Origin: Pyrococcus kukulkanii
GTDB lineage: Archaea > Methanobacteriota_B > Thermococci > Thermococcales > Thermococcaceae
Direction: 5' to 3'
NCBI RefSeq assembly: GCF_041647995.1
Contig: NZ_JARRIB010000003.1
Coordinates: 62,001-126,000 of the forward strand
Length of the DNA: 64,000 bases
Of this stretch, positions 1 to 64,000 are shown one piece after another. The notes below the pieces were generated by a model. The model searched no databases. It saw only the letters and a program-made list of their open reading frames with translations, and was not told where the DNA came from. How positions within the stretch are numbered: position 1 is the first letter of the stretch; each line of letters starts with the position of its first letter. A program made the translations under genes and the position numbers.

Positions 1-90
1 ACCAGCTATCCCAACTCCAAACGAAGATGCAGCTCCTGCTATTCCTGCTCCAAGCGCCATACCCAGGGCAACGTAAACTATTGGATCCAT
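1..90 (-). CDS. atpK: A-type ATP synthase subunit K (proteolipid), N-terminal part
   Basis: The first 30 residues of the membrane rotor proteolipid are present; the rest lies beyond the window edge. The reading frame opens MDPIVYVALGMALGAGIAG, a Gly/Ala-rich first transmembrane hairpin typical of c/K subunits. The start codon follows a strong GGAGGTGAATGAT ribosome site and sits two bases past the subunit I stop, so the two are cotranscribed. In Pyrococcus this subunit is known as a four-helix protein with one ion-binding carboxylate; that cannot be checked here because the gene is cut. Confidence 0.9.
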   Translation of the reverse strand, partial: MDPIVYVALGMALGAGIAGAASSFGVGIAG

Positions 91-91
91 A

Positions 92-2080
92 TCATTCACC
101 TCCTATTTCTATCTCTAACTTAGATACCTCCCTCTTAGCCGCAAATGGCTCAAACCTTCTACCTTCACCCGAATAAAACGTTCCAAAGAATTCAACATAA
201 TGGAGACGGAGAGCGTGAACAAAGGCACCTAAAGCATTTATCGCCGTTGAGAAGATGTGCCCACCTATAAAAACTATAATTCCTATGAGTATACCGAGAG
301 GAACGGGGCCAATTTTAACTCCCCATATCATCTGAACCATGATATTAATTACGAGTGCAATTCCAGAAGTCGCCAGTGCAAGAGCCATTAGTCTAGCGTA
401 GCTGAGCCAATTACCTACAAACCCAAAGAAATCCGAAATTATCAGCAACAGTGCCATGGCCCCATTGCTCATTACCTCACCTATAGCGAAGAGGACCAAG
501 CCAAGACCAAATACTCCCTTAAACGCGATTTCAGGAATTTCAAGCTTTGAGGAAAGAGCGTACAGAGTAATGCCTATTATTATCAGGAGCCAAGGTAACT
601 GTTCAAACACTGCACCTTTCTTGTCACCATTCTTCCACCTAACTATGAAGCCCAGAAGGTATCCGGTGAATAAGTGTGCAAGACCTATAGCGAGGGCTAC
701 CATGAGAACGTCCATTGCCTGCTTCATAGAGTCCATAAGCCTAGGAACGTGGATTCCTATCATGTCAAGGGCATTGCCAAAGTAGCTACCGAAGGCTATT
801 CCAAGAATCATTGTGAAAGCGGATGCCCAGAGCATTATCTTGGCGAATTTCCAAGTTCCATCCCTAAGCTTTGAATGGCCTTTTACAAGCAGAGCAGATA
901 TCACTCCAAGGAGAAGACCATACATGAAATCCGTGAGCATGAAACCGAAGAAGAATGAGTACGTGAATGCCATGATCGGTGTTGGATCTATCTCATTATA
1001 CTTAGGAACTCCATACATTTCCGTCAGCATTTCAAACTGACTTATGAAATCAGGATTCCTAAGTTTAACGGGAACGTTTTCAATCTCTTTCTCTGTGGGC
1101 TCTCGTACGTTAATGTAAACTTTTCCTTGGGTTATCTTTTTTATTCCTTCAATTATTTCGTCAAGTTTTGATTTTGGAACCCAACCCAAAAGTCCAAATG
1201 TCATCTCAGTCTTAACAAGATACTGAAGGTAGTTTGCTTTGTCCCTCTCGTTATCCATTAGCTCTTTATAAAACAATACTTCTTCATAATATTTCTCTGC
1301 TATTTCTCTACCCCTAGCTCTAACCCGCTCTAATTCATCCTCTTTTTCTCTTAGTTTGTTCATATACTCAGGGATGAGATCTCTCGGCAATCCTTTACCC
1401 TCTGGTATTTCAACTTTCTCAAATCCATACTTTGCAAGTATTGAAGCAATTTTACCGGCATCTTCTTTAAGTGTCACAACTACAAGAAGAGAAATTGCCC
1501 CGAGATCTTTCCTAAGAACATGTACTTTACCAGAAGTAGCTTCAACCATTTCTTTTATTGCTTTTTCAACCTTTTCCCTCTCTAGGGTTCCAACCTCAAT
1601 GTTTAAGAAACTTCCAGGCCTAAGATATTCTACCTCAATATTCAAGGCTGATAGGAGCTCCAAAACCTTAATAGAAGACTTTATATTCGATATCTCATTT
1701 GAAATCCTGGTAGCTTCACTTTCGATTTCCCTAATCTTAGGTTCTACCTGAGAGAGGAAAGATTCAACGTCCTTAATTAAAGCCTCTATTCCACGATATC
1801 TATAACTTCTTTTCTTCTTTTCTTTGGGGAAGATGAATTCCTTAATCCCGCCAGATTTAGGCGGAAGATATGACCTAAGGGTGTCCACTAACCTTGAAAT
1901 TGTAATGCTATACGAGGTAGCCTTCCTATAATATTCATTAGGTGTCTCTCTCTGGATATCTTCAATAGGTATCTCCTCAATGTGAACGGTTCCTCTCTCG
2001 TGAAGGAAAGTCAGGAGTACGTCACGAAACCTAGTTAGTGTAACGACCTCTAATTTTACCATCTCTTCAGGCTTAAACAT
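92..2080 (-). CDS. atpI: A-type ATP synthase subunit I (a subunit)
   Basis: Subunit I forms the stator half-channel and peripheral stalk contact of the archaeal ATP synthase. The N-terminal half (about residues 1-350) is soluble and charged with long helices; the C-terminal half carries about seven to eight membrane segments ending with HALRLHYVEFFGTFYSGEG, the conserved region with the essential arginine in this family. The frame stays open ten codons upstream to 2110, but the ATG at 2078-2080 follows GAGGGATG and lies just after the atpH stop, so I prefer it. Length (662 aa) is normal for Thermococcales. Confidence 0.93.
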   Translation of the reverse strand: MFKPEEMVKLEVVTLTRFRDVLLTFLHERGTVHIEEIPIEDIQRETPNEYYRKATSYSITISRLVDTLRSYLPPKSGGIKEFIFPKEKKKRSYRYRGIEALIKDVESFLSQVEPKIREIESEATRISNEISNIKSSIKVLELLSALNIEVEYLRPGSFLNIEVGTLEREKVEKAIKEMVEATSGKVHVLRKDLGAISLLVVVTLKEDAGKIASILAKYGFEKVEIPEGKGLPRDLIPEYMNKLREKEDELERVRARGREIAEKYYEEVLFYKELMDNERDKANYLQYLVKTEMTFGLLGWVPKSKLDEIIEGIKKITQGKVYINVREPTEKEIENVPVKLRNPDFISQFEMLTEMYGVPKYNEIDPTPIMAFTYSFFFGFMLTDFMYGLLLGVISALLVKGHSKLRDGTWKFAKIMLWASAFTMILGIAFGSYFGNALDMIGIHVPRLMDSMKQAMDVLMVALAIGLAHLFTGYLLGFIVRWKNGDKKGAVFEQLPWLLIIIGITLYALSSKLEIPEIAFKGVFGLGLVLFAIGEVMSNGAMALLLIISDFFGFVGNWLSYARLMALALATSGIALVINIMVQMIWGVKIGPVPLGILIGIIVFIGGHIFSTAINALGAFVHALRLHYVEFFGTFYSGEGRRFEPFAAKREVSKLEIEIGGE

Positions 2081-2082
2081 GC

Positions 2083-2394
2083 CTACATCCCTCTTATAAG
2101 TTTTAAACACTCAGAAACAGCCTGCTCAAATCGTTCTTGTGCCTTTGCTTTGAGTTCTTCAATTTCTTTTTCCCCCTCGGAAAGAATCTTCTTGGCTTCA
2201 TCCTCACCCTCTTTTTTCTTTCCTTCAATAATTCTTGTTGCTTCTTTCTGGGCGTTATTTATTATCTCTTCCTCAATTTTCCTGGCATCAATTTTTGCAT
2301 TTTTCACGATTTCCTTGGCTTGAATCTTAGCCTTTTCAATTCTCTCCTCGGCGAGCCTTTCGGCTTTAACGATCTCTCTGAGGATGTCCTCCAT
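2083..2394 (-). CDS. atpH: A-type ATP synthase subunit H (peripheral stalk coiled coil)
   Basis: A 103-residue, highly charged protein, almost entirely a Glu/Lys/Ala coiled coil (ERIEKAKIQAKEIVKNAK), as expected for subunit H, which pairs with subunit E in the peripheral stalks. The open frame begins at 2436, but the predicted transcription start (about 26 nt after the TATA box at 2451-2460) falls near 2428, so the first methionines are upstream of the RNA. The ATG at 2392-2394 has GGGGATGATG in front. It appears to be the first gene of the operon, with atpI two bases downstream. Confidence 0.88.
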   Translation of the reverse strand: MEDILREIVKAERLAEERIEKAKIQAKEIVKNAKIDARKIEEEIINNAQKEATRIIEGKKKEGEDEAKKILSEGEKEIEELKAKAQERFEQAVSECLKLIRGM

Positions 2395-2450
2395 GAGCAT
2401 CATCCCCTTTTTATAAATGTGAAAACACACGAGCAAAATATGGGGACGAA

Positions 2451-2466
2451 TTTATAAATATTTTCG
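2451..2466 (-). promoter_or_regulatory. BRE/TATA promoter of the atp operon
   Basis: On the minus strand the sequence reads CGAAAATATTTATAAA: a purine-rich BRE followed by a strong TATA box. The distance to the chosen atpH start gives a leader of about 35 nt. No other gene separates it from atpH. Confidence 0.7.
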
Positions 2467-2520
2467 AAAAATGATTGAAAAAATGCAATGGAAGCATACA
2501 ATGGATGAAATCTGTTCACT

Positions 2521-3207
2521 CTATCCTCCTTTCTTTTTTGCCTCCATAATTTTCTTCACATCCTGAAGCGCAGAACTTTTTGCAAAAATGACAACTTGCC
2601 CCTTATTTGGCAAGACTGTGTCCCCTGAGGGTATTACGAGATTCCCCTTTTCATCGTAAATTGCTATTATCAGAGAATCTTTTGGAAGGCCCAAATCTTT
2701 AACAGATTTACCTGCAACTTCATTCTCCTCCGTTATTTGAAATTGAACTATCTCAGCCCCTTCTCTGGGTAATAGGACTCTGTTAAACCCTGGGGTCACA
2801 AGAGTCCTAAAGATGTAATTTGCGGCTATGTCTTCAGGGGATACAACAATATCAAAATATGTCTTTAACTCTTTAACTTCTTCAAAAACTTGCTTCTTAG
2901 TTGGATCCGTAATTCTTAAAATTGTCATAATATTTGGGTTTATATGCTTCACCAAGATACATGCCAAAATATTTGCATCATCCCTCCCAGTTAAAGCAGC
3001 GAAAGCATCTGCTTTTTTTACATTAGCCTCCTCCAAAACCTTTTGGTCGGTGGCATCCCCTTCAATCACGAGTCCAGTTATGTGTTCCGAAATTTCTTTG
3101 GCCCTCTCCTTATTCATCTCGATTATCGCAACATCATGGCCAGCGTTTTCAAGCATCTTAGCGACTAGGGTTCCTATTCTTCCAGCCCCCATGATTATGA
3201 TGTACAT
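2521..3207 (-). CDS. trkA: TrkA-type K+ transport regulator (RCK_N + RCK_C)
   Basis: A 228-aa cytosolic nucleotide-binding regulator of potassium uptake. The N-terminal RCK_N/Rossmann domain starts MYIIIMGAGRIGTLVA (GxGRxG loop) with an acidic residue (IIEMN) at the end of beta-2 for ribose binding and the GDAT motif near residue 50; an RCK_C domain spans roughly 140-220. It starts four bases after secD with a GGAGGTGATTCA ribosome site lying inside the secD stop region, so it is the last gene of a secF-secD-trkA operon. No TrkH membrane partner is encoded nearby. Confidence 0.88.
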   Translation of the reverse strand: MYIIIMGAGRIGTLVAKMLENAGHDVAIIEMNKERAKEISEHITGLVIEGDATDQKVLEEANVKKADAFAALTGRDDANILACILVKHINPNIMTILRITDPTKKQVFEEVKELKTYFDIVVSPEDIAANYIFRTLVTPGFNRVLLPREGAEIVQFQITEENEVAGKSVKDLGLPKDSLIIAIYDEKGNLVIPSGDTVLPNKGQVVIFAKSSALQDVKKIMEAKKKGG

Positions 3208-3211
3208 TGAA

Positions 3212-4735
3212 TCACCTCCTCTCTCCGATTAGTACCTTAGCTATCTCTCCATATGCTGGCCTAGTTATGAGGATCCCCACTAGGACTCCTAAGATAGTTG
3301 TGAATGCAAATCCTCTCAGACCCCCAACAAAGAACTTGAAGAGAAAACTCATTGCAACTATTGTTGTTGTTGCTGATGCCAGGATTATGAAAAAGGCTCT
3401 TCCCATTCTTTTTAGAACTCCACTCCTTTTTATCAACCGTCTCTTCCCCCCACCCACTTCACCAAGGAGCTCATCCGTAATCACTATTTGTTGATCAACA
3501 CCAGTCCCAATTGCGGCTATTATTCCAGCTATGCTAGGTAGATCAAGATTCCATCTGATCATCGAGGCAATACCAAGGATTATTAGAACCTCACTGAAAC
3601 TCGTAAACATAACAGGAATAGCTATTTTAAATCTCCTGTAGTGTAGGTATACAATCGCTCCAACGACCAAGAGAGCCGCAATGCCTGCAATTAAAACTTG
3701 TTGTTTGAAGTTTTCACCAAGTTTTGGAGATATGTAGTCTATCCTTTCAATTGAAAGTTTTACTGGAAGGGAACCACTTCTAAGGACAACAGCCACAATC
3801 TGTGCATCATTCCTTGCTCGGATGTCATTCTGAGATCCTCCAATTGATATCATGACCTCAGTCTGGGGCTGTCCAGTAGCAAGTCCCGAGCCAACCTTAT
3901 ATGGACCATAAAGTCTGAGTACCCTCCTAACGAACTCGTCCATTTCCTCTCCCTTTTCCTTAGTCCAAATCTCAACATTTAACCCCAGAGCCTTAAGTTC
4001 TTTTGTAAGATTATTATCCACATCGACTAATATTATCCTCTCTGAGTTTTTTGTAACCTCGGCTATTTCCTCTGGTGTCTGATTATTGTATACTATGATC
4101 TTTATATTAAAGGCCTTCTCAATTCTCTCAGCTAACGTCATATCTCCCGACATTATGAATTCAGGAGATATCAATGCATTGTAGAATTCTTTTGAAACTA
4201 CAAGGGTTGAATTGACGGGAGGATCTAAGAACATGTCAACAGGATATCCGGCCTTTCCTCTTGCCAATTCTGCAAACTTTTCTGCTGCTTCCTTTGAAAG
4301 CCTAAAGGGTACGACCCATGCACTTTGCCTTGGATCATAACCAACGCTACCCACATTAAGAATGTCTTTTCCAGTAGCAAATATAACCCCCTCAAATTCT
4401 GCATAGAATACACCCTGCCTCTCTATCGTTTTAACTAATTGGTCAGCTTCCTCTTCGCTTACCCTTGCAACTTTAATTATTACAAATTGGTTACCCCAGG
4501 GCTCTATTGTAATATCTTTAACACCTAAGGCATTAAGCCTCTGGTCCAGGGCTATTCTTACCTGTTCCATTGTTTGGGGATCAACAGGCTTCTCAAGCTT
4601 TACAGTTATGGAAATTCCACCGCTTATATCGAGGCCAAATGTTAGTCCTCTTGTTGCCAGGGAAATTATGGAAATCATCAAAAAGAATATGAGTAGGATA
4701 ACCCTGCCATTTAACAGTATCTTCTTCCATTTCAT
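3212..4735 (-). CDS. secD: Preprotein translocase accessory subunit SecD
   Basis: Membrane subunit that, with SecF, uses the ion gradient to help protein export through SecYEG. It has an N-terminal membrane helix (residues about 10-28), the GLDISGGI motif, a long external domain (about 40-340) and a five-helix C-terminal block with the [20 protein letters not shown] motif (D in TM4). 507 aa is usual for archaeal SecD. Its ATG overlaps the secF stop (ATGA), a sign of translational coupling. Archaea lack SecA, and the energy input of archaeal SecDF is not settled. Confidence 0.95.
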
Positions 4736-5607
4736 TTTTTACCCTCCCTCTTGGTTATATACAATCTTAGAACCCCCGCATTTAATATCCAAGTATTCAT
4801 GAAATCTGCAAGTAAACCGAATATCAGTACTGAGGCTATATCATCTATAACCTGGGCAGTCGAGAAGAGCCACAAAGATGCCAGTGCTCCTAATGTAGTG
4901 GTGCTCATCGTGAATCCAGTCTTAAGAGATGAATAATATGCCTCTTCAACCGTAAACTCCTTCCGTTTTAAAAGTCTCGTTGTTAGGAGGATATTACTGT
5001 CTACGGAATAACCTATAAGCATGAGTAAAGCTGCAATAGTTGCCTGACTAAGCTCTATCCCAAAAATGTCCATTAATGCAATGGCGATCACCATATCTGA
5101 AAACGCTGAGAACACAACTGTAAGCGATGGAACTGGAACCCTAAAGAATAAGAAGACCACAATGGCCATACCTATAAATGCATAGGTTATGGCCTTTATT
5201 CCCTGTTCCTTCACCATTCTACCGAAGGTAGGTCCTATCACAGTTGTCTGTGGTTCAACATTTGGAAACAGCTGTTTTAGTGCCTCCTTAACCTTATCAA
5301 CATTTTCTCCAGCCGGGATATAAACCCTAATCCCTCCTCCACCTGTTACACTTGTGAACTTCTCTACATTTACACTTATTCCTGTTTCTTCCCTTATTTT
5401 CTCGGCAATAGTATCAGGATCTGCAGTCACACCTTGAAGAGTTATTACCGAGCCCCCCTGGAGTTCTATACCCTCTTTAACTATGCTTCCTGTGGTAATA
5501 TAGTTAGCCAATATTATTATCAACGCAATACCAAAAACTATGAGGGGATACATGATCATTTTCCTGGGTTCCATTTCAACTAAAATCTTCAACTTCTCTT
5601 TGATCAC
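4732..5607 (-). CDS. secF: Preprotein translocase accessory subunit SecF
   Basis: Partner of SecD in protein export. One N-terminal membrane helix, the ELQGGSVI motif after it, an external domain to about residue 130 and five further helices including [13 protein letters not shown]. The open frame extends to a TTG at 5632-5634, but the GTG at 5605-5607 is preceded by AGAGGTGATAAC, a near-perfect ribosome site, and gives 291 aa. First gene of secF-secD-trkA; divergent from kae1 across about 100 bp. Confidence 0.92.
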
Positions 5608-5672
5608 GTTATCACCTCTGAACACCGAATTCAACTCCTGAAATAAATCACTTTTGGTTCAAATTAAGGTAA

Positions 5673-7415
<1,743 letters not shown>

Positions 7416-8389
7416 TACAAGAACCCCTCCTATAAATGTAGGAGCCCAAAATGAGATTATCCTATCGAGAACCGTGGCAGAAACTGCCACCGTTTTTTCC
7501 ACACCAACAGCTAGGAATAAGGCAGATTGGATAGTTTCACTAATTCCTATCCCTCCTGGGATAACACTAATCATGGCTAAGGCCATTGACGCCATTTTAA
7601 CAAGCAAAACCTGAAGCAGGGACACCCTATTCCCCAAGCTTAAGAAAATAAAATACGTTCTTAAAACGTCAGAGAGCCATAACACAAATGACCAGAGTGT
7701 ACTAAATACAACGTCTCTCTTCCTTTTTGATATACCAATAAGTGTTGATTTAAATTCTCTAATTCCTCCCTTTATCTTACTTTCCATTTTTTCTTCGTAG
7801 TTTGAAAGTCTACTCGGGAAAATCCTTCTAAAAATCCTAAATATCCCCATTATCAATGACATTGCATAATTTTCCTTAACAGAGAACACAACCGTAATTA
7901 TGACAACAAGCATTAAAAGAATCAAGGACAGCAAAAGAACCCATACTATGACTTTTATTCCGTGGACAACTGAATATATAAGAGCTATTAGCATTAGCAT
8001 GGCAACGGGTATAATGTCGAGGATTCTATCAGCCATGACAGTCGCAAAAACCTTTGGATATGTACCGTTTGAAGATTTTGCAATATATAATGCCTTAACA
8101 GCCTCACCGCCCGTCCTGGCACCTGGTGTCAAGTTGTTAAGGAATATACCAACAAACACACCTTCAATTACCTTAATAAATGAGGTTCTAATATTCGCCC
8201 CTCTTAGGAACACACCCCATCTAATAGACCACGAGAGAATAGCTATGCAATACATAAGAACAGCCAAAGCTAGATACTTTAGATTAGCTTGAAGCATTAA
8301 ACCTATGGTATCCCTAATACCCGCCCACCACAACAGGACTATGATTATTCCAATCCCAACGATAATTGTTAAGTACTTCTTGGCATTCA

Positions 8390-9547
8390 TTAATCCCTCA
8401 CCTTTCTGAGCTTAGCTATAAAGAAGCCCTGAGTTAAGTGTTTGTGAGGATAAAACCTTTGAACCTTTTCAAGTCCGATTCCTGGGGAACCTATAAAGAG
8501 CGACTGCTCCTCAAGCTTCATTCCCTTTTTTATCATGAACCTAACGTTTTCCTCATTCTCCTCATAACTCAGCGTGCACGTAGAGTAAACTAAGACACCT
8601 CCCCTCCTCAAACTCTTAATTGCAGCCCATATGAAGGCCCTTTGGTACCTTGCAGTGGCTTCAATATGCCTTGGCGTCCTCTCCTCCCATAACTTTGGCC
8701 TAACTCCTAGGGCAGTACATGGAGCATCAAGAAGTATCTTGTCCGCTTTTATTCCTAAATCGGGTAAGCTCCTTGCGTCCATCTGAATTAATTTCACGTT
8801 CTTAACGCCAAGCCTCTTAAGGTTCTCCTCCATTTTTTTAAGCCTATTTTTTGATTTGTCTATGGCAATTATTTCACCTCTATTTTGGAGGAGTTGAGCT
8901 ATGTGAGTAGTCTTACCGCCAGGAGCAGCAGCCATATCGATTATTACATCCTCCTCTTGAGGTTCCAGAACCCTAGCAGTGACCATTGAGGGGAGACTTT
9001 GAGGATAGAAGTAACCCTTCTCAAAGGCCTTAAGCTCGCTTAAACTCGGAAGCTTAAATTTAGGCAATGTAACTTCAACAGCTAGTCCTCTTGTAGCTTC
9101 TATCATTTCCTTGTAATCCATCCTTGCAATCCCAACACCAACAAGGAGTCCCCTAGAATCTCTAATTTGAACCTCATCTCCCTCTCTTATACCTTTATCT
9201 GCCTTTAAAACCCCTGGGGCATAAAGCATTGCTCCCTGATAAACACTTTCAGCGGCAAATTTGTTAACGACAACTGTTGGAAGCTTTGGATTATAATCGT
9301 CAGGAAAGTTTGGACCCTCCCTGACGAAGTACAAACCTTCCGGGAGATATGGGCTTCGTTTTGGCCTCAGCCCTTCTTTCCTAAGTTCCTCAATTAACTT
9401 ATCTCGACTTATTTTAAGGGTGTTAACCCTTATATAGTAATGTTCTACGGGCTCCCTAAGCCTTCTCATTATCTCCTCAGCTTCCTTACCGAATAATCTC
9501 CTATAATATTCCTGGAGTTCTGGAGGAAATGCCTCTAAGTAACTCAT
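8390..9547 (-). CDS. tRNA/rRNA cytosine-C5 methyltransferase with PUA domain (NSUN family)
   Basis: 385-aa SAM-dependent RNA m5C methyltransferase. A PUA domain lies at about residues 95-170 inside the N-terminal part, followed by the Rossmann methylase: AAAPGGKTTH (SAM loop), DKSKNRLKKM, QMDARSL, LLDAPCTALG with the motif IV cysteine, and YSTCTLSYEENE with the motif VI catalytic cysteine. Both cysteines needed in this family are present. PUA-containing archaeal members resemble eukaryotic NSUN6, which acts on tRNA. ATGA overlap with the gene upstream. Confidence 0.9.
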   Translation of the reverse strand: MSYLEAFPPELQEYYRRLFGKEAEEIMRRLREPVEHYYIRVNTLKISRDKLIEELRKEGLRPKRSPYLPEGLYFVREGPNFPDDYNPKLPTVVVNKFAAESVYQGAMLYAPGVLKADKGIREGDEVQIRDSRGLLVGVGIARMDYKEMIEATRGLAVEVTLPKFKLPSLSELKAFEKGYFYPQSLPSMVTARVLEPQEEDVIIDMAAAPGGKTTHIAQLLQNRGEIIAIDKSKNRLKKMEENLKRLGVKNVKLIQMDARSLPDLGIKADKILLDAPCTALGVRPKLWEERTPRHIEATARYQRAFIWAAIKSLRRGGVLVYSTCTLSYEENEENVRFMIKKGMKLEEQSLFIGSPGIGLEKVQRFYPHKHLTQGFFIAKLRKVRD

Positions 9548-10059
9548 AGGAGATTAAACCTCCTAGCAAGTTCAATAAAATCAAAAAGGTCTTTTTTAAG
9601 TTTCTCCTTGTCAAAAGGAAAGTCTACTTCGAAGTTTATCATTTCTTCACTACTCTTAACGATGCTTTCCCAAACCTCCTTAGGATCCCTCGGATGTTCA
9701 TAATTGTAGAAATCATCAAGAAAGTTTTCCATCCCATAAATGAACGATCTTTGGAATTTACTTATGAATTCCCGCACAAACTCCTCGGTAAGCTCATCCT
9801 TTGGAAATGCAAAGACAAAGTAGAAGCCCTGAGGCGTTGCACCAATCTCTCCAGCAGGTTTAACGGTAAATGCCGGATGAGGATATTTCATCTCCTCCCA
9901 CTTGCCATCTATATAGAGATAGGCGTTAAACACCTCGCTAACGTCCTCAACCTCAAAACCCTCAAGCTCTTCCCTAAGCTCTTCCCTAAGTTCAAAAATT
10001 CCTTCCCACATCTTATTTAATAACTCATGGACTTCCCGAATCATCACCCCGGTTTTCAA
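9544..10059 (-). CDS. Conserved acidic protein of Thermococcales, function unknown
   Basis: 171-aa soluble protein, rich in Glu and Phe, predicted alpha/beta (helices at both ends, strands in the middle: NAYLYIDGKWEEMKYPHPAF). I do not recognise a characterised family with certainty; it may be DUF3201. Translated as an operon head before the m5C methylase with an ATGA overlap, so a role alongside RNA modification is possible. The frame starts at a TTG (10057-10059) behind AAGGGGTAAAC; an ATG five codons later is the alternative. Confidence 0.7.
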   Translation of the reverse strand: MKTGVMIREVHELLNKMWEGIFELREELREELEGFEVEDVSEVFNAYLYIDGKWEEMKYPHPAFTVKPAGEIGATPQGFYFVFAFPKDELTEEFVREFISKFQRSFIYGMENFLDDFYNYEHPRDPKEVWESIVKSSEEMINFEVDFPFDKEKLKKDLFDFIELARRFNLL

Positions 10060-10110
10060 GTTTACCCCTTAAAACTTTTTAATAGCCCCCATCAATCATA
10101 AGCCCGGTGA

Positions 10111-11241
10111 GTGGTATTGAGTTTAATAACTATCATCTTAGCCATCTTGGCATTCTGGGCTTTGATAATGGTACTGAGCGTAACTAAATTTAAAAATAGC
10201 GAAAGCGTTGAGATAGCACCTTTTCAGCTTATATGGAGGACTAAGAAATTTCTAAACTTTATATATAAAATCGGAAGGGAAAAAAAGAATTTTTGGAAAA
10301 TTTATGGAGATGTGGGGATAGTAGTCGGATTCGCTGGCATGGGTGTTGTCCTATATTACCTTGCTCGTCAAGCATATAAGATACTACACCCCCAGGGCCC
10401 AGTAGCCCCTGGAGCCCAACTTGTTATTCCCGGGGTCACGATCCCCCTAACTTATGGATTAATAGCTCTCGCAATTTTGTTAGTTGTTCACGAATTGAGT
10501 CATGGATTTGTAGCTGTGGCAGAGGAAATACCCCTAAAATCCGTAGGATTAGTTCTACTATTCATAATCCCCGGGGCGTTCGTGGAACCTGATGAAGATG
10601 CCTTTAAGAAAGCTTCATTAAGGAGCAGGTTAAGGGTTCTTGGAGCTGGAAGTTTTGCAAATATAATAGTGGCCTTAATTGCTCTTTTAATAATTAATGG
10701 AATAGGACTCGCTTTTGAGCCTGCTGGAGTGGAGATTCAAGGAGTTATAGAAGGAAGCCCAGCAGAAGGAATCCTCCATCCAGGAGATATAATAATTGGA
10801 ATTAATGGGGAGAATTTCACAACGATCGAAGAGTTCATTAAGATAATGAATGAGACAAGGCCAAACCAAACAATAACCCTAACGGTGCTCAGGGATGGAA
10901 AAATTGAAACCCTCAAAATAACTCTAGCAAAACATCCCGAGAAACCAGGAAAAGGATTCATAGGAATTTACCCAACCCAGCATTTAACTTCAAAAATCGG
11001 ATTTACGAAGGGATTAATGGTCTTATTCTTCACGTTCTACTGGATATATGTTCTTAACATAGGGATCGGACTAATGAACCTACTGCCTCTCTATCCACTG
11101 GATGGCGGAAGGATGCTCATGGACACACTCACCGAAAAGTTCCCGAGGCTCGGGAAGCCTATAGGATACTCGATCGTCGCATTGTCCCTTGTACTGCTTA
11201 TAATAAACATATTGCCATCAATTAGGGGGCTGACAGGATGA
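10111..11241 (+). CDS. Site-2 protease-like M50 intramembrane metallopeptidase with PDZ domain
   Basis: 376-aa polytopic zinc protease. The first zinc motif is VVHELSHGF (HExxH) at about residue 127 in a membrane helix; the third ligand lies in YPLDGGRMLMD near residue 330. A PDZ domain (GVIEGSPAEGILHPGDIIIGING) sits between them. Family members cut membrane proteins within the bilayer in signalling. Start is either GTG 10111 or TTG 10117; GGTGA is better spaced for the TTG. The downstream TIGR00725 gene overlaps its stop by four bases. Confidence 0.9.
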   Translation: MVLSLITIILAILAFWALIMVLSVTKFKNSESVEIAPFQLIWRTKKFLNFIYKIGREKKNFWKIYGDVGIVVGFAGMGVVLYYLARQAYKILHPQGPVAPGAQLVIPGVTIPLTYGLIALAILLVVHELSHGFVAVAEEIPLKSVGLVLLFIIPGAFVEPDEDAFKKASLRSRLRVLGAGSFANIIVALIALLIINGIGLAFEPAGVEIQGVIEGSPAEGILHPGDIIIGINGENFTTIEEFIKIMNETRPNQTITLTVLRDGKIETLKITLAKHPEKPGKGFIGIYPTQHLTSKIGFTKGLMVLFFTFYWIYVLNIGIGLMNLLPLYPLDGGRMLMDTLTEKFPRLGKPIGYSIVALSLVLLIINILPSIRGLTG

Positions 11242-11765
11242 TTCAAGTGGCAATAGCTGGATCAAGTGACCCAAAGCCACTTGGAACTGCAATTAGAAAG
11301 GCGAAGGAATTCGCAAGAGCCCTTCCTCTTAACGTCATCCTTCTTACAGGGGGCAGAGGTGGAATAATGGAAATTGTTACGGAAGAGTTCACTAAGAGAG
11401 GTGGAATTGCCGTAGGAATTCTACCCTACAGCGATCAAGGAAATAAATTCAACACCATAAGGATAAAAACGGGTCTAAATCCTGTGGAGAGAAGTGGAAT
11501 CCTTATAGAGTCGGCCGATGTTCTTGTAGTGCTTGGAGGCGGAGTTGGAACAATGATAGAAGCCCTAATGGCGTACAATCTGGGGGTCCCAGTGATAGTA
11601 GTTACGGGGACGGGATACGCAAGTGATAAGCTAGAGGAGTTGGCCAGAGATGGCTACTTTGACCACAAGAAAATAGTTAAAATTATTTTCACAGATGATC
11701 CGAGAGAAGCCGCAAAGCTCGCGGTGGAAATTGGAGGGAGAAAAAATGAAGCTGATAACGTTTGA
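11238..11765 (+). CDS. TIGR00725 / LOG-like Rossmann protein
   Basis: 175-aa protein of the lysine-decarboxylase-like (LOG-related) fold. Shows the nucleotide-binding loops [10 protein letters not shown] (residues about 36-45) and [11 protein letters not shown] (about 95-105), which correspond to the GGRGG and PGGxGTxxE motifs of LOG phosphoribohydrolases, but the proline of the second motif is replaced by a glycine, as in the TIGR00725 subgroup whose substrate is unknown. ATGA overlap with the protease gene; 20-bp overlap with the HAD gene. Confidence 0.8.
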
Positions 11766-12441
11766 TGTCTGGAATACGCTACTTGATCTTAATTTAATGC
11801 TTGATGAATTCTCTTTCCAGCTAGCAAAGTTAGCAGGACTATGCGTCGCTGATGTAGTTCAGTCAGTGATTGATGTTAGGGATAACCTGAAAAAGATGAG
11901 AGCGAAAGCAAGTGAAGACCCCAGGGAAGTTCTAACGGGCAGTCAGAGGATGCTGGCTGAGAAGCTAGGAATAAGCATTGAACTCGTAAAAAGAGCAGGA
12001 GCGAGAGCTGTTCTCTCCATAGATGAAAGGCTTGTGCTTGAAGGAGCTAAGGAGACCCTCAAAGAGGTTAAAGGGAAAGGGATAAACACCGCAGTCCTGG
12101 GGAACGTCATGTTCTGGGCAGGCTCATACACGAGACTCCTCCTAGAGAAATTTGGGCTCATGGAATTTATAGACATGAGCTTCTTTGCCGACGAAGTTTT
12201 AACGTACAAGCCCAGGAAGGAGATGTTCCAGAAGGCCCTGGAGGCCTTTGGCGTAAGGCCTGAAGAAGCCCTGCACATAGGGGACACCTACGCCGAAGAT
12301 TACCAAGGAGCGAGGAACGCCGGGATGTGGGCAGTGTGGATAAACCACGAAGGAAGAGAAATAAAAAAGTTAGAAGAGAGAGGATTTGAGGTTCCAAGTA
12401 TTAAAGGCCTGCTTAAAGTTCTAAATTCATTGGGCTCTTAG
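11746..12441 (+). CDS. HAD-superfamily hydrolase
   Basis: 231-aa HAD phosphatase-like enzyme. Motif I is FDVWNTLLD; here the second aspartate of the usual DxDxT is replaced by tryptophan (DVWNT), which is common in one haloacid-dehalogenase-like subgroup. Motif II is AVLGNV, motif III the lysine in YKPRKEMF, and motif [19 protein letters not shown]. The ATG at 11746 has GGAGGGAGAAAAA in front and starts at the beginning of the conserved fold, so the 17 upstream codons are not used. The substrate is unknown. Confidence 0.85.
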
Positions 12442-13629
12442 TTTTCTCACGAGATCCTCTATAACTCCTAGGAACGTTTCAACTTCCTCAAGGCTGTTGT
12501 AGACGTGGAATGACGCCCTAACCGTTCCGTTAATTTTGAGCCTCTTCATAACCGGAAGGGCACAGTGATGCCCACTCCTTACCATTATCTTGTGCTCATC
12601 CAGCACTGAAGCGACATCGTGTGGATGTAACGGCGGAACGTTAAAGCTCACAACCCCAGCATGCTTCTTTAAATTTCTAGGACCGTACCATGGAACTTCA
12701 AGCTCATCTAGGCCTTCCGTAGTTCTTTTGACTAACTTACGCTCCTGTTTCTCTATCTTGTCAAGACCTATCTTCTCTATGTACCTTATTCCCGCCGCCA
12801 GCCCTATTGCCCCACCTATATTGGGGGTTCCAGCCTCAAAGCGTTCAGGAGGCCTGGTTAACTTATACTCATCAAGGGAGACATCCTCTATAGTTCCACC
12901 ACCTATGAGCGGAGGGTCGAACACCTCAAAGAACTCCTCGTTTATGTAGAGAACGCCAATTCCCGTCGGTCCCATTGGCCCCTTATGCCCAGAGAACGCC
13001 AAGAAATCAGCTTTCAGCTTTTTCACGTCAACTTCCATATGTCCAACGCTTTGAGCGGCATCGACAACGAAGATTGCTCCTTCTTCCTTGGCTATCCTAC
13101 CTAACTCCTCAACCTCATGAATAACCCCCAGGGCGTTAGAAACGTGTTGAACTGCAACGAGCTTTGCATCCTTAATTTTCCTCTCCGCGTCACCCAAATC
13201 CAGGTTTCCCTCATCATCGCCCTCTATAAACTCAAGCTTTAGACCAAGCTTTTTAGCCAACCTCTGCCATGGGAGTAAGTTTGAGTGATGCTCATACGGA
13301 GTTGTTACTATTTTGTCCCCCTTTTTGAAGATGTGCTCCAGCCCAAGGGCCACTAAGTTTAAGCTTTCGCTCGTATTTTTTGTGAAAACTATCTCCTCAA
13401 ACTTAGCATTTATGAAGTCCGCAACAACCTTCCTGCTCTCCTCGTACTTGTGAGTTGCAAGTTGGGACAACCTGTGGACTCCCCTGTGAACGTTGGCCCT
13501 GTACTTAAGGTAATATTCATTCATGGCCTCTATTACCGGCCTAGGGGTCAGAGAAGTAGCCGTATTGTCGAAATATATCACCTCCCGGGTTAGGGGGATA
13601 TCCTTCCTAATATCATCTGGAATCTTCAT
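12427..13629 (-). CDS. sufS: SufS/CsdA-type cysteine desulfurase
   Basis: 400-aa PLP-dependent class V aminotransferase-fold enzyme that removes sulfur from cysteine for Fe-S clusters or thiolation. Seen: [31 protein letters not shown], the HHSNLLPWQ loop, [13 protein letters not shown], the PLP lysine in [14 protein letters not shown], and the catalytic cysteine in [13 protein letters not shown] near the C terminus. Ribosome site GGTGGTACT precedes the ATG. Convergent with, and overlapping by 15 bp, the HAD gene. No SufBCD genes are nearby. Confidence 0.92.
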
Positions 13630-13758
13630 AGTACCACCACCGATGAAAGCTCCTTCAATAATCTTATAGGAATTTCTAGATGTCTCCCCTAATATTCGTT
13701 CCAGCTATAGAACAAATATTTAAAATAAATGTTTCATAAATGTTGCATTGGTGGTAAA

Positions 13759-14331
13759 ATGAGGAACGCCGAGATCATCGCTTTCTCAGCATTGATGGCG
13801 GCACTAAGCTTAATACTGCAGGTGCTTCCTCTTAAGGTCAGAACTCCCTGGGGTATGAGCATAGATCTCGTTGCAGTTCCAATAATAACACTGTACTTTA
13901 TCCTAGGGTTCCAAGCGTCGGTTTTTGGCCTTATCGTAATGACAATAGGCTTGTTTATAATCTCAGGCCCCCACACGATGGGGGTAGGGCCAATTATGAA
14001 GTTTTTTGCAACGCTTTCAGTTATCTTGGGATTGAAGATTTCCGAATATATAGTGAGAGATAAGAACCCTCTCTACATCCTTACGGCTTTCCTACTTTCG
14101 GCTGTAATAAGGGACATCTTGATGATAGCGCTTAACTATTACTTCGCCCTGCCACTGTATCTGAAGATGATTGGGTACAACATAACCTCAAGAACAGAGG
14201 TCATCAAAGTTGTAGAGGAGATGACAAAAATCCCATTCTGGCTCGCAATAGCCCTTCCAAACACCATCCAAACTGCTGTAGATATTTTCGTCGCATTACC
14301 TATAGCCAGGAAAGCCTCAAGGTTTCAGTAG
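13759..14331 (+). CDS. ECF transporter S component-like membrane protein
   Basis: 190-aa integral membrane protein with six predicted helices and the N-terminal pattern NAEIIAFSALMAALSLILQVLPLK, typical of substrate-binding S components of energy-coupling factor vitamin transporters. The substrate is not evident. The ATG at 13759 follows GGTGGTAAA; the ten upstream codons lie before the expected transcript start set by the TATA at about 13715-13724. No ECF ATPase or T subunit lies in the window, so it would share a module encoded elsewhere. Confidence 0.72.
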   Translation: MRNAEIIAFSALMAALSLILQVLPLKVRTPWGMSIDLVAVPIITLYFILGFQASVFGLIVMTIGLFIISGPHTMGVGPIMKFFATLSVILGLKISEYIVRDKNPLYILTAFLLSAVIRDILMIALNYYFALPLYLKMIGYNITSRTEVIKVVEEMTKIPFWLAIALPNTIQTAVDIFVALPIARKASRFQ

Positions 14332-14931
14332 GGGAATCCTCTCCCCAAGCATATCCTCATTTATTGCTTTTTTCACAATTATTGTTTCTCCTTCCAAAAG
14401 AACTACGGAGGTAGATATCTCTTCCATCAGGGCCAAAATTGCAGGGGAGAATTTCTCCGTGGCATCCCTATTGAGGAAGTAGAATGCCACTCTGCTTTCA
14501 TTGCCCACGTAGTCAGACAGCATCTTTAACAGCTTCATATTTTCAAGCATGCTTCCAAGGAATATTAGCTTATGAATTCCAAGCACGAGATTAGTAAATG
14601 GAGGTTTTCCTGCTTTGTCCATAACTTTCGCATATTCCCCTACATTCATTATATATTTCCCAAGCTCAAGCTTCCCAATAACGCTACCTACATTCTTAGA
14701 TCCACCAGTCTTTATGACTTTTATATTCTCTAACTTCCCAACATTAATTCCAGCTAACTTAAGCCTGACATAATACTCATACAAGCTATCCACTAAATCG
14801 TCCACCACGATCGGTAATTTTGAATATGTGACAATGTCATAGAAAAGCAACTCGGGCCTTGAGCACGCCGAATATTCTACTAAGACTGTCTCACCAAGCC
14901 TAAAATTCGATAAAAATTCTTCGAAGTCCAT
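14317..14931 (-). CDS. DUF257 family protein
   Basis: 204-aa soluble protein with an alternating beta/alpha layout reminiscent of RecA/KaiC-like folds but without a clear Walker A. Opens MDFEEFLSNFRLGETVLVEYSA, the entry signature of Pyrococcus DUF257 paralogues. Function unknown. The GGAGG at 14941 lies nine bases before the ATG. Overlaps the convergent S-component gene by 15 bp. Confidence 0.75.
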   Translation of the reverse strand: MDFEEFLSNFRLGETVLVEYSACSRPELLFYDIVTYSKLPIVVDDLVDSLYEYYVRLKLAGINVGKLENIKVIKTGGSKNVGSVIGKLELGKYIMNVGEYAKVMDKAGKPPFTNLVLGIHKLIFLGSMLENMKLLKMLSDYVGNESRVAFYFLNRDATEKFSPAILALMEEISTSVVLLEGETIIVKKAINEDMLGERIPLLKP

Positions 14932-15005
14932 GACGATATACCTCCAGAATACATTAGCGTCTAATGCTTTTAAGCTTTAATGCATACTAGGCCCATAACT
15001 CCGCT

Positions 15006-16271
15006 TTAAATTATTTTTGAATAAGTGACAACTTTTGGTGCTATAAAAGCCCCAATCCTTTCAACATCTTTACCAATCTCAGTGATATTTCTTAACATCT
15101 CGAATACATTCCCCACTATCATGTTACCCTTAAAGGGTATGGCCTCCCCCCTCTGAACTTTATAACCCAGTTCTATGTTTAAAGAAAACTCGCCTGTTAT
15201 TGAATTTGCTGTGTGTTCTCCATACACAGCCCTTATGAACACCCCCTCCTCCAGCGCAGAATCACCAGGGAGGATTATTATATTCGATGTTGATATCTCA
15301 GGTGTAGAATTGTATGACCTAGAGGCATTTCCACCCTCAATATGAAGCAACCGTCCATATTTTTCATCAGCCAAAAAAGACGTTAAAATGCCATTTTTAA
15401 CTATTAGCTTTCTTCTTCCTGGGTTCCCTTCACCATCAAAAGGATAACTGTTAGTGCCACCCTCCAAAGTAGGATCATCAATTAGGGTGAAATTTTCTGA
15501 TGAAACAACCTCACCAACTTTTGAGAATCTACTCTTGCCCAGGTACACGTTTTTTGCTAAAACATTAGGCAAGAATATCGAAAAAATGGAAGCTAAAGCC
15601 TTAGGCTCAATTATAATCTCTCCACTGAACCCATGTATCTTCTTAGCATTCCTACTAAGCTCAAATTCCCAAGTTGCATTTTCTTTTATATTTATTATCT
15701 CCCTCTCAACGTTCGGGAGCGTTCTGTATATTCCGAAGTGACTTCCAGTTCCCTTCCCTTTTGAGTATAGGTACAAGTGCATAGCAAACTCCGTACTCCG
15801 ATCTCTGACGTTTATACCATTAGAGTTCACTATCTCCCTTTCTCTAACCTCAGACCCTATGGAAGCCTCTCCACTCTGAGGGATGTCTAGAAGGTCATGG
15901 CCCCAGGAAATAAGATTTTCAAGTGCCAGCCTTTCTATATCTTTATCGTACAACCCCTTAACGGTGGGATAAGCCTTAGGAACTGGAAATCCGGGATGAT
16001 AATTTTTGCTCAACTTAGCAATCTTATAGGCACTTTTCACAAGATTTTCAAGCTTTTCTTCGCTCCAGCTAAAGCCGCTCAGATAAGAAAAACCGATATA
16101 ACCGTCTACAATCACCCTAACGCCTACGCCTCCCACAATCTTATGCGTTGATCTCTCGATTTCTATCTCTTTAATCTTCCTAAATTTTACCGATGTGACT
16201 TGAGATTTTGAGAAATATATTTCCCAATCAACGTTCATTTTTTCAAGTATCCTTATAAGCTTGTCAATCAC
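15006..16271 (-). CDS. tldE: TldE/PmbA family protein
   Basis: 421-aa partner of TldD. In bacteria the TldD-TldE heterodimer is a metalloprotease acting on unfolded peptides and modified peptide precursors; TldE itself lacks the zinc motif, as here. Recognisable: FIRAVYGEHTANSITGEFSLNIELGY, GNMIVGNVFEMLRNI and FDGEGNPGRRKLIV. The gene starts with GTG (16269-16271) overlapping the tldD stop by GTGA, so it is translationally coupled and stoichiometric. Confidence 0.9.
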   Translation of the reverse strand: MIDKLIRILEKMNVDWEIYFSKSQVTSVKFRKIKEIEIERSTHKIVGGVGVRVIVDGYIGFSYLSGFSWSEEKLENLVKSAYKIAKLSKNYHPGFPVPKAYPTVKGLYDKDIERLALENLISWGHDLLDIPQSGEASIGSEVREREIVNSNGINVRDRSTEFAMHLYLYSKGKGTGSHFGIYRTLPNVEREIINIKENATWEFELSRNAKKIHGFSGEIIIEPKALASIFSIFLPNVLAKNVYLGKSRFSKVGEVVSSENFTLIDDPTLEGGTNSYPFDGEGNPGRRKLIVKNGILTSFLADEKYGRLLHIEGGNASRSYNSTPEISTSNIIILPGDSALEEGVFIRAVYGEHTANSITGEFSLNIELGYKVQRGEAIPFKGNMIVGNVFEMLRNITEIGKDVERIGAFIAPKVVTYSKII

Positions 16272-17635
16272 TCCAGACCCCCCACTATTGCCTCAGTTAA
16301 AATATGGGGACCTCCATCATCTACTGGGACCCATTGTCCCTTTCCACAAAAACCTGGGAATCCTACCTTAACATCATTGCCAATTGCCCTTATTGAATTA
16401 AGGATTTGAAGGATATCTCCGGAAAGTGCAACATCTCTTATCATCTCTTTAATTTCCCCATTCCTTATTATGTAGCCTTCCTTAGCTCCAAACATAAAAC
16501 TTCCATTGGTAATATCTACCTGTCCACCCTTATCTCCAACCATATAAACCCCAAACTTAACTTCTTCAAGCATCTCATCAAATTCCCAATCTGAAGGAGC
16601 GACATAAGTGTTTGACATCCTAACTAAGGGAACATAACTTGAATTCTGAGCCCTTCCATGCCCATTGGGTTCAAGTCCAAGGACAGCGGAAGTTTCTCTA
16701 TCAGTTAGATAATTAACTAGCACACCGTTTTTTATTATCTCGACTTTCTTTCCCCTGACCCCTTCGTCATCATATATATAGCTCCCGAACTTTCCAGGCA
16801 GTGTGGGGTCATCTATCACGGTTAATTCTTCAACTCCAATTTTCTTTCCAAGCATTCCAGTGAGTATACTCTCCCCGCTTCTCACAGAATCCGCTTCAGC
16901 AGCATGACCTAAGGCCTCGTGAATAAAAACTCCCGTAAGTTCGGGATCCATTATAACTGGCAACTTACCGGAAGGAGGAGATTTAGCCTCAAGTAGTTCA
17001 ATTGCTTTTCTAACCACTATTTTAGACCAATATTGAAAATCTATCTTTTCAGCAAGCTCCCACCCCTGGGTACCTCCAAAATATTTCCAATAATTTTGCA
17101 TTAACCCATTGGTCTTTGCAACAACTGATATTCCCATTATTATCCGTGGAGTTACTGTCTCAATGAAACTACCTTCAGAATTCAAGTAGATCTTTCTAAC
17201 TATAGAGTCATGATAAAATGTCCTTCTGGTTTTTATCTTTCCCGTTTTAAGCATCTCATTTATCCCCAGGAAAAACTGAAGCTTATCCTCAAGATCTATA
17301 TCCCTTAGATGTTTTCTCATCTTAATTTCAACTCTATCGCTTATTGGATCCCCAACATAGACTGAAGTTTTAGATTTAGAGAATTTTGCCATCTTCGTGG
17401 CAATCCTTAGAGTTTTCTCAAAATCTTCAACGTTCGTTGTAGATGAAAATCCCCAACCATTTATAAGAACCCTAACACCTATTCCAAAATCTTGATTTGC
17501 TTCAAGCTCCTCGACTTTTCCATTCTCTACATTTATGCTCACAAAATCGACTTCTTCAATTCTCACGTCTATGAATTTAGCCCTATACTTTTCCGAATAT
17601 TCTTGGATAAGCCTTGCCATTTTTTCAAAGTTCAT
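16268..17635 (-). CDS. tldD: TldD family metalloprotease
   Basis: Catalytic half of the TldD-TldE protease. It has the HEALGHAAEAD motif (HExxxH zinc site) around residue 245, FGSYIYDDEG, and the C-terminal GFCGKGQWVPVDDGGPH with the cysteine that completes the zinc site in this family. Start is uncertain: TTG 17653, ATG 17647 and ATG 17635 are in frame. The TATA-like element at 17665-17676 predicts a transcript start near 17647, so either the ATG there is leaderless or the one at 17635 is used; I choose the latter since family N termini begin near MNFEKM. Confidence 0.92.
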   Translation of the reverse strand: MNFEKMARLIQEYSEKYRAKFIDVRIEEVDFVSINVENGKVEELEANQDFGIGVRVLINGWGFSSTTNVEDFEKTLRIATKMAKFSKSKTSVYVGDPISDRVEIKMRKHLRDIDLEDKLQFFLGINEMLKTGKIKTRRTFYHDSIVRKIYLNSEGSFIETVTPRIIMGISVVAKTNGLMQNYWKYFGGTQGWELAEKIDFQYWSKIVVRKAIELLEAKSPPSGKLPVIMDPELTGVFIHEALGHAAEADSVRSGESILTGMLGKKIGVEELTVIDDPTLPGKFGSYIYDDEGVRGKKVEIIKNGVLVNYLTDRETSAVLGLEPNGHGRAQNSSYVPLVRMSNTYVAPSDWEFDEMLEEVKFGVYMVGDKGGQVDITNGSFMFGAKEGYIIRNGEIKEMIRDVALSGDILQILNSIRAIGNDVKVGFPGFCGKGQWVPVDDGGPHILTEAIVGGLE

Positions 17636-17664
17636 AGGCATCCACATCAACAACTAACCAAATA

Positions 17665-17676
17665 CGTTAAAAATCT
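17665..17676. promoter_or_regulatory. Divergent promoter element tldD / psmB
   Basis: CGTTAAAAATCT and its complement AGATTTTTAACG act as the only TATA-like sequence between the two genes, whose starts are about 75 bp apart. It predicts starts near 17697 for psmB and near 17647 for tldD. One element serving both strands is inference. Confidence 0.4.
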
Positions 17677-17709
17677 AAGGGAGTCACATCAACTTAGGAG
17701 GTGCACGAG

Positions 17710-18300
17710 ATGGAAAAGAAAACCGGAACAACCACCGTAGGAATAAGAGTGAAGGAGGGAGTAGTTCTCGCCGCTGACACTCAAGCTTCACTCGATCACA
17801 TGGTTGAAACACTCAACATTAGGAAGATAATCCCAATTACAGACAGAATAGCCATAACAACCGCTGGAAGCGTTGGAGATGTGCAAATGCTTGCAAGGAG
17901 GCTTGAAGCGGAGGCCAGGTACTATTATTTCACATGGGGGAGACCAATGAGTACAAGAGCGATGGCAAATTTACTCAGCAATTTACTCAATGAGAGCAAA
18001 GGACTTTACTTAGTCCAAATAATAATTGGAGGCTACGTTAATGAACCAACGATAGCAAGTCTAGATCCACTTGGAGGACTCATATTTGATAACTATACTG
18101 CCACCGGTTCAGGAACACCATTTGCCATAGCAATCTTAGAAGAGGAGTACAGGAAGAACCTCAGCATAGAAAAGGCAAAAGATTTGGCAGTTAAAGCTGT
18201 AAAAGCTGCAGGTAAGAGAGATGTTTATACGGGAAGCAAGAAGATCCAAGTTGTAACTATAACTAAGGAGGGCATGAAAGAAGAGTTCGTGACTATATAG
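17710..18300 (+). CDS. psmB: Proteasome beta subunit
   Basis: 196-aa Ntn hydrolase forming the inner rings of the 20S proteasome. A six-residue propeptide MEKKTG precedes TTTVGI, so the mature enzyme begins with the nucleophilic threonine 7; the lysine and aspartate/serine of the active site are in [14 protein letters not shown] and the SGTPFA region. The ATG at 17710 follows GGAGGTG with six-base spacing, which discards the GTG at 17701. Thermococcales usually have two beta subunits; this short-propeptide one resembles the second. Followed 14 bp later by a secreted metallopeptidase-like gene. Confidence 0.95.
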
Positions 18301-18314
18301 GGAGCCTGAAAATT

Positions 18315-19364
18315 ATGAGAACCTTATTTTCGATACTTCTTATTTTTATAGTTATATCCCAAGCTTTATCTTCAATATCCCCACCTGACATTGTTTTGAG
18401 GAAAATACAGTTTGTCGAGGGGGAAGTTGAAAAAATAAGGGGGCTAAAATTCCAAGAGCAACCTAAGGTGATAATTATAACTCGCCAGGATGCCAAAATT
18501 TTATTTTCTCCTCCAAAGCCCACCAAAGAAATGAAACTCAGGGAAATCATTTATAAAGCAACATTTATCCTACCCCCAGAGGCCAGCCTTCTCAAAAAAG
18601 AGAAGGAGGATACAGCTAATTGGATAGCAGCAACTATTGGTGAGAGGATATACATAATAAGGGAAAATTTCCTATCCTCAGGAGCCATAGCATTAAGGGC
18701 CACGGCACATGAGCTCACTCACATATTGCAGAGGAATTTTAACGCAACTTACAGTGGAAAAACACTTGATGAAACCCTCGCGATAAGAGCCTTAGTTGAA
18801 GGAGATGCAGACTTAGTGGCAGACATATTTTGCAAGGAAAACAATATCCCCATAGTTAAGATAACAAACATAAGTAGGAAGCATCTATACTGGAGCCTGA
18901 ATGTATTCCCTTATGTCTTTGGCGATAGATTTGTGAGATACCTCTATGAAAAAGGAGGATGGGAACTTGTAAATGCCGTGTACAAAAACCCGCCTGCTTC
19001 AACTAAGGCAGTTATGTTCCCCAACTTATACCTAGAAGGATGGAAACCAAAGAGAGTCACAGTTAATGCTACGGGGGTCTTAGAGGATACGCTTGGGGCC
19101 TACTATGTATTCCTAATAACTTGGGAAGTTTACGATTGGAGTACTGCAATGAAGATAGCAAAGTCCTGGGTGGGAGACAAAATAGTACTAACAGAAGACG
19201 GAACCGTAATATGGAGAGTAGAGTTTAATAATGAAACATCGGCGGAGATGTTCGAAAGCGCGCTTAAAACTCTATCCTATCGTCAAAAATTTGGCAAATA
19301 TATAATAAAAAGGACAAATACAACCGTCGATATGATAGCTCAGGGTAAACCTCCCTCATCATAG
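18315..19364 (+). CDS. Secreted gluzincin-like zinc metallopeptidase, uncharacterised
   Basis: 349-aa protein with an N-terminal signal sequence (MRTLFSILLIFIVISQALS), hence exported. Around residue 133 it has AHELTHILQRNF, an HExxH zinc site followed by the HxxQ pattern, and about 25 residues later ALVEGDADLVAD, placing a glutamate where gluzincins carry the third zinc ligand. No known family comes to mind beyond that; Thermococcales homologues are annotated hypothetical. Gap to psmB is only 14 bp, so cotranscription is likely, although the protein would act outside. The last codons overlap an antisense box C/D RNA. Confidence 0.78.
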   Translation: MRTLFSILLIFIVISQALSSISPPDIVLRKIQFVEGEVEKIRGLKFQEQPKVIIITRQDAKILFSPPKPTKEMKLREIIYKATFILPPEASLLKKEKEDTANWIAATIGERIYIIRENFLSSGAIALRATAHELTHILQRNFNATYSGKTLDETLAIRALVEGDADLVADIFCKENNIPIVKITNISRKHLYWSLNVFPYVFGDRFVRYLYEKGGWELVNAVYKNPPASTKAVMFPNLYLEGWKPKRVTVNATGVLEDTLGAYYVFLITWEVYDWSTAMKIAKSWVGDKIVLTEDGTVIWRVEFNNETSAEMFESALKTLSYRQKFGKYIIKRTNTTVDMIAQGKPPSS

Positions 19365-19392
19365 ATCAGCTCGGATCCAGCTCATCATCACA
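19335..19392 (-). ncRNA. Box C/D guide sRNA, antisense to the end of the metallopeptidase gene
   Basis: Minus-strand elements in order: box C ATGATGA (19382-19388), 12-nt guide (19370-19381, GCTGGATCCGAG), box D' CTGA (19366-19369), 3-nt spacer, box C' ATGATGA (19356-19362), 12-nt guide (19344-19355, GGGAGGTTTACC), box D CTGA (19340-19343). All four boxes are perfect and both guides are exactly 12 nt, the archaeal standard for 2'-O-methylation guides. The RNA covers the stop codon of the plus-strand gene. I found no convincing rRNA target in this window (best is 10 of 12 for the first guide in 23S at 48245-48256, with mismatches); a tRNA is possible. Confidence 0.85.
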
Positions 19393-19433
19393 CTTTTAAG
19401 CTCATTAAAATATTCTACCTCAAGGTGGAAATC

Positions 19434-21230
19434 GTGTGTGGTATAATTGGTTATATTGGTCCAAGGAAGGCATCCACTATTATAGTTGACGGCCTTAAAA
19501 GGCTTGAGTATAGGGGATATGACTCAGCAGGGATAGCAACTTGTTATGAAGGTAAAATATTTCTCAGGAAAGGAGCAGGGAAAATAGACGAGTTACTCAG
19601 AAGGCTAAAATTCACAGAACTTCCAGGAAACATCGGTATAGGACACACAAGATGGGCAACCCATGGAGTTCCGAATGATATAAATGCTCATCCCCATCTT
19701 GACTGCACCGGAAAGATAGCCGTTGTTCATAATGGGATTATTGAAAACTTTCAAGAGATAAAAGAGGAGTTAGTAAAAAAAGGCCACGTTTTTAAGAGTG
19801 ATACTGACACCGAAGTAATCGCTCATTTGATAGAAGAAAATCTTAGAATAGTGAAAAACTTTGAAGATGCTTTTCGGATGACTCTTTTAAGGTTAAGAGG
19901 GTCATATGCTTTAGTAGTTCTATTCGCAGATGATCCAGAAAGGCTATATGTGGCCAGAAAGGATAGTCCCCTAATTATCGGAATTGGGAAAGGAGAAAGT
20001 TTCATAGCAAGTGATATCCCGGCATTTTTAGCTTATACAAGGAAAGCAGTATTCCTAGATGATGGAGAGTATGGGATAGTGTCAAAGGATGGATTTTCCA
20101 TAAGAGATATAATCACAGACTCTATCAAAGTCAAACATGTTCATGAAATAAAATGGACCCTTGAAATGGCGGAAAAAGGAGGTTACGAACACTTCATGCT
20201 AAAAGAGATCTTCGAGCAACCAAGAGCTATCAAAGATGCCGTTTATGGTAATATTGAAATTATAGATGGCGTGGCAGAACGGATATTAAATGCAGAGGAT
20301 GTAATAATAGTAGGAATGGGAACGTCTTATCATGCGGCCCTTGTTGGCAAATATCTCATCCAAAGATTTGGAAAAATACCTATCATCGTTGAAGAGGCGA
20401 GCGAGTTTAGATACGAATATGAGAACTTGCTCGACAAGAACTCCCTCGTCATCGCGATAACTCAAAGCGGAGAAACTGCAGATACTGTAGCTGCAATGAA
20501 GCTTGCTAAAAAGGCTGGAGCAAGGGTAATAGGAATAGTAAACGTAGTAGGCAGTCTAGCAACAAGGATAGCCGAAACAACATTATACACGCACGCCGGC
20601 CCAGAAATAGGAGTAGCAGCAACAAAAACGTATACAACCCAATTAACCGTTCTTACGCTACTTGGTATTTCTCTAGGAAAGCTCCAAGGGGTTGATATAG
20701 GAGAAGTAGAGAGGACGATTCCCAGGTTACCAGATCTTGTAGATTCCGTATTGAAGTACAATGAAAAAATTAAAGAGTTAGCTAAAAGGCTTGAAGATAA
20801 AAGGGACTACTTCTACATCGGTAGGGGAATAAGCTATCCAACGGCCCTTGAAGGGGCACTCAAGATAAAGGAAATTGCTTATGTCCATGCCGAAGGACTC
20901 TCAGCAGGAGAGCTAAAGCACGGACCCCTTGCCTTAATAGAAGAAGGAGTTCCTGTTGTTGCAATAGCTCCAACAGGGAAAACTTTCGAAAAAATGCTCT
21001 CAAATATTGAGGAGGCAAGAGCAAGAGGAGGACTAATAATATCCCTCGGTGATGATATTAGACTCCAAGATGTCAGCAATGTTTTCTTAAGGATGCCAAG
21101 AGTTCCAGAAGAAATATCACCTATAGTCTACATAGTTCCGTTACAGTTATTAGCATATCACTTATCTGTCCTAAAGGGTCATAATCCTGACAGACCCAGA
21201 AACTTAGCAAAATCTGTGACCGTCGAATAA
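19434..21230 (+). CDS. glmS: Glutamine-fructose-6-phosphate aminotransferase GlmS
   Basis: Makes glucosamine-6-phosphate, the first step to UDP-GlcNAc. Class II glutaminase domain (residues 1-225: [31 protein letters not shown]) followed by two SIS isomerase domains ([35 protein letters not shown]) and the C-terminal AKSVTVE. The start is fixed by chemistry: the GTG at 19434 puts the catalytic cysteine at position 2, exposed after Met removal, and AAGGTGGAAATC gives the ribosome site; the frame's earlier GTG (19425) would bury it. Upstream of the glycosyl transferase aglB by 12 bp, consistent with sugar supply for glycosylation. Confidence 0.96.
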
Positions 21231-21242
21231 GGGGGTGAGAGT

Positions 21243-24161
21243 GTGGTCAACGTTAAAGGAAAAGAAAACGAAAAGGAAAGAAAGACAACATTTGCAACTA
21301 AATATCCCGCAATAAGGACTATAATAACATTTACACTTACATTGATTTTTGCATGGTACGGGTTTCATATAAGACATCTAACGGCCGGAAAATACTTTCC
21401 AGATCCAGATACTTTCTATCACTTCGAGATTTATAAGCTTGTACTACAAGAAGGATTGCCAAAATATTATCCAATGGCAGAGGCTCCCTTTGGTAGTTTA
21501 ATTGGCGAACCTTTAGGGCTCTACATTTTACCCGCAATATTTTATAAGATCATTTCAGCTTTTGGTTACAACGAATTCCAAGCATTTTTACTTTGGCCCC
21601 CATTTGTTGGATTTCTAAGCGCTGTTGGAGTATATCTCTTAGGAAGAAAACTCCTAAATGACTGGGCAGGGCTATGGGCTGCGGCAATTTTAGCAATCTC
21701 TACAGCTAATTTCTCCAGGACGTTCTCTGGAAACGCAAGAGGTGATGGGCCATTCATGATGATTTTTGTGTTCTCCCTGCTCTCGTTGCTTTATTACCTT
21801 CACGAAGACAACGCTAAGAGAAAAGCAATTTGGGGGATAATTTTCGTATCCTTAGCAGGTCTTTCAACAATGGCATGGAATGGATCGCCCTTTGGACTGA
21901 TGGTGCTCTTAGGTTTTGCATCATTACAAACAATAGCACTCTTTATATTTGGTAAAATTGAGGAAGTAAAGAGGTTTGTAAAAGAGTTCTATCCAGCCTA
22001 TCTAGCAATTTTAATCTTAGCTTATCTACTTACAATACCGGGAATATCCAAGATACAGGGGTTTATCAAATTTGCATTTGAGGTCTTTTTAGGCCTAATC
22101 CTACTAGTAGTGATAATGCTGTACGGAGGGAAGTATCTAAACTATTCTGATAAGAAACATAGATTTGCAGTGGTTATGGTCGTTGTTCTCATAGGCTTTG
22201 CAGGGGCATACGCATACGTTGGTCCCAAGTTGTTTAGATTAATGGGAGGGGCCTATCAATCCACCCAGGTCTATCAAACAGTCCAAGAGCTCGCAAAGAC
22301 AACGATGGCAGATATAAAGGCATATTACGGAGTAGAGAAACCTAATGGTTTAATATTCTTCCTCAGTATCCCAGGGTTCTTAGTTATGATAGCTTCGTAC
22401 CTTCATGGCCTCCTAAAAAGTGGAAAAAGTCAACATAAAGAAATCTTAGGCATTGTATTTTACTTAATGTCCCTCTACCTACTCTCCCTAGCCGTTAGAT
22501 TCCTATTCCTAGCGAGTTATGCGATAGCGCTCTTCGCTGGAATATCAGTAGGATATGCAATGGATATCGTCGAAAAAATGAAGGAAGGAATAGGAATAAA
22601 AGCAGCGCTGGCAATTGTTATATCAATAATGATCCTTCTAATTCCAATAACTCACGGCCCAATATTAGCGAGAGCGGCAAAAGCTATGAGCAAGACGGAA
22701 ATTGAGACGAGTGGATGGGAACAGGTACTAAAGTGGTTGAGAGAAAACACTTCAAAATATGCAACTGCCACCTCTTGGTGGGACTATGGATACTGGATAG
22801 AGTCAAGCTTACTAGGAAATAGAAGAGCTAGCGCGGATGGGGGTCATGCTAGGGATAGAGATCATATCTTGGCTTTATTCCTAGCAAGAGACGGAAATAT
22901 TAGCGAGGTAGACTTTGAAAGTTGGGAACTTAATTATTTCATTGTGTATCTTAACGACTGGGCCAAGTTCAATGCAATTAGCTATTTAGGAGGTGCCATA
23001 ACAAGAAGGGAATATCAGGGAGATGAAGAAGGGAAAGGGCAGGTATCAACAATATTCCTAGTCCCAAGATTTGGAGAGAATTATATTAATCCATACATAG
23101 GAGTCTCAATTGAGGTACTAAATAGCTCCCAAGTTAAGGTAAAAATTGGGTCAACTGAATGTAGTCCCATTCTCGGAGTATTTATACCAGGGAATAAGAG
23201 AATTCAAGGAACAGGAACATGTGATAATGGAGGAAGATTTCCTTACGTTGTGTACCTCCTTCCAAGCATTGCCGTCGTTACATACTACAAAGTCGCGAGT
23301 AGCAATTTCGTAAAGCTAGCTTATGGAATTCCATCGTCAACAGAGCCAGAATTCACGGACAAGTTATTCTCAAACTTTGATCCAGTGTACCAATACGGAA
23401 ACGTCGTCGTGTACAAGTTTACGCCCTTTGCCATCTATAAGCTCCAAGAATTAATAAACGGAACTTGGAAGACCATCACAACTTTATCCCCTGGGGAGCA
23501 CACACTGAAACTATACATTTCGGCGTTTGGAAGGGACATTAAAAACGCCACACTCTACGTTGAGGCGATAAATGGAACTGAAGTTAGAAGGATAAAAATA
23601 GGAGAAATTAAGTATATGAGCCACATAAACGAGACTCCCCTAATCGTTAATGTAACACTACCCCAAGCCGAGAAGTACAGATTCATTCTAGTTCAAAAAG
23701 GCCCTGTTGGTGTCCTAACTGAACCACCAAAAGTCAATGGAAAGATAGTTAGCCCAATAAAGGTACTAAAAGAGGGACAGTCTGGCAAACTTGAACTAAA
23801 AGTGGGAGTGGACAAGGATTACAAGGCAGACCTATACTTGCGGGTCACCTTCATATATTTAACAAGGAAAGGAGGCAAAAGCAATGATGATTACGATGCT
23901 GCATTTGAACCCCATATGGACGTATTCTTTGCAACGAAAGTTAAATCAGGAATAGAACTGCACAAAGGAGATGACAATGTAGTTGTTGCAGAGGTCAAAA
24001 TGCCCGAAGGAGTCATCTCTAACTATAAGAAGGAGCTAGAGGAGAAATATGGGGACAGGCTAATAATTAGGGGAATAAGAGTAGAACCAGTGTTCATAGC
24101 AGAGAAAGAGTATACATTAATAGAGGTCAGAGCATCGGCTCCTCATCACAGTTCAGAGTGA
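21243..24161 (+). CDS. aglB: Archaeal oligosaccharyltransferase AglB (STT3)
   Basis: 972-aa membrane enzyme that transfers lipid-linked oligosaccharide to asparagines of exported proteins. About 13 membrane helices in the first 480 residues, with the metal-binding DxD-like site DPDTFYHFE in the first external loop and GNARGDGPFM further on, then an external C-terminal domain with the hallmark SWWDYGYWIE (WWDYG) around residue 515. The length matches the long AglB paralogue of Pyrococcus. GTG start after GGGGGTGAGAGT. The last ten codons (SAPHHSSE region) overlap an antisense box C/D RNA. Confidence 0.97.
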   Translation: MVNVKGKENEKERKTTFATKYPAIRTIITFTLTLIFAWYGFHIRHLTAGKYFPDPDTFYHFEIYKLVLQEGLPKYYPMAEAPFGSLIGEPLGLYILPAIFYKIISAFGYNEFQAFLLWPPFVGFLSAVGVYLLGRKLLNDWAGLWAAAILAISTANFSRTFSGNARGDGPFMMIFVFSLLSLLYYLHEDNAKRKAIWGIIFVSLAGLSTMAWNGSPFGLMVLLGFASLQTIALFIFGKIEEVKRFVKEFYPAYLAILILAYLLTIPGISKIQGFIKFAFEVFLGLILLVVIMLYGGKYLNYSDKKHRFAVVMVVVLIGFAGAYAYVGPKLFRLMGGAYQSTQVYQTVQELAKTTMADIKAYYGVEKPNGLIFFLSIPGFLVMIASYLHGLLKSGKSQHKEILGIVFYLMSLYLLSLAVRFLFLASYAIALFAGISVGYAMDIVEKMKEGIGIKAALAIVISIMILLIPITHGPILARAAKAMSKTEIETSGWEQVLKWLRENTSKYATATSWWDYGYWIESSLLGNRRASADGGHARDRDHILALFLARDGNISEVDFESWELNYFIVYLNDWAKFNAISYLGGAITRREYQGDEEGKGQVSTIFLVPRFGENYINPYIGVSIEVLNSSQVKVKIGSTECSPILGVFIPGNKRIQGTGTCDNGGRFPYVVYLLPSIAVVTYYKVASSNFVKLAYGIPSSTEPEFTDKLFSNFDPVYQYGNVVVYKFTPFAIYKLQELINGTWKTITTLSPGEHTLKLYISAFGRDIKNATLYVEAINGTEVRRIKIGEIKYMSHINETPLIVNVTLPQAEKYRFILVQKGPVGVLTEPPKVNGKIVSPIKVLKEGQSGKLELKVGVDKDYKADLYLRVTFIYLTRKGGKSNDDYDAAFEPHMDVFFATKVKSGIELHKGDDNVVVAEVKMPEGVISNYKKELEEKYGDRLIIRGIRVEPVFIAEKEYTLIEVRASAPHHSSE

Positions 24162-24183
24162 GGGAAAAATTCATCATCCCTAT
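24125..24183 (-). ncRNA. Box C/D guide sRNA, antisense to the aglB 3' end; both guides match 23S
   Basis: Minus-strand order: box C ATGATGA (24171-24177), 14-nt spacer with guide (24157-24170), box D' CTGA (24153-24156), 3-nt spacer, box C' GTGATGA (24143-24149), 12-nt guide (24131-24142, GGAGCCGATGCT), box D CTGA (24127-24130). The D guide equals the complement of 23S rRNA at 49185-49195 (11 of 12, only the base beside box D differs); by the +5 rule the methylated base is the U opposite 49192. The D' guide pairs with 23S at 49134-49143 (10 in a row) and points to the A opposite 49140. A minus TATA (about 24205-24216) predicts a start near 24184. Confidence 0.9.
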
Positions 24184-24228
24184 TTCCCTTTTCCTTGTTC
24201 TCTTCCTTAAATAAAAATTTAAAAATAT

Positions 24229-25227
24229 TCAGGCCTCTTTAAGGCCTATATCAAGGAGCTTCATGTAAGCGTACCAAGCTTGACCCTGAACGGCAAATAC
24301 TCCCTCAAGCTGCAATGGAACCGGAAGGGATGAGGTAAGGACAGCATAACCCTTTGCACTACCCTGGCCAGTAAAGGAGTACGTCCACTCAACTTTTGAA
24401 GTCCTGAATTTATGACCGGCAACTACAACAGTACTCTGGGGAGTTATCCTGTAGTTGTAAGATATGCCCATGTAAGAGAACGACTCTTCAGCAGGTGTGT
24501 AGAGGTTCTCCTCCTCTAAGGCTGACCAAAATGGAAACTGATATACTGCAAAAAAGCTCCCATACAGGTTCTCAACCTCTTCTGAATTAGTGAACCAGCC
24601 GAGATCTCCATTTTCGTAAGGCATGTAATTATAGTTCCCAACACCGGCTGGATTGTACATCTCGTACATTTTGTCACCGCTAATGAGCTTGATAGCAACG
24701 AAGTTCTGGCCGGCAAATATCATAGTAGCAGGAACCGGGAATGTAAAGTACATGTCCATAACGTCGGATTCACCGTTCGTCCAAACGTAGACCTCAAGCA
24801 CATCCCCATTCTTGGGGATAAGTTCCGTGTAGTATTCGTAGACCTCATACTCCCCAATCTTAACTTTCTCGATTTCTCCACTCTCGGAGTTAAAGCTAGA
24901 GCCGTAAACTTCTATTTTCGCCTTTTTTCTTTCCTTTATTACCGTGTACTCTTTGACTTCATTAGATCCAGGGTACCTGACCTTGTACTCGTACCTTAGG
25001 GAAGCTATATGGTACTTCTTTCCTTTAATTTCAATGGGTTTGGAAACGTCCCAAGGAGAGGCCCAAGTCCCGTACTCTTCCTGGGTTTCTGACTGCGTAT
25101 TCTCCTGAGGTGTAGTCTCCTGAACTTCTGATTCCATGGGCATTTTAGTGGGAACATTGCCCCCAATACAGCCGCTGATTATTAGAACAGCGACTGCAAG
25201 GGCCAACAATACAACGAATTTTCTCAA
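24229..25227 (-). CDS. Membrane-anchored lipoprotein, function unknown
   Basis: 332-aa exported protein with an N-terminal signal and lipobox: MRKFVVLLALAVAV then LIISGC, with cysteine about 20 as the lipid anchor, followed by a Thr/Glu/Gln-rich linker and a mostly beta ectodomain. The frame stays open to 25335, but GGAGGTGTTAAG directly precedes a TTG at 25225-25227 that begins exactly at the signal peptide, so that start is chosen. I do not recognise the ectodomain; similar Pyrococcus lipoproteins are uncharacterised. Read towards aglB with the sRNA in the 67-bp gap. Confidence 0.78.
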   Translation of the reverse strand: MRKFVVLLALAVAVLIISGCIGGNVPTKMPMESEVQETTPQENTQSETQEEYGTWASPWDVSKPIEIKGKKYHIASLRYEYKVRYPGSNEVKEYTVIKERKKAKIEVYGSSFNSESGEIEKVKIGEYEVYEYYTELIPKNGDVLEVYVWTNGESDVMDMYFTFPVPATMIFAGQNFVAIKLISGDKMYEMYNPAGVGNYNYMPYENGDLGWFTNSEEVENLYGSFFAVYQFPFWSALEEENLYTPAEESFSYMGISYNYRITPQSTVVVAGHKFRTSKVEWTYSFTGQGSAKGYAVLTSSLPVPLQLEGVFAVQGQAWYAYMKLLDIGLKEA

Positions 25228-25298
25228 ACTTAACACCTCCAAGGCCCCCAGAAGAGGAGCCTTAAAAATTTCTAAGCATTTGAAGTTTATACAGATTT

Positions 25299-25314
25299 CG
25301 CAAAGTTTTATATT
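25299..25314 (+). promoter_or_regulatory. Promoter of the tandem H/ACA-C/D sRNA transcript
   Basis: CGCAAAG (BRE) followed by TTTTATATT (TATA) on the plus strand. The expected start 26 nt on is 25336, which is precisely the first G of the GC-rich H/ACA stem. Confidence 0.7.
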
Positions 25315-25335
25315 TCCAAAGGTAAAGCTAAGCAT

Positions 25336-25394
25336 GGGCCCGGCTCCCGCCCTCTCCGGGGAATCGTGAACCGGGGGTTCCGGCCGGGCCTACA
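25336..25394 (+). ncRNA. H/ACA pseudouridylation guide sRNA
   Basis: GC-rich 59-nt hairpin. Basal stem GGCCCGGC (25337-25344) pairs perfectly with GCCGGGCC (25383-25390), one T, then ACA (25392-25394). Upper stem roughly 25353-25359 with 25371-25377 and an apical loop with GA and UGA elements that could form the L7Ae kink. The distance from the upper stem to ACA is 14 nt, the known spacing for this class. The pocket strands 25345-25351 (TCCCGCC) and 25378-25381 (TTCC) fit the 16S sequence GGAA-UU-GGCGGGG at 50515-50527, predicting pseudouridine at the U opposite 50523. Confidence 0.75.
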
Positions 25395-25460
25395 GGGGAT
25401 GAAGAGCTTTTGCTTTGCTGAGAAGATGATGACCACGCCCTTCGCTGACCTGCTTTTTGA
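25395..25460 (+). ncRNA. Box C/D guide sRNA fused behind the H/ACA RNA; both guides match 23S
   Basis: Order: box C ATGAAGA (25399-25405, one mismatch to consensus), guide GCTTTTGCTTTG (25406-25417), box D' CTGA (25418-25421), 4-nt spacer, box C' ATGATGA (25426-25432), guide CCACGCCCTTCG (25433-25444), box D CTGA (25445-25448), then a T run (25454-25458). The D guide is complementary to 23S at 49585-49596 in all 12 positions and targets the G opposite 49592. The D' guide matches 49425-49435 in 11 of 12 and targets the G opposite 49432. It starts directly after the ACA, so one transcript from 25336 would yield both RNAs. Confidence 0.92.
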
Positions 25461-25490
25461 CAAATATTTTGAAAAATTTTGAACAAATAA

Positions 25491-25507
25491 CCGAAGGATT
25501 TATATAG
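25491..25507 (+). promoter_or_regulatory. BRE/TATA promoter of asnS
   Basis: CCGAAGG (BRE) and ATTTATATAG (TATA). Expected start near 25529, giving a 15-nt leader that contains the AAGGTGATGCTC ribosome site. Confidence 0.7.
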
Positions 25508-25543
25508 AAGGGTCAAGAAGAAGGCCCAGTTAAGGTGATGCTC

Positions 25544-26848
25544 ATGATCGAGAAGACGTACTGTGGAGAGGTAAAACCAGAGCTTGATGGCCAGAGGGTC
25601 AAGCTCGCCGGATGGGTTTACAGCAACATGAGAGTTGGGAAGAAGATATTCCTGTGGATTAGAGACTCAACTGGAATAGTTCAGACTGTAATTGCCAAAA
25701 ACATAGTTGGAGAGGAGGTTTTTGAGAAGGCAAAGAAGCTTGGAAGAGAGTCGAGTGTTATAGTGGAGGGAATAGTTAAAGCTGATGAGAGGGCCCCAGG
25801 AGGGGCAGAAGTTCACGTCGAAAAACTTGAAGTAATACAGGCCGTAAGCGAGTTCCCAATTCCAGAGAACCCAGGGCAAGCAAGTCCTGAGTTATTGCTC
25901 GACTATAGGCACCTCCACATAAGAACTCCTAAAGTCTCAGCGATAATGAAGGTTAAGGAAACCCTCATTATGGCAGCGAGGGAGTGGCTCCTGAAGAACG
26001 GATGGCACGAAGTATTTCCCCCAATACTCGTGACGGGGGCCGTGGAAGGGGGAGCAACCCTATTTAAGCTTAAATACTTTGATAAGTACGCTTACCTGAG
26101 CCAATCCGCCCAACTGTATTTGGAGGCCGCAATCTTTGGCCTTGAGAAGGTCTGGTCACTCACTCCAAGCTTTAGAGCAGAGAAAAGCAGGACTAGAAGG
26201 CACCTAACGGAGTTCTGGCATCTCGAACTTGAGGGGGCCTGGATGGATCTCTGGGACATAATGAAAGTCGAAGAGGAACTAGTGAGTTACATGGTTCAGA
26301 GAACGCTCGAGTTAAGGAAAAAGGAAATAGAGATGTTTAGGGACGATCTAACAACGCTGAAGAACACAGAACCACCATTCCCAAGGATAAGCTACGACGA
26401 GGCAATAGAAATACTCCAGAACAAAGGCGTAAAGATCGAGTGGGGAGATGATATGGGGGCCGATGAGGAGAGGGTTCTCACGGAGGAGTTCGACAGGCCA
26501 TTCTTCGTTTACGGCTATCCAAAGCACATTAAGGCCTTCTATATGAAAGAGGATCCTCAAGACCCCAGGAAGGTTTTAGCAGCAGACATGCTAGCTCCGG
26601 AAGGCTACGGAGAGATAATTGGAGGATCGGAGAGAGAAGATAACTACGATAAGCTTGTTCAGAGGATAATAGAGGAGGGAATGAACCCCAAAGACTATGA
26701 GTGGTATCTTGACCTGAGAAAGTACGGCTCAGTGCCGCACAGTGGCTTTGGCTTAGGTGTTGAGAGACTTGTTGCGTGGGTTCTGAAGCTTGATCATATA
26801 AGGTGGGCCACGCTCTTCCCAAGGACTCCAGCTAGAATTTACCCATGA
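25544..26848 (+). CDS. asnS: Asparaginyl-tRNA synthetase
   Basis: 434-aa class IIb aminoacyl-tRNA synthetase. OB-fold anticodon domain (residues 1-100: VKLAGWVYSNMRVGKKIFLWIRD), then the class II core: motif 2 FRAEKSRTRRHLTEFWHLELE and motif 3 GFGLGVERLVAWVL. The ending FPRTPARIYP and the EGAW segment after motif 2 point to AsnRS rather than archaeal AspRS, which ends FPRDxxRLxP. The open frame begins at GTG 25535; the ATG at 25544 behind AAGGTGATGCTC is preferred. Confidence 0.88.
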   Translation: MIEKTYCGEVKPELDGQRVKLAGWVYSNMRVGKKIFLWIRDSTGIVQTVIAKNIVGEEVFEKAKKLGRESSVIVEGIVKADERAPGGAEVHVEKLEVIQAVSEFPIPENPGQASPELLLDYRHLHIRTPKVSAIMKVKETLIMAAREWLLKNGWHEVFPPILVTGAVEGGATLFKLKYFDKYAYLSQSAQLYLEAAIFGLEKVWSLTPSFRAEKSRTRRHLTEFWHLELEGAWMDLWDIMKVEEELVSYMVQRTLELRKKEIEMFRDDLTTLKNTEPPFPRISYDEAIEILQNKGVKIEWGDDMGADEERVLTEEFDRPFFVYGYPKHIKAFYMKEDPQDPRKVLAADMLAPEGYGEIIGGSEREDNYDKLVQRIIEEGMNPKDYEWYLDLRKYGSVPHSGFGLGVERLVAWVLKLDHIRWATLFPRTPARIYP

Positions 26849-27197
26849 TCACTGCAACCCTAACGGTTTTCTTTTCCCTAACTTTATTCCCAAAGTATAC
26901 CGCGAGAATCCAGAAGGGAATACCAACTATTATCCCCACAATAATTGAGTGCGTGTAATCACTCACAAACGCGAAAGACAAAGCCCAGAAGAGGATCATC
27001 GTAACTTTAAGTATCCTGAACTTTCTGACGTTCCCGCTATAGTTTTCAAAGGCATCCAAAACAGTTCCAAAGTATATCAGCCCAATTGAAGCCAGAGCTA
27101 GGAAATAGACCCATCCACCAACTTTTAGATAAGCCAGCGTGAAGAACAAAAACCCTACAATGACCCCAATTATCTGCAAAGTCTTTCCAATTTTCAT
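26832..27197 (-). CDS. Small membrane protein, unknown
   Basis: 121-aa protein with four predicted helices (MKIGKTLQIIGVIVGFLFF, then WVYFLALASIGLIYFG, ILKVTMILFWALSFAFV, IIVGIIVGIPFWILAVYFG) and short charged loops. No family recognised. Overlaps asnS by 17 bp at convergent 3' ends. Confidence 0.6.
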   Translation of the reverse strand: MKIGKTLQIIGVIVGFLFFTLAYLKVGGWVYFLALASIGLIYFGTVLDAFENYSGNVRKFRILKVTMILFWALSFAFVSDYTHSIIVGIIVGIPFWILAVYFGNKVREKKTVRVAVIMGKF

Positions 27198-27232
27198 GAA
27201 TTAGAATTCACGAACTACCCTTAAAAATATTG

Positions 27233-28288
27233 TCAACGTCTGAAGGCAACTTCAACTAGAGGATCGGGAATGAAGTACCCGCCGTCCCTCTTTTCGAGAT
27301 AGCCATAACGAACTAAATTCTTAAGCAAGTCGGAGAATCTTTTGTCATCGATTTTCCCGCTCATTAGTTCAAGCTTTTCCTTTATTTCACTCCACCTATG
27401 AGTTCCCTGGGCAACTATCTTCATTATAAGTTCATACTTCTTTGATAACTTCTTCAACTTTGAGAACTCCAAATTTATTAATCTCTTTGCATCTTCCTTC
27501 AGCTTTTCAAGCGCCTTCAGGTGAGAATAGCCGAGATACCGGTTATAACCGTAGAGCGTTAACCATCCAACAATACCATCAAGCTCCTCAACGGCCTCCC
27601 TTATCTCTTCTTCTGGAACTTCGAGGTTTAACTCCTCGAATCCCCTCCTTAAAAATCATAGCTCTCCGAATAGCTGAACCTGCTAAGCCTGATTTCGGCA
27701 TAGGGCCTTCCAAAGAGAGGTGATTCTGGGTCGTGAAGCCTGAGAAAATCCTCGAGCAATCCCACCTCGGATCCCGTTAGGATGAAGGTTACGTTTTCAA
27801 GCTCATCTATGGCCCAAGAAATCAGCATATCATACCTTGTTCTTGAGAACCTAAGGTACTGAGCTTCATCAATAGCGATGACAAATCTGCCCATGGAGTT
27901 CAACCTCTCAAGGATTTCGGAGAGGCTTACCTCATGGGTAACCTCAAATTCCACCCCAAGAACTTTTATACCTTTTATGCTTCCCAAGATCTCTCGAACT
28001 TTCTCGAGAGGCGAATATTTAACCAATTCGCGGAGGATCGCCCTGGACTACTTCTTCTTTTGGAACTTCACCGAACTCAGAATATATCTTGGCAGCATCA
28101 ATCTTAACGCTTGGATATTTAATTTCATTTAATGCGACGTTGACCAATGAGCTCTTTCCAAGTCTTCTGATTCCAAAAATCGCAATAAGTCCAATCTTTT
28201 TTTCGATGAACTTCTTTATAGATTCGAGCTCATATTCCCTGTCATAAAGCTCTTCCCTGGTAGTCTTTGGCCTTGGGTTAAATAGCAT
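27233..28288 (-). pseudogene. Archaeal AAA ATPase (PF01637 type) broken by two frameshifts
   Basis: Three minus-strand pieces together make one Pyrococcus-type archaeal ATPase. Piece 1 (from ATG 28288 behind GGTGGGACTA) has MLFNPRPKTTREELYDREYEL and Walker A GIRRLGKSSL. Piece 2 (up to about 28050) has Walker B FVIAIDEAQYL and sensor ILTGSEVGLL. Piece 3 (to 27233) has the C-terminal winged helix. The second break is clear: piece 2 ends SYDF-stop, while one extra T in the T5 run near 27652 restores SYDF-LRRGFEELNLEVPEE into piece 3. The first lies about 28040-28060, where VPKEEV should continue as SRAILRELVKYSP. These ATPases are numerous and turn over quickly in Pyrococcus. Sequencing error at the homopolymer is possible. 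Confidence 0.85.
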
Positions 28289-28330
28289 TAGTCCCACCAG
28301 GTAACATTCAAATTCCATGGATATAAACGT

Positions 28331-29659
28331 TTAGAAGTCAAAAGCCCATTTTGGATACTCCCCAGTTAAACATGCCATGCAGAGCTTGTCAGTACCAACA
28401 GCCCTCTTTAAGCCTTCAATGCTTAGATATGCAAGAGAATCAGCCCCTATCTCCCTCCTTATGTCCTCAACGCTCCTCCACGCTGCAATGAGCTCGTGTC
28501 TCGTTGGAATGTCAATCCCCATGTAGCAGGGGTACCTTATCGGCGGGGAGGCTATCCTAACGTGCACCTCCTTAGCGCCAGCATCCCTCAGCATTTTCAC
28601 TATCTTCGTCATGGTCGTTCCCCTAACTATGGAATCGTCAACAAGCACTACCCTCCTTCCATTTACAACCTCCTTAACGGGTGAAAGCTTTAGCTTTACC
28701 TTCAGCCCCCTACCGGCGGGCATTATGAAAGTTCTCCCAATGTAACGGTTCTTTATCAACCCCTCCATGTAAGGAATTCCGCTCTCATGGGCGAAGCCTA
28801 ATGCAGCTGTTCTCCCTGAGTCGGGGACGGCAATAACGACGTCACCCTCAGCAGGGCTCTCCCTGGCGAGCTCAACGCCCATCCTGTAGCGGGCACAGTA
28901 GACGCTTATCCCGTCAATAATGCTGTCAGGCCTTGCAAAGTATATGTACTCAAAGACGCAGTGCCTTCTTTCGGCTTTAGCCAGAACTTTGCTGTAAACT
29001 TCATTCTCTTCAACTACGAAAACCTCCCCGGGCTCAACGTCCCTTGTTTCAAGCCCGAACATCTTAAGGGCAGAATCCTCGGAGGCGAAATAGTGGCCAT
29101 CACCAATACCATAGCTTAAAGGCCTAAATCCAACAGGATCCCTCGCAACTATGAGCTTTCCATTAAAGAGCATGACGATAGAATAAGCCCCTCTAACTTC
29201 ATTGAAAACCTCTCTCATAGCCTCAAACTCATCCTTAAGCTCGCTGTAGTGCCTCAAAAAAGAAACACCAATAAGCTCGGTATCAACAGAAGATTTAAAC
29301 TTAAATCCTCTCTCTTCGTACCTCCTTCTCACAGGAAGAAAATTAGTTAAGGTGCCGTTGTGGGCTATTGCAAGCCTATAACCACAACACTCAACCTCAA
29401 AGGGCTGAACCTCGCTTAACGATCCAGATGTGGAGTACCTCACGTGCCCTATTGCAAGCTTGGACTTAGCCCCATTTAGGGAGTTCTCCTTGAAGACTTC
29501 AGAAACGAGGCCGTGACCCTTAACGGTCTTGATTCCATTATCCCAAAAGCTGATCCCCGCACCTTCCTGACCCCTATGCTGAAGAGCTATGAGAGCGAAA
29601 TATGCCTTTTTAGGGGCTTCCTGGGTTAACGCCCCAAATATCCCGCACTTTTCTCTCAT
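28331..29659 (-). CDS. purF: Amidophosphoribosyltransferase PurF
   Basis: First committed step of purine synthesis: PRPP plus glutamine to phosphoribosylamine. 442 aa. The N-terminal sequence [12 protein letters not shown] shows a four-residue propeptide and the Ntn nucleophile cysteine 5; glutaminase motifs GHVRYSTSG and AHNGTLTNF follow. The phosphoribosyltransferase motif is [13 protein letters not shown] near residue 345. Ribosome site GAGGTGAAATA. Divergent from purC over 85 bp, so the two purine genes can be controlled together. Confidence 0.97.
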
Positions 29660-29692
29660 TATTTCACCTCTTCTTGCCTTTGCCAGCTATAT

Positions 29693-29712
29693 GTTTAAAA
29701 ACTCTTAAAAGG
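29693..29712. promoter_or_regulatory. Back-to-back TATA boxes of purF and purC
   Basis: GTTTAAAAAC (29693-29702) suits purC (start near 29723, ATG 29745); the complement of 29701-29712, CCTTTTAAGAGT, suits purF (start near 29680, ATG 29659). The two nearly abut, so polymerase binding at one may exclude the other. No clear operator repeat is visible. Confidence 0.5.
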
Positions 29713-29744
29713 ATTATGATTTTTACATGAATATGGTGAAAATT

Positions 29745-30452
29745 ATGGAGGTATACGAGGGAAAGGCGAAGAAAGTGATACCCATTGACGAGGACAAGCT
29801 CATAATGGAGTTTAAAGATGATGCTACGGCCTTTGATGGAGTTAAAAAGGCAAAATTCAAGGGAAAGGGGTGGCTGAACGCTCAAATTTCCGCGAGACTA
29901 TTCAAACTCCTTGAAGAGCATGGAATAAAGACACACTTCATTGGCGTTGCTGGAGATAACAGGCTGATAGTTGAGAAGCTCAAGATGTACCCAATCGAAG
30001 TTGTGGTGAGGAACGTGGTCGCGGGAAGCTTAAAGAAAAGGCTTCCCCTTCCGGAAGGCTATGAATTGCCAGAACCCATAGTCGAGCTGTATTATAAGAG
30101 TGATGAACTCCACGATCCAATGATAAACCACTACCACGCAAAGATTCTAGGCGTCAGCGAAGAGGAAATTAAGGAAATGGAAAGGATTGCCCTAAAGGTG
30201 AATGAGATACTCAAAAAGTACTTCGAGGAGAGGGGGATAACCCTCGTGGACTTCAAACTTGAGTTTGGGAAGAACAAGAAAGGTGAGATAGTGTTGGCTG
30301 ATGAGATAAGCCCAGACACGTGCAGATTCTGGGACGCCAAAACTAAGAGGAGTCTAGACAAGGACGTGTTCAGGTTCGACAAGGGAGACCTAATAGAGGC
30401 ATACAGGGAGCTCTACAGGAGGCTCACAGGTGAAGAAGCACCAACTTTCTAA
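29745..30452 (+). CDS. purC: SAICAR synthetase PurC
   Basis: 235-aa ATP-dependent ligase of purine synthesis (CAIR plus aspartate to SAICAR). Motifs: MEVYEGKAKKV at the N terminus (phosphate-binding lysines), FKDDATAFDGVKKAKFKGKG, VVVRNVVAGSLKKRL, LVDFKLEFG, and VLADEISPDTCRFWD. The frame opens at 29727, but the ATG at 29745 has GGTGAAAATT in front and begins exactly at the conserved N terminus. Confidence 0.96.
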   Translation: MEVYEGKAKKVIPIDEDKLIMEFKDDATAFDGVKKAKFKGKGWLNAQISARLFKLLEEHGIKTHFIGVAGDNRLIVEKLKMYPIEVVVRNVVAGSLKKRLPLPEGYELPEPIVELYYKSDELHDPMINHYHAKILGVSEEEIKEMERIALKVNEILKKYFEERGITLVDFKLEFGKNKKGEIVLADEISPDTCRFWDAKTKRSLDKDVFRFDKGDLIEAYRELYRRLTGEEAPTF

Positions 30453-30494
30453 GAAAGTTTATTATCCCCTTTCCCAACTAATTCTGGTGATAAC

Positions 30495-31151
30495 ATGAAG
30501 TACAAGATAGAGCACAGGCCAAGTTTTTCCCTTTTAGAGATTCAGCTTGGACCTGGAGAAGCGGTTCAGGCTGAAGCTGGAGCGATGGTTTATATGGATC
30601 CAACAGTTTCCCTAGAGACCAAAGCAAGGGGAGGGATATTCGGAGCACTTAAAAGATCAATTCTAGGCGGGGAGAGCTTCTTTGTCAACGTTTTCAGAGG
30701 ACCTGGCAAAGTAGGATTTGCCCCAGGATACCCTGGGGACATAATCGAGCTTGAGGTCGATGGAAAGCTGTACGCACAGAGCGGGGCCTTCATAGCTGCC
30801 TCAGAGGACATAGATATAGATGTCAAGTTTGGGGGAGCTACTACCTTTATTGGAAGGGAAGGAGTCTTTCTCTTGGAGATGCGAGGCAGGGGAGTAGTGT
30901 TCCTCTCAAGCTATGGAGCGATTCAAAAGATATCACTCAATGGAGAAAGCCTAATCGTAGACACTGGACATATGGTAGCGTTTACCGAAGGAATAGACTT
31001 CACGATAAAAAGGATGGGAGGGCTTAAGAGCACCCTCTTCAGCGGCGAAGGCCTAGTATTTGAGTTCAGAGGCACTGGCGATGTCTACATACAGACTAGA
31101 AGCCTAGACGGTTTCCTAAACTGGCTATTACCACACCTCCAAAAATCCTGA
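30495..31151 (+). CDS. AIM24 / TIGR00266 family protein
   Basis: 218-aa all-beta protein of the TIGR00266 (AIM24-like) family: QAEAGAMVYMDPTVSLETKARGG, LGGESFFVNVFRGPG, GYPGDIIELEVDG and SGAFIAAS. A trimeric beta-helix fold is known for relatives, with no established enzymatic role. Ribosome site GGTGATAAC. Separated by 42 bp from purC. Confidence 0.88.
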   Translation: MKYKIEHRPSFSLLEIQLGPGEAVQAEAGAMVYMDPTVSLETKARGGIFGALKRSILGGESFFVNVFRGPGKVGFAPGYPGDIIELEVDGKLYAQSGAFIAASEDIDIDVKFGGATTFIGREGVFLLEMRGRGVVFLSSYGAIQKISLNGESLIVDTGHMVAFTEGIDFTIKRMGGLKSTLFSGEGLVFEFRGTGDVYIQTRSLDGFLNWLLPHLQKS

Positions 31152-31952
31152 TTAGTAGAACCATATCCTGTTCCCCTTTACTTTTAGATATCCTAGGGTC
31201 TGCAACTCCTTGAGCAGATCTTCAATGGCATCTTCCTCAAAATAAATTCTCATGGTCGCCTTTTCCCCTTCAAAGTTGATAGGTTCCATGGACAAGAGAA
31301 CCTCCAAAAGCTCATCTTTTTTCCTTATTTCCTTTACCAAGGCAAGTATTACCTGAGCCAGCGCACTCTTAGCGATCCCTGAAATAGTCGCTTCAAGAAG
31401 GGATTCCTCCTCAGTGTATTCCTCAGCTATCTCTAAGGCCTTTTGAATTGCTTCAAGTTCAACCTCCATGATCTCAACATAATATCGCTTTACGAACTTT
31501 ACTTCAGTAACCAATTTGCCTCCAGCTTTTTCGAGCTCCTCTACTTTATCCCAGACTTCCTCTATTGGCAGCTCAATCTCGATTTCAAGTTCTTCGAGAG
31601 GAATATTTTTTATTAACTTTATCTTTCCATCATCAGTGATCTCTATTGCCTCTGCCTTCTCTAAAGCCTCCAATATCTCAATGACTGAAGGATCGTCAAT
31701 TAGTTCTTCGAATGATATTTCACGTTCTCTTAGCTTATGAATAAGCGAGCTAAACACGCTTTTAATCTCATCAAGTTTTGTTCTAACTTCTTCAACTTCC
31801 ACTTCCCTAAATTCAGAAAATTTTTTCTGTATACTCACAACATGTGATACCTCCCACTCAACCTCCTCCTTAGTTTTGTTCATTATTCCAGCCTTGCTTA
31901 ATAACCTAGAAAGTTCGTTCATATACTCCTTGGATGGAACCTCAATTCTCAT
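31152..31952 (-). CDS. Acidic helical protein, unknown (pair member 1)
   Basis: 266-aa, strongly acidic (many Glu), almost wholly helical with repeated heptads (LEELEIEIELPIEEVWDKVEELEKAG), no membrane segment. The C terminus (EDLLKELQTLGYLKVKGNRIWFY) resembles a small winged-helix end. No family recognised. The ATG at 31952 follows GGGTGAATCTA; it overlaps the upstream membrane-protein gene by 11 bp, so the two are made together. Confidence 0.65.
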   Translation of the reverse strand: MRIEVPSKEYMNELSRLLSKAGIMNKTKEEVEWEVSHVVSIQKKFSEFREVEVEEVRTKLDEIKSVFSSLIHKLREREISFEELIDDPSVIEILEALEKAEAIEITDDGKIKLIKNIPLEELEIEIELPIEEVWDKVEELEKAGGKLVTEVKFVKRYYVEIMEVELEAIQKALEIAEEYTEEESLLEATISGIAKSALAQVILALVKEIRKKDELLEVLLSMEPINFEGEKATMRIYFEEDAIEDLLKELQTLGYLKVKGNRIWFY

Positions 31953-32553
31953 TAGATTCACCCTCAAACATTTTTCTTAATGGGCCTTTTAATATGCCTT
32001 TAACTTCTTCAACTTCTGAATTATCAACTTTATCTCTGTTTGCATAAAGGTACAGGGAATACGCTATGACCTTGGGATCTCCTACACCAGAGCTTTCTAG
32101 TGCTTTAGAGAGCATAGGATCTTCAAGTACTTCATCAGCTATTCTCATAACTCCATCCATATCTCCCTTTTCAATTGCATCTTTTAATTTGTAGTAAAAC
32201 TTACTGACCTTTTTATACTCCTCAATTTTGCCCTTAATATCCATTACATCCTCTTCCTCCTTCCATTTCCCTAGAAACAGGAACAACAAAAAGAATGCCA
32301 AAAATACCAAGAGAACATAGAGGATTTTATTTATATCCACCCCTATAATCTTGAATTTTGATCTAAAAAGCATCAATACCAAGAATTCAAGGAGTAGAAC
32401 TACTACAAACAAAACAGATAGATAATTTCCCCTTTTCAAACTCTGTTCATATTTTGAGGTCAAGGAAGATGTCCTCCTCTCAAGAACTTCTTCAAGAACC
32501 TTTGCTCTCTCTTCAAATTTTCTTGCCTCAACTTCAAGTTCCTTGATCATCAT
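31942..32553 (-). CDS. Coiled-coil membrane protein, unknown (pair member 2)
   Basis: About 203 aa. A coiled coil (residues 1-45: KELEVEARKFEERAKVLEEVLERR) precedes two membrane helices (about 47-65 and 75-95, YLSVLFVVVLLLEFLVLMLF) and a soluble helical C-terminal domain. The TATA-like element near 32575-32583 predicts a start at about 32553, so the ATG is probably leaderless. Function unknown; coupled to the acidic partner downstream. Confidence 0.65.
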   Translation of the reverse strand: MMIKELEVEARKFEERAKVLEEVLERRTSSLTSKYEQSLKRGNYLSVLFVVVLLLEFLVLMLFRSKFKIIGVDINKILYVLLVFLAFFLLFLFLGKWKEEEDVMDIKGKIEEYKKVSKFYYKLKDAIEKGDMDGVMRIADEVLEDPMLSKALESSGVGDPKVIAYSLYLYANRDKVDNSEVEEVKGILKGPLRKMFEGESNEN

Positions 32554-32614
32554 CAAGTTAAATTAGCAGAAGAAGATATTAAACATTGTTGTAGAACTTA
32601 AGATGGTGATGCCA

Positions 32615-33406
32615 ATGCTCAAGATTGATCTCAATGGAAAGCTCGCATTTACAACAGCATCAAGCAAGGGGATAGGGTTCGGTGTTGCAAAGGTTTTGGC
32701 AATGGCAGGAGCGGATGTTATATTACTATCAAGGAGCAGGGAGAACCTAGAAAGAGCCAAGGAGAAAATTAAAGAGATCGCAGATGTTAACGTTTCGTAC
32801 ATAGTCGCCGATTTAACCAAGAGGGATGATCTCGCTAGGGCAGTTAAGGAAGTTAAGGATATTGGCGATCCAGATATATTCTTCTACTCAACCGGGGGAC
32901 CAAAGCCGGGCTACTTCATGGAAATGACCATGGAGGACTGGGAGAGCGCAGTAGATCTTCTCCTCTATCCAGCAGTCTACATCACAAGAGAACTAGTCCC
33001 AGGGATGGAGAGGAAGAAGTTCGGCAGGATTATCTATCTAACGAGCGTTGCAATTAAAGAACCAATCCCAAACATAGCATTGAGCAATGTCGTGAGGATT
33101 TCACTGGCAGGTCTCGTAAGGACGCTAGCAAAGGAACTTGGACCCAAGGGAATAACCGTTAACGGGATAATGCCCGGGATAATAGAGACAGACAGGGTAA
33201 TACAGCTCGCAAAGGATAAAGCTGAGAGGGAAGGCAAAACTCTCGAGGAAGCTCTGAAAGACTACGCAAGCCCAATTCCCCTCGGAAGGCTCGGAAAGCC
33301 TGAGGAAATAGGCTACCTTGTGGCGTTCCTAGCGAGCGATCTTGGAGCTTATATAAACGGTGCGATGATACCCATTGATGGGGGAAGGTTAAACTCGGTG
33401 TTCTGA
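32615..33406 (+). CDS. Short-chain dehydrogenase/reductase-like protein lacking YxxxK
   Basis: 263-aa SDR fold. The cofactor loop TTASSKGIGFGVA is near the usual TGxxxGIG, and GRIIYLTSVAIKEP, NGIMPGIIETDR and IDGGRLNSVF follow the family plan. Where classical SDRs have YxxSK, this protein has ALSNVVRISLAG: both the tyrosine and lysine are missing. This matches the BKR-like atypical subgroup with degenerate catalytic residues. The ATG at 32615 behind GGTGATGCCA is preferred over 32603. Activity may be absent or use other residues. Confidence 0.85.
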   Translation: MLKIDLNGKLAFTTASSKGIGFGVAKVLAMAGADVILLSRSRENLERAKEKIKEIADVNVSYIVADLTKRDDLARAVKEVKDIGDPDIFFYSTGGPKPGYFMEMTMEDWESAVDLLLYPAVYITRELVPGMERKKFGRIIYLTSVAIKEPIPNIALSNVVRISLAGLVRTLAKELGPKGITVNGIMPGIIETDRVIQLAKDKAEREGKTLEEALKDYASPIPLGRLGKPEEIGYLVAFLASDLGAYINGAMIPIDGGRLNSVF

Positions 33407-33458
33407 GTTAACTTTTAATTCTTTTTAATTTACATACTTCCGGAGGGGTCAAGGAGAG

Positions 33459-34062
33459 ATGGAGGATATCGAAGAGTTTAAGTACGAACCTAAAAGCGTG
33501 AAGGAGATATTTATAGAAATGAAGAACACCGTTGAGCTCATGATTGACCTTGCGTATGCATCAATTCTCTTCGGAGATAAAGAGATAGCAGAGGAAGTTC
33601 TTGACCTTGAAGAGAGGATGGATCTCCTCAACTACCAACTAATGACCCATACAGTTCTCGCAGCGAGAAATGTTAAAGAGGCAGAACAGGCAACGACTAT
33701 ACTCCAGATGGCAAATGCAATAGAGGACATATCAAATGCTGCAGGTGACCTAGCAAAGATGGTTCTAGAGGGAGTGGAGTTGCATCCAATAATAAAGGAG
33801 ACTATCTTGGAGGGGGAAGAGATAATTGGAAGAATATTAGTCTCCCCAGATTCTGTACTCGTCGGAAGGACACTGGGAGAGCTTGAGCTAGCAAGCAACA
33901 CGGGAGTGTGGATAATAGCCGTTAGGAGAGGGAAGAGATGGATATTTGGACCCGATAAGGAGTTCAGGATAAGAGCTGGGGATATACTCATAGGCAGGGG
34001 CACGAGAACTTCAATAGACCAGCTAAAGGAGATTGCCAGGGGTGTAATTAGGGTGATAGGAA

Positions 34063-34085
<23 letters not shown>
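33459..34085 (+). CDS. PhoU-like + RCK_C (TrkA_C) regulator, copy 1
   Basis: 208 aa. Residues 10-115 form a PhoU-like helical bundle (LMIDLAYASILFGDKEIAEEVLDLEERMD); residues 125-195 form an RCK_C ligand-binding domain (RILVSPDSVLVGRTLGELELAS ... GDILIGRGT). This architecture regulates cation transporters or channels in archaea. The next gene is a paralogue overlapping it by 23 bp. No channel gene is adjacent. Confidence 0.85.
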
Positions 34086-35603
<1,518 letters not shown>

Positions 35604-35614
<11 letters not shown>

Positions 35615-36782
35615 TTCTATCCCTCCACAAAAGGGGAGCATTTACCAAAATTATTGAGACAACTGGAAGGGAAGCTATAATAGGGAACACTCCACTGTAC
35701 CCCTTAAGCTGAGCGACGTAGCCTAATACAACTTGACCTGAAAGCGTCCCTAAGTCAAAGAACATCGTGTATATACTTGATCCCATGGTTCTTATCTTTT
35801 GAGGCAACCTAGCCAATGCCATGACCTGGAGGGCTGGAAGCGAAAGCCCGAAGCCTAGTCCAGACACAACCGCAGGAACATAGGAATAGGGAGGAAACTT
35901 AAACTTGAGCAGGAAGAGATACCCCAGGAAGATCATGAAGATCCCAAACCTCGCAACGGGGATTGGCCCCATTCTATCAGCGCTCTTACCTCCAACTAAC
36001 CTCGTGAGAAATGAAGAGAAGCCCATCAGCATCATGTAGATACCAAACACGCCCTGGCCTAAACCTGAAACCTTGTATAAAGCCGGTAAGAAAGTGACTA
36101 CGCCAGAGTAAGCCATTGAGATAAAGAAGAGCGCAAGAGAAGCTGAAATGAAGAAGGGCTTCAAGAGTTCCCTATAACTCGCGTGCTCCTCATACTTCTC
36201 TGCCTGAATCTCCTTTATCTCTCTCCACACTGAGAGCACAAAAAGTGCACCAAGCACGGAGAACGCAATAGTCAAAGCGAAGGCAAAGGTAAAGCCAAAT
36301 TTATCTGAGACGAATCCTCCAATAGCAGGTCCCACGATGTTTCCGAGAGAGAACATCATGCCCCTCCATCCAAGTGCCTCTCCTATCCTCCCCCCAGGTG
36401 CCAAGTCCACAGCCGACGACAGGGAGGAGGGGAAGAAAATGCCCATGGCAAAACCATGGATTGCTCTCCCCAAGGCAAAAATCATTATACTCCCAGAAAG
36501 ACCCGAGAAGATGTACAAAAGCCCAGCTACAATGCCAAGGATATTGCCAAGGAACATCGCATGAAACCTGTAGCCTTTATCCCCAACGTAGCCACCAAAC
36601 AGCTTTGAGATGAGGGAGACACCGCTCGCAACACCAGCAACCACTCCAACGACGAACGGCTGGGCCCCTAAGGTTATCGCATAGGGAGAGATTAGAGGAT
36701 TAAGGAGACTTATCCCCAGAAAAAAGAAGAACGTCGATAAGTTAAGAAACCAGAGATGTTTGAAACTTCCACTCACACTCAC
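35604..36782 (-). CDS. Major facilitator superfamily transporter
   Basis: 392 aa with 12 predicted helices; the MFS loop 2-3 signature is GGYVGDKGYRFHAM and the helix 5-type motif GNIVGPAIGGFVSDKFG. Drug or metabolite efflux type; substrate unknown. Starts with GTG (36780-36782) overlapping the asparaginase stop, with GGAGGCTGGTG ahead, and runs 11 bp into the radical SAM gene, so asparaginase, MFS and radical SAM genes form one transcription unit. Confidence 0.88.
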
Positions 36783-37699
36783 TAAACACCAGCCTCCGGC
36801 TCTTTCATGCCCTCCTTCATGTAGGCATAGCTCATGTGCTTAGTGTTCTTGGCAAACCCCACATTGCCCTGGGAGTCCACCATTATTATCCCCATTGTAT
36901 CCTTGCCGAAGTACTTGGTTGCAAGACTTATCGCGGCATCACTCGCTGCCTGAGCGTCCATCCCTAAGCGTACAAAGTCGGTGGCCGTCTTGGCTAGAAC
37001 TAGCCTTATCGCAACCTCCCCAAATCCTGTGCATGAAGCTCCGGCAACTTCATTTGCATAGGTTCCAGCGCCGATTATTGGCGTATCCCCAACCCTTCCG
37101 AACATCTTCAGGAATACTCCTCCTGTCGAAGTTCCGGCTACAACTTCCTCACCGTCAAAGGCTACAGCTCCAACTGTGCTCCTCAACACCTCGGGGTACT
37201 CCTTTATGAGCTCTCCAAGCTTCTTCCAGTGCCTGACTTCACCTTTTAGGAGCTTTTCTTTAAGCTCAGCCCACTGCTTCTTTCTTTCCTCCGTTACCGG
37301 ATCGTATTCAGGAAATCCCATCAGCCTCGCAAACTTAACTGCCCCCTCACCAACCAAGAGAACGTGATCGGTCTTCTCCATAACCTTCCTTGCCACGCTT
37401 ATCGGGTTCTTAATCCCCCATATGCCAGCGACGGCTCCAGCCTCAAGCGTCTTACCCCGCATTATGGCTGCATCCATCTCCACTTTTCCATCTATTGTGA
37501 GAGCACTCCCCGTTCCTGCGTTAAACAGAGGATTATCTTCGAGAACCTTCACGGCCTCTTCAACGGCATCCAAGGCAGAGCCCTTCTTTAATTCCCTCCA
37601 TCCTGCTAAAACAGCCTCCCTAACCCCCTCTATGACCTTGGGAATTCTGTCTTCCTTCCTTATAATACCTGCTCCTCCATGAACGATTATAGCAACCAT
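36782..37699 (-). CDS. Plant-type (Ntn) asparaginase / isoaspartyl peptidase
   Basis: 305-aa precursor cleaved to alpha and beta chains. The N terminus is MVAIIVHGGAG; the cleavage and catalytic threonine are in STVGAVAFDGEEVVAGTSTGG (Gly is replaced by Ser before the Thr), and the substrate loops GRVGDTPIIGAGTYA and TGFGEVAIR follow. It hydrolyses asparagine and isoaspartyl dipeptides, useful at high temperature where isoaspartate forms. The ATG at 37699 behind GGGGATAAAG fits the family start. Confidence 0.92.
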   Translation of the reverse strand: MVAIIVHGGAGIIRKEDRIPKVIEGVREAVLAGWRELKKGSALDAVEEAVKVLEDNPLFNAGTGSALTIDGKVEMDAAIMRGKTLEAGAVAGIWGIKNPISVARKVMEKTDHVLLVGEGAVKFARLMGFPEYDPVTEERKKQWAELKEKLLKGEVRHWKKLGELIKEYPEVLRSTVGAVAFDGEEVVAGTSTGGVFLKMFGRVGDTPIIGAGTYANEVAGASCTGFGEVAIRLVLAKTATDFVRLGMDAQAASDAAISLATKYFGKDTMGIIMVDSQGNVGFAKNTKHMSYAYMKEGMKEPEAGV

Positions 37700-37750
37700 C
37701 TTTATCCCCATATTTAACGAGGTCGAAAGGTTAAAAGAATTATGGAAACG

Positions 37751-38665
37751 TTAGCTTATCGCCATGTTGATTATCGTTTCACCTATGTTCTCTAGGTACT
37801 CAAGGATCCTCCTGTAGCTGTCCATTGCTATAGAAGCCCTGTAATCTATTTTCTTGGCCTCTTCACTAAGCTCGAGCATTAATTTATCAACTTTCTCCAA
37901 GTCCCTAGTCTCTACCTGGAAGAGCATTTCAGTAAATTTTTCCATAAGGTAAGGGACGTTGATCTCGCTTGGATTTTCAGCTATCCTTATTATGTGATCC
38001 CCTATCCTTTCAATGTTCCTCGCTATCAGGAGAACCCCTATCAAATCGAAGGTCCTCCTTATTATACCACTCTCCTCGCTGACTCCCCTCTTCGATAGCA
38101 ACCTGTTTACAGCCCTTATTATGAGGAAGTAGAACCTGTCAAGCTCATTCTCTAAGTCATTTATATCTCTAAGCAACTCTCTATTCCCAGGATCATGGAT
38201 TATGAGCTCGAGATCTCCAAACATCGACTTTACTATCGACTTCATTCTCCCCAACAACTCAGCGAGATTTATCTCCTCCTCATCCAACAAGCTCTTGGCT
38301 ACTATTTTCTGAGGTTCATCAAGTATTATCTCCACCCCAGGAAGGCTCTGCAGCGTCTTCCTAACCGCGACTTTATATAGAGGCATCTCATCCTCAAGGA
38401 TTATCTCTATAGTGTCGTACCCTTGAATATATGCTGAGATAACGAGCCTAACGGCCATGTCAGGAGAAAACTTCTTACATATCTTCAAAGTCTTCTTAAG
38501 TCCATGATCCCTTGGTTTCCCAGGAAAAATCGTTATACTTCCATCTGGATTTACCGTGAGAGAAACTATATCCCCCTGTTTTAATCCATGCTCTTTAACC
38601 CAAGCCTTAGGGAGGGAAACTATATATGAACTCCTACCAGTGAACTGGATCTTTCTAAACTCCAT
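37751..38665 (-). CDS. PhoU-domain regulator with AbrB/SpoVT DNA-binding domain
   Basis: 304 aa. Residues 1-50 are an AbrB/MazE-type swapped-hairpin domain (MEFRKIQFTGRSSYIVSLPKA...GDIVSLTVN); residues about 95-300 hold PhoU helical repeats (DLENELDRFYFLIIRAVNR, LLIARNIERIGDHIIRIAE). Archaeal members are called phosphate uptake regulators. No Pst transporter is next to it. The ATG at 38665 follows GGTGAAATCT. Confidence 0.85.
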   Translation of the reverse strand: MEFRKIQFTGRSSYIVSLPKAWVKEHGLKQGDIVSLTVNPDGSITIFPGKPRDHGLKKTLKICKKFSPDMAVRLVISAYIQGYDTIEIILEDEMPLYKVAVRKTLQSLPGVEIILDEPQKIVAKSLLDEEEINLAELLGRMKSIVKSMFGDLELIIHDPGNRELLRDINDLENELDRFYFLIIRAVNRLLSKRGVSEESGIIRRTFDLIGVLLIARNIERIGDHIIRIAENPSEINVPYLMEKFTEMLFQVETRDLEKVDKLMLELSEEAKKIDYRASIAMDSYRRILEYLENIGETIINMAIS

Positions 38666-38720
38666 AGATTTCACCATTGATATTTAGACAATATCGTCAA
38701 TAAATAGCTCACTTCGATAA

Positions 38721-38730
38721 TCTTATAAAC
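38721..38730. promoter_or_regulatory. TATA element shared by MFS and PhoU-AbrB genes
   Basis: TCTTATAAAC lies 31 bp before the ATG at 38752, which therefore coincides with the expected transcript start (leaderless). On the minus strand the same bases read GTTTATAAGA and predict a start near 38700 for the PhoU-AbrB gene. A near-palindrome, GACAATATCGTC (38685-38696), covers that region and may be an operator. Confidence 0.5.
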
Positions 38731-38751
38731 GCTATGACATTCGTTACAAAC

Positions 38752-39909
38752 ATGGAGAAGGACGTTCCAGTGCTGATCATAGCAACTGCCGTGGGCCAGC
38801 TCTTCCTTCAGTTTTCTTGGTTCATAATGCCATTCTACCTTAAGGTTCTAGGCTACGGAATGGACAAAATGGGCGTCCTCTTCTCAATCCAAACTTTAAC
38901 TGGTGGAGTTTTCTTTCTCCTTGCAGGCCAGATATCACTAAAGATTGGATATAAGAAAACCTTAATAGCAGCAGCCATCCTGGGAGCGCTTGGAAGGATC
39001 CTTCAAGTCCTAGCATTCAACTTCTTCACGCTCATTGCGGGGTTCTTTTTAGTGGGCATAAATATGGGTTTGAGGGATCCAAATTATTCGGCCCTTTTAA
39101 GTGAAAAGGTTTCAAGTGAAGAAGAGAGACACAAGTTGTTCTCATATTCCTTCGGCCTCGGAACCCTTGCAAATGCCCTTGGAGTTCTCGTTGCAGGATA
39201 CTTGCCTGGATACCTAATGGGCAACGGTATGCCCAAAGAGATCGCATATAGGATTACACTATCCCTAGCCCTAATTCAGTTTGCAATCGTCCTCCCCGCA
39301 CTGGCCATAATAAAGGATGTCCCAGTAAAGGAGCAGAGGATCAAGTGGAGGAAGGATCTGGTGGTTAAGATACTAAAGTTCTCCCTACCAAGTGCAATAA
39401 TAGGTCTCGGGGCCGGGATAACGATACCCTTTATGAGCATATACTTCAACATGCGCTTTGGAAGGGATATTAGGGACATAAGTTGGGTGTTCTTTGGCCA
39501 ACAGCTCCTCATGGGATTCGGTTCATTTCTCCTCCCCAACCTTGTGAGGAGGATCGGCCCAGTCAAGGTCATCACGTACTTCCAGTGGAGTGCGGCATTG
39601 CTCTTCCTTATCTTCCCCTCCTTACCAACGTTCCTTCTAGCAGCGATCGTTTATGTGGTTCGTTCAATATTGATGAACATAGTATGGCCGGTAAACGACT
39701 CATTCATGATGGGATTCTTCTCAACGGAAGAAAAAGCAACAGCGGCAGGGATAAGGAGAGCATTTTCAACATTTATGAGAGCCCTGGGTAACTACACCGG
39801 TGGTGTCCTGTTTGCCGTGTCCCTAGCTTACCCCTTCTATGCAACTGCAATTCTGTACATCCTCGCAACGGGTATGTTCTACGCGTTCTTCATTCGGCAT
39901 AACGACTGA
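38752..39909 (+). CDS. Major facilitator superfamily transporter
   Basis: 385 aa, 12 helices, ending IRHND. The loop 2-3 motif is AGQISLKIGYKK. Opens MEKDVPVLIIATAVGQLFLQFSWF. ATG 38752 is chosen over 38734 because the TATA at 38721-38730 places the transcript start at it. Overlaps the convergent oxidoreductase gene by 20 bp. Substrate unknown. Confidence 0.86.
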   Translation: MEKDVPVLIIATAVGQLFLQFSWFIMPFYLKVLGYGMDKMGVLFSIQTLTGGVFFLLAGQISLKIGYKKTLIAAAILGALGRILQVLAFNFFTLIAGFFLVGINMGLRDPNYSALLSEKVSSEEERHKLFSYSFGLGTLANALGVLVAGYLPGYLMGNGMPKEIAYRITLSLALIQFAIVLPALAIIKDVPVKEQRIKWRKDLVVKILKFSLPSAIIGLGAGITIPFMSIYFNMRFGRDIRDISWVFFGQQLLMGFGSFLLPNLVRRIGPVKVITYFQWSAALLFLIFPSLPTFLLAAIVYVVRSILMNIVWPVNDSFMMGFFSTEEKATAAGIRRAFSTFMRALGNYTGGVLFAVSLAYPFYATAILYILATGMFYAFFIRHND

Positions 39910-40480
39910 GCTCAATCCCCCTCTCTAAAGCCTTGAAGTTTATCTCCCAGAGCTTCTCCCTCAGCGTAAGTTTTATGCCCTCAACCAAGCTTTCCTTCTT
40001 TAAAGGTAATAAGCCCTTGCCATGGGCATAACCGAGCATAACTACACCAAGGGTTCTAGGGTTTATCTTGTCCGCTTCGGCCTGAAAGTTCATCATATCA
40101 ACCTTGCATATCCTAGCGATTGCGCTTTTAATTTCGTCGAGCTCAGGATACTTCTCCTTCCCAACTAGGGTAGTTGCGGTGTGGATTGGGTAGGCATTTA
40201 TTATAGCATAGCTATCTTTACCCAGGAACCTTGCGTTTCTTAAAGCTTCTACGGGCTCAAGGGCAAGCATTAGGTTAGCCTTCCCTTCCTCTATGAGTGG
40301 GGAGTAAACATTATCGCCAAATCTTAGATAGCTGAGAACGCTACCATAACGCTGGCTCATTCCCAGGGTTTCACCAATTCTAACCCTGTAGCCCTCGACC
40401 ATCGCCGCGTTCCCTATTATCCTCGAGAGCGTCAAACCGCCTTGACCACCAACCCCAGCTATAATCAAGTTGAACTCCAT
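39890..40480 (-). CDS. 2-oxoacid:ferredoxin oxidoreductase gamma/beta-type subunit (IorB-like)
   Basis: 196 aa, the pyruvate-ferredoxin oxidoreductase gamma fold: FNLIIAGVGGQGGLTLSRIIG, IGETLGMSQRYGSVLSYLRFG, ANLMLALEPVEALRNA. Closest by eye to the beta subunit of indolepyruvate:ferredoxin oxidoreductase, but no thiamine-binding large subunit is next to it, so it is either an orphan subunit or pairs with one encoded elsewhere. ATG 40480 follows GGTGAGTGAA; TATA near 40513-40522. Confidence 0.82.
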   Translation of the reverse strand: MEFNLIIAGVGGQGGLTLSRIIGNAAMVEGYRVRIGETLGMSQRYGSVLSYLRFGDNVYSPLIEEGKANLMLALEPVEALRNARFLGKDSYAIINAYPIHTATTLVGKEKYPELDEIKSAIARICKVDMMNFQAEADKINPRTLGVVMLGYAHGKGLLPLKKESLVEGIKLTLREKLWEINFKALERGIELSRYAE

Positions 40481-40628
40481 TTCACTCACCAAGGATACTT
40501 GGCATACGTAAAAATATAAAGTTAAAGCTCAAGCCTCTCAAAGACCCCGCCCCAACCCATGTTACATCCGGTAATTTTAAAGGTCATGTCGCGAAAGATT
40601 AATACAAGTGAAAATTAAACTTTCACCC

Positions 40629-41312
40629 ATGGGATTTGCAGAATACTACCGGGCATTCCCAACGTATACCGATCTAAGCTCTCAAGAATACAAGAAGAGA
40701 CTAGAGGATCTTGAACCCCTACTTCTTAAATATATGAAAAGGAAAGGGAAAGTTTTAGATTTAGCTTGTGGCGTTGGAGGATTCTCATTTCTCCTTGAAG
40801 ATCATGGATTTGAGGTAATAGGTATTGACATAAGCGAGGACATGATAGCGAGAGCCAAAAGGTACGCCCAAGAGCGAGAGTCCAAAGTTGAATTCATCCT
40901 TGGGGATGCCAAAAACTTGCCCTTCAATGATAGGGAGTTTGACTATGTGATATTTATAGACAGCCTAGTCCACTTTACGCCCTTAGAGCTTAACCAAGTA
41001 TTTAAGGAGGTAAGAAGGGTTCTCAGGCCCGGAGGAAAATTCATAATTCAGTTCACTGACTTGAGGGAACTCCTCCCAAGATTAAAGGAAAGCCTCGTAG
41101 TCGGACAAGAGTACTGGATAAGCAAGATAATCCCAGATCAAGAAGAAAAAACCGTTGTAATAGAATTCCAGAGCGAGAATGACTCCTTTAGGGTGAGGTT
41201 TAACGTTTGGGGCAAAACCGCGGTGGAGCTACTCGGCAAGCTGTACTTCAGGAAAGAAGCCCAAGAAAAGATAAATGATTACTCATACCTCATAGTCTAT
41301 CAGCTCAAGTGA
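40629..41312 (+). CDS. Class I SAM-dependent methyltransferase
   Basis: 227 aa. Motif I VLDLACGVGGFSF, acidic residue in VIGIDISEDM, motif II LGDAKNLPF, and VLRPGGKFIIQF. The substrate is unknown; a P. horikoshii relative of the same length has a solved structure. The ATG at 40629 is chosen because a BRE/TATA (GCGAAAGATTAATAC, 40591-40605) puts the transcript start within a few bases, and relatives begin MGF-EYYR. Confidence 0.88.
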   Translation: MGFAEYYRAFPTYTDLSSQEYKKRLEDLEPLLLKYMKRKGKVLDLACGVGGFSFLLEDHGFEVIGIDISEDMIARAKRYAQERESKVEFILGDAKNLPFNDREFDYVIFIDSLVHFTPLELNQVFKEVRRVLRPGGKFIIQFTDLRELLPRLKESLVVGQEYWISKIIPDQEEKTVVIEFQSENDSFRVRFNVWGKTAVELLGKLYFRKEAQEKINDYSYLIVYQLK

Positions 41313-42185
41313 TCTCTTGAATACATCAAGATGGTTACCAAAGGCCTCGTACATCTTAACCTTTGACGCCCTCTCAAGGAACTCCTCAAGGTTCTTCATC
41401 ATGATCTCACTTACAGGCATGTTTAACGGCTGAGGCTCGTAGTAGTCCACTCCCTTTATTAAAGCGGTTGAAAAGTACCAAAGGCTCTTCTTGACCTTTC
41501 TTCCTTTGACGGGTGAAAAGCTAGCCCCTTTACAGTTAAAAGCAGAGTGAAGAATAACTATAGCATTAACCCTAACCTTTCCCAGGATTTTACGCCTCCC
41601 CTCCAAATCTATCTCCTTGACCCTGTACCCACTCCTCGTGAGGGAATCATAAGACAACCTCACGTTGTATAGATCCTCTATCTTGGGATCATATATCAAA
41701 ACCGTAGTTCCACCAACTATCCTCAGGCTCTTTGCCTCGACAACAGTATTCTCGGTACTTAACACCGTAAGTCCATGGGAAAGAGAAAGGGCAGAGATCG
41801 TGCTCTTCCCCGTGTGCGGATATCCAACGAAAAGAATTCCTCTCCTCCCATCTGAAACTGCCACAGAGTCAGTAATAAATATTCTACCAATCTTGGCTCC
41901 AGCTCTTGCCACGGCCTGAAGAAGGAAGAAAACGGGAGCCTCATTCTCGTAGGCCTTTGGAACCCGAGATTCTATGAGGTACTCATCAATCCCATTATAG
42001 TCATAGAGATAGTTCAAGACCCTAAATCCCTTCCCCTTAACCCTCTTGACGACTACATGTGGATTACCTTTAGTCGGAAAAATATCGGGAAGATACCTTC
42101 TAGCAAAAGAAGTCATGAATCCATCTTCAAAGCCATCATCAAGCTCCCCTTCAAATTTAACATTTACTCCGGCAACCCCTATCAT
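41283..42185 (-). CDS. HPr-kinase-like P-loop protein, orphan
   Basis: 300 aa. Walker A GYPHTGKST at about residue 122 with the fold order of HPr kinase/PEP carboxykinase-like proteins (ITDSVAVSDGRRGILFVG before it, LSTENTVVE and a conserved GGTTVL after). No HPr or PTS exists in these archaea by common knowledge, so the target must differ; a serine kinase on another protein or small molecule is possible. Probably leaderless: TATA-like TTTTTATTTCC lies about 26 bp upstream. Overlaps the methyltransferase gene by 30 bp. Confidence 0.7.
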   Translation of the reverse strand: MIGVAGVNVKFEGELDDGFEDGFMTSFARRYLPDIFPTKGNPHVVVKRVKGKGFRVLNYLYDYNGIDEYLIESRVPKAYENEAPVFFLLQAVARAGAKIGRIFITDSVAVSDGRRGILFVGYPHTGKSTISALSLSHGLTVLSTENTVVEAKSLRIVGGTTVLIYDPKIEDLYNVRLSYDSLTRSGYRVKEIDLEGRRKILGKVRVNAIVILHSAFNCKGASFSPVKGRKVKKSLWYFSTALIKGVDYYEPQPLNMPVSEIMMKNLEEFLERASKVKMYEAFGNHLDVFKRSLELIDYEV

Positions 42186-42216
42186 TGTGGTTAAGTTGAG
42201 AAAAGGAAATAAAAAG

Positions 42217-43788
42217 TTAAGCCTCTAACCTGAGCCTCTTAATCACAAACCCTTTCTCAAGGGAAGCCAGAAAGCTGGCGAGCCTCGGGCCCCTCTCCCT
42301 TCCAATGAACACCTTGTAGAGGGTCGAGAACCAACTCTTGCTCGGTATCCCCCTCTTCTTCGCAGCATCGTATAGGACGTTGTTCAGCTCATCGACAGTA
42401 AACGAGTCATGGCTCTCTAACCATTGGGCAACCTCGAACATTGCTTCCTTTATCTCCTCTGGAACTTCTATTTCGGGAGGCTTGTCAAGTATTACGAACT
42501 TCACATCGTCGGGCGCGTACTTTTCTACCCAATTCCTGGCCAGCTTTATCCTGAGCTTGATCCTCTCTAGATCCTCGTGATCTAGAACCTTAGGAACGTG
42601 TCCCTGGGAGATCAAAGTTGATATTATCCTTTCCTCCGTCATGTGAGGTAGCTGAACAAGAACAGCTAAGAACCTGAAGGGAGCTTGAGCTATTAGCCTT
42701 TCAGGCTTCTTCGGCATTGAAAGCTCGTAAGTCCTCTTAAGCTCCTCAACGTCTCCTTTCCCTTCCTCGACTCCAAAGTATATCCTCTCAACTTTATCAA
42801 ATTCGTCATAGAGGTTAAGCAGGCCAAGGCCAAGATCAATCTTGATCTCCTTATTTGGCCTGTGCCTCGCGTAGATGAACCTAACGAGTCCTGGCTCAAG
42901 AACCTCGTATAAATCACTCAGGAGAATGACGTTACCCTTACTCCCACTCATCTTGCCCTTCTGACCCTTAATACCAACGAACTCGTACATCAGGGTTAGA
43001 GGAGCATTCTTTCCATACACTTCCTTTATTATATCCTTACCAGTATCGTAACTTGAACCCGCAGCCAAGTGATCCTTCCCAGCTGGTTCAAAGTCAACTC
43101 CAAAGTGGGCCCAGCGCATCGGCCAATCAACCCTCCACCTCAGCTTAACGTTCCCATCCCTTATATCAGTCCAACCCTCGTGACCCTCTGGGCACCTGAA
43201 CTTAACCTTCCACTCTCCATCCCATTCTAAGATTTCACTCTCCCTCCTGTGCTTTGGGCAGTAAACCATGGCCGGCCACCAGTTCTCTGGCAGGGAAGGT
43301 TGCTTAGCTATCTCCCTGTACTTGTTCAGGATGGCCATGATCTTATCCCTGTTCTCAAAGGCCTTCCTAATTTCCTCCGAATACTCACCCCTCTTGTAGA
43401 GCTCGCTCGCATAGAGGAAGTCGACCTCCATACCGAGCTTTTCCACTTCATTTTCAAACAAATCCATGAAGTGCTCAGCGTAACTGTCATGACAGCCCCA
43501 GGGGTCAGGAACCTCCCTAACGGGCATTCCCAAGTACTCCCTCCATTCTTGGGGAACGTTCTTTGGAACTTTCCTGAATCTATCGTAATCATCCCACATA
43601 TGGATGTGCCTAACTTCATAGCCCTTATCCCTCAGAGCGTGGCCAACTATGTAAGCAGTAAAGAGCTCCCTGAAGTTCCCTATGTGAACGTAACCGCTCG
43701 GCGTTATTCCACTCTCAACAACGTAAAGCTCCTTCTCTCCCCTCTCCCTGATTATCTTTTCAGCCATATGATCGGCCCAGTGAACCAT
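42217..43788 (-). CDS. lysS: Class I lysyl-tRNA synthetase
   Basis: 523-aa archaeal class I LysRS. The HIGH-type motif is [10 protein letters not shown] near residue 32 and the KMSKS motif is KMSGSKGN near residue 290; a zinc-binding-like pair CPKH...CPEGHEGW lies between. C-terminal helix-bundle anticodon domain. Ribosome site GGGTGGTGTAA. The class I type is expected in Euryarchaeota. Confidence 0.96.
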
Positions 43789-43848
43789 TTACACCACCCT
43801 CCGTGAATGGGAGATTAGCTTTTAAGGGTTTGTGGGAAAGTTAAGATC

Positions 43849-44451
43849 ATGTCCTGGGTTCACGTTGGAATAGCCTTGGCATCCATACTAGTTGCAATAG
43901 CAATCACAAAAGAGCTTGGAGAGAGGTATGCCTGGGTGAACAGAAAGATAATCCACTTCTCGATAGTCCCCGCAATACTCATGATGTACCTCGGCCTTAT
44001 AGAGGCAAAGATTTTCTCAGCATTTGCCTTTGCATTTGCAATTAGCCAGCTCTCTTCCCACGTATTAAAGAGAGAACTCGAGTGGTTTCAAATCCCAGGA
44101 AATTACGGAGAAGTTTTCTTTGCCCTTTCAGCAGGTGTAATATCCCTGCTCTTCAACCCAAAATATGCCACAGCACTCCTATCGGTCATGGCTGTAAGTG
44201 ATGGAGTAACCGGAGTAATAAGGTTCTTCTACTTCAGAAAGAAGGGTCTTGATGTTAAGCTTAAAAAGCACTGGACCGGCAGCTTAGGCTTCTTCTTAAC
44301 TTCCCTGGTAATAGCCCTGGTATTTTTAAATGCCACTACACTAGTTAGAATAGCATGGGCACTAATACTCACACTGGCAGAGTATCAGCCGTGGCTAGAT
44401 GACAACCTAGCAGTACCACTGGCAGGGGGAATCTTAAGTTTATTCCTGTAG
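43849..44451 (+). CDS. Dolichol/phytol kinase-like membrane protein
   Basis: 200 aa, six to seven helices. Family motifs of CTP-dependent polyprenol kinases (SEC59/VTE5): NRKIIHFSIVPAIL, SVMAVSDGVTGVIRFF, KKHWTGSLGFFLTS and DDNLAVPLAGG. The likely substrate is dolichol or another isoprenoid alcohol, linking to glycosylation lipid or archaeal lipid recycling. TATA GCTTTTAAGG near 43818 predicts a start at or next to the ATG (leaderless). Confidence 0.82.
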   Translation: MSWVHVGIALASILVAIAITKELGERYAWVNRKIIHFSIVPAILMMYLGLIEAKIFSAFAFAFAISQLSSHVLKRELEWFQIPGNYGEVFFALSAGVISLLFNPKYATALLSVMAVSDGVTGVIRFFYFRKKGLDVKLKKHWTGSLGFFLTSLVIALVFLNATTLVRIAWALILTLAEYQPWLDDNLAVPLAGGILSLFL

Positions 44452-44465
44452 CTAAAAAGAAAAGA

Positions 44466-45029
44466 CTAGGAAACCCACCGCACCTTCATAGAATCCTTCC
44501 TCACCTTAAGGAACTCCTCAACTAGAACCCTCCCACTTTCCTCCATGAACTCCTCAGGATCTATGCCCAGCTCTTGAAGGCCAATAGCCTTAACATCCTG
44601 GGGAACTCCTCTAGATGTTACATTTATCCCAATGTGGATCTTGATGCTCACAGGAGATATCGTTGCTATCGATATGCTCAGCTTCCTATCACCAACGTAT
44701 ATATCGTCTCCCTTTCTCTCTACCTTAACCCCCTTCTTTGAGAACAGTTCGCAGAGCCTAGCTATGAAGAGCTTCTGTAACGCTGAAGCAAGCAAAACAT
44801 CGGGATGCCAGAAGACCTCAACTATATAGTGAATCATGTCATCACTCTTTATCTCCTTTCTCTGCCTCAAATCCTCGATGTCAACCATCTCTTCGATCTT
44901 AACGTCGCACCTTCCCCTAAATACCACCAAAGAATCTCCAAGAACACCGAAGTTCCTGTAGGCCCAGTGGCTCCTTATTGCCGAGCCGTCATAGTCGATC
45001 CTTCTGGCCTTAATTACGAGGAGCTCCAT
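44466..45029 (-). CDS. DUF366 family protein
   Basis: 187 aa. Recognised by YDGSAIRSHWAYRNFGVLGDSLVVFRG and the SKDD-like KSDDMIHYIVE stretch, typical of DUF366. Uncharacterised, possibly nucleotide-related by fold. Begins four bases after DUF2139, with GAGGTGATCGC, so cotranslated with it. Confidence 0.82.
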   Translation of the reverse strand: MELLVIKARRIDYDGSAIRSHWAYRNFGVLGDSLVVFRGRCDVKIEEMVDIEDLRQRKEIKSDDMIHYIVEVFWHPDVLLASALQKLFIARLCELFSKKGVKVERKGDDIYVGDRKLSISIATISPVSIKIHIGINVTSRGVPQDVKAIGLQELGIDPEEFMEESGRVLVEEFLKVRKDSMKVRWVS

Positions 45030-45033
45030 GCGA

Positions 45034-46506
45034 TCACCTCAGCTCTATCTTAGCCAAGCCCTTGAAGTCCTCCTTCTCAAGCTTGAAGGAGACTATCCCA
45101 GAGAAGGAGCTCAAGTCTATAACGTTCCTGCCCTTCTTAATATCAAAGTCGTCATAGGTAGCATCATTTAGTGGCAAGGCGAGATCGTACTCATAAATCC
45201 TAAGCCTATTATCCCTACTAGCATTTATGATAAGCCTCGGGCTCCTGTAGCCATCGAGGGGAATTCCGCCAAAAGTTCCAGCATTAAGCTTCATTGCCTC
45301 AGAGGGGAACCTTAATGGAACGGTGAACCTAACCGGAGGGGATTCCTTTATAACAGCGTGATCAAGGATTATGAAATCCCTATGACCCGTGTCGAAGGGG
45401 GTAGCGTCTAATGCCCCAGTGTTTGGCGTGTTGCTCGTGGCAACAATTATCTTATCCCCAACCTTCTCAAGAGAGGTAATTCTCGCTCCAAAGACCCCGA
45501 CAATCTTAACCATTGGAGGAATTACGTAGACCAGAACGCTTGGCCCGACTATAGTGTTCGTGAAGGTGTAGTACCTTAACTCCTCCTCGCTCCTAGGTTT
45601 GTAGTACGCATCGTGATGAGCGTTGAAGCCTATCAATACCCCACCGCCGAAGGGAAGCGCGTTGACCCTGAAGGGAGCGTAGAACGTATAGAAGTCGAAC
45701 AGTCTTACGAATCTGAACTCTTCCTCGTTGAATGGATTGCCCACAAAAACGCCACCCCTCACGAATGCAAAGGCCCTGTTGTTTATCGAGGCCATTGCAC
45801 CGAGATGTGGCTCCAAGTAATTTCCACCATCCACACTGCTCCCCAGGGAAAATCTCTCCCACTTCTCAGTGACCATGTCCAGAGCATGAATTTCCTCCAA
45901 GCCCTTCGTGTAGTTCTTGCCGATGCCAAAGAATGCAACATCGTGAACCTGGGTTGCCTTTGGACTTGGCCTCTCATTTAGCCTCCTTATTTTTCCATTA
46001 TGTCTGTCTAAAGAATAAACACCAAGGTTTTCGTGGCCATCTTCTCTGCATAATAAAAGCTCGTCAGTGTAGGGATTGTAGAGGATCTCGCTGACCTCGC
46101 CAGCCCACCTTTCCGGATGGTGAAGGCTCTCCTTCCACACTAGCCTGATTCTCCCGTTGGAAGTGTCGTACTCGTGAACGTGGGAGTGCTTATGAGAGAA
46201 GTCTATGGTGGCATTTCCCTGGGCCTTCCCCCTGAACTTTGCGGGAGCGTGAACCCAGCCACCGAAGTATATGAATTCATCAACGACTTCCACGGCATTA
46301 TAAGTATCTCCTCCAGAAGTAGGCCTTGGACCAACAAGCTCGAATTCGTAAACCTTGTGGGAGTCATTGGTTATAAAATGGGCCTCTCCTTCAAAGGCTA
46401 GCGTAAAGTACAGGGTGTCGTTGTGGTACCTTAAGCCAAAAATCCCCCCACTTCCCCACTCTGGACCATATCTTGGTGGGTACCTTTCAAGTTTTTCGAG
46501 AATCAT
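45034..46506 (-). CDS. DUF2139 family beta-propeller-like protein
   Basis: 490 aa, mostly beta strands in repeats with His/Asp-rich turns (GGWVHAPAKFRG, DFSHKHSHVHEYDT), assigned from the DUF2139 pattern known in Thermococcales and Crenarchaeota. No signal peptide, so probably cytosolic. Function unknown. Lies about 65 bp downstream of the 23S gene on the same strand; GGTGATAAC precedes the ATG. It may receive read-through from the rRNA operon. Confidence 0.8.
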   Translation of the reverse strand: MILEKLERYPPRYGPEWGSGGIFGLRYHNDTLYFTLAFEGEAHFITNDSHKVYEFELVGPRPTSGGDTYNAVEVVDEFIYFGGWVHAPAKFRGKAQGNATIDFSHKHSHVHEYDTSNGRIRLVWKESLHHPERWAGEVSEILYNPYTDELLLCREDGHENLGVYSLDRHNGKIRRLNERPSPKATQVHDVAFFGIGKNYTKGLEEIHALDMVTEKWERFSLGSSVDGGNYLEPHLGAMASINNRAFAFVRGGVFVGNPFNEEEFRFVRLFDFYTFYAPFRVNALPFGGGVLIGFNAHHDAYYKPRSEEELRYYTFTNTIVGPSVLVYVIPPMVKIVGVFGARITSLEKVGDKIIVATSNTPNTGALDATPFDTGHRDFIILDHAVIKESPPVRFTVPLRFPSEAMKLNAGTFGGIPLDGYRSPRLIINASRDNRLRIYEYDLALPLNDATYDDFDIKKGRNVIDLSSFSGIVSFKLEKEDFKGLAKIELR

Positions 46507-46547
46507 GTTATCACCAAAAGTGTATCAGAATAGTTGCTTAAGAACTT

Positions 46548-46574
46548 GAGGGCCGCGCATAGGCGGGTGGCCTA

Positions 46575-46593
<19 letters not shown>
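46548..46593 (-). repeat. 3' arm of the 23S rRNA processing stem
   Basis: 46 bases that are the inverted copy of 49653-49698 except for a four-base mismatch (TATC versus CAAG) in the middle. In the transcript the two arms pair to a long helix interrupted by an internal loop, where the archaeal splicing endonuclease excises 23S rRNA. Confidence 0.8.
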
Positions 46594-49675
<3,082 letters not shown>

Positions 49676-49769
49676 CCACCCGCCTATGCGCGGCCCTCAT
49701 CGTCGCCCCCTATTAGGGGGCCTTGGGCCCTTCCGCCCCGAGCATTTGCTCGGGACGTGCATCTCTTCG

Positions 49770-49847
<78 letters not shown>

Positions 49848-49855
49848 ACCAGAAA

Positions 49856-49893
49856 AAGGCAGGCCCGGCACCCCTTTAGTCCCCCGGACGGGG
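49856..49893 (-). repeat. 3' arm of the 16S rRNA processing stem
   Basis: Inverted copy of 51449-51487 (CCCCGTCCGGGGG ... GGGGTGCCGGGCCTGCCTT) with a divergent centre (ACTAAA versus TTTGACC). The arms pair around the 16S gene in the primary transcript. Confidence 0.8.
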
Positions 49894-49904
49894 TTCCCGG
49901 CGAT

Positions 49905-51401
<1,497 letters not shown>

Positions 51402-51752
51402 TAAGGGAGTACGGCCGGTGGAACTCCCCACGCGGGGGAGTACCAATTCCCCGTCCGGGGGTTTGACCGGGGTGCCGGGCCTGCCTTGCCCCCGAGGGGT
51501 CCCCCGTTTCAGGGGTTTTCCTCGGGAGCGCATCTTGCTATACCCAGGGGAGGAGGGCGGGGTTCATGCCGGGGGCTTTGCCCCCAATCCCCCCGACGCC
51601 GCCGTCTTGACCCCTGGGTTTTTCACCCCCTTATTCGGGGGCTCCACCCAATAGTCCCGAACCTCCATAATGAAAAATTTTTGCACAATGAAGTTAATTA
51701 TCAAAGAATATGATAAAAACACCAACCTATAAGGGGCAAAAATAAGCAAAAA
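51402..51752 (-). other. rRNA operon leader and promoter region
   Basis: 351 bp without a gene. The part 51402-51655 is GC-rich leader RNA with several hairpins, including the 5' arm of the 16S stem. From about 51660 outward it turns abruptly AT-rich. A weak TATA candidate on the minus strand (AAAAATTTTTCA, complement of 51671-51682) would start transcription near 51650, where the GC-rich leader begins; other AT-rich stretches could serve instead. Confidence 0.5.
51449..51487 (-). repeat. 5' arm of the 16S rRNA processing stem
   Basis: Pairs with 49856-49893. Together with the 23S stem it shows that this operon is processed by the usual archaeal endonuclease route. Confidence 0.8.
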
Positions 51753-52646
51753 TTAGCTAAAATTTAAGGATCTCAACAAGTTTGTCTCTACAGTAGTTTC
51801 AATGTCCTTAACCGGGATAACAACCTCCTCCCCAGCAATCTTGGCATAGAACTCTATATCCGCCCTAACCTTGCTAACCTCCCCATTCATTATATGCTCC
51901 TTAATTGCGTCTTTGAATGGATCAGGGGATAATACTACTCTTGCCTTTACACTTCCGTAACCCTTAGCGGGGATTATGGACCCCTCGATTATCTTCCCCT
52001 CACCAACCTTGATATCGTTCATATAAAGCTCAGCCTTCAAGTTCGTTATTGGCAATGGGAAATTGTTTGGGTTATATAATTTTATGTCTCCAACGATCTC
52101 TATTCCTTTCCTAGAGACCCCTCCCCATCTCGCATATATCCCCTCAATCCCAGGAGTTTTGAGAGGCACCATACCGGCAATTGTATACGTCTTCGGTTCT
52201 TGTTTTAACTCTTGGAGACGGGACAAAACGTTCGTTTTTAACTGCGTTAGGTGAGTGAATTGATAAGGGATCACATTGAGTATCTTTGCAGTTCCACTAA
52301 TTTCAACAGCACTATCTTCTTTATTCTTGATGTGAGCTATAAAACCATCAACAACCTTATCAAGGTTAATTGTTGATGTTATTGTTACCTTCTGGGTCAG
52401 AAATCCAACTTTAACTTTATTTATCGTTGCAACTGAGACATTAGCAAGTTTCAGTGTAACGTTTTCCACAGTTAGAGGAAGAGGAGAAGGATTTCCCAAG
52501 TCAATCCTGAATTCAACGTTTACGTTGTCGCCCTCTATGGCACCCCAGCTAGCAGAAACGCTTGGATGAAAGTTCAGTGCAAAGTAACCAGCATATATCA
52601 ACCAGACCAAAAATACTACCGCTATTATAGCTCCAACTTTTCCCAT
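51753..52646 (-). CDS. LEA type 2 (WHy) family membrane-anchored protein
   Basis: 297 aa. One N-terminal helix (residues 5-25, [20 protein letters not shown]) anchors two LEA14/WHy-like beta-sandwich repeats ([26 protein letters not shown] at 44-69 and [25 protein letters not shown] near 186-210; each has the N-P-x-P-L-P signature). Known relatives are linked to desiccation or stress tolerance. Ribosome site GGTGGGAGAAT. Lies upstream of the rRNA promoter on the same strand. Confidence 0.83.
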
Positions 52647-52708
52647 ATTCTCCCACCATTTCTTATTTAACGCTAAGGTATTTATATGTTAATGGGGGCA
52701 TTCAAACT

Positions 52709-53317
52709 ATGTTTGAAGAAATCTTTAGTTCGACATTACTCATGCTCATAATGATAGATCCAAGCGACAAAATATTGTTAGTCAGCTTGTTAAGGGAAGA
52801 TTTCCATATAGAGGATGTAAAAAGCCTGATAATAAGAGCAAATTTAATTGGATGGGTACTCCTCTTGATTTTTGCCGTAGCTGGCAAGGTTATACTCCAA
52901 GACATATTCCATATAGAGATCGACGCACTGAGGGTAGCAGGAGGATTCGTCCTATTTAAGATTGGACTTGAGGCCCTAGAAGGGGGAGGAATGGTAACGA
53001 TAAAGAGGGAGAAAAATATACTGGCCCTTGCCGCCGTCCCAGTGGCAACGCCACTCATAGCAGGACCAGCGGCAATTACAGCGGCAATAACACTGACAGC
53101 AGAATATGGTATTCACATCTCTATTATCGCAACTACGATTGCAATTGCAATAACGGCAGTCCTAATGATGATAGCCCTTTATGCCATGAGAAACGTGAAC
53201 AAAACAGTGCTAAGTGTCACAATAAGGATAATAGGATTATTCATTATGGCAATAGGAGCACAAATGATGATTACAGGAGCAGGGAGCATACTTGTGAGAA
53301 TCCTTAAAGGAGCTTAA
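52709..53317 (+). CDS. MarC family membrane protein
   Basis: 202 aa, six helices with the two inverted halves of the MarC (UPF0056) family: [17 protein letters not shown] in the first and [19 protein letters not shown] at the start of the second. Function unknown despite the historic drug-resistance name. TATA TATTTATATG (52679-52688) puts the transcript start on the ATG, so the message is leaderless. Confidence 0.85.
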
Positions 53318-53819
53318 TGCTCTTGTCAAGTATCAAATGCAGCAAGTATCCAGAGAAAGCTGCAAGACCTATTAGGTAAGCCTCTCCAGGAGCTAAAGAA
53401 ATTCCATACCTAACCCCTAAGAATGTGAGTAGGCCATAAAGGGTTGCAAATGTGAGGGAGTGCACTATCCCTCGATGACGAGGCATTAGGAGTGTGAAGA
53501 TGTACCACCCAATAACGGCAAATATTCCTCCAACACCCCAAGCGTATATGAGGGAGTAATCGCTTGGGATGTAAGCCTGAATCCTGTAAGCCACAACACT
53601 TCCCAAGATCACGGAAAATATTGGCTTAATCCCTCTATGAATTATTGAATCAGGATGATCTATATCGGGAAGATCACTTCCTAAAACATAGAAAGCATAA
53701 CCTAAGGCCAAGGAAAGAAAAGTTAACTTCAAATTAAGGACATCCCTTAGGAAATAGGCTAATACAACAAAAAGGGGATAAGTTATCAAGCCTGCCAGAA
53801 CATGTTCCTCATAATTCAT
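53304..53819 (-). CDS. YdjM-type (DUF457) membrane metal-dependent hydrolase
   Basis: 171 aa, four to five helices with [15 protein letters not shown] (metal-binding Asp/His cluster) near residue 50 and [12 protein letters not shown] near 113, the signature of the LexA-binding inner-membrane hydrolase family. ATGA overlap with the upstream AAA ATPase gene couples the two. Overlaps the convergent marC gene by 14 bp. Confidence 0.82.
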
Positions 53820-55003
53820 TCCCTTTTCTCCTCCATAAACTTCCTAACGTAGTCGGGAACTTTGTAATTGCCTCTTGGATCCCCAACTAAGAATCCCAAG
53901 CTAACTAAATGCTCCAATTTTTCATAAACCTCTGTACCTGGCATTTTGAGCTCCTTAGCAACTTCAATGTAGCTCACCGGCCCACCCTTAAATTTGTTGA
54001 CTATAACATTCACAAGGGGTTTAAATTCCGTTGGTATCCTTGTTAGATATTCCTCTAAGGATTTTGGCTCCTCAAGTATCGTTGTGACAACGTACTCATT
54101 TATCGGGTCGAACTTGTGTTTAACGGCCTCACTTAAAACGTAATTGAGCAACCTAAGTATTTGTCTAGGATTTCCCTTTCCAAGCTCATGAATTAACCTT
54201 ATTGCATCTTCAGTGAAGGGATAAATTGGATCCGCTGTATCCCTAATTCTAACCTTTGCAAGTCTTTTCTTAACTAACTCAACGACTTCCTCATAACTCA
54301 TTGGCCTAAGCTTGAACTCATAGTGAAGCCTCATAAAGAATGCGGGAAATAATTTAGAGTACTCTTCATACACTTCGGGAATGCATGCAAAAGCAAAGAG
54401 GCTTCCAGGGGGCATGTTACTGATAAAGTGCCTCAGCATTTCGAAGAATAATATTTTCTCCTTTTCATTTGCCCCCTGCATGTTTTCAAGTTCGTCAAGT
54501 AGTAATGCAGAGTACTGATACTTAGAAAGTTCCTGAGTAAGCATCTCAGCAATATCCCTACTCTTATACTCATTTATTGAAGATAGCATCCTTTCAAGCC
54601 TGTTTATAAATCCAAGCTTCTTCGATAGGTTTTCAAGGAATATGTTTGTCCTATTTTTTGGAGGTTTTAGGGCGCTAAATATGTCTCTTGTAATCTTCAA
54701 TATGTCCGTAGTGTCTACTTTAACATATATTACCTTACCCCCCTTCTCCTCAACAACTCTTGCGACGCTCTTCAACCTCTGAGTTTTCCCCATCCCCAGG
54801 GGGCCAACAATAGAAAATGTTATCGAGCTCTTATTTCCAATGACATCTGATATTAGGGAAGAAATTTTCATATCAACCTCCTGGTAAACATGAATCGATT
54901 CTATATCCTCTATTCCCTCGCTCGCTAATTCTATGAATGGATTCTTTGAAAGACCATAAACCTCATAGGAAGGAGAAGCATAAATACGAAGTGTGCCTTC
55001 CAT
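53816..55003 (-). CDS. AAA+ ATPase with Orc1/Cdc6-like C-terminal winged helix
   Basis: 395 aa. Walker A GPLGMGKTQRL near residue 68, Walker B ALLLDELENM near 167, sensor 1 FAFACIPEV near 205, sensor 2 GNPRQILRLLN near 285, and a winged-helix domain (KGGPVSYIEVAKELKMPGTEVYEKLEHL) at the end. Resembles Orc1/Cdc6 and related archaeal ATPases but is not the principal replication initiator, since it lacks the usual initiator motifs and no origin-type repeats flank it. Translated with the YdjM-type protein, suggesting a membrane-linked function. Ribosome site GGAGGGACAACA. Confidence 0.78.
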   Translation of the reverse strand: MEGTLRIYASPSYEVYGLSKNPFIELASEGIEDIESIHVYQEVDMKISSLISDVIGNKSSITFSIVGPLGMGKTQRLKSVARVVEEKGGKVIYVKVDTTDILKITRDIFSALKPPKNRTNIFLENLSKKLGFINRLERMLSSINEYKSRDIAEMLTQELSKYQYSALLLDELENMQGANEKEKILFFEMLRHFISNMPPGSLFAFACIPEVYEEYSKLFPAFFMRLHYEFKLRPMSYEEVVELVKKRLAKVRIRDTADPIYPFTEDAIRLIHELGKGNPRQILRLLNYVLSEAVKHKFDPINEYVVTTILEEPKSLEEYLTRIPTEFKPLVNVIVNKFKGGPVSYIEVAKELKMPGTEVYEKLEHLVSLGFLVGDPRGNYKVPDYVRKFMEEKRE

Positions 55004-55074
55004 TGTTGTCCCTCCAATCAGATATCACGGCATTCTTATAAAACTTTATACCAACTTTGGCCTAGGTGGCACTC

Positions 55075-55917
55075 ATGGAGTTCATCGAATGGTATCCAAG
55101 AGGATATGGCGTGGCATTTAAAGTTAAGAGAAAAATCCTTGAGAGGAAGTCTAAGTACCAAAAAATTGAAATTTACGAAACTGAAGGATTCGGAAGACTT
55201 CTAGCTCTAGATGGAACTGTTCAGTTAGTAACAGAAGGAGAAAAAAGTTACCACGAGCCCCTTGTTCATCCAGCCCTGCTGGCCCATCCGAACCCAGAAA
55301 GGGTACTTGTGATTGGTGGTGGAGATGGGGGGACAATTAGGGAAGTTCTCAGACATAAAGAAATCAAGGAGGCAATAATGGTAGAAATTGATAGAATGGT
55401 GGTAGAAATAGCATCTGAGTTTATAGGGATTGATGAGGGCCTGCTAGGGAAAATGTTAAAGAATGAGTGTAAAAGAGCAAAGTTGGTAATAGGGGATGGG
55501 GTTAAATTCCTTAAAGAGAATAAGGGGTTTGATGTGATAATTGTAGATTCTACAGATCCCGTAGGGCCTGCGGAGATGCTCTTCAGCGAAGAGTTTTACA
55601 AAGATGCTTACGAGGCACTTAAGGATCCAGGAATTTACGTTACCCAAGCAGGGAGTGTGTATTTATTTACAGACGAACTTACTGGAGCGTACAAGAGAAT
55701 GAAGAAAGTTTTTGATAGGGTTTACTACTATAGCTTTCCGGTAATAGGGTACGCATCCCCTTGGGCATTTTTAGTAGGAGTAAAAGGAGAACTAGACTTC
55801 AAGAAAGTAGATGTTAGGAGAGCCAAGCAACTGAAACTTGAATACTATGATCCAGAAAATCATGAAACGCTATTCCAGATGCCAAAATATATTCGGGAGA
55901 AACTTCAGAGGTTATAG
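55075..55917 (+). CDS. speE: Spermidine synthase-family aminopropyltransferase
   Basis: 280 aa. Transfers aminopropyl groups from decarboxylated SAM; Thermococcales members act on agmatine or cadaverine as well as putrescine, supplying the long polyamines of hyperthermophiles. Motifs: [42 protein letters not shown], and [17 protein letters not shown] with the catalytic Asp. ATG 55075 behind GGTGGCACTC replaces GTG 55066. TATA CTTATAAAAC at 55035-55044. Confidence 0.95.
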
Positions 55918-57239
55918 TATTTTCCGTAGTATTGCTTTAACGCCTTTTGTCTTTCAAGGAAGTGTGTGAATAGTAATGGATCTGTATCTTTAACATCAAC
56001 TATGACAGCCTCTCCTCCAGCTTTTGGTCTTAATGCTCTTCCAATTGTCTGAATTGTCATGACATCACTCTTTCCACCGCCGGCAAGTATTATTGCAGAT
56101 ATCTCTGGTATATCAACCCCTTCCTTCAAAAGCGTTGAAACTAGAACTGGAATTTTCCCACCTTTAAACTTTTCTAAGATTTTCCACCTATTTGGACTCT
56201 GAGAGCTTAGGAACTCGGCATTTATTCCCTTTTCACGAAGCATCTTAACCAGTATTTCCCCATGATCTATTCTTTTTACATCAATTAGCACCCTGTGTCC
56301 CTGCTTGGCAAGATCAACTGCTTTTTCCACTATTGCCTTATTCCTCTCCTCATTTTCCATTATTACCTCCTCATATAGCTCCTTATACTTGTCAGCAAGT
56401 GCAGGCATGTTTGATTCATACTCTATAACCTCAAACTTTGGCTTCGCGAGGAATCCCTCTTTTATAAGATCTTCAGCCTTTACTTCGTAAATTATTGGAC
56501 CAACAACGCCCTCTATTTTCATCTCTTCCCCTCTTAGTCTCCTCCAGGGAGTCGCAGAAAGACCAAACCTATAAACTTGAGGAAGACTCATTCCTACTTG
56601 ATAAAATTTCTCCGCTGCGGACGTTCTATGGCATTCATCAAAAAGAACTACAGCATATTTATTCTGCAACTTCTCTACTCCCCTTGATAGGAGAGTCTGA
56701 ATCATCGCAACGGTAATAGGTCCTTCCTGCCATTTATTGTCTCCAACTACTCCAGCCTTTATTCCTAAAACTTCCTCAACTTTCTCAGCCCATTGATAAA
56801 GTAGCTCCTTTGTGTGGACTATTATTAAGGCAGACTTATTTATTTCATGAATTATCCTAAGGCCAACAATAGTTTTTCCACTTCCAACAGGTAAAGCCAA
56901 AACACCCATCTTTTCTTTTATTGCAAGCTTAACAGCTTTCTTTTGATATTTCCTTAACTCATAATTCTTATTCCATTCAGAATTTAGAGGCTCCCCTTCG
57001 ACTATCCTCTCGTCCTTTATCTTAACCCTGTATCCTTTTGAGTTCAGGAATTTCTTTACCCTAAGAAGTAATCCAACCGGGAAAGTATTCGTATATGGGT
57101 CGTATAAGCTCTCTGCCTTATCCCACCTGCCAAAGTCCTTCCTAAACGACAATAAGTTATATATTTGGAAATAAACCTTAGGATCAGCCCTCTCCACTTT
57201 AACTTTTGCACTCCCTCTTGGGATCCTAAACACTACCAT
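55905..57239 (-). CDS. Archaeal XPB-like DNA helicase
   Basis: 444-aa superfamily 2 helicase. Motif [17 protein letters not shown], motif II LFDECHR, motif [11 protein letters not shown], motif [13 protein letters not shown] and motif [12 protein letters not shown] are all intact. An N-terminal DRD-like region (residues 1-85) precedes the core. XPB in archaea is tied to nucleotide excision repair and often works with the nuclease Bax1, which is not adjacent here. Ribosome site GGTGAG; minus TATA at 57275-57286. Confidence 0.9.
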
Positions 57240-57351
57240 ATCTCACCACTACGAAGGTTGTGTTTGAAAATCTGCTTTTATAAAAATTTGCATTGGACAT
57301 AACCAACATTTTTAAAGTGCAATGCCCAAAAATTCTCAAGAGGTGACGAAA

Positions 57352-57567
57352 ATGGTCATGAAGTTATCTAAACTCTACAAGAAGAAAATATACAACACGA
57401 AGGGTAAATACGTTGGAGAAGTTGATGAGATAATAATTGACATTGGAGAAAGATATGGTAAAGTCCTAATTTTAGCATTACCAGGAGAAAGAGTCGGTGT
57501 ACCATATGAGAGGGTTACAGCTGTGGGAGATATAATCCTTGTAGAGGCGGCAAATAAAAAAACCTAA
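57352..57567 (+). CDS. PRC-barrel domain protein
   Basis: 71-aa protein that is a single PRC-barrel: LYKKKIYNTKGKYVGEVDEI, ILALPGERVGVPYERVTAVGDIILVE. In archaea such small PRC-barrel proteins include CdpA/CdpB-type cell division factors and RNA-maturation accessories; I cannot say which this is. The ATG at 57352 behind GAGGTGACGAAA is chosen over 57322, and TATA ATTTTTAAAG (57308-57317) supports it. Convergent overlap of 4 bp with the TrmBL1 gene. Confidence 0.82.
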   Translation: MVMKLSKLYKKKIYNTKGKYVGEVDEIIIDIGERYGKVLILALPGERVGVPYERVTAVGDIILVEAANKKT

Positions 57568-58589
57568 TAGAGGAGAAAAATTTCTCCCTCGACGTCCTCT
57601 AAATAACTCCCAAGACCTCCTATCTTTAGTTTCTCCCCTTTCTCAGTTTCAATCGTTATATTTGCTGTCAGAGGTGTATATTCAAAGCCTATGATCCTTC
57701 CTTTTATTTTAACTTGGGTTTTATCTTTGAGGAATCTTCCAATAACCTCTATCTCTCTACCGACGCCGATACTCTTAAGTACGGTTATTACTGTCCTTAT
57801 ATGAGTCAGTACAACGGGTTTACTAAGTTTGTCATACTCAAGTCCCTTAATTTCTTTGCTATTATCAAAGTACATCGTATAAAACCAGTGGACATAGTTC
57901 TGAATTAGTTTCGCAGACTTCGCCCAGAAGGAATAAAATCTTTCCTTTCCTTTATTTTCTGGCAAAGTTCCAAAGAAAAGGGCATAGTTTACGTCTCCAA
58001 TTACCCAAGTACCCATAAGCCAAGGAGCCTCCCCACTTTTTGCCAATATCACATTTCCTTTTTCATTAAGCCACTTAGGGATACTTTCAAAATTACTTAC
58101 AATTATCATCAGAATGTCATCCCTCTTCTCTATAGCATCTCTCAGCTGTTTAAGGAATTCAAAGGGCGTGTTAATTAATATTTCATGCTTTGCACTCCTT
58201 ATTATGTATTCAGCTCTCTCAACAGTGTTCTCAAAACCATAAATTGTCCATATCTCCGGCAATTCTTCTCCATGGGTCTCCTTATATAGATATTCAAAAG
58301 CCTTCTTTAGGTTTTCAATATCCTCTATAAGCTCCTTTTTAAGCCTCTCCAAGACGAGTTCTGGATTCACCGGGGCATAAAGCCTAGGCGTGCCATGCAT
58401 GATGTCAACAAAACCCTTCTTTGATAGTGAGCTCAACACGTCGTAAATCCTTGTGTGAGGGATTCCACTCTCCCTTGTCACATCAGTAGCCTTGCTTGGC
58501 CCCAATTTGAGAAGTGTTATGTATGCTAAACTCTCATACTTAGTTAGGCCAAATTTTTGAAGCTTTTGAATTATATCTTCCTCTATCAT
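57564..58589 (-). CDS. trmBL1: TrmB-family sugar-responsive transcription regulator (TrmBL1-like)
   Basis: 341 aa. Winged helix-turn-helix at residues 5-70 (GLTKYESLAYITLLKLGPSKATDVTRESGIPHTRIYDVLSSL), coiled linker, and a C-terminal sugar-binding domain from about 110 (IYGFENTVERAEYII, LMGTWVIGDVNYALFFG). TrmBL1/Tgr in Thermococcales represses glycolytic and sugar-uptake genes and activates gluconeogenic ones through the TGM motif. GGGAGGTAGTGAG precedes the ATG. A TGM-like site lies in its own promoter. Confidence 0.9.
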   Translation of the reverse strand: MIEEDIIQKLQKFGLTKYESLAYITLLKLGPSKATDVTRESGIPHTRIYDVLSSLSKKGFVDIMHGTPRLYAPVNPELVLERLKKELIEDIENLKKAFEYLYKETHGEELPEIWTIYGFENTVERAEYIIRSAKHEILINTPFEFLKQLRDAIEKRDDILMIIVSNFESIPKWLNEKGNVILAKSGEAPWLMGTWVIGDVNYALFFGTLPENKGKERFYSFWAKSAKLIQNYVHWFYTMYFDNSKEIKGLEYDKLSKPVVLTHIRTVITVLKSIGVGREIEVIGRFLKDKTQVKIKGRIIGFEYTPLTANITIETEKGEKLKIGGLGSYLEDVEGEIFLLY

Positions 58590-58605
58590 CTCACTACCTC
58601 CCAGG

Positions 58606-58622
58606 TTTCATCCTTAGTGATA
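58606..58622 (-). promoter_or_regulatory. Candidate TGM operator at the trmBL1 start site
   Basis: Minus strand TATCAC-N5-ATGAAA; consensus TATCAC-N5-GTGATA has one perfect half-site and four of six in the other. The TATA (CCTTTATAGG, complement of 58638-58647) puts transcription start near 58617, inside this site, the position used for repression. Suggests autoregulation. Confidence 0.45.
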
Positions 58623-58689
58623 TATGGGATTATATGCCTATAAAGGTTTTAGCTATGTGAACTACTAAAGGGCAGTATGTTTCTTTGTG

Positions 58690-59078
58690 TGTCGTTGTGG
58701 GTGGCTCGTGGAGAGGTTGCTTACACTGAGGCAGGTGGCTGAAATTCTCAGCGTGAGCTTTATTACAACCAAGAGGTGGATTTACTCTGGCAGGAGAAAG
58801 GCAGTAAAGCTTCCAACGGGCAAGTGGAGGAAGATCATGAGGATACCAAACCTTGCAACGGAGATTGGCATCGGGATGTCCTCGCTGTTTGGAATTTGTG
58901 TTTTAAGGGATTATGAGAACTCTGCCCCGAGCCCTGGTGGTGTTTTCGTAGGTGGGAGCCCCGTGCCGTTGGGCTCGAGCGCCACCAGTGAAGCCACCTG
59001 GATTGAAAAATCCAGATGGCTAAGGTGGAACTCCCTACCGCCGATACACGATGAAGCGGTAGGGAGAAACGGTAATAA
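58690..59078 (+). mobile_element. IS607-derived miniature element (MITE) with omegaRNA-like end
   Basis: About 390 bp, non-autonomous. It holds the TnpA/TnpB relic and, after the tnpB stop (58916), three hairpins: CTGGTGG/CCACCAG (58934-58940 with 58982-58988, enclosing GAGCCC/GGGCTC at 58956-58961 and 58971-58976), AGCCA-C-CTGGATT/AATCCAG-A-TGGCT (58992-59021), and an 11-bp stem CTCCCTACCGC/GCGGTAGGGAG (59031-59041 with 59056-59066). These correspond in position to the omegaRNA of IS607 TnpB. IS607 elements lack terminal inverted repeats, so exact ends are estimated. Confidence 0.75.
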
Positions 59079-59085
59079 CCCTTAA
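58708..59085 (+). pseudogene. IS607-type chimeric fragment: TnpA HTH joined to TnpB tail region
   Basis: GTG at 58708 behind GGGTGGCTC opens ERLLTLRQVAEILSVSFITTKRWIYSGRRKAVKLPTGKWRKI, the MerR-like helix-turn-helix of an IS607 serine recombinase (TnpA). After about residue 45 the catalytic domain is missing. From 58854 to 58916, in another frame, CNGDWHRDVLAVWNLCFKGL-stop is the C-terminal end of TnpB. So an internal deletion joined the first 45 codons of tnpA to the last 20 of tnpB. The chimeric frame runs on to 59085 and could make a 125-aa protein with only the DNA-binding domain. Confidence 0.8.
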
Positions 59086-59108
59086 TAACAAACACGTGCG
59101 TGATAATC

Positions 59109-60466
<1,358 letters not shown>

Positions 60467-60493
60467 TATACTCCCACCTCAAAAATTTCATAT

Positions 60494-60558
60494 AGCCCGG
60501 GGAGCACCGCCGAAGGCGGAGTCGATGAACTTGGGCGGGTTAATACCCCCGCTTTTTT
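60494..60558 (+). ncRNA. Orphan structured RNA with intrinsic terminator
   Basis: GC-rich island in AT-rich DNA. GCCC (60495-60498) can pair with GGGC (60533-60536) around the hairpin CCGCC-GAA-GGCGG and the sequence GTCGATGAAC, which could take part in a kink-turn. It ends in GCGGG-loop-CCCGC followed by six T residues. TTAATATAC (60465-60473) sits about 26 nt before it and could be its TATA box. No box D and no ACA tail, so it is neither a C/D nor a normal H/ACA RNA. Function unknown; it resembles in kind the RNAs found by GC screening in Pyrococcus. Confidence 0.55.
60536..60557 (+). terminator. Intrinsic terminator
   Basis: GCGGG / CCCGC stem with the loop TTAATACC (C60536 is shared with the outer stem), then TTTTTT at 60552-60557. 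It separates the R15P isomerase gene and the orphan RNA from the aminotransferase promoter. Confidence 0.6.
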
Positions 60559-60766
60559 GCACACTATTGTCCCATCCCGACTTCCAAAAGACATTTAAGT
60601 TCATTGAAGGTTAACTTGATAAGCTAAGGTAAAAGTGGATACATTGGCTTTACGAATGTAAAGAACATTTTCGTCCAATGCCGAAAGCTTTATATTTAAT
60701 GAGCTAAAAACATCTAACGCATAAAAATGTTCAGGTGATCATATCTGTTCGTTGGAGGTGTGAGGA
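60559..60766 (+). promoter_or_regulatory. Leader and promoter of the aromatic aminotransferase gene
   Basis: BRE CCGAAAG (60681-60687) and TATA CTTTATATTT (60688-60697) give a start near 60719 and a 48-nt leader with GGAGGTGTGAGGA before the ATG. The part 60559-60680 has no recognisable feature. No TGM site is seen. Confidence 0.65.
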
Positions 60767-62008
60767 ATGGAAGAAGCTCTTAAGAAAAAATTTGAGAAAG
60801 GCTCACTTAACTTTGAAGCTTACTTTTCCGAAAAGGCCTTGAGAATGAAAGCTTCAGAAATAAGAGAACTACTCAAGCTTGTTGAGACTAGTGACGTTAT
60901 TAGCCTTGCAGGAGGATTGCCAAATCCTAAGACGTTCCCCGTTGACATCATTGACAAAATCTTAGATGAAGTTATTAGGGAGCACGCTGATAAGGCCTTG
61001 CAATATGGAACGACTAAAGGATTTACACCTCTAAGGTTAGCAATTGCCGAGTGGCTGAGAAAGAGATATGGTATTCCAACATCAAAGGTAGATATAATGG
61101 TAACGAGCGGTTCTCAGCAGGCTCTCGACTTGATAGGTAGAGTTTTCATAAACCCTGGGGACATAGTGGTAGTTGAGGCCCCAACATATCTGGCTGCACT
61201 TCAGGCGTTCAGCTTCTATGAGCCGGATTACATTCAGGTACCCCTTGACGATGAGGGCATGAGGACTGATTTGTTAGAGGAGAAACTAAGAAAACTCAAG
61301 GCAGAAGGAAAGAGGGTTAAGCTTGTGTACACCGTTCCAACGTTCCAAAATCCTGCGGGAGTTACAATGACTGAGGAAAGAAGGAAGCACTTACTTGAGC
61401 TTGCGAGCGAATATGACTTCATAATAGTGGAAGACGATCCCTATGGAGAGCTCAGGTACTCTGGAAAACCAGTTCCAAAGATAAAGGCCCTAGACACGGA
61501 GGGCAGAGTACTCTACTTGGGAACCTTCTCAAAGATACTTGCCCCAGGATTCAGGCTTGGGTGGATTGCGGGAGAGCCACACTTCATAAGAAAGCTGGAG
61601 ATAGCTAAGCAGAGTGTTGATCTCTGCACAAATGCGTTCGGCCAGATAGTTGCTTGGAAGTACCTTGAGGGGGGTTACTTAGAAAAGCACATCCCAAAGA
61701 TAATCGAATTCTACAAGCCCAGGAGGGATGTCATGCTTGAAGCTCTAGAGGAACACATGCCCGAGGGGGTCAAGTGGACTAAGCCAGATGGAGGAATGTT
61801 CGTCTGGGTTACACTACCCGAGAAGATAGATACAAAGTTAATGCTTGAAAAGGCAGTAAAGAGGGGAGTCGCCTACGTTCCAGGCGAAGCATTCTATGCC
61901 CATAGGGACGTTAAGAACACTATGAGACTGAACTTCACGTACGTTGACGAAGATAAGATTAGGGAGGGGATTAAAAGGCTCGCAGAAACGATAAAGGAAG
62001 AACTGTAA
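60767..62008 (+). CDS. aroAT: Aromatic amino acid aminotransferase
   Basis: 413-aa PLP enzyme of aminotransferase family I (MocR/AAT-II like, as in the Pyrococcus aromatic aminotransferases). Markers: SLAGGLPNPKTFPVD, QYGTTKGFTPLR, TSGSQQALDLIGR, the NPAGVTMTEERR binding loop, EDDPYGELRYSG and the PLP lysine in YLGTFSKILAPGFRLGW. In Thermococcales it works in peptide fermentation, passing keto acids to ferredoxin oxidoreductases. Confidence 0.92.
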   Translation: MEEALKKKFEKGSLNFEAYFSEKALRMKASEIRELLKLVETSDVISLAGGLPNPKTFPVDIIDKILDEVIREHADKALQYGTTKGFTPLRLAIAEWLRKRYGIPTSKVDIMVTSGSQQALDLIGRVFINPGDIVVVEAPTYLAALQAFSFYEPDYIQVPLDDEGMRTDLLEEKLRKLKAEGKRVKLVYTVPTFQNPAGVTMTEERRKHLLELASEYDFIIVEDDPYGELRYSGKPVPKIKALDTEGRVLYLGTFSKILAPGFRLGWIAGEPHFIRKLEIAKQSVDLCTNAFGQIVAWKYLEGGYLEKHIPKIIEFYKPRRDVMLEALEEHMPEGVKWTKPDGGMFVWVTLPEKIDTKLMLEKAVKRGVAYVPGEAFYAHRDVKNTMRLNFTYVDEDKIREGIKRLAETIKEEL

Positions 62009-62043
62009 GTTTTAGTCTCCCCTTCTACTAAACATTTATTTAA

Positions 62044-62060
62044 CCGAAACCCTTTTTAAC
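62044..62060 (+). promoter_or_regulatory. BRE/TATA promoter of the sugar ABC transporter operon
   Basis: CCGAAAC (BRE) and CCTTTTTAAC (TATA). Expected start near 62083, leaving a 50-nt leader that ends in AGAGGTGATATACC. No credible TGM operator: the GTGATA present belongs to the ribosome site. Confidence 0.65.
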
Positions 62061-62133
62061 GATACAATTGAATTAAGCCCTAGGATATTTCATTTGCTTC
62101 TACCCCTTTGATTGCTTCCAGAGGTGATATACC

Positions 62134-63756
62134 ATGAAGTGGAAGGGTATCCTATCAATGGCGGTTCTCGTTTTTGCCATTGTAGCAAGTGGATGTATAG
62201 GAGGCACCCAAGAAACTAAGACAGAGGTATCAAAAGTTACACTTACTGGCGACTTTACCAAGGACATCATAGAGATCGGAAAAATACTCCAAGAAAACGG
62301 TATTAATGAGGTGAAATTTGCCGCATGGGGCTCAGGAGACCCAAACAGTGTCATGAGGGTTTACGGTATAGTGGATGCAGCATACAAAATAAATAAAATC
62401 TGGGAGCAAAACGGGATTAAAGTAAATATAACGGTTACAACCAAGTACGATCAGAGCTTCAAGGATCAATATCAGGAGTTCTTAAGCAAGCAGCCTCTTG
62501 GCCAAGCTGGCGATTTCTTTGTGAATAGCTATGCATTCCTGCCAACATTGGCAGAGGAAGGTTACATTCTCGACATAACTGAGTATGCAAAAGCCTATCA
62601 GGACGTAATAAATGACTTCTATCCAAACTTGCTTGAGGCAGCAAAGTACAAGGGTAAGCTTTACGGTCTACCCCAAGATACAGAGGCCAGGCCGCTATAT
62701 GTAAGAAAGGACGTGGCTAAGTGCGCAGGCTTAGATGTAGACACGCTACCAGAGAAAGTCAAGAATGGAGAATTTACCTGGAGTGACGTATATTACTGGG
62801 CCAAGAAAGCCAAGGATAATGATTGTTCTGAGTGGGGTCTAATCCACAGAAAAGGGTCAGCACACCCAGACCTAATACAGTTCATTTTCGCATTCAACGG
62901 AAAGCTCTACAATCCAGACACAGGAAAGCTTGTTCTTGATGTTCCAGCAGTATATAAGTGGCTCTATGTTGAGTGGAAGTTTGCCCAAGATGGGCTATTA
63001 CCAAAAGACATTATGAGCTGGGACTGGGCAAAACAGATCCACCCCACGATAGTTGAGGGGAGAACACTCTTTGATATTGGTGGCACTTGGTACTGGACAG
63101 AGTGGCAGACAAAACAGTACTACCACGGAAGAGGTCTTAAGCCGGAAGAAGTAAAGGAATGGTTTGCTTACACCTTATTCCCAGCCGGAGAGAAGGGGGA
63201 CAAGCCAGTAACACTCAGCCAGCCTTTCATTTGGATGATAAACTCTAAAGCCGGCCAGCTAAATCCAAAGTATGAGGAGCTAAAGGACGTCTACCATGCG
63301 TTGGCATTCCTAATGGTAATAAAGGCCAGTGATCCAGAGATAAATGCCATCCACAGCGTTATCTCAGCCCACTTACCAGTTAGAAAGGAGGCAGCTAAGT
63401 TAATTAAGGATGAGAGCTGGCTTAACAAGCTCAAGAACCTTGACCTAGACTTAGCTCCAGAAGTCAAAGACAACATAAAGGACATAGTTGAAAAGACCGT
63501 TAACCCAATTAACGCCCAGTTCTTAGCAGACGTTAGTTACATGCTAGAATACACCCACCTAGCTCCAGCACATCCAAAGTACCCAGCTCTCGCCGATATA
63601 TTCAAAGAGGCCGTTGACAAGGTGCTGAGAGGAGATATGACACCAGAAGAGGCCATTAACTTCATAGAGGACAAAATTAAGGCCGACAAAGAGCTCGCAG
63701 ATAACGTTGAAATCAAGGGAGAGATTCCAAAGGACTGGAAGTTCCCTCAGGGGTGA
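62134..63756 (+). CDS. Sugar ABC transporter substrate-binding lipoprotein
   Basis: 540 aa. Signal peptide and lipobox MKWKGILSMAVLVFAIVAS then GC at residue 22, then a mature type I solute-binding protein (family 1): VKFAAWGSGDPNSVMRVYGIVDAAY, KLYGLPQDTEARPLYVRKDV, GGTWYWTEWQ, and a WLNKLKNLDLD tail. Substrate unknown, probably an oligosaccharide because of the many Trp/Tyr residues. The first permease gene starts 4 bases after its stop, so this is the head of an ABC operon near the TrmBL1-type regulator. Confidence 0.9.
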   Translation: MKWKGILSMAVLVFAIVASGCIGGTQETKTEVSKVTLTGDFTKDIIEIGKILQENGINEVKFAAWGSGDPNSVMRVYGIVDAAYKINKIWEQNGIKVNITVTTKYDQSFKDQYQEFLSKQPLGQAGDFFVNSYAFLPTLAEEGYILDITEYAKAYQDVINDFYPNLLEAAKYKGKLYGLPQDTEARPLYVRKDVAKCAGLDVDTLPEKVKNGEFTWSDVYYWAKKAKDNDCSEWGLIHRKGSAHPDLIQFIFAFNGKLYNPDTGKLVLDVPAVYKWLYVEWKFAQDGLLPKDIMSWDWAKQIHPTIVEGRTLFDIGGTWYWTEWQTKQYYHGRGLKPEEVKEWFAYTLFPAGEKGDKPVTLSQPFIWMINSKAGQLNPKYEELKDVYHALAFLMVIKASDPEINAIHSVISAHLPVRKEAAKLIKDESWLNKLKNLDLDLAPEVKDNIKDIVEKTVNPINAQFLADVSYMLEYTHLAPAHPKYPALADIFKEAVDKVLRGDMTPEEAINFIEDKIKADKELADNVEIKGEIPKDWKFPQG

Positions 63757-63760
63757 TTAA

Positions 63761-64000
63761 ATGAAGAATGAAAAGCTTAGGGATCTTTCCTTCTTTCTTT
63801 TTCCCATGGTATTTATGGTCGTGTTATTCTACCTAATCCCCCTAGTTTTGACTATTTACATAAGCTTTACCGGAATGAGAAATTGGAATGTAGATAAGTA
63901 CCTTCATCAAGTTGTTGGCTTCTATAATTATGAAAGGCTTATACACATGTTCAGGTATGATCCAACATTCAAAGCTGTGATATTAACGACTATCGTCTTC
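63761..64000 (+). CDS. Sugar ABC transporter permease, N-terminal part
   Basis: The first 80 residues of a MalF-type permease, cut by the window end: MKNEKLRDLSFFLFPMVFMV, one membrane helix (about 10-30), an external loop starting ISFTGMRNWNVDKY and GFYNYERL, and the beginning of the transmembrane core (FKAVILTTIVF). GGGGTGATTAA precedes the ATG. Pairs with the solute-binding lipoprotein upstream. Confidence 0.88.
   Translation, partial: MKNEKLRDLSFFLFPMVFMVVLFYLIPLVLTIYISFTGMRNWNVDKYLHQVVGFYNYERLIHMFRYDPTFKAVILTTIVF

Follow-up and report, generated by a model that had tools for sequence, protein, structure and literature searches.

An IS607 deletion derivative with an omegaRNA-type right end in Pyrococcus kukulkanii

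Results

The window, the whole stretch of 64,000 nucleotides analyzed here, covers positions 62001-126000 of contig C3 in genome G000 (2.05 Mb, 9 contigs). Between the gene of a TrmB-like regulator and a PRK04148-family gene that precedes ribose-1,5-bisphosphate isomerase, the window contains a remnant of an IS607 element of about 400 bp (58671-59072), which consists of a left end, 41 TnpA codons, the RuvC-III tail of TnpB and a right end (Table 1). An earlier note on this DNA had described an IS607 internal-deletion derivative, and this description is borne out by homology of the TnpA head and of the TnpB 3' end and right end, and by empty sites that reveal the insertion.

The empty site is seen in two sister species (genomes G003 and G004), where both flanks join at one point (...ACTACTAAAG/TGATAAACC...; here and below, slashes within a site mark the joins). 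The junctions of the window copy read AAAG/GG/CAG ... GAAAC/GG/TAAT, compared to AAAG/TGATAA in the empty sites. IS607 elements use GG at insertion, and GG is found at this insertion without a longer target duplication, the exact ancestral dinucleotide being uncertain by 1-2 bases. A second genome of the same species, G061, carries the same element at the same site; the two alleles differ at 3 positions in 398 bp of the element and at 8 positions in about 2.2 kb outside it. Nothing in a phage collection matched the element, and the sole match in a plasmid collection was a TnpB gene on P. abyssi pGE2.

Table 1. Features of the IS607 remnant and its surroundings (window coordinates), and copies of family B elsewhere in G000 (contig coordinates).
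Feature	Position	Strand	Basis or remark
Only consensus BRE/TATA in 58401-59300	58639-58650	-	Promoter of the divergent TrmB-like gene (57564-58589) and not of the element
GG core, left junction of the IS607 insertion	58671-58672	+	Empty-site alignment with G003/G004; intact left ends start GGCAG
Left-end remnant (CAGTATGTTTCTTTGTGTGTCGTTGTG...) without the CTTTATAA box and a 6-nt stretch of intact copies	58673-58707	+	Left-end alignment
Decayed first 41 codons of IS607 TnpA (HTH)	58708-58830	+	83% nt identity to the species' own IS607 copy (E=2e-41); HTH_17 score
Filler at the deletion junction, about 4-bp overlap at each end	58828-58869	+	90% identical to 35926-35967 (E=1e-11)
TnpB 3' coding remnant (RuvC-III motif WHRDVLAVWNL) and ruined distal hairpin H1	58866-58950	+	Homology; structure model
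OmegaRNA-like core	58951-59072	+	Model R1, 142.4 bits, E=1e-49; pair counts
H2	58956-58961/58971-58976	+	Complete in the window
Pseudoknot CCGTT/AACGG	58966-58970/59068-59072	+	
Outer helix around H3	58982-58986/59024-59028	+	
H3	58992-59004/59009-59021	+	One C-A mismatch
Terminal stem, 11 bp	59031-59041/59056-59066	+	Perfect
GG core, right junction	59071-59072	+	Empty-site alignment with G003/G004
Putative guide position, were the RNA made (TAATAACCCTTAATAA)	59073-59088	+	Element end; TnpB rule (PMC8612924)
Family B copies in G000	C2:92004-92199 (-), C3:398488, C5:142235, C3:211071, C1:318512, C4:96945, C1:436363, C2:274405, C3:252787		

Full relatives are about 2 kb long and encode a TnpA with HTH_17 and Resolvase domains and a TnpB with a TNB domain. 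Full-length Thermococcales IS607 elements (e.g., G003:C1:1829414-1831373 and G001:C1:395579-397558) have the left end, TnpA HTH, TnpB RuvC-III motif, right-end structure and junction GG in common with the window copy, whereas the window copy has lost its promoter, the catalytic domain of the recombinase and most of TnpB. Only the HTH-encoding head of tnpA is kept and the catalytic domain is deleted; having no intact tnpA, the window element is an IS607 deletion derivative that is not autonomous. The retained head carries four private nonsynonymous and two private synonymous changes in its 41 codons, and its HTH_17 score is 20.1 bits (cut-off 27) compared to 44.3 bits in an intact TnpA. Its pairwise dN/dS values (0.06-0.16) are generally above those among intact copies (0.02-0.09). 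A 132-codon ORF is open from 58687 to 59085; its C-terminal half is out-of-register sequence over the RNA structure, and in the G061 allele the ORF is interrupted by a frameshift.

The TnpB 3' end and right end together are 80% identical to the species' own copy (E=8e-47), and the TnpB remnant starts at the RuvC-III motif (TGGCATCGG, 58866). The 42-bp filler between head and tail has its source elsewhere in the window, antisense within a transporter ORF (35607-36839, - strand), which points to templated repair of the internal deletion. We considered the 42-bp match at 35.9 kb as another IS607 copy and rejected this because the match lies inside the transporter ORF and accounts for the junction filler. 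The join of a TnpA head to a TnpB tail that the earlier note had recognized is present, but the extents given there (about 45 TnpA codons fused to the last 20 of TnpB) need revision, since 41 codons remain, the tail begins at RuvC-III and filler lies between them. An exact right-end pattern search of 94 family genomes returned no second copy of this junction, which is unique to the locus, with one copy per genome at one site in G000 and G061. In relatives the TnpB reading frame extends across the right end and stops in the terminal-hairpin loop; in the window this frame is broken. In the TnpB of this subfamily (L035, 1092-2360), the zinc-ribbon region (CPIH...C) is unusual and the omegaRNA region encodes a C-terminal extension.

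Left-end alignment showed that the BRE/TATA box is gone with about 12 nt of the window element's left end, which is about 18 nt shorter overall than the left ends of intact copies. Using the BRE/TATA consensus of PMC3124441, we found no + strand match across 58401-59300; matches were found in the left ends of the intact copies covered by the scan, namely the species' own and those of G003 and G001, and in a mini-element, mini-copy A, described below. The promoter test is imperfect, as the copy at C2:92k of another mini-element family, family B, also misses the strict consensus (it reads CCTTTATTA). Phok et al. report no expression from those members of the P. abyssi sRkB/C repeat set that are without BRE/TATA (PMC3124441).

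A structure model of the right end, R1, was built on nine relatives, eight whose tnpB 3' end belongs to a complete or nearly complete gene and the partial copy in G006, and the window and the G061 allele were left out. The R1 fold has six helices, in which 97.7% of cells are paired and seven pairs have changed on both sides among the nine relatives; in slid-partner controls, pairing dropped to 37-50%. These data show that a conserved, covarying omegaRNA-type fold spans the tnpB 3' end and the right end in the relatives. With R1 the window scored 142 bits, the nine training copies 197-237 bits, mini-copy A 191.5 bits and the G061 allele 127 bits. The window score upholds the omegaRNA-type structure that had been proposed for the right end, and the proposal that this end is intact holds for the terminal stem and H2 but not for H3, with its mismatch, or for the distal hairpin H1, whose 5' arm was taken by an 8-nt deletion near 58908. 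By an alignment fitted to R1, the H1 outer helix of the window copy retains 11 of 14 pairs, mainly as G-U, and the hairpin nested within H1 retains two of five. The G061 allele has one H2 pair broken and one base of the outer helix around H3 deleted, placing two of its three differences from the window in conserved helices. Loss of H1 may be tolerated, because most P. abyssi sRk52 clones are without stem P0 (PMC3124441) and the 5' part of the ISDra2 omegaRNA can be trimmed (PMC10097598). Special conservation of the RNA core is unsupported: private changes are not significantly fewer in the core (5 of 122) than outside it (7 of 85; Fisher P=0.24), a comparison of small numbers with little power.

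The element ends in AACGG, and these five bases can pair with CCGTT in the H2 loop. A-type copies, the P. abyssi sRk loci and an IS607 copy at C2:130 kb share this pairing. Of 14 family B copies, 8 pair through four bases and the others through three, with one compensatory case (CCAT/ATGG). The TnpB guide is the right flank of the transposon (PMC8612924), and in the ISDra2 omegaRNA a pseudoknot lies next to the guide (PMC10097598). The CCGTT/AACGG pairing matches this pseudoknot and, together with the element end, would place the start of a guide at 59073 and not at about 59067, as had been suggested. The ISDra2 TnpB omegaRNA, or reRNA, is like the window structure in that it overlaps the tnpB 3' end, ends at the transposon end with a guide from the flank, and forms a pseudoknot between an upstream loop and the bases bordering the guide (PMC8612924, PMC10097598). 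The likeness is one of anatomy; ISDra2 belongs to IS200/IS605 (Y1 transposase) and not to IS607, and the window locus is without TnpB in cis. An Rfam search gave nothing over the element or over family B.

The P. abyssi ncRNAs sRkB, sRkC and sRk48 were detected by Northern blot and end-mapped in 2011, when they were already likened to OrfB ends (Phok et al., PMC3124441). Their published coordinates and that of sRk52 fall on matching loci in G001 (L152-L155). R1 matched sRkB (35 bits), sRkC (32 bits) and sRk48 (29 bits); sRk52 is below the R1 threshold but has the pseudoknot and 83% identity to sRk48, and the right end of the IS607 copy at C2:130 kb matches both sRk48 and sRk52. All four have a promoter, a terminal stem, an AACGG end and a CCGTT pseudoknot partner. 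Similarly to the window, they are IS607/IS605 OrfB right-end RNAs without a protein gene. They differ in that their BRE/TATA promoters are present and the RNAs are expressed and processed, whereas the promoter of the window copy is lost (PMC3124441).

Other mini-elements occur in the genome. In mini-copy A (G000:C2:92209-92391, - strand, L043), a left end with TATA is fused directly to a TnpB tail and right end, without tnpA, and the copy lies head-to-tail with a copy of an element of about 175 bp. This shorter element, family B, has an IS607-like left end with a TATA-like box, a GC-rich structured part, a terminal stem and a GAACGG end. G000 contains nine near-full-length copies and three short or weak matches, and there are a few copies in G061, G003, G004, G019 and G025. 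Because MAFFT does not align the two terminal-stem classes correctly, the RNAalifold structure of family B is unreliable; we used the sequence, ends and pseudoknot instead. At one site (C5:142235-142412 in G000, C204:616-790 in G061) the two genomes have clearly different family B variants between closely similar flanks, the product of exchange or conversion between family B copies. The autonomous parent of family B was not found, and a search of genome contigs with its terminal-hairpin pattern gave three records, two of which are Thermococcales MAG loci without a full-length parent. The third, from a Desulfobacterales MAG, was set aside as a chance-looking match without element context.

Discussion

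The anatomy of the locus records the following history. An IS607-family element, with a serine recombinase TnpA and a TnpB nuclease, inserted long ago between the TrmB-like and PRK04148-family genes, and an internal deletion, repaired with the templated filler, took most of tnpA and tnpB. Other small deletions took the element's promoter and the distal hairpin of the guide RNA. What is left is a structured omegaRNA scaffold core that abuts chromosomal DNA in the guide position, is without a promoter of its own and is diverging within the species.

We consider the element a promoterless, decaying IS607 remnant that most likely does nothing now. Promoter loss, decay of the HTH, a core whose private changes are not significantly fewer than those outside it, and the silence of P. 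abyssi loci lacking BRE/TATA together favor this reading, and the locus is probably neither transcribed nor functional. The earlier note had suggested that the element, through an RNA or a truncated HTH protein, would be a regulator or decoy rather than dead DNA; with the promoter consensus gone, one hairpin broken and the second allele more decayed, such a role is not supported for this locus. Evidence against the remnant reading is that the core of the window copy retains the pseudoknot and the majority of its pairs, that H1 may be dispensable, and that transcription from a host promoter for the downstream gene, if located upstream of the element, could run through it.

Such read-through would be the starting point for a live, trans-acting omegaRNA locus, in which the RNA would be processed and loaded into the TnpB of a full-length sister copy and would direct it to the right-flank sequence, present as an empty allele or as the site left by excision. 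The persistence of the core structure and pseudoknot, the presence of full or partial sister copies in this genome and in the same-species genome, and the transcription and processing of similar TnpB-less P. abyssi repeats are consistent with this idea. We nevertheless regard it as unlikely, given the absence of a + strand promoter consensus, the loss of H1 and the greater damage in the second allele. In addition, the guide and the empty site of the two sister species do not match at several positions. The supply of nuclease is also doubtful: a genome search for full-length copies and identical right ends, which the earlier note had proposed, found longer copies in the species but no confirmed intact TnpB and no second copy of the junction. 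The TnpB genes of this subfamily run off contig ends in G000, where copies are cut at C1:1, at the end of C3, at C4:1 and at C6:1, and have a stop codon or frameshift in G061.

TnpB-less mini-elements and trans-acting omegaRNAs are known in other settings. PATEs, for example, are non-autonomous elements with transposon ends and possibly a guide RNA but without a nuclease gene. The window copy is of this general kind but is probably neither mobilized nor expressed. It could be a MITE that still moves in trans, with both of its ends recognized by the TnpA of full copies: it retains the two ends and their GG cores, the genome encodes a TnpA whose Resolvase domain is intact, and related mini-elements are multi-copy. 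We think this very improbable, as the element is single-copy, sits at one shared site in the two genomes of the species rather than at several, and has a shortened left end; a junction unique to the locus, without a second copy, argues that it has not spread as a mini-element. There is scarcely any likelihood that the 132-codon ORF, open as it is and with most HTH residues recognizable, yields a truncated HTH protein competing for the recombinase's site, as the decoy proposal had it, and we rejected this as the main reading on the private replacements and the sub-cut-off HTH_17 score, to which the out-of-register C-terminal half, the G061 frameshift and the absent promoter add.

The remnant reading makes the window copy itself ordinary, and it is the class of such elements that deserves attention. 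Orphan Pyrococcus ncRNAs known since 2011 show the anatomy of TnpB guide RNAs in structure, pseudoknot and transposon-end position, and the genus holds multi-copy mini-elements that consist of little beyond a promoter-like left end and such an RNA. On this comparison, the trans-guide idea would have more merit at the sRk RNAs, mini-copy A and family B than at the window locus. We tentatively suggest, as a possibility that falls somewhat short of an even chance, a Pyrococcus class of IS607-derived mini-elements that combine a left-end promoter with an omegaRNA scaffold, gain a new guide at each insertion site and depend on nucleases encoded elsewhere. The sRk RNAs, mini-copy A and the nine-copy family would be its live members, and the window copy would be dead or expressed by read-through. 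If such RNAs load into TnpB in trans, a genome could hold many guides for each nuclease, each insertion setting a new one.

Two further loci were observed in the course of the analysis. A relative of the family B RNA, with its own TATA-like box and similar flanks, is nearly unchanged in two species of another genus (L105 in G019 and L106 in G025; L149) and is perhaps a settled ncRNA gene. At about 467.0-467.1 kb of G000:C1, the Rfam HgcC RNA (111 bits; L009 472-596, - strand) lies upstream of, and opposite to, a TnpB gene.
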